Shown here: positions 1-40,371 of the stretch, piece by piece
Layout of the letters: the number at the start of each line of letters is the position of its first letter
Position numbering within the stretch: position 1 is the first letter of the stretch
Assembly (NCBI GenBank): GCA_902599405.1
Contig: CACKFO010000011.1
Location: forward strand, 1-40,371
DNA from: an uncultured Alphaproteobacteria bacterium
Lineage (GTDB): Bacteria; Pseudomonadota; Alphaproteobacteria; HIMB59
Direction of reading: 5' to 3'
Length of the DNA stretch: 40,371 bases
Translations under genes and position numbers: made by a program
Notes under the pieces: generated by a model
What the model was told of the DNA's origin: nothing
What the model saw: only the letters and a program-made list of their open reading frames with translations
The model's database searches: none

Positions 1-199
1 GATTTGAGATGATTTCTGATGCTTTTTTAACTAACTCTAATAAGTTTTGATAAATTTCATCTAAATCGTGTTCAATATAACCTTCATCTGTGATTATTTG
101 TCGGTGTTCCTTTTGAAATCTTTTTAAGACCTCTAATTTTTCATTAAAAACAATGACTGTCGTAGATGAAGTACTTGAGTCAATAGTTATATAACTCAT
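1..199 (-). CDS. FGGY-family carbohydrate kinase, N-terminus (partial, runs off left edge)
   Basis: About 66 residues are visible from ATG 199-197. They begin with the ATPase phosphate-1 motif of FGGY kinases (IDSSTSSTTVIVF) and continue with an EHDLDEIYQNLLEL stretch equivalent to the GWVEHDPEEI segment of glycerol kinase. The family phosphorylates polyols or ketoses in the cytoplasm. The start overlaps the stop of the upstream transketolase subunit by four bases (ATGA), so it is the last visible gene of the isomerase-transketolase-kinase operon and is probably translationally coupled. Substrate is not readable from this fragment; apulose or another ketose is plausible from context. The C-terminal half of a glycerol-kinase-like FGGY protein lies at 7846-8637 on the other strand without its N-terminus, so this copy may itself be broken just outside the window. 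Confidence 0.85.
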   Translation of the reverse strand, partial: MSYITIDSSTSSTTVIVFNEKLEVLKRFQKEHRQIITDEGYIEHDLDEIYQNLLELVKKASEIISN

Positions 200-1137
200 T
201 TGTTAATTAAGTCTTTTGATATTTTAGCTATTTTTTCCGGACTCATATCATAATGATCTAATACATCAGCTTGAGATCCATTAATCATATATTCGTCAGG
301 TATGCCAAGTATTTTGAGTTTTACATTTATATTATTTTGAGCAATCAGGCTCGCACAACATTCACCAAGTCCTCCAAATATACTATGTTCTTCGACTGTT
401 AAGATTGCTTTAGAGTTTTTAGAAAATTCAATAAATGTTTTTTTATCAAAGGGCTTTATTGTATGCATGCTGATAATTGAACAATGAATATTACTTTCTT
501 TTAAAATTTCACTAGCCAAGTATGCTCGTTGCAAAGTTTCACCAGTTGCTACAATTGTTAAATCCTCACCTTTTTTTACCACTATAGATTTTCCAATTTT
601 AAATTCTGTACCTGGAGGATGAATATCCATCATTGGTTTTTTTCCATATCTAATGTAAAGGGGATGACCATATGAAATAGCTTGTTTGATAGCTTGTGAT
701 GCTTCAAAGTTATCTGCAGGCGCAACTATTGTCATATTATTAATTGCTCTTAATGAAGCAAAATCATGAATTGAGTGATGCGTTGATCCTAACTGTCCAT
801 AACTAATCCCTGCACTAATTCCTATCAACGAGACATTGCGATCAGAATAAGCAACATCATTTTTAATCTGTTCTAAAGATCTTGCAGTTAAAAAACTCGC
901 AGGGGAGACAGCAAATACAATTTTTCCTCCTGCAGCTAAGCCTGATGAAACCCCGACTAAATTCTGTTCTGCGATACCTACTTCTATAATTTGATCAGGT
1001 AACTCTTTACCGAATGAAACTAATTTACCCGAACCTCTTGAGTCACTCGTTACAACAATAATATTTTTATTTTTTTTTGCCTCAGATAGTAATGTCTCAG
1101 AAAAAATTTCTAGGTTAGGTTTACCGATTTTATTCAT
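196..1137 (-). CDS. Transketolase, C-terminal subunit
   Basis: A 313-residue protein covering the pyrimidine-binding and C-terminal domains of a transketolase. The GIAEQN motif holds the glutamate (E57) that activates thiamine diphosphate. In two-subunit transketolases this chain pairs with the diphosphate-binding chain, here encoded directly upstream (8-base overlap, 1130-1137). The reaction is two-carbon ketol transfer between sugar phosphates. Split transketolases occur in general pentose metabolism but also in dedicated pathways such as apulose-4-phosphate transketolase (AptA/AptB) and sulfo-transketolase. The adjacent isomerase, FGGY kinase and sugar importer argue for a dedicated catabolic role. 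The symbol is left blank because specificity cannot be read from sequence. Confidence 0.93.
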   Translation of the reverse strand: MNKIGKPNLEIFSETLLSEAKKNKNIIVVTSDSRGSGKLVSFGKELPDQIIEVGIAEQNLVGVSSGLAAGGKIVFAVSPASFLTARSLEQIKNDVAYSDRNVSLIGISAGISYGQLGSTHHSIHDFASLRAINNMTIVAPADNFEASQAIKQAISYGHPLYIRYGKKPMMDIHPPGTEFKIGKSIVVKKGEDLTIVATGETLQRAYLASEILKESNIHCSIISMHTIKPFDKKTFIEFSKNSKAILTVEEHSIFGGLGECCASLIAQNNINVKLKILGIPDEYMINGSQADVLDHYDMSPEKIAKISKDLINK

Positions 1138-1957
1138 ATGAATTTAGTCTCTCATTCAGCTCTGAGATTGCCCTCCCATATTCATCATCGCTTGGCACTT
1201 TATGGTGCCAATTAATTTGATTTTCTATAAAACTTACACCGGACCCTTTAGTGGTTTTCGCAATTATGACAGTAGGCTTATTTTTTTGAATGGGTATTTC
1301 TTTAAATACATTTAATAATTCAGAAATATTATTTCCATTTGTTGAAATACTTTCAAAACCAAATGACTCAAATTTTTTATCAATCGGCTCGATTGGGTTA
1401 ACTTCTTCTGTTTTTCCTGTAATTTGTAAATCATTCCTATCAATAATTACAATTAAATTATCCAATTGATATTTAGAAGCAGTAGTGCAAGCTTCCCACA
1501 CTGAACCCTCTGATAGCTCTCCATCACCCAATAAAGCAAAAACTTTATTTGTTTTTTGATCTATTTTTTTAGATAGCGCTAAACCTACAGCAACTGAAAG
1601 GCCATGTCCTAAAGCGCCGGTGTTATGCTCAATTCCCAAAATTTTTCTAGTGGGATGTCCAATAAAATGAGAGTTAAAATGATTGAGTTTTTCAAGATCT
1701 TTTCTTGAAAAAAAACCTTGATCACAAAGAACGGTGTAAAGAGCCTCAACTGAATGACCTTTACTATGGATATAATGGTTTCGGTCTTTTTCGTTAAAGT
1801 TTTTAGGATTTATATCCAAGACCTTATTATATAAGACATTCAAAATGTCGATACATGATAAACTTCCACCAGTATGACCAGCGCCAGATTTATAAATAAT
1901 ATCTAATATGGCCTTCCTGTATTCTAAAGATTTTATTTTAAGTTGATTTAAGTCCAT
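1130..1957 (-). CDS. Transketolase, N-terminal (thiamine-diphosphate-binding) subunit
   Basis: A 275-residue protein matching the N-terminal domain of transketolase. The ThDP/Mg motif is GDGELSEG (144-151) followed by D173-R174-N175. Conserved histidines lie at H28 (GAGHTGG), H68 (SKGH), H101 (GHP) and H118 (LGHGLS). Single-chain transketolase is about 660 residues; this plus the next gene (313 residues) makes a split enzyme. It starts at ATG 1957, 23 bases after the isomerase stop, and overlaps the next gene by 8 bases. It is the second gene of a minus-strand operon: isomerase, transketolase N, transketolase C, kinase. Confidence 0.93.
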   Translation of the reverse strand: MDLNQLKIKSLEYRKAILDIIYKSGAGHTGGSLSCIDILNVLYNKVLDINPKNFNEKDRNHYIHSKGHSVEALYTVLCDQGFFSRKDLEKLNHFNSHFIGHPTRKILGIEHNTGALGHGLSVAVGLALSKKIDQKTNKVFALLGDGELSEGSVWEACTTASKYQLDNLIVIIDRNDLQITGKTEEVNPIEPIDKKFESFGFESISTNGNNISELLNVFKEIPIQKNKPTVIIAKTTKGSGVSFIENQINWHHKVPSDDEYGRAISELNERLNSYE

Positions 1958-1980
1958 TATTTATTGAATAGTAAATATTT

Positions 1981-2970
1981 TTAGTCTTGGGATAAATGTT
2001 TATATAAAGCTTTTTGAGCAATTTTTAAAGCAGCCATAGCATCATGATTTGCTTGAGCTTTTGTTAATGCTTCAATGTCTAAATCATTCAGGGCTTTGTC
2101 AACAGCTTTTAAAAAATCTATAGCGATATTTGCCATTACCACACTATCTTCTCTAAATGGAAACTGATCCAGTTGCCAAACACCTTCCCAATTATTTTTT
2201 CTTAGAACATAAAAAAATTCAAAAAGCTCTATGGGGTGAAGACTGCCAGCTAAAAGATCATCGTCCCATGATCTAAAGTTATCATTAACATCCATTCCAA
2301 ATAGCCTACCATAATCAATAGCTAATTGAGCCGAGTCAGCAGCTGACTCTCCACCATAAATAGCATGGCCAAAATCAAGAAGAAGTCCAATATTAGGAAG
2401 ACCTATTTTTTCAATACCAAGAATAGTTCTTGAAACAGAGTCATAGCTCATTTTTACCCTTGGCTCTCTTGGTTTATATTCTATTACGAAATTTAAATCA
2501 GTATTTTCACTTGCTAAATTTCCCACACCATCCATCGAATTTTTCCATAAAGATTTATGATCAACCTGAAAAGGATAGTCCCAACCATCTTGTCCAGGCC
2601 AAAGCTTAACATATTTGGCATTAAAAAATCTCACAGCCTCGCAAGCTTGAGTAATTAGTTCATGCGCTCTTTTTCTAATACCCGGATCAGGATTTGTGAA
2701 CGCTCCCTTTGAGAATTCTCTTGTATAAATTTCAGGAGTAATGCCAATCACTTTTAAATTAGCTTTATCGAGAGCATCTTTTATTTGCTCATTCGAGTAA
2801 TTTCCTCCAAAGTATGGAAAATTAAGATCTACGTATGAAAGGTCTTTTACTTGTCCAGCAAGTTCTATGGCATCAAGCACACTTCTTGGTTCACCATAAC
2901 CATCTGTTGCATATCTATCAAGATAGGTGGCAAAATGCCAAATACCTGCGCCAAACTCTTGTTTTTTCAT
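1981..2970 (-). CDS. RhaI-like TIM-barrel sugar isomerase
   Basis: About 329 residues from ATG 2970; a GTG two codons upstream (2976) is also possible. It is a xylose-isomerase-like TIM barrel most similar, from memory, to the Pseudomonas stutzeri type of L-rhamnose isomerase: [23 protein letters not shown] followed by [11 protein letters not shown], and LDQFPFRED. Counting from the GTG, the likely metal ligands are E166, D201, D229/N231 and D270, with H204 close by. The family converts aldoses to ketoses using Mn or Co. It heads the operon with the split transketolase and FGGY kinase and is divergent from the binding-protein gene at 3162. It could be a D-apiose isomerase, a rhamnose/lyxose/mannose isomerase or another aldose isomerase. 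The barrel assignment is secure, the substrate is not. Confidence 0.85.
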
Positions 2971-3027
2971 GATCACATTTTCTATTATTTAAATTATTTT
3001 AGCTATCAATAATTTTAATTAACTCAT

Positions 3028-3044
3028 TGTTCGAAAATTGAACA
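3028..3044. promoter_or_regulatory. Imperfect 17-base palindrome, candidate operator
   Basis: TGTTC and GAACA arms are separated by seven bases in the divergent intergenic region between the isomerase and the sugar-binding-protein gene. The size and symmetry suit a dimeric sugar-responsive repressor site, but a short AT-rich palindrome can arise by chance. Confidence 0.3.
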
Positions 3045-3064
3045 GTTGAGACGATATTTTTGTC

Positions 3065-3081
3065 GCAAATGTCTTATTTGC
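3065..3081. promoter_or_regulatory. Inverted repeat with 6-base arms, candidate operator or hairpin
   Basis: GCAAAT and ATTTGC are perfect arms with a five-base spacer. The element spans 17 bases, like the palindrome at 3028-3044, and lies upstream of the candidate promoter of the binding-protein gene. No T-tract follows, so it is not a terminator. Confidence 0.3.
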
Positions 3082-3102
3082 ATGATTTTTTTCAACATTT
3101 AT

Positions 3103-3132
3103 TTGGAATTGATCACAAAAATTGACTAATAT
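3103..3132 (+). promoter_or_regulatory. Candidate sigma-70 promoter for the binding-protein gene
   Basis: TTGGAA (3103-3108) and TAATAT (3127-3132) are separated by 18 bases, about 30 bases before the start codon. A strong Shine-Dalgarno sequence, AGGAGG at 3151-3156, follows and fixes the start at 3162. AT-rich DNA makes the promoter call tentative; the ribosome site is clear. Confidence 0.3.
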
Positions 3133-3161
3133 GCACTCGTTTATAAACATAGGAGGAATTT

Positions 3162-4064
3162 ATGAAAAAAATAATTCTTACAATTCTTGTATCATTCCTA
3201 TCTCTTTCTGCTTTTGCTGAGAGATTTGTAATGGTTACACACGGCGAGGGTAAAGACCCTTTCTGGCCTGTTGTGCAAAAAGGTGGTGAAGATGCTGCTA
3301 GACACGTAGGTGCAGATTTTGAATACATTTTCAATCCATCTGGAGACCTAGGTGACATGGCTAAGTCAATTGCAGCTGCCGCTGCTACTCAGCCTGATGG
3401 TATGGTAGTTTCACTTCCTGATCCAGAAGCTCTAGGTCAAGCAATCAAAGATGCTGTTGCTGCTGGTATTCCAGTTATTACTATGAACTCAGGTTTAGAG
3501 TCTTCAGCTTCTCTTGGCGCATTAATGCACGTTGGTCAGCCTGAATTTCTTGCTGGTCAAAAAGCTGGTGAAAGAGCTAAAGCAGAAGGTGCAACTAAAG
3601 CACTTTGCATGATTCAGGAAGCTTACAACACTGCTCTTACAGATAGATGTGGCGGTTACGCAGAAGCTCTACCAACAACTAACGTAGACACTTCTAATGA
3701 CCCTGCTTCAATCCCAACAAGAGCTGCTGCTGGTTTACAAGCAAACCCTGACGTCGATGCTGTATTATCAGTTGGACCACACGTTTGTTCAGGTGTTCAA
3801 AAAGCTATTGATGATTTAGGTATGTCAGTACATCACTCTTGTTTTGACTTAAGTCCAGAAGTTATGGATTTAATCGCTTCAGGAAAAGTTGCATACACAA
3901 TCGACCAACAACAACGTCTACAAGGTTATATGCCTATCGTAGTTCTTCACCTATACAACAACGGTGCTGGACTATTACCAGGTGCTAATATTCCTTCTGG
4001 ACCTGGATTTGTTGACAAGTCAAACGCATCATCAGTTTCTGCATTAGCAGGTATTGATAGATAA
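3162..4064 (+). CDS. Sugar ABC transporter periplasmic binding protein (ribose/fructose type)
   Basis: A 300-residue type-1 periplasmic binding protein (Peripla_BP_4 style). A signal peptide covers residues 1-19, with cleavage after SAFA. The mature protein has the alternating alpha/beta segments typical of this fold, including DPFWPVVQKGGEDAA near its start, and would capture a sugar for the permease and ATPase encoded at 4144-6518. It is preceded by AGGAGG, and its codons use more C-ending forms than neighbouring genes, consistent with high expression. A strong hairpin with a T-run follows the stop. It is clearly different from the FrcB-like protein at 8714 and so probably binds another sugar. 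Divergent orientation to the isomerase-transketolase operon suggests that operon's substrate. Confidence 0.92.
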   Translation: MKKIILTILVSFLSLSAFAERFVMVTHGEGKDPFWPVVQKGGEDAARHVGADFEYIFNPSGDLGDMAKSIAAAAATQPDGMVVSLPDPEALGQAIKDAVAAGIPVITMNSGLESSASLGALMHVGQPEFLAGQKAGERAKAEGATKALCMIQEAYNTALTDRCGGYAEALPTTNVDTSNDPASIPTRAAAGLQANPDVDAVLSVGPHVCSGVQKAIDDLGMSVHHSCFDLSPEVMDLIASGKVAYTIDQQQRLQGYMPIVVLHLYNNGAGLLPGANIPSGPGFVDKSNASSVSALAGIDR

Positions 4065-4079
4065 TTTTATTTAATCTCA

Positions 4080-4108
4080 AAGTGGGCAATTTATTGCCCA
4101 CTTTTTTA
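4080..4108 (+). terminator. Strong hairpin with T-tract between binding protein and permease
   Basis: An 11-bp perfect stem (4080-4090 pairing with 4095-4105), a TTTA loop and a T-run to 4108. It is a textbook intrinsic terminator but lies inside a transporter operon. The likely role is partial termination or 3'-end protection that makes binding-protein mRNA exceed permease mRNA. Confidence 0.85.
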
Positions 4109-4143
4109 TAAACTACAGAGAGTATTTATTTACATTTAATATC

Positions 4144-5727
4144 ATGTCAGCTACAACTCAAAGACAAGAGTCAGATAGACATCAAAAAAAGACATGGTTT
4201 ACAGCATTAATATCTAGACCAGAAGTCGGTCCAATAGGAGTGATGCTCCTTTTATTTGGTATGTTGGGCTACTTTTCAATTCCAGCTGGGGAGATGTCAT
4301 GGAACCCCTTTACCGGTGAGGGTTTTAATGCTCTTGGTATTAGAAATTTTTTAAGAGTTATTTCTCAATTAGGTATAATTGCAATAGGAGCAGGTTTATT
4401 AATAATCGCTGGAGAATTTGATCTTTCAATCGGATCAATGATTGGTTTCGCTGGTGCCTGCATGGCAATGATTTTAAGATGGGGTTTTTCAGTCATCATA
4501 CCTTACATATCTTTTGAGGGTGGTTTTCATATTGAATTTTACACGTTATTTCACATCTCTGATGTCTCTCCAATTTTAGCTATCTTTATAACTTTATGCT
4601 TCACTTTATTTTTTGGTTGGTTACAAGGAACTATTGTTGTGAAGTCTGGTTTACCATCATTTATTGTTACACTTGGGGGCTTATTTTTTCTCAGAGGATT
4701 AACAGAAGTTTCTCTAAGATCTTTTAATCATAGACCAGATCAGACAAAAGGGGCGACTACTGTCACAGAGATTCCAGATATAAAAAATATTGTAAATGTC
4801 CCTGGCCATGGAGAAATGGTAAGAGAAAAAGCGAAAGCTTTACCGGAAGCTGATCTAGTAGCTATAGCCAAAGATTTACCAGCTGATACAGTTGCAACAA
4901 TTACAGATAGATTAGAATACACTTACCAAAGAGTAGCCGAAGCCAAGACACAAATTTTGCTTGATAAAGGAACTAAACCTTTACAAGAGGCTTTAGCAAA
5001 TGCTCAGCAAAGTGGAAATGATTATATGGTTGGCATGATTCAAGAAAAAATTGCTAACTTTCAAATCGATCCAGTAGTACCAAAAACAGTTACTGATGTT
5101 GATATAGCAAGAGTTTATATTGACTCTCTCATTACTGCTCGCCCCGTTGCGAATTTTTTTGGTGGAGATATTTTAGAACCTGTTTTTGATTGGCTTTATT
5201 ACCCGGTTGACTGGAACACTAATAATTTTGGAAATCAGTTTGCCTCTGGTTTATATTCCTGCGTCATGATTTGGCTAATTTTAGCGATTATTTGTTACAT
5301 TGTACTGAGCAAAACTCAAGCAGGTAACTGGATTTACTCAACTGGTGGAAATCTGAGTGCAGCCAAGGCAAATGGTGTACCTACAGATAAGGTTAAAGTA
5401 TCTCTATTTATGTTTTCTGCTTTTTGTGCAACAATTTTTGCAACCGCTCAAGTTTTTGAAGTTAATACAGCAGATGCGGCTAAAGGTAATTTAAAAGAAT
5501 TAGAGGCAATTGCTGCAGCTGTGATTGGTGGTGTTGTTTTAACAGGAGGTTTTGGCACCATACTCGGTATTGTTGTAGGCGCATTTATATTTGGTGTTGC
5601 TAAAGAAGCATTCTTTTATATTCCAGGCATAGACGGATCATTTTATAGAGTATTCTTAGGGTTAGTAATCATAGCTTCTGCTTTGACTAACGAAAATATT
5701 AGAAAACGAATTATGGGTAGTATTTAG
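4144..5727 (+). CDS. Sugar ABC transporter permease (FrcC/RbsC family) with large internal insertion
   Basis: A 527-residue inner-membrane permease of the ribose/fructose group. Family landmarks are GEFDLSIGSMIGF (90-102), SGLPSFIVTLGGLFFLRG (168-185) and AKANGVPTDKVK (407-418). Usual length is 320-370 residues. The excess is a hydrophilic, charged, helix-prone stretch at about residues 196-335 (nt 4729-5148) inserted after the conserved FIVTLGG helix, plus a shorter one around 112-140. Membrane segments resume near 365. The reading frame is open and the core motifs intact, so this is a genuine insertion rather than a frameshift. It lies 79 bases after the binding protein, past the hairpin, and 2 bases before the ATPase gene. 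Confidence 0.9.
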   Translation: MSATTQRQESDRHQKKTWFTALISRPEVGPIGVMLLLFGMLGYFSIPAGEMSWNPFTGEGFNALGIRNFLRVISQLGIIAIGAGLLIIAGEFDLSIGSMIGFAGACMAMILRWGFSVIIPYISFEGGFHIEFYTLFHISDVSPILAIFITLCFTLFFGWLQGTIVVKSGLPSFIVTLGGLFFLRGLTEVSLRSFNHRPDQTKGATTVTEIPDIKNIVNVPGHGEMVREKAKALPEADLVAIAKDLPADTVATITDRLEYTYQRVAEAKTQILLDKGTKPLQEALANAQQSGNDYMVGMIQEKIANFQIDPVVPKTVTDVDIARVYIDSLITARPVANFFGGDILEPVFDWLYYPVDWNTNNFGNQFASGLYSCVMIWLILAIICYIVLSKTQAGNWIYSTGGNLSAAKANGVPTDKVKVSLFMFSAFCATIFATAQVFEVNTADAAKGNLKELEAIAAAVIGGVVLTGGFGTILGIVVGAFIFGVAKEAFFYIPGIDGSFYRVFLGLVIIASALTNENIRKRIMGSI

Positions 5728-5729
5728 TT

Positions 5730-6518
5730 ATGGAAAACAATAATTCACCATTTATAGAAATTACAGATCTTGTAAAAAAGTTTGGAACATTTACAGCTTT
5801 AAATGGTGTCTCTTTAAATGTCTTACCAGGAGAAGTTCACGCATTACTTGGTGATAATGGTGCTGGAAAGTCCACTCTTATTAAAGTTTTATCAGGAGTT
5901 CACCAGCCAACTTCTGGAATTATTAAAGTTGGAGGAAGTGAAGTAAAATTTAGCTCTCCAAGAGAGGCAACTAGTGCAGGTATCGGAACTGTCTATCAAG
6001 ATCTGGCACTTAATGCCTTGACCTCTGTCACACGAAATTTTTTCTTGGGAAATGAATTAAAAAAAGGACCTGGCCCTTTTGGAATATTAGATTTTAAAAA
6101 AATGGATGAAATTACGATTACTGAAATGGGAAAAATTGGCATAAATATCTCAGATCCTACTCAGCCAGTTGGAACTATGTCAGGTGGTCAAAGACAGACA
6201 CTTGCTATTGCAAGAGCTATATACTTTGGTGCTAAGATTTTAATTTTGGATGAACCTACATCTGCACTTGGGCAAAAACAACAAATGGAAGTTTTAAAAA
6301 CTATTAAAAAAGTCCAACAATTAGGGAATATAGCTATTATTTTGATCACTCACAATGAAATCCACGCAAGACTTATTGCTGATCGATTTACATTCTTAAG
6401 CTTAGGTGAAGTAATAGGATCTGGAAAGTCATCAGAATTAGGTGGAGATGATGTTAAGCGTTTAATGGCTGGCGGAGCTCAAATAGGTGATTTGGCCAAA
6501 GAGCTTGAAGCTGTATAA
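5730..6518 (+). CDS. Sugar ABC transporter ATPase (FrcA type, single domain)
   Basis: A 262-residue cytoplasmic ATPase energising the importer. Walker A is GDNGAGKST (41-49), the Q-loop is Q90, the signature is SGGQRQ (151-156), Walker B is LILDEP with D174/E175, and the switch histidine is H208. Ribose/xylose systems usually use a double-length ATPase of about 500 residues; this one is single domain, as in FrcA, and should act as a homodimer. It starts two bases after the permease stop. It resembles the ATPase at 10902-11666, so the two importers are distant paralogues. Confidence 0.95.
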   Translation: MENNNSPFIEITDLVKKFGTFTALNGVSLNVLPGEVHALLGDNGAGKSTLIKVLSGVHQPTSGIIKVGGSEVKFSSPREATSAGIGTVYQDLALNALTSVTRNFFLGNELKKGPGPFGILDFKKMDEITITEMGKIGINISDPTQPVGTMSGGQRQTLAIARAIYFGAKILILDEPTSALGQKQQMEVLKTIKKVQQLGNIAIILITHNEIHARLIADRFTFLSLGEVIGSGKSSELGGDDVKRLMAGGAQIGDLAKELEAV

Positions 6519-6526
6519 TATTTTTA

Positions 6527-7348
6527 CTAGTAAGAGCTAGGATTATTATCTTTATCAGACTCATCGTAGTTTTGATTAGTAAGCTCTTTGAATTTTCTCA
6601 CATGAGTGGCTGCTGCTCCAGATAACAACCTTACATCATTTGTAATTGTTACAAGATCAAAACCCCATTCGGATGCCTTGGCAGCATACTCTGGAGTCCC
6701 ACAATGAAGACATGCAACTTTTCCATGTTTATGAGCAATATCTAAAATTTTCTTTTTAGACTCAATCATCTCAGGTTCTGTTCGATCAAACCCAGGTGTT
6801 AACTTTCCTTGGTTCAGCCCTATTGTTAAATCTGCTGTCCCGATATAAAGGCCATCAAGACCAGGAGTGGATGCTATATCATCAAGATTATCAAATGCTT
6901 CTTGAGTTTCTATCATGGCAAGACAAAACGTTCCCTCATTTGACTCATAAAAATAATTTGAACTAACGGAAAAGTTAGCTCTCGTCGGACCAAAACTTCT
7001 AATACCTACAGGTGGATATTTACAATCTTGAACAAGTTTTTGTGCTTGCTCTTTATTATTAATCATTGGGCAAATGATACCCAAAGCACCTGCATCCATA
7101 ACTTTCGATATTACTGCGTGATCTAATCCTGAAACTCTACAGATTGGAGTGACACCACTATTTCTAATACTTTGCAACATTTTAAATAAATCACTAAAGC
7201 CAATCATCCCATGTTGATAGTCAATGGTAAGGGCGTCATAACCTTGCTCAGACATAATTTCAGCAGTAAAAGTATTAGGTATTGATAAAAAGCTATTAAC
7301 AACCACTTCTTTTTTTTGCCATTTAGCTTTTACTTTGTTTTCAATCAT
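6527..7348 (-). CDS. HpcH/HpaI-family class II aldolase
   Basis: A 273-residue TIM-barrel aldolase of the 2-dehydro-3-deoxyglucarate / 4-hydroxy-2-oxo-acid aldolase family. Seen residues: catalytic H46 in DYQHG, R71, metal ligands E147 (MIET) and D173 (GTADLT). Such enzymes reversibly cleave 2-keto-3-deoxy sugar acids to pyruvate (or a related oxoacid) plus an aldehyde, using a divalent metal. It is convergent with the ATPase gene (8 bases apart). Upstream on its strand, 75 bases away, is the truncated iolG-like gene, which may have been its operon partner. Substrate is unknown. Confidence 0.9.
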   Translation of the reverse strand: MIENKVKAKWQKKEVVVNSFLSIPNTFTAEIMSEQGYDALTIDYQHGMIGFSDLFKMLQSIRNSGVTPICRVSGLDHAVISKVMDAGALGIICPMINNKEQAQKLVQDCKYPPVGIRSFGPTRANFSVSSNYFYESNEGTFCLAMIETQEAFDNLDDIASTPGLDGLYIGTADLTIGLNQGKLTPGFDRTEPEMIESKKKILDIAHKHGKVACLHCGTPEYAAKASEWGFDLVTITNDVRLLSGAAATHVRKFKELTNQNYDESDKDNNPSSY

Positions 7349-7423
7349 TGAGTGTTAGATATCAAAATTATTTAAAAATATAATTATAACAATTATTTAT
7401 TATTAATGAATAAATGCATAAAT

Positions 7424-7849
7424 TTAATCAATATTCTCCATCCTCCCACTTTTGACAGATTTATAAGCAGTTTCAGCTAAGAGAAGAGCTCTTCTTCCGT
7501 CCTCAAAACCAACAGATACAGGCTTTTTTTCCAAAATTGTTTCGACAAATGAGCTAATAGAATTCATATAAGACTCCTGGTATCTCTCAATAAAAAAATT
7601 TAAATAGGGTTCACTCTTGTCAACAAACTCTGAATTGTATTTTTTCAATTCATGTGGCTTTCTATTTTCAGATATAACCATCCCTTTGCTACCAAACAAC
7701 TCAACTCTTTGATCATATCCATAAGTTGCTGATCTGGAGTTGTTTATATGACATTGTTTTCCCGAGGCTGTTTCCATTATAATCATCAAGGTGTCACTAT
7801 CATTTAATTCAGATTTAATTTTTGGATCTATTAAAGCATTAGAAATTGC
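7424..7849 (-). pseudogene. iolG-like inositol/sugar dehydrogenase, C-terminal remnant (5'-truncated)
   Basis: The longest ATG-initiated form has 121 residues (start 7789), but homology continues upstream in frame through ALIDPKI and NDSDT to about 7849. That segment corresponds to the LVDP...GDVDT region of inositol 2-dehydrogenases. The GKQCHINNSRSATYGYDQR and FGSKGM motifs are the conserved substrate-domain signature of IolG-type Gfo/Idh/MocA enzymes. The NAD-binding Rossmann domain and EKP motif, roughly the first 200 residues, are missing. At the break the sequence switches to a kinase reading the other way (7846). The surviving piece cannot bind NAD and is presumably non-functional. Confidence 0.85.
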
Positions 7850-7852
7850 AAA
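7840..7852. other. Rearrangement breakpoint joining two 5'-truncated genes
   Basis: To the left is the interior of an iolG-like gene read on the minus strand; to the right is the interior of an FGGY kinase read on the plus strand. Both lose their N-terminal halves here. No transposase, terminal repeat or target duplication is visible. It could be an inversion junction, a deletion between divergent genes, or an assembly chimera. Confidence 0.7.
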
Positions 7853-8637
7853 TACCTATAATTGGAGTTGCTGGTGATGCGCAAGCTTCATTTTTCGCAA
7901 ATTTTTGTTTTAATAAAGGTGACACTAAAATTACGACAGGAACTGGTTTTAACATTCAAACAAATATTGGTAATGAAATGGTTATCGATGAAAATTCACT
8001 AACCTCCCTGGCTTTCACAAATGATAAAGAGAATATCTACGCATTAGAATGCCTAAACTCATTTGCTGGAGGAACAATTTCATGGCTTAAAAATAATTTA
8101 AAATTAATTAGTAAGGCTGAAGATAGTGAAATCTTATCAAAAAAAGAAAAAGATAATAATGGGGTCTATTTAATACCTGCCTTTTCAGGGCTAGGTCCTC
8201 CATTTTGGATAACCGACGCTAGGGCTGCATTCTTTGGAATAAGTGCTTCTACAAATACCAATCATTTAGTTAGAGCTGGACTAGAGTCTGTAGCTTATCA
8301 AATGGTTGTGTATTTAGAGTTTATGAAAAAATCAAGAAATCTAAATTTAAAAAACTTATCTGTTGATGGTGGTATGGTTAAAAATAAGTTTTTCCTTCAA
8401 CTTATTAGTAACCTTTTAGAAATTGAGTTAAATATTCCTAAAATGGAGGATATGTCATCTTATGGTGCGTTACTTTTTGGAATGCAATATTATCATAATT
8501 TAAAAAATACAAGTGATTTAAAGGATTTTAAGGTAAAAAACTCTAAAATTACCCCTAATAAAGATGATACAATCAGAAATTCATTTAATTCCTGGAAAGA
8601 AATAGTTGATAAACATTTCGTGAAAAATCAAGACTAA
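7846..8637 (+). pseudogene. FGGY kinase, C-terminal remnant (5'-truncated)
   Basis: 263 residues from a TTG codon, covering only the second actin-like domain of a glycerol-kinase-like FGGY kinase. It starts at the IPIIGVAGDAQASFF motif (around residue 255 of a full enzyme) and includes VYLIPAFSGLGPPFW, GLESVAYQM, VDGGMVKN and MSSYGALLFG. The N-terminal domain with the phosphate-1 loop is absent and a TAG (7840-7842) closes the frame just upstream. Homology begins exactly where the iolG-like remnant ends on the opposite strand, so both genes are cut at one point. An FGGY N-terminus exists at 199-1 on the minus strand. It lies directly upstream of frcB. Confidence 0.85.
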
Positions 8638-8660
8638 AAAATTAAAATTTAACTAGCAAG

Positions 8661-8705
8661 TTGACATGACAATAGGATATTCTGAACATAACTATATAAA
8701 GGAGG
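8661..8705 (+). promoter_or_regulatory. frcB leader: consensus -35 hexamer and strong ribosome-binding site
   Basis: TTGACA (8661-8666) is a perfect -35 hexamer, but no good -10 sits at the right spacing, so the promoter is tentative. AAAGGAGG ending at 8705 is a strong Shine-Dalgarno site and decides the start of frcB at ATG 8714 rather than the ATG at 8666. Confidence 0.35.
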
Positions 8706-8713
8706 AAATAACT

Positions 8714-9748
8714 ATGAGAAAATTATCTCTAGTTCTAGCTTCACTTATGGTTGCTGCTTTTACTTTTGCTACTATGCCAGCAAAAGCAGGAAGCCATGCT
8801 GTTGAAGCTTGTTTAATTACTAAAACAGACATCAACCCTTTCTTCGTTAAAATGAAAGAGGGAGCAGAAGCGAGAGCTAATGAATTAGGTGTCAAATTAT
8901 CATTCTTTGCGGGTAAAGTTGACGGTGACCACGAGACTCAAGTAAGAGCTATTGAGACTTGTATTGCTTCAGGTGCAAAAGGTATTTTAATTGCTGCATC
9001 TGACACAAAAGCTATTGTTACTCCATTAAAAAATGCTCAAGACAATGGTTTACTAGTCATTGCACTTGACACACCACTAGAGCCAATTACAGCTGCAGAC
9101 TCTACTTTTGCAACTGATAACTTCAAGGCAGGTGAATTAGGTGGAGCATGGGTTGCTGCAAAGTTAGGAGCAGATGCTGCTAATGCCAAAATTGCAATGT
9201 TAGACCTTAACGAGAGTCAACCTTCTGTTGGTGTTCTTAGAGATCAAGGTTTCTTATCTGGATTTGGTATCGATGTAAAAGATGTTTCCAGATGGGGAGA
9301 TGAAGATGATCCAAGAATTATCTGTAATGAAGTTACAAACGGTAACGAAGAAGGTGGAAGAACTGCAATGGAAAAATGTCTGCAAAAAGACCCAGACATA
9401 AACGTTGTGTACACTATTAATGAGCCAGCAGCTGTTGGTGCTTATGAGGCATTAAAAGCAGTTGGAAAAGATGATGGTAGCGTTCTTATTGCTTCAGTTG
9501 ACGGAGGTTGCCCAGGTGTAGCTGACGTTGAAAGAGGAATTATAGGTGCTACATCTCAGCAATACCCATTATTAATGGCTTCACTTGGTGTTGAGGCTAT
9601 TAAAGCTTGGGCTGAAGATGGTTCAAAGCCTGAAAATACTCCAGGTCTTGACTTCTTTAACACTGGTGTGAACTTAGTTACAGATGATGCTGCTAGCGGA
9701 GTTCCATCAATTAGTGTCAAAGAAGGTATGGATAGATGTTGGGGTTAA
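8714..9748 (+). CDS. frcB: Fructose-type ABC transporter periplasmic binding protein
   Basis: 344 residues from ATG 8714. The signal peptide is about residues 1-25 with an AKA cleavage site. The mature sequence is a type-1 sugar-binding protein closely resembling FrcB of rhizobia: [17 protein letters not shown], then [31 protein letters not shown], and VDGGCPGV near the hinge. It delivers fructose, possibly also ribose or mannose, to the permease and ATPase at 9808-11666. The start is chosen by AAAGGAGG eight bases upstream; the 16 residues before it in the longer frame are not signal-peptide-like. A stable hairpin follows the stop. Fructokinase and phosphofructokinase at 21062-23068 support fructose as the cargo. 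Confidence 0.92.
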
Positions 9749-9764
9749 TCCAATAATTTTATTA

Positions 9765-9790
9765 TTCAGGGCAGATTATTCTGCCCTGAA
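9765..9790 (+). terminator. Stable hairpin between frcB and frcC
   Basis: A perfect 10-bp stem (9765-9774 pairing with 9781-9790) with a six-base loop. The following T-run is interrupted, with the six Ts arriving about ten bases later. It is more likely an mRNA-stabilising or attenuating element than a full terminator, and mirrors the hairpin after the other binding-protein gene. Confidence 0.7.
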
Positions 9791-9807
9791 GTTATGATAT
9801 TTTTTAA

Positions 9808-10902
9808 ATGAATAAAGTTTCTGATGACATTTCTAAAGATCTAAAAGATCAACCTAAATTCACAACTGATATAGGAGAAAAAGATCAAGATCATCACTCT
9901 TTTGATTTAGGTGAACAAACTACACTAAAAAAAATTCAACATTTTCTTCACGGTAATCCAACAATAGTTCCTGTTATTATTTTAATATTAAGCGTTATTG
10001 CATTTGGCTTCATCGCTGGAGGAAAATTTTTCTCTGCTTTTAATTTATCTCTGATTGTACAACAAGTTACAATTGTCGGTATTCTTGCAGCTGCTCAAAC
10101 TTTAATAATATTAACTGCTGGAATTGATTTAAGTGTTGCTGCAATGATGGTTTTAGCATCAGTATTTATGGGTAAGCTTTCTGTTGAAATGGGAGTTCCA
10201 ACCCTCCCAGCAATAGCAGTAGGGTTTATCTCTGGTATTGCAACAGGCGCTTTCAATGGGATACTGGTAACTCGCTTAAGATTGCCTCCGTTTATAGTTA
10301 CTTTAGGAACTTGGAATATATTTTTTGCACTAGTAATATTCTTTACTGGATCTCAATCTATTAGAAGCTCCGATATTGAAGTAAATGCTCCTCTTCTGCA
10401 CTTTTGGGGAGAGAGAATAAATCTTGGGGGTTTTGTATTCACTTACGGTGCGTTCCTCATGATTGGTATTTTCGTTTTTCTCTGGTTTTTACTCAATAAA
10501 ACTGCTTGGGGGAGGCATGTATACGCAATTGGCGATGATAAGGAGGCTGCTGAGTTATCAGGTATTAGAACTGATAGGATGTTAGTTTCAATTTATGCTG
10601 TTGCTGGTCTTGTTGTTGCTATTGGAGCATGGGTTTCCATAGGTAGAGTTGGTTCAGTGTCTCCAACATCTTTTTATGAGGGTAACTTAGACTCCATCAC
10701 AGCTGTTGTGATAGGTGGAACTTCTCTTTTTGGTGGAAGGGGCACTATAATTGGCTCTTTATTTGGAGCTTTGATTGTGGGTGTATTTAGCTCAGGTCTG
10801 TCCATAGCAGGTCTTGATGTATTGTGGCAAAGATTTGCTTTAGGTTGTCTTATTATAGTAGCTGTTGGAATAGATCAATGGATAAGAAAGGTCTCAGCAT
10901 AA
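9808..10902 (+). CDS. frcC: Fructose-type ABC transporter permease
   Basis: A 364-residue multi-spanning permease of the RbsC/FrcC family with a long cytoplasmic N-terminus (about 50 hydrophilic residues). Family motifs: AGIDLSVAAMMVL, RLPPFIVTLGTWNIF, DDKEAAELSGIRTDR and TAVVIGGTSLFGGRGTI. It is normal length for the family, unlike the paralogue at 4144. It forms the membrane channel of the FrcBCA importer. Its TAA shares one base with the ATG of the ATPase gene (TAATG, 10900-10904), implying coupled translation. Confidence 0.94.
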   Translation: MNKVSDDISKDLKDQPKFTTDIGEKDQDHHSFDLGEQTTLKKIQHFLHGNPTIVPVIILILSVIAFGFIAGGKFFSAFNLSLIVQQVTIVGILAAAQTLIILTAGIDLSVAAMMVLASVFMGKLSVEMGVPTLPAIAVGFISGIATGAFNGILVTRLRLPPFIVTLGTWNIFFALVIFFTGSQSIRSSDIEVNAPLLHFWGERINLGGFVFTYGAFLMIGIFVFLWFLLNKTAWGRHVYAIGDDKEAAELSGIRTDRMLVSIYAVAGLVVAIGAWVSIGRVGSVSPTSFYEGNLDSITAVVIGGTSLFGGRGTIIGSLFGALIVGVFSSGLSIAGLDVLWQRFALGCLIIVAVGIDQWIRKVSA

Positions 10903-11666
10903 TGCAGCCAGTGCTAGTAGCAAATAAGTTGTCAAAAAAATACGGTAAAGTTGTTGCACTCGATAGTGCTGATTTAGAGCTTTATCCAGGTGAGGTTTTG
11001 GGAGTAATTGGAGACAATGGTGCTGGAAAATCTACACTAATTAAGGTGTTATGTGGTGCTGTTATCCCTGATAGTGGTGAAATATTGCTTGATGGAAATA
11101 AAGTTACTTTTACATCACCTATAGAGGCAAGAAAATTAGGTATCGAAACTGTTTATCAGAACCTTGCACTTTCACCTGCTTTATCAATCACTGATAATAT
11201 GTTTTTAGGCAGAGAAATTAGACAAAAAGGTTTTATGGGTAGTTTTTTAAAATTTTTAGATAAAAAAGCAATGGCAGATGAAGCTAGAAAACGACTGTCT
11301 GATCTTGGTCTATTAACCATACAAAATATAAATCAATTAGTTGAAACATTGTCTGGAGGCCAACGGCAAGGTGTTGCAGTTGCAAGAGCAACATCATTTG
11401 GAACTAAAGTCGTTATTATGGATGAGCCTACTGCCGCACTAGGTGTCAAAGAAAGTAGAAGAGTTTTAGAATTAATCGGTGAGGTGAGGTCTAGAGGAAT
11501 TCCCATCATATTAATTTCTCATAACATGCCTCATGTTTTTGAAGTAGCCGATAGAATACATATTCATAGACTTGGAACCCGATTATGTGTAATTGACCCA
11601 AAGAAACATGAAATGTCTGATGCTGTCGCATATATGACAGGTGCTAAGCAACCACCTCAAGATTAA
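10902..11666 (+). CDS. frcA: Fructose-type ABC transporter ATPase
   Basis: 254 residues from ATG 10902, chosen because it overlaps the frcC stop by one base and matches the usual FrcA N-terminus; a longer frame from 10824 would overlap frcC by 79 bases. Walker A is GDNGAGKST (37-45), Q-loop Q86, signature SGGQRQ (151-156), Walker B IMDEP with D174/E175, switch H207. It is a single-domain ATPase acting as a dimer. The gene ends at 11666, its stop overlapping the stop of the convergent frcK-like gene within a shared TTAA. Confidence 0.95.
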   Translation: MQPVLVANKLSKKYGKVVALDSADLELYPGEVLGVIGDNGAGKSTLIKVLCGAVIPDSGEILLDGNKVTFTSPIEARKLGIETVYQNLALSPALSITDNMFLGREIRQKGFMGSFLKFLDKKAMADEARKRLSDLGLLTIQNINQLVETLSGGQRQGVAVARATSFGTKVVIMDEPTAALGVKESRRVLELIGEVRSRGIPIILISHNMPHVFEVADRIHIHRLGTRLCVIDPKKHEMSDAVAYMTGAKQPPQD

Positions 11667-12301
11667 TTTATTAAATTAAATTCAGCAGAAATACTTTTAC
11701 TAATAACATTTAATCCATTTGGAAGATCATTTTTATAAACTTTATTTTTAATTTGATCATTAGATAGCCCATAACTCTCCCATCTTTCAATTAATCTTTT
11801 TTCTAAAATATCTTTATTGCAATCAATCATTATAGTTGTGTCAAAAAAATTATGAATTTTTCTCCATGGTTCTTGATCAAGCAATAAATAATTACCCTCT
11901 ACTATTATAATTTTTGTATTCTCAGATATGACTAATGCAGATGATCTTGATAGTTCTAATGATCTATCAAAGATAGGAACAATTACTTCACCCTCGTTTT
12001 TTAATCTTAATAAACAATTTAATAAACCTAGTACATCAAATGTTTCCGGTGCCCCTTTTCTCTCAATCAATTTTTTTTTCTCAAGAATATTATTATCTAG
12101 ATGGAAACCATCCATTTGAAGAACACTTGATTTGTGGTTTTTTGATATTAGTTCAGACTTTAATTTTTCAGATATTGTGCTTTTTCCAGATGCTGGCGCT
12201 CCTGAAATTGCAATAAAATAACGACTTTGATTAATTTTAATAACATTTTCTAATATTTTGTTTACTAATTCAGGGAATTCTATTCTTTGGTTACTAGACA
12301 T
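11663..12301 (-). CDS. FrcK-like P-loop kinase (uridine kinase / phosphoribulokinase superfamily)
   Basis: 212 residues. The P-loop GAPASGKST (34-42), MDGFHLDN, RKGAPETFD and IIVEGNYLLL are hallmarks of the uridine-kinase-like family that includes FrcK, the fourth gene of rhizobial frcBCAK operons. Phosphorylation of a sugar or nucleoside is expected, but the true substrate of FrcK-type proteins is not settled to my knowledge. It overlaps the upstream xylulokinase gene by eight bases and so belongs to a xylB-frcK operon. It is next to frcA but in the opposite direction, so the usual frcBCAK order has been rearranged. Confidence 0.85.
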   Translation of the reverse strand: MSSNQRIEFPELVNKILENVIKINQSRYFIAISGAPASGKSTISEKLKSELISKNHKSSVLQMDGFHLDNNILEKKKLIERKGAPETFDVLGLLNCLLRLKNEGEVIVPIFDRSLELSRSSALVISENTKIIIVEGNYLLLDQEPWRKIHNFFDTTIMIDCNKDILEKRLIERWESYGLSNDQIKNKVYKNDLPNGLNVISKSISAEFNLIN

Positions 12302-13748
12302 TTTTTCCTAAATAAAAGCTTTTCCACCTTAAAAATCTGTCTTTTAAGATATCCCTTTGAATTTCATTCTTACCTATAATTTTTTTGACTTTTGGAAGAC
12401 TAAGGGCTTCTCTTGGTTTTAAATTATTGTAACCAAGAAATGCTATTCTAGCAGCACCAAAAGCAGCCATTGTATCTGAAGCATCTGTTATAGATAAATC
12501 TCTCTCCATCAATGAAGCAAGTATTTGTATCCAGCTATCATTTCTAGAACCACCTCCTATTACAAAGATGTTATCTAACTTTATACCTGTCTTAACTAAG
12601 GAAGAATAATTATCATACAAACCGAAAGAAATACCTTCTATTAAACTGTAGATTAATGTATCTCGATTAGTGTCAATACTCATTTCGTGAAAACTTGCTC
12701 TTATATGAGGGTCATTAATTGGGGTTCTCTCACCTGTCAGATAAGGAAGATAATAAGGGTATCTATTTATTTCAGAAAAATTATTTAAAACAGAACTTAA
12801 CACTTTATTAATCTCATCAATTGATGAATTAAAATTATTTATAAACCAATTAACATTTGAGGTACAAGAGAGCATCACTGACATAAGATGCCATGTTTCT
12901 GGTAAGCAGTGGCAAAAGGAATGTATAGCATCATCATAATTTTTTAAAAAATTTTTTGTTGAACCAAAAATTACACCAGAAGTACCCAAAGATAATGAAG
13001 CATTTCCCTCTTGGTAAAGCCCTAATCCAACAGCGGCTGCAGCATTATCTCCTGCTCCACCAAATACTTTGCAAGAGTTATTAAAGCCATATTTTTCTGC
13101 AATATCTTTTTTAATTACACCTGTTTGATCAGTCCCCTCACAAGTTTTAGGCATTTGCGAGATATCCATTGAGCCAATGTCTAAAAGTTTATTAGACCAA
13201 GTTCTATTTTTAACATCTAACCAATAAGTGCCTGCTGCGTCTGACAAATCACTAAAAAACTCTCCCGTTAAATAAAACCTTAAATAGTCTTTCGGCAATA
13301 AAACCTTTGCAATTGATTTAAAATTTTCACTTTCGTGTTCTTTCATCCATAAGATTTTTGGAGATGTAAAACCAGGCATTGCTATATTTCCAGCTATATC
13401 CATAACAGTTTCGTCAGCCATAATTTGACTGCACTGCTTAAAACTACGTGTATCATTCCAAAGTATACATGGCCTTATGACCTTATAATTTTTATCAATA
13501 CAAGTTGCACCATGCATATGTCCGGAAAAAGATACAGCTTTAATCTGCGATAAATCAAATTTTAAAACAATTTGTTTGATACACTGATCTAACGCTTTTA
13601 TCCAAAATGATGGATCTTGTTCTGACCAGCCATTTTGAGGCGTGGACAGTGGTATATCTTCACTAATAACACTCAACAAAATTTCTTGTTCTTCTCCAAG
13701 TAGCAAACACTTCATCGAAGAAGTACCAAGATCAATACCTAAATACAT
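12294..13748 (-). CDS. xylB: Xylulokinase
   Basis: A 484-residue full-length FGGY kinase of XylB type. N-terminal phosphate-1 loop IDLGTSSMK with D6, FSGHMHGAT (74-82), LWNDTR (97-101), catalytic base D234 in GGAGDNAAAAVG, and GGGSRNDSWIQI near the C-terminus. The key residues match E. coli XylB (D6, D233). It phosphorylates D-xylulose to D-xylulose-5-phosphate for the pentose phosphate pathway. A D-lyxose isomerase 2 kb away could supply D-xylulose. It is the first gene of a two-gene minus-strand operon and is divergent from the aldolase-like gene at 13809 (60 bases between). Confidence 0.9.
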   Translation of the reverse strand: MYLGIDLGTSSMKCLLLGEEQEILLSVISEDIPLSTPQNGWSEQDPSFWIKALDQCIKQIVLKFDLSQIKAVSFSGHMHGATCIDKNYKVIRPCILWNDTRSFKQCSQIMADETVMDIAGNIAMPGFTSPKILWMKEHESENFKSIAKVLLPKDYLRFYLTGEFFSDLSDAAGTYWLDVKNRTWSNKLLDIGSMDISQMPKTCEGTDQTGVIKKDIAEKYGFNNSCKVFGGAGDNAAAAVGLGLYQEGNASLSLGTSGVIFGSTKNFLKNYDDAIHSFCHCLPETWHLMSVMLSCTSNVNWFINNFNSSIDEINKVLSSVLNNFSEINRYPYYLPYLTGERTPINDPHIRASFHEMSIDTNRDTLIYSLIEGISFGLYDNYSSLVKTGIKLDNIFVIGGGSRNDSWIQILASLMERDLSITDASDTMAAFGAARIAFLGYNNLKPREALSLPKVKKIIGKNEIQRDILKDRFLRWKSFYLGKNV

Positions 13749-13796
13749 TTTTATATTATATAGAGAATAAAACTATTTTCTATTTTTAGAATTGAG

Positions 13797-13808
13797 TATA
13801 ATCAAATC
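13797..13808 (+). promoter_or_regulatory. Candidate leaderless promoter (TATAAT close to ATG)
   Basis: A perfect TATAAT (13797-13802) lies six bases before the ATG at 13809. Initiation seven or so bases downstream would start the mRNA at the ATG itself. The -35 is poor. The same arrangement, TATAATCAA then ATG twelve bases after the first T, recurs at 16473. Confidence 0.4.
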
Positions 13809-14801
13809 ATGAATAAGTCTTTAGATAAAAAAATTCTTAAAATAAAAAATAATAAATATTCTCCAAGAGACTTCATTATAGCAGATGCTAAAGATGGCGA
13901 TCTAGCAATGGGCATCACAACACCTGGATCAAAAAGAAATGAAAATGGGAAAGTACTAAAAGGATATAAAAACCTAGTAGATTACAAAAATGCAATGATA
14001 TCGATGACTAAATCTAATTTAGTAGATATTATGTTGATGTCTGCATCAGTTGGTGAAGATCTTGTAAAAAGAAATTTATTTAAAAATTCAAGTATTACAC
14101 CTGCTATTAGAATGAATGATACGACTGATATCTGGCTGATGAGAAATGGAAATTATAGAAAAACTAATCCTAGACCTTTTCGGTCTGCTCAAATGAACAA
14201 AGTAAGTAAATTAGTTAACCTTGGTTTATTTTCTATAACATTTTCTAATAATGTTGACTATGACCTTGCAATGTTAAATGCCTATAAAGAATATAGAATT
14301 GAGGCTTCTAAATATAAATTTAAACATTTTTTAGAAGTATTTAATTCCCCGATTGATCTAAATATGAACATAAGACAAATGGGTGATTACATTAACGATT
14401 GCATTATAAAAGCAATAGCTGGGCAGACTAAGGATGAGAGACCTCTTTTTTTGAAAATAGCTTACAATGGTCCAAAAGCAATGGAGGAGCTAGCCAGCTT
14501 CGATCCTGAAAATCTTATTGTTGGTATTCTTGGGGGTAGCAAGGGCACGACAAGAGATTGTTTTGAATTAATTAAAAAAGCCAGTCAATATGGTGCAAAA
14601 GTAGCTTTGTTTGGGAGAAAAATTAACTTAGCTGAAGATCCTATCTTATTAGTAAAAATTATGAGAGAAGTTGTTGAAAGTAACATTAAACCTAAGGATG
14701 CTGTAAAACTTTACCATTCTGAATTAAAGAAAAATAAACTCATACCCGACAGGAAACTTTTAAAAGACCTTGAGGTCACTGAAAAAGTTTTAAAATTATA
14801 A
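13809..14801 (+). CDS. Uncharacterised aldolase-like (TIM-barrel) protein
   Basis: 330 residues with no gene name I can assign. The pattern is that of a class I aldolase barrel (DeoC/LacD/DhnA-like): FIIADAKDGDLAMG near the N-terminus, a candidate Schiff-base lysine in FLKIAYNGPKAMEEL, a phosphate-site-like VGILGGSKGTTRD, and YGAKVALFGRKI followed by LYHSEL at the C-terminus. Class I aldolases of this fold cleave phosphorylated ketoses or deoxysugars. It stands alone on the plus strand, divergent from xylB and convergent with the pfkB-type kinase, overlapping that gene's end by six bases. A role on a product of the neighbouring kinases is inference. Confidence 0.6.
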   Translation: MNKSLDKKILKIKNNKYSPRDFIIADAKDGDLAMGITTPGSKRNENGKVLKGYKNLVDYKNAMISMTKSNLVDIMLMSASVGEDLVKRNLFKNSSITPAIRMNDTTDIWLMRNGNYRKTNPRPFRSAQMNKVSKLVNLGLFSITFSNNVDYDLAMLNAYKEYRIEASKYKFKHFLEVFNSPIDLNMNIRQMGDYINDCIIKAIAGQTKDERPLFLKIAYNGPKAMEELASFDPENLIVGILGGSKGTTRDCFELIKKASQYGAKVALFGRKINLAEDPILLVKIMREVVESNIKPKDAVKLYHSELKKNKLIPDRKLLKDLEVTEKVLKL

Positions 14802-15773
14802 TTTAGATATATTGGGTAAATTTCCAGAAGAGGCATTAACTTTCATCATAGATGTCCCAGCTGCATGAGCCTTTTTGAGAGTTTTTTTTATGTCCCAATT
14901 TTCATGTATTCCAAATATAAACGCTGCACAAAAAGCATCTCCAGCTCCAACTGAATTTATTACCCTGCTTTTTGGTAAAACCTTTGATTTAGTGTAAATT
15001 TTTTTTGATCTATCAAAATAGAGCGACTCAGTTGGACTATGAATAATAACTCCTCTAATAATACCCTTTTTGAAAACTTTACTGATTAACTTGATTAAGA
15101 TTTTTTGATTAAGTTTTTTATTGAAGTCGTAAATTTTTTTATTAAATAGTATCTCTGCTTCAATTTCATTCAAAAGCAAATAATCGGTGAATGGCAATGA
15201 GCTTTCAATAATATTTTTATATTTAGGGTGTTTATTTGAAACTAAATCTAAAACTGTTATTACATTTTTACTTTTAGCTTTTTTTAAAACTTTTGATAAA
15301 CGAGTTTTTTTGTCAACATCAAATTTGTCCAATTTTCCTAATAGTGTAATATATCCGACATAAAGAACTTTAGGTGAAATTTTTAATTGGTTAATTTTAA
15401 AATGTTTTTTATCAAGTAAGCTGTTTGCCCCTGGATAATATAAAAAAGTTCTTTCTTTTTGTTTTTCAAACATACAAACGGTATGAGAAGTAGAAATTTG
15501 CTTTGATACAATTAAATATTTAGTCTCTATTTTATTTTCTCTACAATGTTTTTTTATAATTGATGCATCTGTATCAAGTCCAATTGATCCCATTGCGTAC
15601 ATTGGATGTTTAAATCCTAAAGAATTTAAATCTGTCAAAACATTTGATGGACCTCCACCTACGCATTGAAAAGTATTAGAAATTGCTTCTAATTTACCTC
15701 TATCAGGTAAATTATCTATTTTGTATGTGGTATCTACACACCACATTCCAAGGCCAATTATACCTCTTTGCAT
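14796..15773 (-). CDS. PfkB-family sugar kinase
   Basis: 325 residues of the ribokinase/PfkB fold. Seen: GGGPSNVLTDL (39-49) for sugar binding and SVGAGDAFCAAF (274-285) with catalytic D279. It phosphorylates a monosaccharide or sugar phosphate using ATP; the family includes ribokinase, fructokinase, KDG kinase and tagatose-6-phosphate kinase, and specificity is not evident. Its ATG overlaps the stop of the upstream D-lyxose-isomerase-like gene by one base (TAATG), so the two form an operon and the kinase probably acts on that isomerase's ketose product (fructose or xylulose). Lysine-rich and AT-rich like its neighbours. Confidence 0.88.
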   Translation of the reverse strand: MQRGIIGLGMWCVDTTYKIDNLPDRGKLEAISNTFQCVGGGPSNVLTDLNSLGFKHPMYAMGSIGLDTDASIIKKHCRENKIETKYLIVSKQISTSHTVCMFEKQKERTFLYYPGANSLLDKKHFKINQLKISPKVLYVGYITLLGKLDKFDVDKKTRLSKVLKKAKSKNVITVLDLVSNKHPKYKNIIESSLPFTDYLLLNEIEAEILFNKKIYDFNKKLNQKILIKLISKVFKKGIIRGVIIHSPTESLYFDRSKKIYTKSKVLPKSRVINSVGAGDAFCAAFIFGIHENWDIKKTLKKAHAAGTSMMKVNASSGNLPNISKL

Positions 15774-16438
15774 TATATTTCATTCCAGAGAGGATGTATC
15801 GCAACTTCATCTTCTTCAATTTCAGTGAACCTTCCCACACTTTCTAAAAAATAATTATCTTTATTATCATCGTTGACTTGAGAAACCTCTCCTGCCATAA
15901 CCATTCCTGAACCCTCAGCTGAGTAAAATTTATGATATATGTTTCTTTCAACAGTGACGCTCTGGCCTCTTTTTAAAATCAATGGTTCTCTTGGTGCAAT
16001 GGAAACTATTTCACCATCAACAAGAACATCAATTTTAGAGCTTAATTCAATTTGATTTGAGTCTACTTCTAAAAATTCAATCACTAATTCCCCACCTCCC
16101 CGATTAATTATATCTTCCAGTTTTACCTTATGGCTATGAAAAGGAATTTCTTGGCCCTCTCTAATAAATAATAACTTTTCTGCATAGGGTTTGTCATCAT
16201 TGTTACCCTGTATTCCATTCCTTATACAAAACAAGGTGATGCCTTTTTTTTCAAATTCGCCTTTACCAAAATCAGTAACATCCCAGCCCATTTGATGATT
16301 TTTTAAATAATTTTTTAAGTTAGGATTATTGTTGTACTCTTCTTTAGACCAATAGCCCCATTTAGGTAGAACCCACGAATATCTATCGATCATATCTTTA
16401 GCTTCAGATATTGCAGCATTTATTTCAGATCTTTTCAT
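15773..16438 (-). CDS. D-lyxose (D-lyxose/D-mannose) ketol-isomerase, cupin fold
   Basis: 221 residues, matching the D-lyxose isomerase family in length and sequence. The metal-binding cupin motif is H101-x-H103-x4-E108 in IPFHSHKVKLEDI, followed by NRGGGELVIE, with the fourth ligand H169 in NIYHKFYS. Family members interconvert D-lyxose and D-xylulose and often D-mannose and D-fructose using Mn. It is translationally coupled to a PfkB kinase and near xylB, so both possible products have a kinase nearby. Start at ATG 16438; divergent from the dehydrogenase gene at 16485 with 46 bases between. Confidence 0.87.
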   Translation of the reverse strand: MKRSEINAAISEAKDMIDRYSWVLPKWGYWSKEEYNNNPNLKNYLKNHQMGWDVTDFGKGEFEKKGITLFCIRNGIQGNNDDKPYAEKLLFIREGQEIPFHSHKVKLEDIINRGGGELVIEFLEVDSNQIELSSKIDVLVDGEIVSIAPREPLILKRGQSVTVERNIYHKFYSAEGSGMVMAGEVSQVNDDNKDNYFLESVGRFTEIEEDEVAIHPLWNEI

Positions 16439-16449
16439 TTCAACTTAGA

Positions 16450-16484
16450 TTATCAAAAAAATAAATAATTGATATAATCAAGTA
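16450..16484 (+). promoter_or_regulatory. Candidate leaderless promoter
   Basis: TTATCA (16450-16455), a 17-base spacer, then TATAAT (16473-16478), ending six bases before the ATG at 16485. The predicted start point coincides with the start codon and no Shine-Dalgarno sequence is present. Confidence 0.45.
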
Positions 16485-17501
16485 ATGAAAACAATAATTG
16501 TTGATCCTTTTCCAAGACAAATGGATCTTATTTTCTCTAAAGATAAGCTTGTTTATTTAAAAAAAAATTTCAAACTTATTGATGCACCAATAAAAAATAA
16601 AAAAAATTTTTATCAAAACAATATATCAAAAGCAGATTTTATAATTGGACAACCTGACCTTCCAAATTCAATTTTAAAAAAGGCAGCAAAACTTAAAGCT
16701 ATATTCAATGTTGAGAGCAACTTCATGGACAATATGGATTATGAGTATTGTTTTAGAAATGGTATCTATGTTCTATCTACTGCTCCTGTTTTTGCTCAAA
16801 CAGTTGCTGAAATTGCAGTTGGTTTTACTTTGTCTCTCAAGAGGGAAATTCATCAATCACATATAGATTTTATTAATAATAAAGAAAAATATGGATTGGA
16901 AAGTAATATGAATTCTAGTTTATTGCAGAATAACACTGTCAGTTTTATTGGTTTTGGAGATCTGGCCAAAAAGTTAAAACCCTTGTTAGAGCCTTTCACA
17001 AATAATTTTCTTGCATACGACCCTTGGCTTCCAAGCAAGTTACTTGAGGATAATAATTGTAAAATTAATTCTCTTAATGAAATATTCAAAAAATCAGATG
17101 TGATATATGTTCTTAGTTCTATCACAACAAAAAACAAACATATGATTGATAAAAAGCTACTTAATCTGATGAAACAAAATTCTTGTTTAATAATTCTAAG
17201 TAGGGCTAATGTAGTGAATTTTAAAGACCTACTAAAAATTTCAAAAAAAAGAAATATAAAAGTTGCAACAGATGTATTTCCTGAGGAGCCAGTAGAAAAA
17301 AATGATCCCATACGTAAGTCTAAAAATATTCTTTTCTCAGCACACAGAGCTGGAGCTCTAAAGTCTGTGTTTTATGAAATGGGCGAAATAGTGTTTGAAG
17401 ATTTAAAACTAATAAACAAAGGTCTCCCTCCAAAGTTATGTAGAAAAGCAGAGCTAGAGACTGTCGGAAAACTAAGATCAAAACCAGTAAAGATTAATTA
17501 A
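16485..17501 (+). CDS. D-isomer-specific 2-hydroxyacid dehydrogenase, NAD-dependent
   Basis: 338 residues with the two-domain formate/glycerate dehydrogenase fold. NAD-binding site GFGDLAKKL (156-164), acidic D179 at the end of the following strand, catalytic R240 (LSRANVVN), E267/E268 (FPEEPV) and H287 (SAHRAG). It reversibly reduces a 2-keto acid to a D-2-hydroxyacid. Members include phosphoglycerate, glyoxylate/hydroxypyruvate and erythronate-phosphate dehydrogenases; the exact substrate is unclear. It is followed by fucU and rbsK on the same strand (39-base gap), so a sugar-derived acid is likely. Confidence 0.88.
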   Translation: MKTIIVDPFPRQMDLIFSKDKLVYLKKNFKLIDAPIKNKKNFYQNNISKADFIIGQPDLPNSILKKAAKLKAIFNVESNFMDNMDYEYCFRNGIYVLSTAPVFAQTVAEIAVGFTLSLKREIHQSHIDFINNKEKYGLESNMNSSLLQNNTVSFIGFGDLAKKLKPLLEPFTNNFLAYDPWLPSKLLEDNNCKINSLNEIFKKSDVIYVLSSITTKNKHMIDKKLLNLMKQNSCLIILSRANVVNFKDLLKISKKRNIKVATDVFPEEPVEKNDPIRKSKNILFSAHRAGALKSVFYEMGEIVFEDLKLINKGLPPKLCRKAELETVGKLRSKPVKIN

Positions 17502-17540
17502 TTAAGTTGAATTTAACGAATTAATTTAGTTCTATGTTAT

Positions 17541-17999
17541 ATGCTTATTAAAATTGATCCTATTCTTAGTCCAGAGGTTTTACATACTTTAAGAGCGATG
17601 GGACATGGAGATAAATTAATTTTATGTGACTCAAATTTTCCCGCCTATTCGATGAACTCCAGAGTTCATCGTATTGATGGCGTAAATGCTGCAAGAGCTG
17701 CAGAGGCTATACTCTCCTTATTTCCTCTAGATAGCTTTGTCGACTCTCCTATTCAAAGGATGGAAATTGATGGAAATCCAGATCAATTAAATGAAGTTCA
17801 TCAAGAAATAATTGATATAACTAAGAAAATTTCAGGAGAGCATTGGAAAATTTCATCCATTGAAAGGTTTAAATTTTATGATGAAGCCAAAAAGGCATTT
17901 GCCATAATAACAACAAACGAAACTAGACCATTTGGATGCTTTATCTTAACTAAAGGAGTTGTTAAACCTGATGGTACTGTTTGGGTACTAGATAAGTGA
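17541..17999 (+). CDS. fucU: RbsD/FucU-family sugar mutarotase
   Basis: 152 residues, full length for FucU (E. coli 140). Family motifs: MGHGDKLILCDSNFP with H22 and D30, VHRIDG, and the C-terminal FGCFILTKGVV. FucU accelerates anomer interconversion of L-fucose and ribose so that downstream enzymes receive the right form. Its TGA overlaps the GTG start of the ribokinase gene (GTGA at 17996-17999), so the pair is translationally coupled and ribose is a sensible substrate. No fucose kinase, fucose isomerase or fucose aldolase is nearby. Confidence 0.88.
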   Translation: MLIKIDPILSPEVLHTLRAMGHGDKLILCDSNFPAYSMNSRVHRIDGVNAARAAEAILSLFPLDSFVDSPIQRMEIDGNPDQLNEVHQEIIDITKKISGEHWKISSIERFKFYDEAKKAFAIITTNETRPFGCFILTKGVVKPDGTVWVLDK

Positions 18000-18901
18000 G
18001 TATTTGTGTATTTGGGATATTTGTTGCAGATCTATGTTTTTTTGCAAATGATATTCCAATACCAGGTCAAACCATATTAGGAAAAAAATACATCATCGGG
18101 CCAGGTGGTAAAGGGTCTAACCAAGCAATAGCAGCAGCAAGAGCCGGAGGTAATGTATCGTTTATAAGTAAAGTAGGTAAAGATAGCTATGCCGATCTTG
18201 CAATCTCTTTATACGAAAGAGATAAAATAAATTATGATGGTTTGGTTATTTCTGAAAATGAATCAACTGGGGCTGCAGGTATATTGATTAATGAAAAAAC
18301 TGGGCAAAATGCAATAAATGTTGTTCCAGGAGCTGCTGGTACAATCGATGAAAAGTTAATCGACTCAAAGTTAAATATAATTGAGTCTTCTGATGTTTTT
18401 TTAACTCAGTTAGAGACACCAAAAAAGGTAACACTCTATGCTCTAAAAAAAGCGAAAAATTTTAATTGTACAACAATTCTAAATCCAGCACCCGCCAGTG
18501 AAATAACTGATGATAGCTTTCAATATTTTGATTTTTTTACCCCCAATGAAACGGAAGCAAGTTTTTATTTCGGTCAATCAATTAAAAATGAGGAAGACTG
18601 TAAAAAAGCAGGAAATTTTTTTTTAGATAAAGGGATAAAGAATATAATTATTACACTTGGAGAAAATGGTTGTTATTTTAAAAACAATAAAGAGGAGTTT
18701 ATATTACCTGCTTCAAATCTAAAAAAACCAGTAGTTGACACAACAGGTGCGGGAGATGCTTTTAATGGGGCTTTAAGTGTGGCAATCTCACAAAATAAAA
18801 ACTACAAAGAAGCTATTGAGTTTGCTAATCTTGTGGCAGGTGTTTCTGTTACAAGGGAGGGAGCAGCAAATTCAATGCCATACAAAGAGGAATTACTTTA
18901 A
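17996..18901 (+). CDS. rbsK: Ribokinase
   Basis: 301 residues beginning at GTG 17996. Ribose-binding motif GPGGKGSNQA (35-44) and the second signature DTTGAGDAFNGAL (248-260) with catalytic base D254. Phosphorylates D-ribose to ribose-5-phosphate, which feeds the pentose phosphate pathway. The GTG start is chosen because it overlaps the fucU stop by four bases and gives the usual ribokinase N-terminus. The aldo/keto reductase gene follows after two bases. 2-Deoxyribose or another aldose cannot be excluded as substrate. Confidence 0.9.
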   Translation: MSICVFGIFVADLCFFANDIPIPGQTILGKKYIIGPGGKGSNQAIAAARAGGNVSFISKVGKDSYADLAISLYERDKINYDGLVISENESTGAAGILINEKTGQNAINVVPGAAGTIDEKLIDSKLNIIESSDVFLTQLETPKKVTLYALKKAKNFNCTTILNPAPASEITDDSFQYFDFFTPNETEASFYFGQSIKNEEDCKKAGNFFLDKGIKNIIITLGENGCYFKNNKEEFILPASNLKKPVVDTTGAGDAFNGALSVAISQNKNYKEAIEFANLVAGVSVTREGAANSMPYKEELL

Positions 18902-18903
18902 AA

Positions 18904-19929
18904 ATGACATATATTTCAGACAAAAATCGCTATCAAAAAATGCATTATAGAAATTGTGGTGATAGTGGTTTAAAACTACCAGTCTTATCAATAGGGTTAT
19001 GGCATAACTTTGGGGGCAATGGAATGGCTTCAGAGTCTAAAAAAATTCTTTTTGAGTCTTTTGATGCAGGAATTACTCATTTTGATTTAGCAAATAATTA
19101 TGGACCACCTTATGGCAGTGCTGAGTCTAATTTTGGAAAAGTCATGAAAAGTGATCTTGGAAAATACCGTGATGAGTTAATTATATCTTCTAAAGCAGGT
19201 TACGATATGTGGGATGGACCATATGGTGAATGGGGTTCAAAAAAACATGTAATTGCTAGTTGCGATCAAAGTTTAAAGAGGATGAAACTGGATTATGTAG
19301 ATATATTTTATTCTCATCGTTTTGATCCAAATACACCTCTTGAGGAAACAGCTGATGCTTTAGAAAGTATCTATAAAGCTGGTAAGGCCCTGTATATTGG
19401 TGTCTCTTCTTACTCCTCCAATAAAACAAATAAAATGATTTCAATTTTAAAGAGCAAAGGTATCAAGTTATTAATTCATCAACCTTCTTATTCATTAATC
19501 AATAGATGGATTGAAAAAGATTTAACAAAAACTCTCATAAAAAAAGGGGTTGGTTGTATCGCCTTTTCTCCACTAGCCCAAGGTTTTTTATCTAATAAAT
19601 ATTTGAAAGGAATTCCCAAAGTTTCAAGGGTTAATGAAAATAGCTCTTTCAGCAAAAATTTAATAACGAAAAAAAATACTAAAATTATTAATGAACTCAG
19701 TAAAATTGCGAAAAGAAGAAATCAATCTCTATCCCAAATGGCTATAGCATGGGTATTAAATAATCGTGCAATAACTTCTGCTTTAATAGGAGCTAGAACC
19801 GTAAAACAGCTTAAAGAAAACTTAGCTACACTTGATAATTTAAAATTTTCAAAAAAAGAAATAAAAGAAATAAATAAAGCTGCAAAAGAGGGTGATATAA
19901 ATATATGGGCTCCTTCTAGTGCCCATTGA
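18904..19929 (+). CDS. YghZ-type aldo/keto reductase (L-glyceraldehyde-3-phosphate reductase family)
   Basis: 341 residues, closely resembling E. coli YghZ (Gpr) over its length: MHYRNCGDSGLKLP, LSIGLWHNFGG, THFDLANNYGPP, KAGYDMWDGPYG, IFYSHRFD and LLIHQPSYSLINRW. The catalytic tetrad is D61, Y66, K97 and H138. The family uses NADPH to reduce aldehydes; YghZ detoxifies L-glyceraldehyde-3-phosphate and methylglyoxal, and its relatives include the potassium-channel beta subunits. It is in an operon with fucU and rbsK (two-base gap), so here it may handle an aldose or a reactive triose arising from sugar catabolism. Confidence 0.9.
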   Translation: MTYISDKNRYQKMHYRNCGDSGLKLPVLSIGLWHNFGGNGMASESKKILFESFDAGITHFDLANNYGPPYGSAESNFGKVMKSDLGKYRDELIISSKAGYDMWDGPYGEWGSKKHVIASCDQSLKRMKLDYVDIFYSHRFDPNTPLEETADALESIYKAGKALYIGVSSYSSNKTNKMISILKSKGIKLLIHQPSYSLINRWIEKDLTKTLIKKGVGCIAFSPLAQGFLSNKYLKGIPKVSRVNENSSFSKNLITKKNTKIINELSKIAKRRNQSLSQMAIAWVLNNRAITSALIGARTVKQLKENLATLDNLKFSKKEIKEINKAAKEGDINIWAPSSAH

Positions 19930-19962
19930 TTAATTGAATTTTTTTATTATCTCGCTAATAAA

Positions 19963-20970
19963 TTAAATTTTAACCCACTTTTTTTTCTTAATAGACATAA
20001 AAATTGCATCTAATACTTTCATATTTTTTTTTGCATCTAATAATCCATAATCTATTTTAGTTTTATAAATTAACTCATTAGAAAATTTTGTAACTTGATG
20101 TTCATATTGATCAGTCGCTGGAAATACTTTTATTGTATTATCTTTTCGATAGATTGATTTTCCATTGTAGATAACAACTGTAGTTGGTTTATTTGCAATT
20201 GCATTGAAAGGATTTTCAATAACAACTGTTTTTTTTTTGCCAAGAATTACTACTTGTTGTGAATATGTGCTTTGTGTAGCAACTGTAAAGGTTGAGAAAA
20301 TATCTCCAAAATCTAACAATGCAGATGATAAAATATCTGTTTTAAATTTTTTATCATTTTTAGTAGTTGCAATAACTCTTTTTGGTTCTTTATCTAATAG
20401 AAATCTTGATATGACAGTCGGATAACATCCAATGTCATAGATGGCCCCTCCACCAAATTTTTTGATATTTCTGATATTTTTTGGATTTTTATTATTGTAT
20501 GAAAACACTGTTGATATACTTGATATTGATCCGATCTTACCTGATTTTATATATTCTTTAACCCATCGCCATTGAGGATGATGCCTGACCATAAATGCTT
20601 CTTTAACAATAACTTTATTTTGTGAGGCAATTTTTATTAATGGATCTATATCTTTTGATTTTAAAGATAATGGTTTCTCTAATAGGAGATTTTTTTTATT
20701 TTTACAGGCCTCAATACTTGATTTTATATGTAAGTGGTTAGGAAGAGGGTTATAAATTATATCTACATCTTTATCTTCATATAACTCTTTATAAGAACCA
20801 TAGCTTTTTGGTATTTTAAATTTTTTGGTTAGAGCCGTTGCTCTGGATAAATTTCTACTAGCGAGCGCAATAACCTGACTATTTTTAGATTTTTTTATTG
20901 CAGGTATTACGTGCTCCCAACCAATTTTAGCAGTGCTTAATATGCCCCAATTAATAATTCTTTTTTTCAT
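19963..20970 (-). CDS. Gfo/Idh/MocA-family oxidoreductase
   Basis: 335 residues. An N-terminal Rossmann domain (NWGILSTAKIGWEHVIPAI), LLEKPLSLK with the conserved EKP lysine, KEAFMVRHHPQW, and FGGGAIYDIGCYP in the C-terminal domain. This composition is closest to the D-xylose dehydrogenase / dihydrodiol dehydrogenase branch. NAD(P)-dependent oxidation of a sugar or cyclitol is expected; the substrate is unassigned. Unlike the iolG remnant at 7424 this copy is intact. It is convergent with the aldo/keto reductase gene and divergent from the mak-pfk operon, sharing a 91-base intergenic region that carries a direct repeat. Confidence 0.87.
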   Translation of the reverse strand: MKKRIINWGILSTAKIGWEHVIPAIKKSKNSQVIALASRNLSRATALTKKFKIPKSYGSYKELYEDKDVDIIYNPLPNHLHIKSSIEACKNKKNLLLEKPLSLKSKDIDPLIKIASQNKVIVKEAFMVRHHPQWRWVKEYIKSGKIGSISSISTVFSYNNKNPKNIRNIKKFGGGAIYDIGCYPTVISRFLLDKEPKRVIATTKNDKKFKTDILSSALLDFGDIFSTFTVATQSTYSQQVVILGKKKTVVIENPFNAIANKPTTVVIYNGKSIYRKDNTIKVFPATDQYEHQVTKFSNELIYKTKIDYGLLDAKKNMKVLDAIFMSIKKKKWVKI

Positions 20971-21001
20971 AAAAAAAATTTAAACCTTTTGGACTACAAT
21001 C

Positions 21002-21036
21002 CATACATATATTTAAAAGATTTCATACATATATTT
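21002..21036. repeat. Direct repeat, two 13-base copies 22 bases apart
   Basis: CATACATATATTT occurs at 21002-21014 and 21024-21036 in the divergent gap between the Gfo/Idh/MocA gene and mak. The 22-base period is two helical turns, putting both copies on one DNA face, as tandem operator half-sites would be. Low complexity tempers this. Confidence 0.4.
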
Positions 21037-21061
21037 TATAACTTATGGTATCTATTTAAAA

Positions 21062-21985
21062 ATGAGTGATTTTAAAATAGGCATTGATTACGGTGGTACA
21101 AAAATTGAGGGTATTTTAATAGACTCAAATGGTAAAGAAATTCTAAGAAAAAGATCTACTTATGAAAAAAATTACGAAAGTGGTTTAAATACCGTAAAAT
21201 CTTTAGTTTCAGAATTTGATAAATTTACAGATCAACAAAATTCTGTAGGGGTTTGCATACCAGGATTTTCTTCATATGAAACTGGCTTAGTAAATAACGC
21301 TAATTGTATATGGATTAATGACAAACCATTTCATAAAGACTTAGAAAAAAGTTTAAATAGAGAAATTCGTATCATGAATGATGCTAACTGTTTTGCATTA
21401 TCTGAAGCTATCGATGGCTCTGGGGCAAATTATAAATCAGTTTGGGGTGTAATTATTGGATCTGGTTTTGGCGGATCATTTGTTTATGAAAAGAAAGTCA
21501 TTGAGGGCATTAACCAAATTGCAGGAGATTGGGGACATCAGCCATTACCCTATCCTACTAATGAGGAAATTAATTCTAATGTCCAATGTAATGTAGGGAA
21601 TTGCAAACGACCCTTATGTGCTGAGCAATTTATATCAGGAATAGGTTTTACAAAATTATTTAACGAGAAATATGGCACCAGTTTAAGAACAAGAGAAATA
21701 GTCGCTTTGGAAGCGAATGGAGATGAAAGAGCAAAAAAAGAATTTGAATTATATGAAGATCGTTTTGCCAGATTAATATCTGTAATGATAGGTATCGTTG
21801 ACCCTGAGGTAATAGTTTTTGGTGGAGGTATGTCAAACGTTGGTAGACTTTATGACAATATACCTAAATTACTTCCTAAATACACATTTAGTGATAAGAT
21901 AAGAAATAAGATCTTACGGAATACTCACGGTGACTCCAGCGGTGTTAGAGGAGCAGCGTGGTTGTGGGACTCAGATAAATTTTAA
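21062..21985 (+). CDS. mak: Fructokinase, ROK family (Mak-like)
   Basis: 307 residues aligning from memory along most of E. coli Mak (manno(fructo)kinase): IDYGGTKIEG (8-17), IPGFSSYETGLVNNAN, MNDANCFALSEAIDG with catalytic D107, AGDWGHQPLPYP with H159, VFGGGMSNVGRLY and GDSSGVRGAAWLW at the end. It phosphorylates fructose (and mannose) at C6. One oddity: the usual ROK zinc motif CxCGxxGC is altered, with cysteines at 176, 181 and 186. The stop is immediately followed by the pfk ATG, so fructose-6-phosphate passes to the next enzyme in the operon. The FrcBCA importer probably supplies fructose. Confidence 0.9.
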   Translation: MSDFKIGIDYGGTKIEGILIDSNGKEILRKRSTYEKNYESGLNTVKSLVSEFDKFTDQQNSVGVCIPGFSSYETGLVNNANCIWINDKPFHKDLEKSLNREIRIMNDANCFALSEAIDGSGANYKSVWGVIIGSGFGGSFVYEKKVIEGINQIAGDWGHQPLPYPTNEEINSNVQCNVGNCKRPLCAEQFISGIGFTKLFNEKYGTSLRTREIVALEANGDERAKKEFELYEDRFARLISVMIGIVDPEVIVFGGGMSNVGRLYDNIPKLLPKYTFSDKIRNKILRNTHGDSSGVRGAAWLWDSDKF

Positions 21986-23068
21986 ATGAAAAAAATTGGA
22001 ATTCTTACTAGTGGTGGAGACTGTGGTGGTTTAAACGCGGCAGTTAGATCGATATTTTTTAGAGCTAAAAATACATATCAGATGGAAGTTATGGGTATTC
22101 GTGATGGCACTGTTGGTTTAATGCAAAGACCAGTGGCTTATGTTCCATTAGACTATCAAACTTTTAGCGGTTCTCTTCTAAGACAAGGTGGGACATTTTT
22201 GGGAACAACAAGTAAAGGTAATCCTTTTAAATTTCCCATGCCAGATGGTAAATACAAAGATAGATCCCAAGACATTATTGATGGTTACAAAGAATTAGGT
22301 CTTGAGGGGCTTATTGTTATAGGCGGAGATGGAAGCATGTCGATATTAACTGAAATTGCAAAAAGAGGAGACTTAAATATTGTAGCCATACCTAAAACAA
22401 TTGACAATGATGTGGGAGCCACAGAAAGTTCCATAGGGTTTAATACAGCTGTAAATGTTGCTACCCAAGCACTAGATAACTTACAAACAACTGCTGCAAG
22501 TCATCAAAGAACGATGATTTTAGAAGTAATGGGTAGAGACGCAGGACACATAGCTATTAACGCAGGCATTGCTGGTGGAGCAGATGTAATCCTAATTCCT
22601 GAATTAGATTACTCTATCAAAGGAATTGTCAATAAACTCACTGAAATGAAAAATAGAGGAATAGTTCATTCGCTGATAGTAGTAGCAGAAGCAGTAAAAA
22701 CAGAAAACGGAAAAAGTTATACTGTTGAATATGCTGATGGTCAAAAAAGATTAGGCGGAATAGGTAATTATCTTTCAGAGGAAATAATGAAAAGTACTGA
22801 TATAGAGTGTAGAGTCACCTCTTTGGGGCATGTTCAACGAGGTGCACCTCCTACTCCACGTGATAGAATTTTAGCTAGTGCTTTTGGAGTTTATGCTGTT
22901 GATTTAATAGCAAAAGGAAAATATGGAAGAATGGTTGCCTGGAGAGATAGAAAAGTTGTTGATGTTCCAATTAGTGAAGGAATTTCTACTTATAAAGTTG
23001 TAGATAGATCCGATCCTCTAATTGAAACTGCTTTAGCACTTGGGGTATATGTTGGTGATATAAAGTGA
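21986..23068 (+). CDS. pfkA: 6-phosphofructokinase
   Basis: 360 residues. Substrate-site motifs: GGDCGGLNA at the N-terminus, GGDGS (113-117), PKTIDND (136-142) with catalytic D140, MGRDAGH (182-188), and GHVQRGAPPTPRDR. G116 argues for ATP rather than pyrophosphate as phosphoryl donor (PPi enzymes carry D there), while K137 is the residue seen in PPi and group-III ATP enzymes, so a group-III ATP-PFK is the best call. It converts fructose-6-phosphate to fructose-1,6-bisphosphate. It directly abuts mak upstream and the oxygenase gene downstream with no spacing, a compact glycolytic operon. Confidence 0.93.
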   Translation: MKKIGILTSGGDCGGLNAAVRSIFFRAKNTYQMEVMGIRDGTVGLMQRPVAYVPLDYQTFSGSLLRQGGTFLGTTSKGNPFKFPMPDGKYKDRSQDIIDGYKELGLEGLIVIGGDGSMSILTEIAKRGDLNIVAIPKTIDNDVGATESSIGFNTAVNVATQALDNLQTTAASHQRTMILEVMGRDAGHIAINAGIAGGADVILIPELDYSIKGIVNKLTEMKNRGIVHSLIVVAEAVKTENGKSYTVEYADGQKRLGGIGNYLSEEIMKSTDIECRVTSLGHVQRGAPPTPRDRILASAFGVYAVDLIAKGKYGRMVAWRDRKVVDVPISEGISTYKVVDRSDPLIETALALGVYVGDIK

Positions 23069-23899
23069 ATGTTTATACCAATAGAAAAAATTTCAGATCT
23101 TCAAGAATTTAAAAAAGATATTTTTAGTGGAAAAGTTTTTGTATTTCAAAAATCAAAAACTTCAAATGATTTAATAACCCAAATTAAAAATAAAATACAA
23201 AATATTTATGATGGTGAAATAGAAAAAATACACTATTTAAAAAATTCTGAGGATATAAGTAAGGATATTGTATCAAAATTAAAAAACCATGAAGATTTCA
23301 GAAAACTATTTTCAAACTTTTTATTTGAAATTGGATACAATAAAGGTGAAACTTTTTGGGATCGATTTGTGGTAAGAGTAGCACCAGCAGAAAATAACTT
23401 ACCTTACAGAGAAGCATCTAGAATAAATATTCATCGTGATACTTGGGGCACAAATTTGTATCAACAAATTAATTGGTGGGCACCAGTAAGCAATGTAGAG
23501 GAAAAAAATACTATGATTTTTTATCCAGACTATTTTGATGTTCCTGTTAAAAACACTACTTCGACTTGGGATTTAAACATTTATTTAGCCAATAGAAAAA
23601 AAGGGGATTTTTCTTATCCCTCTGCCCCGCAATTAAAGCAGGATTTACCAAGCAATACTAAAATGGTACCTGTAACTATTAAACCAGGAGAAATTTTATG
23701 TTTTTCAGGTGCCCACTTACATAGTTCATCAAAAGAAAAGTCTGAAAATACAAGGATAAGCTTTGAAATTAGAACAATATGTGAAAACGACATAAATAGT
23801 TCAGCTCAAGCCCCCAATGTAGACTGTGATTTGCAGTGGAAGTTCCCAAAAATTTTTAAAAAAATTAACGACAATTCGCCCCTGAAAATAACTAGCTGA
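23069..23899 (+). CDS. Probable Fe(II)/2-oxoglutarate-dependent oxygenase
   Basis: 276 residues not recognised as a named protein. It shows the jelly-roll oxygenase facial triad: H122-x-D124 in NIHRDTW, a distal histidine (H216 or H218) in CFSGAHLHSS, and R229 in NTRISFEIRT as the 2-oxoglutarate-binding arginine. A YQQINWWAP strand lies between. Such enzymes hydroxylate small molecules or surface sugars and lipids in the cytoplasm. It starts on the base after the pfk stop and ends 27 bases before soxB, so it is physically tied to a glycolytic operon on one side and a demethylation operon on the other. Its substrate is unknown. Confidence 0.65.
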   Translation: MFIPIEKISDLQEFKKDIFSGKVFVFQKSKTSNDLITQIKNKIQNIYDGEIEKIHYLKNSEDISKDIVSKLKNHEDFRKLFSNFLFEIGYNKGETFWDRFVVRVAPAENNLPYREASRINIHRDTWGTNLYQQINWWAPVSNVEEKNTMIFYPDYFDVPVKNTTSTWDLNIYLANRKKGDFSYPSAPQLKQDLPSNTKMVPVTIKPGEILCFSGAHLHSSSKEKSENTRISFEIRTICENDINSSAQAPNVDCDLQWKFPKIFKKINDNSPLKITS

Positions 23900-23926
23900 T
23901 TATTTTATTTTTTGCTAATTTGTGAT

Positions 23927-25177
23927 GTGAAAAAAAAATATTCAATATTTAGCCTCGCAAAGAACGCACTATCTGGCCATAAAGATTGGCAAAAAATGTG
24001 GAGAAGTCCTGAACCAAGAGAGTTTTATGATGTCATAATAATTGGTGGTGGGGGCCATGGACTTGGAACTGCTTATTATTTAGCAAAAGAACATGGATTA
24101 AAAAATATTGCTGTAATTGAAAAAGGATGGCTTGGTGGAGGTAACACAGGAAGAAATACCACTATTATAAGATCAAATTATTTATGGGATGATAGTGCTC
24201 ATTTGTACGAACACTCTTTGAAGTTATGGGAAAACCTATCAAGTGAACTCAATTACAATGTGATGTTTAGTCAAAGAGGAGTTATGAATTTAGCCCATAA
24301 CGAACATGATATTAAGGAGATTAAAAGAAGAGTGAGTGCAAATAATTTAAATGGCATTGACTCATTTTGGTTATCTAAAGAAGAAATTCAAAAAAAGGTT
24401 CCTATCATGAACACTGACAATCTTCGATATCCAGTACTTGGTGCGTCTTACCAACCTCGTGGTGGTGTAGCAAGACACGATGCAATAGCATGGGGTTTTG
24501 CAATGCGTGCTGATGAGATGGGAGTTGATATAATTCAAAATTGTGAGGCACATCAAATAAGGACTAAAAATGGAACAATAGAAGGTGTAGAAACTTCCAA
24601 GGGTTTTTTAAGGGCAAATAAAGTTGGAGTTGTTGCTTCAGGTCATACTGGTGTTTTAGCAGAGAGTGCGGGTATCAGATTACCTTTACAGAGTAAACCA
24701 CTTCAGGCACTTGTTTCTGAGCCAATCAAACCTATTATTGATACAGTGGTAATGTCATCTGCAGTTCATGCTTATGTCAGTCAATCTGATAAAGGTGAAT
24801 TAGTTATTGGAGCAGGAACCGATAGTTATAATTCTTTCACTCAAAGAGGTGGTTTTAATATTATTGAAGATACTATAAGAGCTATGGTCGAGCTTTATCC
24901 AGTATTTGGCAAAATGAAAATGCTTCGTCAATGGGGCGGTATTGTTGATATCTGCCCAGATGCTAGTCCTATTATTAGTAAATGTGACATTGAAGGTTTA
25001 TTTTTTAATTGCGGCTGGGGCACAGGTGGTTTTAAAGCTACTCCTGGAAGTGCAAATGTTTTCGCACATACCATTGCAAAAAATGAACCTCATCAAATTA
25101 ATAGTGCTTTTAATCTTGATAGATTTGCAAGTGGAAGATTAGTCGACGAACACGGTGCTGCAGCCGTAGCACATTAA
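23927..25177 (+). CDS. soxB: Sarcosine oxidase, beta subunit
   Basis: About 416 residues from GTG 23927. That start gives the family N-terminus [17 protein letters not shown]; an upstream TTG at 23912 would add five unsupported residues. The FAD-binding motif is [18 protein letters not shown]. The conserved [12 protein letters not shown] contains the histidine (about H184) that covalently holds FMN in heterotetrameric sarcosine oxidase. With subunits D, A and G it oxidatively demethylates sarcosine to glycine, hydrogen peroxide and a one-carbon unit that goes to tetrahydrofolate. It is the first gene of soxBDAG and is followed by soxD after five bases. Confidence 0.93.
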
Positions 25178-25182
25178 TAAAT

Positions 25183-25533
25183 ATGCTCATAATTAATTGC
25201 CCTTATTGCGGCCCACGAGATCAATCGGAATTTTCAAATGGAGGAGAGGCGCATGTAAAAAGACCCGATGGATCAAAAGAAATTGGTGATCGTGAGTGGG
25301 GAGAATATGTCTTTATAAGAGCAAATCCAAAAGGTTTGTTTTATGAGCGCTGGGTTCACACACATGGTTGTCGAAAATGGTTTAATTGTGTTAGAGATAC
25401 ATCTACTGATGAAATTTTGGTGACCTACAAGCTCGATGAAAAAAAACCAAATTTAAATGATTTCAAAAGTGTTGTTAAAACGCCATCTGGGGAACCAGAA
25501 GTTGGTTCAGGTAATTTTACGGTTGAGAAATGA
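25183..25533 (+). CDS. soxD: Sarcosine oxidase, delta subunit
   Basis: 116 residues, the expected length. The zinc site is visible as C6-x2-C9 (CPYCGPRD) and the H-x3-C pair in HTHGCRKWFNC. YVFIRANPKG and YERWVHTHGCRKWF are typical of SoxD, a small zinc-containing structural subunit at the alpha/beta interface. The stop overlaps the soxA start by four bases (ATGA at 25530-25533). Confidence 0.93.
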   Translation: MLIINCPYCGPRDQSEFSNGGEAHVKRPDGSKEIGDREWGEYVFIRANPKGLFYERWVHTHGCRKWFNCVRDTSTDEILVTYKLDEKKPNLNDFKSVVKTPSGEPEVGSGNFTVEK

Positions 25534-28508
25534 AATCTATAAATTTAAAAGAAAATCAATTTATTCAGTTTCATCAAAAAATTAGCTTCAAATTTGATGG
25601 GGTCAAATATTTTGGCTACAAAGGTGATACTATAGCCTCAGCTCTATTAAGAAATAATATTAACCTTGTCGGTAGAAGTTTTAAGTACCATAGGCCAAGA
25701 GGAATTTATACATGTGGTATAGAAGAACCAAACGCTCTAGTCCAAATAATTAGTGAATATTCCGAACCAAACACAAGAGCAACTATAAAAAAAATTTATG
25801 AAGGTATGGAAATTGAAAGTCAAAACAGATGGCCTTCTCTTGAAAACGATTTTGGAAGGATCAATAACTTATTTTCTCCAATTTTTACTGCTGGTTTTTA
25901 CTATAAAACATTCATGGGGCCGCATAAGAAATTTTGGAAAAATTTGTATGAACCCCTTATTAGAAGGGCCGCTGGATTGGGTAAACCTCCCAAAGATTTC
26001 AAAGGCATAAGCAATCATATCCATCACAACGTCGATGTTACAATTATAGGGGGAGGATTAAATGGACTTCTTGCAGCTAAATCTTTCATCAACTCAAATT
26101 ATGATGTGTTGTTAATTGACTTTGAAGAACAACTTGGTGGCATTATAAATAATTCAAACAAAATATCATTAATTGATAACAAAGAGCCTAAAGTTTGGTT
26201 AAAAGAAACTATACAAGAAATAGAAGACTCTAAGAATATAAAGATTTTAAAAAACACACTTGTTACAACTTATAATTACATAAATCATCTTGTAGCCATT
26301 GAAGATAGATTTGTTGGCTCTAAACCGATAGAAGGAAAAGTTAATAGCACTTTACATAAGATACGTACAGGTCACACAATATTATGTAATGGACACATTG
26401 AGAGATTTTTATCTTTTCAAAATAATGATCTACCAGGCATAATGCTAAGCTCTTCCTTTGAAAAATATATGTGTCGATATGGACTAGCACCTTCTAAAGA
26501 ACCTGTTATTTTCAGTAATAATTCGAATTCAAACAGCTTAGTTTATAGTCTTATAAAAGCTGGTTTAAAACCAAAAGCATATATCGACTCACGATCCGGG
26601 GAAGGAATTGAGCCAAATTTGTTTGACTTAATAAGAAAAAATGATGTTCCTCTCTACACAAATTCACAAATAAAAGGAGCATTTGGAAACAAAAAAATTG
26701 AAAAAATTCTTGTTGAGGATAGTTCTGGTGCTTTAAATGAGATTAAATGTGACTGCTTATGTTTGTCAGGTGGAATAAATCCAGATGTTCACTTGTTTAC
26801 TCAATCAAAAGGTTTATTAGATTGGGATGAGAAAGATTTAACTTACAAACCATCAAAACCTTTTCAACCTACCATAACTCTTGGTTCTGCTTCAGGGCAA
26901 TTTAATTTTGATAATTTAAATTCTGATGTAAATGAAAAATTGAAAACCTTTAAAGTCAAAAAATTAGACGTAAAACTCGAATTAAATACAAACACTAAGT
27001 ATCATATTGAAAAATTGTGGGAAGTCTCTCCGCAAAAGAAATCATTATGGGCTAAATCATTTATTGACTTACAAAATGATGTAACAACTAAAGATATCCG
27101 TCAAGCAATAACAGAGGGATTTGATAGAATTGAACATTTAAAAAGATACACAACAAATAGCATGGGAACCGATCAAGGTAAAATTAGTAGTATTAATGCA
27201 CTGGGAATAGTTTCTGATCTTCTAGATAAAAAAGTAAATGAAGTTGGCACAACTATTTATCGACCACCCTATGCTCCTTTAAGTTTTTCTGCTATAGCTG
27301 GTAGAAATTGCTATGAGTTTTATGATCCAGAGAGAAAATCACCAATACATAGTTGGCACTTAAAAAATGGTGCAATTTTTGAGGATGTTGGGCAATGGAA
27401 AAGGCCCTGGTATTTTCAAATTAATAAAGATGAGTCTATGCATGATGCTGTTCAACGAGAGAGCAAAAACGTAAGAGAAAACGCAGGTATTTTAGATGGG
27501 AGCACATTAGGAAAAATTGAGATCAAAGGTGAGGATGCGTTGGAATTTATGAATTTAATTTACACAAACAGTTTTACTAAGATGAAACAAGGTTCTGCAA
27601 GATATGCTCTTATGTTGGGGGAAGATGGAATGGTAAAAGATGACGGGATAATTTGTAAAATTTCTGATCAGCATTTTATTGCCACTACAACTACTGGAGG
27701 TGCTGCTACTGTTTTAGGTTGCATGGAGGAATATGCTCAAACCGAGTGGCCAAATTTAAAAGTTTTTATGAATTCGATTACTGAGCAATATGCAACTTTT
27801 AACATTAGTGGACCAAAAACCAGAGAAATTATGAAAAAAGCCTTTCCAAATATCAATTTTAGCAATGAGGAGTTTCCATTTATGACTTTCCAATTTCATG
27901 AATTTAATGGTATTCCAATACGAATTCTAAGAGCAAGCTTTACTGGGGAGTTAGGTTACGAAATATATATTCCGTCAAATAGTGCCCCTAAAATTTGGGA
28001 TAACATTCAAAGTGTTGGAAAAGAATTTGGTCTTGCTCCCTACGGCACGGAGGCAATGCATCTTTTAAGGGCAGAAAAGGGTTACATCATTGTTGGCCAA
28101 GACACAGATGGTTCTATAACGCCAATAGATTTGGGACTTAGCTGGATGATTGGTAAATCAAAAAAAGATTTTTTAGGTAAAAGATCACTTACTCGGTCTG
28201 ATACTATAAGAAAAGATAGGAAACAACTTGTTGGTATCATTCCCTCGAATAAAGCCGATAAACTAGAGGAAGGACAACATATCATTCTTGATAAAGAAAT
28301 TAAGTCTCCTGTCCCAATGCTTGGTCATATTACATCTTGTTATTATAGTTCTACATTAGGTCATGATTTTGCATTAGCTGTTATCAAAAATGGCCACTCT
28401 ATGATTGGAACAAAAGCTTACGCTTCTACTTCAAGTATGATTACAACTGGTGTGGATATAGTTAAACCAGTTTTTTATGATGAAGATAATAAAAGGTTAG
28501 TTTCATGA
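25530..28508 (+). CDS. soxA: Sarcosine oxidase, alpha subunit
   Basis: 992 residues, full length. The N-terminal ferredoxin-like domain lacks a cluster cysteine set (SALLRNNINLVGRSFKYHRP, GIYTCGIEEPNALV). Then comes a Rossmann domain with VTIIGGGLNGLLAAK (170-184) for NAD, and from about residue 610 a GcvT-like folate domain ending in GYIIVGQDTDG and LGLSWMIGKSK. The folate domain receives the methylene group from sarcosine to make 5,10-methylene-tetrahydrofolate. The ends overlap soxD (4 bases) and soxG (4 bases, 28505-28508). Confidence 0.94.
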   Translation: MKSINLKENQFIQFHQKISFKFDGVKYFGYKGDTIASALLRNNINLVGRSFKYHRPRGIYTCGIEEPNALVQIISEYSEPNTRATIKKIYEGMEIESQNRWPSLENDFGRINNLFSPIFTAGFYYKTFMGPHKKFWKNLYEPLIRRAAGLGKPPKDFKGISNHIHHNVDVTIIGGGLNGLLAAKSFINSNYDVLLIDFEEQLGGIINNSNKISLIDNKEPKVWLKETIQEIEDSKNIKILKNTLVTTYNYINHLVAIEDRFVGSKPIEGKVNSTLHKIRTGHTILCNGHIERFLSFQNNDLPGIMLSSSFEKYMCRYGLAPSKEPVIFSNNSNSNSLVYSLIKAGLKPKAYIDSRSGEGIEPNLFDLIRKNDVPLYTNSQIKGAFGNKKIEKILVEDSSGALNEIKCDCLCLSGGINPDVHLFTQSKGLLDWDEKDLTYKPSKPFQPTITLGSASGQFNFDNLNSDVNEKLKTFKVKKLDVKLELNTNTKYHIEKLWEVSPQKKSLWAKSFIDLQNDVTTKDIRQAITEGFDRIEHLKRYTTNSMGTDQGKISSINALGIVSDLLDKKVNEVGTTIYRPPYAPLSFSAIAGRNCYEFYDPERKSPIHSWHLKNGAIFEDVGQWKRPWYFQINKDESMHDAVQRESKNVRENAGILDGSTLGKIEIKGEDALEFMNLIYTNSFTKMKQGSARYALMLGEDGMVKDDGIICKISDQHFIATTTTGGAATVLGCMEEYAQTEWPNLKVFMNSITEQYATFNISGPKTREIMKKAFPNINFSNEEFPFMTFQFHEFNGIPIRILRASFTGELGYEIYIPSNSAPKIWDNIQSVGKEFGLAPYGTEAMHLLRAEKGYIIVGQDTDGSITPIDLGLSWMIGKSKKDFLGKRSLTRSDTIRKDRKQLVGIIPSNKADKLEEGQHIILDKEIKSPVPMLGHITSCYYSSTLGHDFALAVIKNGHSMIGTKAYASTSSMITTGVDIVKPVFYDEDNKRLVS

Positions 28509-29026
28509 CTGAAGTAATCCGATCTGATGGTGTTGAGATTAAAAAAAAAGTTATTCAACAGATTCTGTTAAGAGGTTCTGGTGACTCAAAATTTAATAGT
28601 CAGATAAATAAATCTTTAAAACTTTTACCACCATCAGATAATTTAAGGATAATTTCAAATGATAATTATACTTTAGCAAAATTGTCTTTTGATCAATGGA
28701 ATTTGATATTTGAAAAAGAAATTGAAAATAAAAAACTCAACAAAATCTTAGCTGACTTAAATAAATCACCCTTAATATTGGCGACAAATATTTCTGACTC
28801 ACAAGTATTTTTTGAAATTCAGGGTAAAAATAGTTTTGATATATTAAATAAATTAACGCATTTTGACTTTAGAGAAAAATCCTTTAAAAAATCCACTGCT
28901 GCACAAACATTATTAGCTAGAGTAGACTGTTCTATTTTTAATCTTGATCATAAATTGTTACTTAGTTGTAATCGATCATTTGCTGACTATCTTGAGGATC
29001 GTCTTATTGACGCGGTTAACTATTAG
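28505..29026 (+). CDS. soxG: Sarcosine oxidase, gamma subunit
   Basis: 173 residues of a weakly conserved family. Assignment rests on position (overlapping soxA by four bases), length, the FFEIQGKNSFDILNKLTHFDF segment typical of GcvT-like fragments, and the AQTLLARVDCSIFNLD region near the end. SoxG completes the heterotetramer. The DMGDH-like gene follows after 58 bases, in which TTGACA (29040-29045) may be a -35 for a secondary promoter. Confidence 0.83.
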   Translation: MTEVIRSDGVEIKKKVIQQILLRGSGDSKFNSQINKSLKLLPPSDNLRIISNDNYTLAKLSFDQWNLIFEKEIENKKLNKILADLNKSPLILATNISDSQVFFEIQGKNSFDILNKLTHFDFREKSFKKSTAAQTLLARVDCSIFNLDHKLLLSCNRSFADYLEDRLIDAVNY

Positions 29027-29084
29027 GTTTTTTTTCATATTGACATCAAATTTTGGAACTGATTAGGTATTTTTAGAGGAATAA

Positions 29085-31559
29085 ATGGCAAGAAAATCAA
29101 GAATAATAATCGTTGGTAGTGGTATTGTTGGAGCGAGCACCGCCTATCATTTAGCTCAATTGGGATGGAAAGATATGGTTATACTCGATCAAGGGCCATT
29201 GTTTGAAACTGGAGGCTCTACAAGTCATGCACCAGGAGGTGTGTTTCAAACTAATCCTTCAAGAATGATGTGTAAATTTGCACAGTACACAGTTGACTTA
29301 CTTAGATCCTTATCATTTGAGGGAAAACCTTGTTTTCATACTGTTGGAGGAATTGAAGTATCGAAGACAAAAGAAAGACATCAAGATCTTTATCGAAAAC
29401 TAGGTATAGCTCACAGTTATGGATTAACTGATGCGAAAATAATCACTCCAGATGAAGTTTTAAAAATGAGCCCCTATATTGATCCAGAAAAAATTCACGG
29501 GGGATATTATGTTCCAACTGATGGTTTAGCAGCACCTGTAAGAGCAGTTAAAGCAATGGCTAAATATGTGACTGATTTAAAAGCAGGAGAATTCTTTGGT
29601 GATACAGCTGTTAATGGTTTTAAAATTCAGAATAATCAAATTCGCGGTGTACAAACATCTAAGGGTGATTATGAAGCCGATATTGTACTTGTCTCAACTG
29701 GTATCTGGGCTCCAAAAATGGGAAGACTTGCGAACATATCATTACCTCTAGTTCCCTGCGAACATCAAATGGTGTGGTTAGAACCGTTTGAAGAATTGAA
29801 AGAATTTAAAGCTGATCACAAAGAAGCTTTGGTTGAACACGCATTGATGCGTCACCAAGATTATAGTCTCTATTTCAGACAATGGAATGATACTTATGTT
29901 ATTGGGAATTATCGACATGAACCAAGAATTTTAGAGTCAGAAGAATTAAAGAAACCTGAAGATGCTGAAGAAATGCCCTCTTTGGTGGACTTTAGACCCG
30001 ATGATTTTGAAGGTGCACATAAAGAGTCGAATTGGTTGTTCCCAAGATTTTCAGAAAAAAAACTTACAAAAAAAATTAATGGAATTTTTTCATTTACTAC
30101 AGATGGTAACCCTTTGATGGGCGAGACAAGTGTAAAAGGTTTGTGGACCGCTAATGCTGTATGGATAACACATGCTGGTGGTGTTGGAAAAGCTATGGCA
30201 GAGTGGATAGTGAATGGTGAGCCTGAACTTGATGTTCGTCAAGGAGATATCAATCGTTTTCATCAACATCATCATGTCAGGAAATATCTTAGGTCAAGAG
30301 GAAAGCAGAATTATAAAGAGGTATATGATATTATTCACCCACTTCAACAAATGGAGCAGCCAAGACCATTAAGAAGAAGTCCATTTTATGCAAGGTTAGA
30401 AGGACAAAAAGCACATTTCTTTGAGACTATGGGCTGGGAAAGACCTCAATGGTATGAGTCAAATGCTGAATTAATGAAAGGTAAAAACTTTCCAAATAGG
30501 ACAGGCTGGGCTGCAAAATATTGGTCACCAATTCAAGCAGCTGAACATCTTGTAACAAGACAAACGGGTGCCCTGTTTGATATTACAGGATTTGTGAAAA
30601 TTGAAGTAAGTGGAAAAGGTGCTCTAAAATTATTACAGAAAGTTTGCACAAATAATATTGATGTTGCCGTAGGTAAAGTTGTTTATAGCGTAATTTCTAA
30701 TATGTATGGTGGTATAAAGAGTGATCTTACAATTAGTAGACTTGAGGAAAATAAATTTTGGGTCCTGGCAGGAGCTGGGAATGGAATGATTGATATTAGT
30801 TGGCTTCGAGCAAATGCTCCTGATGACGGAAGTGTTCAGATCATAGATTGGACATCCGCTTTTGCGGGTATCGGCTTATGGGGGCCAAATTCAAGATCTG
30901 TTCTTGAAAAACTGTGTGATGATGATGATGTATCTAACGAAGGTTTTCCATTTTTCCATATTAAAAAGATTTCAATCAGTAACATTCCCTGTGTTGCTGT
31001 AAGAATATCTTACATAGGTGAATTAGGTTGGGAAATATATACACCTACTGAGTATGGGCTATCATTATGGGATGAACTTCGAGAAACCTCAAGAGAGTTC
31101 AACATGATTTGCTCAGGTGCTGGTGCTTTTGAGTCACTCAGATTGGAGAAAGGCTATAGATCACTGGGTACAGATATTCATACTAATTACAACCCTTATG
31201 AGTCAGGCTTAGGCTTTACGGTAAAGCTTAAAAAAAATGATGAGTTTATCGGTAAAAATGCACTTCAAAAAATAAAAGAAAAACCAATTGAAAAGAGACT
31301 TACTTGTATGATTATTGATGACCCTGAAGGAATGGCCTTAGGCACAGAACCGATTTATTCAAATGGTAAGGCTGTAGGGTACGTTACAAGTACAAATTAT
31401 GGCTATTTTGTTGATAAACACATTGTTTATGGATATTTACCAACAGAATTGTCAGAAAAAGGAAATAAGTTAGAGGTCGAGTACTTTGGCAAAAGGTATC
31501 CATTAACAGTTACAGAGGAACCTTTGCTCGACCCAGAAAATAATAGATTAAAGTCTTAA
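29085..31559 (+). CDS. Dimethylglycine dehydrogenase-like FAD/GcvT fusion protein
   Basis: 824 residues. The N-terminal half is a DAO-fold FAD oxidoreductase: IIVGSGIVGASTAYHLA (8-24) and GSTSHAPGG, whose histidine (H48) matches the one that binds FAD covalently in dimethylglycine and sarcosine dehydrogenases. From about residue 430 it is a GcvT-like tetrahydrofolate domain (TGALFDITGFVKIEV, YIGELGWEIYTP, ESLRLEKGYRSLGTDI). It removes a methyl group from dimethylglycine or a related N-methyl amine and transfers the carbon to folate. Position between soxBDAG and a MetF-like gene suggests dimethylglycine is converted to sarcosine here. Substrate within the family is inferred. Confidence 0.87.
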   Translation: MARKSRIIIVGSGIVGASTAYHLAQLGWKDMVILDQGPLFETGGSTSHAPGGVFQTNPSRMMCKFAQYTVDLLRSLSFEGKPCFHTVGGIEVSKTKERHQDLYRKLGIAHSYGLTDAKIITPDEVLKMSPYIDPEKIHGGYYVPTDGLAAPVRAVKAMAKYVTDLKAGEFFGDTAVNGFKIQNNQIRGVQTSKGDYEADIVLVSTGIWAPKMGRLANISLPLVPCEHQMVWLEPFEELKEFKADHKEALVEHALMRHQDYSLYFRQWNDTYVIGNYRHEPRILESEELKKPEDAEEMPSLVDFRPDDFEGAHKESNWLFPRFSEKKLTKKINGIFSFTTDGNPLMGETSVKGLWTANAVWITHAGGVGKAMAEWIVNGEPELDVRQGDINRFHQHHHVRKYLRSRGKQNYKEVYDIIHPLQQMEQPRPLRRSPFYARLEGQKAHFFETMGWERPQWYESNAELMKGKNFPNRTGWAAKYWSPIQAAEHLVTRQTGALFDITGFVKIEVSGKGALKLLQKVCTNNIDVAVGKVVYSVISNMYGGIKSDLTISRLEENKFWVLAGAGNGMIDISWLRANAPDDGSVQIIDWTSAFAGIGLWGPNSRSVLEKLCDDDDVSNEGFPFFHIKKISISNIPCVAVRISYIGELGWEIYTPTEYGLSLWDELRETSREFNMICSGAGAFESLRLEKGYRSLGTDIHTNYNPYESGLGFTVKLKKNDEFIGKNALQKIKEKPIEKRLTCMIIDDPEGMALGTEPIYSNGKAVGYVTSTNYGYFVDKHIVYGYLPTELSEKGNKLEVEYFGKRYPLTVTEEPLLDPENNRLKS

Positions 31560-31577
31560 CTATTATATTTTAAAAAT

Positions 31578-32459
31578 ATGATCAAAGAAAATATTGTTTC
31601 TTTAGTTGATGGCTTTACCGTAGAGCTTAACCCAAAAGTAAGACACAAACTAACGTCGATACCTTTAGATAAAAAAAATAATGTCTACATAACATATCTA
31701 CCTGATGCTACAGAAAACGACATTTTAGAAACTGTTGATTTTGTATCTAAACAAGAATTAACTCCTATTACTCATTTGCCTGCAAGGACAATGAAAAATT
31801 TAGATCATGTTTCAGACTTCCTAAAAGAACTTAGAAATAGAACGGATAGCAAAAAAATTCTTGTTATAGGTGGTGGAGGTAATCAAAATGGATCAGTATC
31901 ATCTTCTCTGGAAATACTAGAGTGTGGTTTATTAAAAGATAATGATTTTGAAGAGATAGGAATAGCTGGACACCCAGAGGGCTCACCTGATATTGATCAA
32001 AATACTGTGAACGAATTTTTGAACAAAAAATATAAATTATCAAAAGATAAGGATTTAAATTTAGAACTTGTTACTCAATTTTTTTTTAATGCCGAACCAT
32101 TTATTAAATGGTGTAAATTTTTAGATAATTTAAATATAAAATTACCCGTCAGAGTAGGCTTTCCAGGCCCGGCATCTTTTAAAACACTTCTTAATTTTGG
32201 CATAATGAGTGGTGTTGGAAATTCATTAAATTTTTTGAAAAAGAACTCATCTAAAGTAACTGACCTTTTAACAAAAACTTCAAACGATGAAATGTTTATT
32301 GAATTAGCAAACTTCTCTAAAGAACAAAGTTCATTTAAAAATTTTCACTGCTTTCCTTTTGGTGGCTTCGAGAAGACCTGTCATTGGTTAAATGCTCTTC
32401 AAAATGGTGATTTTACAATGGAAAATGACAAAATAGTCCTCCACAACAAAATCTTTTAA
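31578..32459 (+). CDS. MetF-like methylenetetrahydrofolate reductase
   Basis: 293 residues with the MetF barrel: VELNPK near the N-terminus (E16 in the position of the catalytic glutamate), YITYLPD, PITHLPARTM, ILVIGGGGNQ and IGIAGHPEGSPDI, where the last is the best family marker. MetF reduces 5,10-methylene-THF to 5-methyl-THF with FAD; the reverse direction also occurs in one-carbon oxidation. It starts 18 bases after the DMGDH-like gene. In this operon it would process methylene-THF from the demethylases, or methyl-THF made by the DmdA-like protein. More divergent than a housekeeping MetF, so a specialised paralogue is likely. Confidence 0.82.
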   Translation: MIKENIVSLVDGFTVELNPKVRHKLTSIPLDKKNNVYITYLPDATENDILETVDFVSKQELTPITHLPARTMKNLDHVSDFLKELRNRTDSKKILVIGGGGNQNGSVSSSLEILECGLLKDNDFEEIGIAGHPEGSPDIDQNTVNEFLNKKYKLSKDKDLNLELVTQFFFNAEPFIKWCKFLDNLNIKLPVRVGFPGPASFKTLLNFGIMSGVGNSLNFLKKNSSKVTDLLTKTSNDEMFIELANFSKEQSSFKNFHCFPFGGFEKTCHWLNALQNGDFTMENDKIVLHNKIF

Positions 32460-32539
32460 GTTCTAATTTTTCGATTGCATAGACCCTAAAAAGAAATTAA
32501 TTTTCAAAAATTGCTACTGCATTTTTTATAGGAGGATAT

Positions 32540-33844
32540 ATGAAGCTAAAGCAACCAAGTTCAGTGGACCAATCTGACAGAAAAGTCCCATTTAATTTAA
32601 GGCAATCAGGACCAACACCTCAACAAATGCTTATATCTACTAGAGTTAGAAAAAATCCTTATTGGCATTTATCAGTCGAAGCAGGATGTTGGAGATGCAC
32701 CGTATACAATAGAATGTATCATCCTAGAGGTTATGTAAAACCAGAGGATGGTGGTGCAATGGTTGAATATGATGCATTAGTTAATCACGTAACAATGTGG
32801 AATGTAGCAGTTGAAAGACAAATTCGTGTAAAAGGACCAGATGCGTTAAAATTTACAAATTTTGTTATCACAAGAGATGCAACAAGAATTGAAGTAATGA
32901 AAGGAAAATATGTAATCCTTTGTAATGACAAAGGAGGGGTGTTAAATGATCCTATATTACTCAGAATAGCAGAGGATGAATTTTGGTTTTCACTTTCTGA
33001 CTCCGATATTATGTTTTTTCTTCAAGGCGTAAATCACGATAAAAAATTTAATGTAGAAATTGATGAAATAGATGTATCTCCTGTTCAAATTCAAGGACCA
33101 AAGTCAATTGATCTTATGGCAGATTTAGTTGGAGATGCTGTTAGAGACATTCCTTACTATGGATTAATGGCAGCAAAAGTTGGAGGGAGAGATTGTATTA
33201 TTTCCCAAACAGGTTTTACTGGGGAAAAGGGATATGAAATCTACCTCAAAGATGCAACTTTATATGCGGATGATATGTGGAATGCTGTTTTAGAGGCTGG
33301 AAAGAAACACAATCTAAAAGTAATAGCACCTGCACACCATAGAAGAATAGCTGCAGGAATTTTATCATGGGGTCAAGATCTTGACTCCGAAACTTATCCA
33401 TTTCAATGTAATCTTGGCTACCAGGTTCCAAGAAAAAAACAAGGGGATTACATTGGTAAGCAAGCACTAGAGGCTATGAGAGCAAAAATCGAAGCAGGAG
33501 AAAAACCCTACAGTAACCAACTTGTTGGATTTAGATTAGGGGGTAAGCCAATTGATGAATATGCACCTGATTTTTGGCTCATATCTGAAGATGGATCAAC
33601 ACCAATAGGTTATCTAACATCTCCTTGGTATTCTCCAGAATTGGAAACTAATATAGCAATGGGATATGTTCCTTATGAAAAAAAGGATATTGGTAATAAG
33701 TTTAAATTTCATCTCCCTGATCAATATTGTGATACACCTGGAACACCAGTTGATGGAGAGATAGTTGAAATTCCGTTTAGACCATCTGTTAATCCAAATG
33801 CACGTGAAATTGCAAAGGATGACGGAAGAGACTCAGCCTACTAA
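32540..33844 (+). CDS. Stand-alone GcvT/DmdA-like tetrahydrofolate-dependent methyltransferase
   Basis: 434 residues of the aminomethyltransferase (GcvT) superfamily without an FAD domain. It resembles DmdA (DMSP demethylase) in layout: VEAGCWRCTVYNRMYHP, VTMWNVAVERQIRVKGPDA, GGVLNDPILLRI, VSPVQIQGPKSIDLM, GFTGEKGYEIYL and GQDLDSETYPFQCNLG. It is longer than typical DmdA (about 370). Its substrate could be DMSP, a methoxy compound or a methylated amine; the neighbouring amine demethylation genes and MetF-like protein favour methyl transfer to THF. A strong AGGAGG (from 32531) precedes the ATG and a terminator follows. No gcvH or gcvP is near, arguing against glycine cleavage. Confidence 0.8.
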   Translation: MKLKQPSSVDQSDRKVPFNLRQSGPTPQQMLISTRVRKNPYWHLSVEAGCWRCTVYNRMYHPRGYVKPEDGGAMVEYDALVNHVTMWNVAVERQIRVKGPDALKFTNFVITRDATRIEVMKGKYVILCNDKGGVLNDPILLRIAEDEFWFSLSDSDIMFFLQGVNHDKKFNVEIDEIDVSPVQIQGPKSIDLMADLVGDAVRDIPYYGLMAAKVGGRDCIISQTGFTGEKGYEIYLKDATLYADDMWNAVLEAGKKHNLKVIAPAHHRRIAAGILSWGQDLDSETYPFQCNLGYQVPRKKQGDYIGKQALEAMRAKIEAGEKPYSNQLVGFRLGGKPIDEYAPDFWLISEDGSTPIGYLTSPWYSPELETNIAMGYVPYEKKDIGNKFKFHLPDQYCDTPGTPVDGEIVEIPFRPSVNPNAREIAKDDGRDSAY

Positions 33845-33856
33845 ACTATATATATC

Positions 33857-33884
33857 AAGCTCAGTTTATGTACCTGGGCTTTTT
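33857..33884 (+). terminator. Intrinsic terminator at the end of the one-carbon operon
   Basis: An 8-bp stem with one G-T pair (33857-33864 with 33874-33881), a nine-base loop, then a T-run to 33884. It sits 12 bases after the DmdA-like stop and separates that operon from the next gene. Confidence 0.75.
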
Positions 33885-33888
33885 ATAT

Positions 33889-33922
33889 TTGAATTTTAAA
33901 ATCTAGCTGTAATAATCTAATT
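33889..33922 (+). promoter_or_regulatory. Candidate leaderless promoter
   Basis: TTGAAT (33889-33894), 16 bases, then an extended TGT-AATAAT -10 (33908-33916) ending six bases before the ATG at 33923. Spacing matches the two TATAAT-to-ATG arrangements at 13797 and 16473. Confidence 0.4.
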
Positions 33923-34270
33923 ATGAATGTATCAAACATAATAAATAGTAAAAAGCTCTACAATCTATATGACCAAATTTTTGATTACTTTAACTTAGCT
34001 ATTTACGATTTAGAGTCTAAAATTGATACAAGCTTTGACTATAAAAATATTAAGCATAAATTAGAGACCTTTGCCGATAAACATTTTAAAAGTGCCCTTA
34101 ATGAATTCAATAGAGAAATATCCTTGTTAAAAGATCAAATTCCTGATGATTTCTCAAAAATTGAAGAATTAAGTAATGAAATAAGAACATACTTCAACTC
34201 ATTTTTAGAAAAAAAACTTTTTGATTTAAAAGATAATCTTAAAAAGAGTATTGATAAAATTTATTCTTAA
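33923..34270 (+). CDS. Hypothetical helical protein
   Basis: 115 residues, not recognised. Composition is rich in lysine, aspartate, leucine and phenylalanine with regular hydrophobic spacing (DLESKIDTS, FNREISLLKDQI, FLEKKLFDLKDNLKKSIDKI), suggesting an all-helical, partly coiled-coil cytoplasmic protein. There is no signal peptide or membrane span. It lies 20 bases before rmuC on the same strand, after the terminator of the one-carbon operon, and probably starts the rmuC-GT9-epimerase operon. Function unknown. Confidence 0.6.
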   Translation: MNVSNIINSKKLYNLYDQIFDYFNLAIYDLESKIDTSFDYKNIKHKLETFADKHFKSALNEFNREISLLKDQIPDDFSKIEELSNEIRTYFNSFLEKKLFDLKDNLKKSIDKIYS

Positions 34271-34290
34271 AAAGAATTAAAATTTAAATT

Positions 34291-35253
34291 ATGAATTTGG
34301 AAATCATTATATTTGGAGGTCTTATAATTGTTATCATTCTTTTATTAATAACTATAAAGAAAATTAATGAAAAACATAAAAATAATCAAGATGTAGATCT
34401 TGATAAAATAAGTCAAAATTTAGAAAATTTATTTAATAAAACATTGGAGCAATCTGGTTACATCAATTCAAAAATAGATGAAATTGGCCACTTAACAAAA
34501 AAAATGACTAATGCCATGACAGCCAATATAGCTGATATGGGGAATATGGGAGAGGCAATACTAGAAAATATTCTACAAGATTGTGGAATGACTAAAGATA
34601 GAGATTACAAAACACAATATACGGACAAAAATGATGAGGGACAAAGCTTTAGACCAGATGTCGTTATTTTTCTTCCAGATAAAAGAAATATAATAATTGA
34701 CTCCAAAGTTCCTATGAAAGATTGGTATGAATTTCAAAATACTGATGATATTAAAATAAAAGAAAATTCGATTAGAAATTTTATAACTGCATTAAAAAAT
34801 CACATTAACTCAATTAGCAAAAAAGATTATACAAATCTTTTAAAAATTAATTCTCCGGACTACGTTTTCATATTCATGCCACATGAACATGCACTAATTA
34901 CTGCACAAAGATACGATCAAAATATTGCTAATTATGCTCAGCAAAAACATGTAATTATAGTGGGACCATCAACATTAATAATGTGTATGAAATTAGTTGA
35001 AAGCATTTGGCGCCTAGAAAAACAAAATAAAAACTCTAAAGAGATTGCAGATATAGCTGGGAATATGTTTGACCAAATAGCTAAAACAATAAATTTGTTA
35101 GAAAAAACTGAATCATCTATCACTAAATCTCTGGAAAATATAAGTACTACTAAAAATTATATTAAAGAAGGTAGAGGTAGTTTATACAGTAGAGCTAATC
35201 AAATGAAAGAGCTGGGTGCAAAGACAAAAATTGAAATTGATATAAAAGAATGA
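34291..35253 (+). CDS. rmuC: DNA recombination protein RmuC family
   Basis: 320 residues. An N-terminal membrane anchor (about 4-22) is followed by a short coiled coil and the RmuC domain with MGNMGEAILENILQD, RPDVVIFLPDKRNIIIDSKVPMK, and PDYVFIFMPHEHAL. The IDSKVP segment resembles a nuclease-type active-site motif. E. coli RmuC is about 475 residues; the shorter coiled coil here explains the difference. RmuC limits inversions at short inverted repeats. Its stop overlaps the GT9 start by four bases (ATGA, 35250-35253). Confidence 0.9.
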   Translation: MNLEIIIFGGLIIVIILLLITIKKINEKHKNNQDVDLDKISQNLENLFNKTLEQSGYINSKIDEIGHLTKKMTNAMTANIADMGNMGEAILENILQDCGMTKDRDYKTQYTDKNDEGQSFRPDVVIFLPDKRNIIIDSKVPMKDWYEFQNTDDIKIKENSIRNFITALKNHINSISKKDYTNLLKINSPDYVFIFMPHEHALITAQRYDQNIANYAQQKHVIIVGPSTLIMCMKLVESIWRLEKQNKNSKEIADIAGNMFDQIAKTINLLEKTESSITKSLENISTTKNYIKEGRGSLYSRANQMKELGAKTKIEIDIKE

Positions 35254-36218
35254 AAATTCTTGTTTACAGTTTTAATGATAAATTAGGTGACGGTTTACAA
35301 AAAATATCATTTCTTCAAAAGTTAAAAAAAATATACCCCTCTTCTTCTATTACTTACACTACGACAAACACAACAACACTTAAAAAAATACTCAACCCTC
35401 TTTTAACAAATATCATAGATGAGTTTATCGAGGAAAATAATATAAGATCATCTTTTTTTGATTTATTTAAAACAAATAAAAGATTTAAGAATACTCATTT
35501 TGACTTAATTATTGATCTTCAAAAAGTTGTTTTGAGAACATTGAATTTAAAAAAAATTAGCCACAAAGTATTTTTTAGTGCGTCAGCAAATTTTTTGTTT
35601 TCAGACGTAAAAAATAACCAAAATTTAAAATTTAAAGGGATATATATTGAGAGATTTTATTATAATATATTGAGTCTGATCAACAATGAGTATTTTGAAG
35701 ATATAGAAAATATTAGTGTGCCATATGTAGAGGCACCTAAAATAATTAATCAGAAAAATAAGAAAATAATTGGCATAGCACCAGGTGCAGGAAATCCCAT
35801 AAGGGAATGGGGATTTAAAAATTATTTAGAAGTGGCAAAAAAATTAAGGCAAGATGATTATCGTGTAGTATTTTTCTTAGGACCAAACGAAAAACATTAT
35901 TTAGATTTATGTAAAACAAATAATTTTGATTGCCCAGAATGGAATGAGAGATCTATGATCTCGAAAAGTATTCTATTTATTATGAATTTAGCAAAACAAG
36001 TCGATTGCTTATTATGTAATGACGGTGGAACCTCATGGATCTTTGAATTTGCTGGTATAAAGACATTCAAAATTTTTGGAGTTACCAATGAAAAAAAATT
36101 TGCAAGACCAAATTATTGTAAAACATTACAAGTAAAAGATTATGGCTATAACTCTTTACAATCTTTTCCCACTGACCTATACATAGAAGAGTTAAACATT
36201 TATTTGAAAACTATATGA
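35250..36218 (+). CDS. Glycosyltransferase family 9 (heptosyltransferase-like)
   Basis: 322 residues with the two-Rossmann-domain GT-B layout of ADP-heptose:LPS heptosyltransferases. An N-terminal GDGLQKISFLQKLKKIYP matches the GDxxxxxPxL start of the family. GIAPGAGNPIREWGFKNYLEVAK and LLCNDGGTSWIFEFAGIKTFKIFG match the C-terminal nucleotide-sugar-binding half. It probably adds a sugar to lipopolysaccharide core or another surface glycan on the cytoplasmic face. The stop overlaps the epimerase start by four bases (36215-36218). Donor and acceptor are unknown. Confidence 0.85.
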   Translation: MKILVYSFNDKLGDGLQKISFLQKLKKIYPSSSITYTTTNTTTLKKILNPLLTNIIDEFIEENNIRSSFFDLFKTNKRFKNTHFDLIIDLQKVVLRTLNLKKISHKVFFSASANFLFSDVKNNQNLKFKGIYIERFYYNILSLINNEYFEDIENISVPYVEAPKIINQKNKKIIGIAPGAGNPIREWGFKNYLEVAKKLRQDDYRVVFFLGPNEKHYLDLCKTNNFDCPEWNERSMISKSILFIMNLAKQVDCLLCNDGGTSWIFEFAGIKTFKIFGVTNEKKFARPNYCKTLQVKDYGYNSLQSFPTDLYIEELNIYLKTI

Positions 36219-37105
36219 TTAAAAAAAATATTCTTATAACTGGCGGTGCGGGATTTATAGGTTCAAATCTAGTTAAATTTATATTAAAGAAAAATATTGC
36301 AAGAAAAATTATTGTTTTAGATAACTATTCATCTGGTTCAAAATTAAATCATATTTCTAATAATAAAATTACTTATATCAGAGGAGATACAAAAAATATT
36401 CTTAATAATAAAAAAATTAAAAAATCTAAAATTGATTTAATATTTCACTTAGCAGAATTTTCAAGAATTGTTCAAAGCTTTCAGTATTTTGAAAAATGTT
36501 GGGAGTCAAATATGCAAGGAACAAAAAAGGTAATAGAATTAGCGTTGATTAAAAGAGCTAAATTTATTTATTCGGCTTCATCGAGTAAATTTGGTCCGAA
36601 GACTAATGAATATCTATCACCTTACGCATGGACTAAAGCAAAAAATGTAGAATTAATAAAATGTTACAAAGAATGGTATGGTTTAGACTATGTGATTGCA
36701 TATTTTTATAATGTCTACGGACCCAATCAAATTAAAAAACACTATATGTCTGCAGTTATAGGAATTTTTGAGGATCAATTTATAAATAATAAACCTTTAA
36801 CAGTGGTCTCTCCTGGAAACCAAAAAAGGGATTTTACACATGTATACGATATTGTAGAGGGGTTTATTAAAGCTGGTTTTTTAAAAAAAAATCAGGAGTA
36901 TCAGTTGGCATCTGGAAAGTTGTACACGATAATGCAAGTTGCTAAGATGTTTAAAACTAAGATAAAATTAATACCTCAAAGACCAGGTGAAAGATTTTCT
37001 TCAAAAAGAGACAACTTATCTAAATCTAAAAAAGAATTAAATTTTCAAGCCAAATATGATTTAAAAAAATACATTCAGGATTTTATAAAAGAGCATAATA
37101 ATTAG
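36215..37105 (+). CDS. NAD-dependent sugar epimerase/dehydratase (extended SDR)
   Basis: 296 residues. NAD-binding TGGAGFIGSNLV (9-20), acidic D36, S121-S123 and the Y137-x3-K141 catalytic pair in SPYAWTKAK. NVYGPNQ and RDFTHVYDIVEGF are typical of UDP-glucose 4-epimerase and GDP/dTDP-sugar relatives. It modifies a nucleotide sugar used for surface polysaccharide, consistent with coupled GT9 upstream. It is convergent with the GT32-type gene with no bases between the stops. Whether it epimerises or dehydrates cannot be told. Confidence 0.87.
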   Translation: MIKKNILITGGAGFIGSNLVKFILKKNIARKIIVLDNYSSGSKLNHISNNKITYIRGDTKNILNNKKIKKSKIDLIFHLAEFSRIVQSFQYFEKCWESNMQGTKKVIELALIKRAKFIYSASSSKFGPKTNEYLSPYAWTKAKNVELIKCYKEWYGLDYVIAYFYNVYGPNQIKKHYMSAVIGIFEDQFINNKPLTVVSPGNQKRDFTHVYDIVEGFIKAGFLKKNQEYQLASGKLYTIMQVAKMFKTKIKLIPQRPGERFSSKRDNLSKSKKELNFQAKYDLKKYIQDFIKEHNN

Positions 37106-37927
37106 TTAAATTACTCTCTCATTTCTGATATCAGCATATGACTGTACTAAATGGTGTCTTACACGACATCCTTTCATAGAAAAAATACCCTTATTATCAA
37201 AATATATTCCTGATTGAATAATATTATCACAATCATAGTTTTCAAAATAACTTCTGACTACTTTAGTAAATTGACCAGTGGCAGTTAAACTTAATACTGC
37301 AGTTTTAGGTTTAAAAAATATTTTATTTTCATAAAATTTGTAGTCATTTACAATATTTTCGATCATCATTTTTGGTATTAAATGATTTTTTTTAAATCCT
37401 AATCCCCAGGTCAAAAAATTATTATGTGGAAATTTTAATAATGAAAATATTTTCTCACTTGGTGGAATAATACATTCAACTGGTTCATTAGATAAAAATG
37501 CCTCCGTATCCTTTTCATGAAGAGACTTTATGGAAACACTGCATCCTTTACTAATATCAAAATAATACCCACCCCTTTCATACAAAATACAATGTCTAAA
37601 TATATCAGACTTCATTACTCCAAATTTAACTTTTTTATATACATGATGAATTTCATGAGAGGACCAGTATTTTTCCATGTATTCATCTCTTGCTTTTTTA
37701 TCAAATAGGATGAAACTTAAGTCTTTATTGACATCTCTAAATTTTAAAATTTCCTGATAATGTGTTTTTCCAAAAAATTTATTTTCCCAAGTTTGATAAA
37801 CACATGGCGGTATAAGTTGATTATGTGTTTCATTTGAGATTTGATCTTTCAACTCTTTTAAAGGATATTCTGTTATTCTTTTTATGTAATAATCGAAAAA
37901 TTTTTCTATCTTTTTAAAACTATTCAT
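37106..37927 (-). CDS. GT32-type (capsular polysaccharide synthesis) glycosyltransferase
   Basis: 273 residues from ATG 37927. A longer frame to 37981 would run into the tRNA-Ser gene, so it is rejected. [15 protein letters not shown] near the N-terminus and [19 protein letters not shown] are the hallmarks of the Gly_transf_sug / GT32 family, which makes surface glycans or glycolipids. The family DxD metal motif (normally GGxYxDxD) reads FDIS here, so the second aspartate is missing. A 3' [12 protein letters not shown] segment fits the family's C-terminal half. Likely part of the adjacent surface polysaccharide set though on the opposite strand. Confidence 0.8.
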
Positions 37928-37932
37928 AACGT

Positions 37933-38022
37933 TGGCGGAGAGAGTGGGATTCGAACCCACGATAGAGTTGCCCCTATACACGCGTTCCAGGCGTGCGCCT
38001 TAAACCACTCGGCCATCTCTCC
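37933..38022 (-). tRNA. tRNA-Ser (anticodon GGA)
   Basis: A 90-nt type II tRNA with a long variable arm. A 7-bp acceptor stem (GGAGAGA with TCTCTCC), discriminator G and encoded CCA (37933-37935). The anticodon stem is CACGC/GCGTG with loop CTGGAAC, anticodon GGA, reading UCC/UCU. The T loop GTTCGAATC is canonical. It lies between lepA and the GT32 gene. Confidence 0.95.
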
Positions 38023-38026
38023 ATGA

Positions 38027-39826
38027 TTATTCATCATCACCTATTTTTAATGCCTCAAAAAAAGCAGTCTGCGGAATTTCAACATTACCAAATTGTTTCA
38101 TTCTTTTCTTTCCCTTTTTTTGTTTTTCTAAAAGTTTTTTCTTTCTACTCACATCTCCGCCATAAAGTTTAGCAGTCACATCTTTTCTAAAAGCTTTAAT
38201 GGTTTCTCTGGCTATAATTTTTCCATAAATTGCAGCCTGAATTGGTATTTGAAAGTTTTGTCTTGGAATTAAATCTTTTAGCTTATTACAAATCCTTCTA
38301 CCAATCGTTTCAGCTCTTGTTTTATGAACTATATTTGAAAATGCATCAACAGTTTCTGAATTAACAAGAATATTTAGTTTTACTAGATCTCCTTCAAAAT
38401 AATCGTAGACCTGATAATCAAAACTAGCATAACCTTTTGAATAAGATTTTAATTTGTCATAAAAATCTATAACGATTTCATTCAAAGGTAATTCCATTTC
38501 TAAGATAGCTCTATTGTTTTGTATATTTAAGTTTTTTTGTTTACCTCTTTTTTCAATACAAAGTGTAATTACCGTACCCAAATAATCCTGTGGCACTATT
38601 ATAGTAGATTTAACCCATGGTTCTAAAATTTTATCAATTTCAGCTGGATCAGGCAGTTCAGAAGGATTTCTTATTACAATTTCGTTTTTATTTCTGTCAA
38701 TTACTTTGTATACAACTCCTGGAGCAGTAGTAATTAAATCTAAATCAAATTCTCTTCTAAGTCTCTCTGTTGTAACCTCTAGGTGAAGCAAGCCTAAAAA
38801 ACCACACCTAAAACCATAACCTAAAGCAGCACTAGTTTCATTTTCATATGTAAAACTTGAGTCATTTAAAGCAAGTTTTTCAAAACTCTCTTTAAGTCTC
38901 TCATAGTCTGATGTATCAACAGGATATATCCCACAAAACACGACTGGTAATGAGGGCTTGAAACCTGGAAGTGGTTTTATTTTTTGATCATTTAATTCTG
39001 CTATTGTGTCACCGACCTTACAGTCAGCAACTGACTTTATACTAGCATTAATAAAACCTATTTCTCCTGGACCTAATTCATCACAATAATTTATTTCAGG
39101 TGTGAAATATCCAATTCTATCGATATTGTATTGTTGATTATTAGATAAAAACTTAACCTTCATACCTTTTTTCATAACTCCATCAAGAACTCTAACCAGA
39201 ACTGTTACTCCTAAATAATTATCGTACCAACTGTCCACTAAGAGAGCCTTGAGATTTTTTTCATTTGTATTTGGAGAGGGTAGTTTTTCTACAATCTGGT
39301 CTAATAAATCTTCAACTCCAAGTCCAGTTTTTGCAGAAACAAGACGAGCTTCCGAAGTATCTATTCCTATTGTTTGTTCAATGTCTTCTTTTACTCTTTC
39401 TGGTTCGGATGCAGGTAAATCTGCTTTGTTGAGAACTGGAAGTATCTCATGATTTACATCTATTGCCTGATAAGCATTTGCGAGAGTTTGTGCCTCAACA
39501 CCCTGTGTGCTGTCAACAACTAAAACTGAGCCTTCACAAGCTGATAGTGATCTTGAAACTTCATAGGAAAAATCAACGTGTCCGGGTGTATCAAGTATAT
39601 TAAGTTGATATTCATCGCCTTTTTTATTTTTATAGTTTAATCGTACTGTTTGAGCTTTTATAGTGATCCCCCTTTCTCTTTCAATCTCCATTGAGTCCAA
39701 GACTTGGTCTTTTTTGGTCCTGTCATCCATCCCTCCGCAAATTTCAATTATTCTGTCCGCTAGAGTGGATTTACCATGATCAATATGAGCTATTATCGAA
39801 AAATTTCTAATTTTAGAAATTTCCAT
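38027..39826 (-). CDS. lepA: Elongation factor 4 (back-translocase)
   Basis: 599 residues, full length. GTPase motifs: [13 protein letters not shown] (P-loop), [13 protein letters not shown] (switch I), DTPGHVDF (G3) and NKADLP (G4). The unique C-terminal domain includes [23 protein letters not shown] and [12 protein letters not shown]-4 acts on stalled ribosomes under ionic stress. Its ATG overlaps the pheT stop by one base (TAATG), so it is co-translated with pheT. The gene ends four bases before tRNA-Ser. Confidence 0.97.
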
Positions 39827-40371
39827 TAGCTTCTAATTTTTGCTTTAAATTTATTTGATACTTTTTCTAAAATATTTTTATGTAATTGTTCTAAATCTTT
39901 TTCTCCAAGAGTTTTTTCTTTAGATTGAATAGTAACCCTAAATGTTACACTTTTACTGTCATCACCTAAGTCTTTTGCTACATATAAATCAAAAAATTCT
40001 ACATTTTTGATTAAGTTTTTATCTAAACCTTTGACGTATCTCTGAACTTCATAAAGATTTTGCTTCTTTTCAAATAAAAAAGAAAAGTCTTTTTCACTGA
40101 ACTGAAATTGGGAATCTAGGATATTTATATTATTAGCTCTACTAATTGAGTCAATTGGAAGGTTTTCAAAAAATAATTCAATTGCATAACAATTTTTAAG
40201 TTTAGAAAATTCCTCCTTAATTAGTGGGTGAACTTTTCCATATCTAGCTATTAATTTTTTTCCCATAAATAGTTCAGCAGACTGACCTGGGTGATATGTA
40301 TTTGAAGTTGATCTTGATATGTTAAATTGTTTTATATCAAAGTTTAATGAACTTATTAATATTGAGGTTAA
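39826..40371 (-). CDS. pheT: Phenylalanyl-tRNA synthetase beta subunit, C-terminal part (runs off right edge)
   Basis: The frame is open from 40371 to the stop at 39826, giving about 181 residues; an internal ATG at 40266 is not the real start. [18 protein letters not shown] and [20 protein letters not shown] match the end of the PheT core and the ferredoxin-fold anticodon-binding domain. PheT pairs with PheS to charge tRNA-Phe. The domain ends with [19 protein letters not shown] as expected, so the C-terminus is complete; the N-terminal two thirds lie outside the window. Confidence 0.95.

Follow-up and report, generated by a model that had tools for sequence, protein, structure and literature searches.

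An inverted join that cuts iolG and an FGGY kinase gene in a HIMB59 alphaproteobacterial contig is probably an amplification chimera

Two genes that are broken at one and the same point raise the question of whether a chromosome was rearranged or whether only its assembly was. The window analysed here, 40,371 bp in length, is the entire contig C11 of assembly G000 (34 contigs, 1.26 Mb, 89% complete), and nothing therefore lies to the left of position 1, which is a contig end. A Pfam profile search confirmed the gene calls of the initial annotation: the FGGY_N start, the transketolase halves, the TIM-barrel isomerase, the sugar-binding protein, the HpcH aldolase, the GFO/IDH/MocA C-terminal domain and FGGY_C (Table 1). 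That annotation had the C-terminal parts of an iolG gene (minus strand) and an FGGY kinase gene (plus strand) meeting at one point, at about 7846, both without their 5′ halves. This holds, with the join now placed at 7851-7857: positions 7427-7852 (-) match C-terminal GFO/IDH/MocA models only, and 7846-8634 (+) match FGGY_C only. The kinase N-terminus reported at the left edge (199-1, minus) is also borne out, since positions 2-199 (-) cover positions 2-59 of the 245 in FGGY_N before the frame runs off the end of the contig. To judge from relatives, the pieces at 1-199 (-) and 7851-8637 (+) would belong to the same kinase gene.

Table 1. Features of the left part of the window and of the join
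Feature	Positions	Strand	Basis
FGGY kinase start, first 66 residues, cut by contig end	1-199	-	Pfam FGGY_N; corresponds to the beginning of the single kinase gene of L031
Transketolase as two genes: C-terminal 199-1137, N-terminal 1133-1957	199-1957	-	Pfam
Xylose-isomerase-like TIM barrel	1981-2976	-	Pfam AP_endonuc_2
Sugar ABC transporter (binding protein, permease, ATPase)	3162-6518	+	Open frames; Pfam for binding protein and permease; NCBIfam matches below cut-offs for permease and ATPase
HpcH/HpaI aldolase, immediately downstream of iolG	6527-7348	-	Pfam HpcH_HpaI; same order in L031
iolG (inositol 2-dehydrogenase), C-terminal part, N-terminal ~190 residues missing	7427-7857	-	Pfam GFO_IDH_MocA_C; intact homologue L031:1938-2942, TIGR04380 over cut-off
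37-column stretch in which both parental sequences are alike (78%); imperfect inverted similarity in L031	7829-7865		Overlap of two BLAST matches
Glycerol-kinase-like FGGY kinase, C-terminal part	7851-8637	+	Pfam FGGY_C; intact homologue L031:10165-11640
Junction: 7-bp microhomology AATACCT, common to kinase (+) and iolG read on the other strand	7851-7857		Alignments with both parental sequences in L031 (G013) and L033 (G007)

Layout of the locus in relatives

A DNA search with positions 7000-8800 of the window covered 60 relatives, 36 of them from the same genus, and the resulting classes were counted by hand. Both pieces lie on one contig in 17 of the 36 same-genus genomes, and in all 17 they are in opposite orientation. 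This group includes G029, which consists of a single 1.41-Mb contig and is 99% complete. The spacing of the pieces is 8.3-8.9 kb in 16 of the 17 and 13.5 kb in G019; in the nearest relatives (G013, G016 and G007) it is 8.33 kb. Five genomes carry the pieces on different contigs (G010, G012, G018, G023 and G034), 13 gave one piece, a short match or no match, and G006 lacked a match to the C-terminal part of the kinase.

The locus of G013 (L031) illustrates the arrangement that these relatives carry. Its order is iolG, aldolase, ABC transporter (on the opposite strand), isomerase, transketolase N, transketolase C, an intact kinase of 491 residues, and then a binding protein, permease and ATPase, which are the frcBCA genes of the initial annotation. 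The ancestral layout proposed there, with isomerase, the two transketolase genes, intact kinase and frcBCA in a row and with iolG followed by the aldolase, is thus found in relatives. The intact oxidoreductase of L031 is an inositol 2-dehydrogenase, iolG (TIGR04380, 397.5 bits against an NCBIfam cut-off of 355), and the intact FGGY kinase is nearest to glycerol kinase, although its score for TIGR01311 (466.7 bits) is below the NCBIfam cut-off of 590.35. The iolE gene adjoins iolG on the side that is missing from the window. Compared with the sugar/inositol cassette of same-genus relatives (iolE, iolG, aldolase, ABC genes, transketolase and kinase), the window has the same gene content and, after the block is flipped, the same order, but both iolG and the kinase gene are cut.

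Positions 1-7865 match the nearest relatives in reverse and in one piece, at about 98%, and positions 7829-40371 match G013 in forward orientation throughout. The join is therefore the sole break in order relative to G013, and this one inverted join accounts for both broken genes. Judged from L031, the kinase is cut approximately 230 residues from its start, close to the 250 or so that had been predicted, and approximately 490 bp are missing between position 1 and the kinase site.

The join and its missing counterpart

Seven or more shared bases were found in 0.1% of 400,000 random breakpoint pairs, so that a microhomology as long as the one at the join is seldom met by chance. The longer 37-column similarity around it is of ordinary rank as a repeat: it stands 22nd among 713 inverted near-repeats in 15 kb of L031, with a score tied with others. 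The best local alignment of the whole kinase gene with reversed iolG scores 24, against a mean of 23.5 for codon-shuffled sequences, and 28 of 60 shuffles score as high. For window positions 1-12000, the repeats listed (20 direct families out of 56 and 25 inverted pairs out of 78) include no long repeat at the join. In a pattern search that allowed up to three mismatches, the join was present in one of 52 genomes of the genus, namely G000 itself. This set comprises one genome per species, and 10 of the 52 reach a completeness of 90% or more. The search would miss a diverged copy and therefore leaves room for the join among close kin or in relatives that have diverged. Comparison of relatives for both orientations, as had been suggested, thus yielded the parental layout in every informative genome and the orientation of the window in none of the other 51.

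An inversion should leave a second join, between the N-terminal halves of the kinase and iolG. None was found in G000, and the contig ends approximately 490 bp before the expected site. The chance of a contig ending so close to the second breakpoint is approximately 3%, as estimated from 68 contig ends in 1.26 Mb. The iolG N-terminal half, the middle of the kinase gene and the 22 kb upstream of iolG in G013 also gave no true DNA match in the 89%-complete assembly. A profile search of G000 with GFO_IDH_MocA gave six matches, all in frames of 304-412 residues, and the missing iolG half was not among them; the two FGGY_N matches are the contig-end piece and an intact kinase, and the missing kinase half was not found.

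The broken pieces show no sign of decay. Both keep open frames and a purifying pattern of differences. For the C-terminal part of the kinase compared with seven relatives, pN/pS runs from 0.016/0.12 (nearest) to 0.112/0.64 (most distant), and the C-terminal part of iolG has zero to two amino-acid-changing differences in 140 codons relative to the six of seven relatives that matched.

Other contig ends at this locus were examined over their last 0.4-2 kb only. No inverted join was seen in 26 end segments of 2 kb from 13 loci (some of these segments are not contig ends); L045 lacked any match to the references used over its first 2 kb, and L047 gave only a weak match of 161 bases over its last 2 kb. 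Of 16 other listed contig ends (14 distinct, with two contigs in the set twice), 14 map to G013 in one piece with no inverted join, and the remaining two, which are the same end, lack a match to G013. One start position does coincide with the window's join: position 1 of G006:C3 (L047) falls within AATACCT in the kinase gene. A post hoc estimate, based on the 14 distinct other ends and the 20 kb or so over which they map, gives this coincidence a probability of roughly 1%, and it may point to a genuine weak spot there. However, one single-cell workflow is described as trimming 100 bp off contig ends, and the meaning of the coincidence is therefore doubtful.

Origin of the join

We consider it very probable that the join at 7851-7857 is a template-switch chimera formed during multiple displacement amplification (MDA), and hence an artefact of single-cell whole-genome amplification. 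During MDA with phi29 polymerase, a displaced strand whose 3′ end had been copied from the kinase gene would have paired, through AATACCT, with displaced iolG DNA, which is 8.3 kb away in the nearest relatives, and the strand would then have been extended back across the block. The product would join the reversed block, from iolG to the kinase, to the kinase C-terminus and the genes that follow it. This chimeric path would have been taken during assembly, with the contig stopping approximately 490 bp before meeting the kinase C-terminus again. The real chromosome would then have the layout of the relatives, with kinase and iolG both whole, and reads from G000 would be predicted to show the parental joins.

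The amplification history of G000 is itself deduced from its relatives and its contigs. GORG-Tropics cells were reportedly amplified by WGA-X/MDA. All 20 named loci that were retrieved from relatives carry AG- codes, as single-cell genomes do; nine of the records are titled 'MAG:' and 11 are not, and both labels occur within the same AG- series. One source identifies the codes AG-899, AG-893 and AG-894 as single-cell GORG-Tropics genomes (PMC12416821), and two others describe similar marine cells whose DNA was amplified with phi29 polymerase, either by MDA or by the WGA-X variant (PMC10224968, PMC5519541). Such workflows keep contigs of >2000 bp (PMC10224968, PMC5519541, PMC6122165), and the last G000 contigs, C30 to C34, fit this cut-off at 2630 to 2023 bp, the last of them (C34) being 2023 bp long. 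We infer that G000 is a single-cell genome amplified by MDA.

Published MDA chimeras resemble the join in several respects. In the data of Lasken and Stockwell (2007, PMC1855051), 406 of 475 chimeras (85%) are inverted, the parents lie <10 kb apart in 337 of the 406, and 93.5% of the inverted chimeras spanning <10 kb have complementarity of at least 2 bp, with up to 21 bp. In the window, likewise, the second segment is inverted relative to every relative with both pieces on one contig (17/17), the parents are 8.33 kb apart in G013, G016 and G007, and 7 nt are complementary at the junction, within the published range of 2-21 nt. However, those chimeras were seen in single reads, whereas the join stands in an assembled contig. 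Human MDA data favour overlaps of 12-13 nt and distances of 80-280 nt (PMC5372508), unlike the 7 nt and 8.3 kb seen here. As for frequency, a similar workflow, when benchmarked, produced 1.5 misassemblies per 100 kb (PMC6122165), which scales to about 19 for 1.26 Mb. Small genomes had the fewest misassemblies in that benchmark (P. marinus), and 19 may therefore be too many.

The main alternative is a real chromosomal inversion, as initially favoured. Microhomology-mediated template switching or end joining would have inverted the 8.3-kb block very recently and broken the kinase and iolG in this one lineage. Microhomology-mediated inversions are known in bacterial chromosomes and leave a short shared sequence at the inverted breakpoint, as in the window. 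The geometry fits one inversion exactly, the 7-bp microhomology would also fit repair in vivo, and the locus looks recombinationally active, in that cassettes differ among relatives. The start of a G006 contig at the same kinase site and the room left by the pattern search for close kin and diverged relatives also speak for this reading. Nevertheless, neither a second breakpoint nor a second genome with the join was found, and the pieces look undecayed; the iolG N-terminal half and the kinase middle were not found in the assembly, the contig ends just short of the other breakpoint, and the commonest MDA chimeras have this shape (PMC1855051). We therefore regard a chromosomal inversion as unlikely, and as less likely than an MDA chimera, which is preferred because the join was found in G000 alone, its second half is missing, decay is not apparent in the pieces and such a chimera would have the features seen. 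Thus, the claim that one inversion explains both broken genes stands as geometry, a single inverted join, but is not supported as a chromosomal event, and the assembly chimera that had been listed as an alternative is now the better reading. The more specific proposal that a natural, very recent inversion occurred at a weak spot of the kinase, where G006:C3 also begins, so that one marine lineage lost the function of a sugar kinase and of an inositol dehydrogenase in a single step, seems to us distinctly improbable. If an inversion were real, the window would show a microhomology inversion soon after it arose in streamlined marine bacteria.

Two further explanations carry far less weight. The segment might be reversibly invertible, with the imperfect 37-column inverted similarity as its recombination sites. 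This similarity does lie exactly at both breakpoints, and the G006 contig end falls at the same site, but several other inverted near-repeats in the same 15 kb score equally, the sites are inside two coding frames, and the second orientation was found in none of the other 51 genomes of the genus, which makes this reading highly implausible. A deletion of the 5′ halves of both genes with fusion of the remains, also listed as an alternative initially, would account for the loss of both halves at one point. However, parents in opposite orientation in all informative relatives cannot yield the observed arrangement by deletion, which would also leave unexplained why the kinase N-terminus sits at the opposite end of the block. 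On the orientation in relatives we have rejected a deletion, which has next to no chance of being correct.

An MDA chimera at this locus would carry a warning for the use of single-cell assemblies, from which gene loss or inversion is hard to trust, in that a template switch at a short shared sequence can mimic a clean knockout of two genes.

Variation of the cassette among relatives and further kinase and transporter genes

Loci L059-L065 share 95-99% identity with the window in the flank past the kinase and only 84-85% in the transketolase and ABC parts; in L059, where this was looked at, a gene of 467 residues replaces the isomerase. G019 matches positions 1969-7865 at 98.5% and the transketolase at 72%, with approximately 5 kb of extra DNA in between, whose frames resemble, by eye, an ABC transporter and SDR enzymes. 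Judged from such alignments, these mosaic alleles suggest an exchange of whole sugar cassettes among relatives. Within the window, the ABC permease at 4144-5727 is unusually long (527 residues), and an insert seems to interrupt its permease domain; the best Pfam stretch comprises residues 366-512, and a second one counted as well. The same contig carries a second, intact FGGY kinase at 13026-13748 (-), in a frame of 492 residues.
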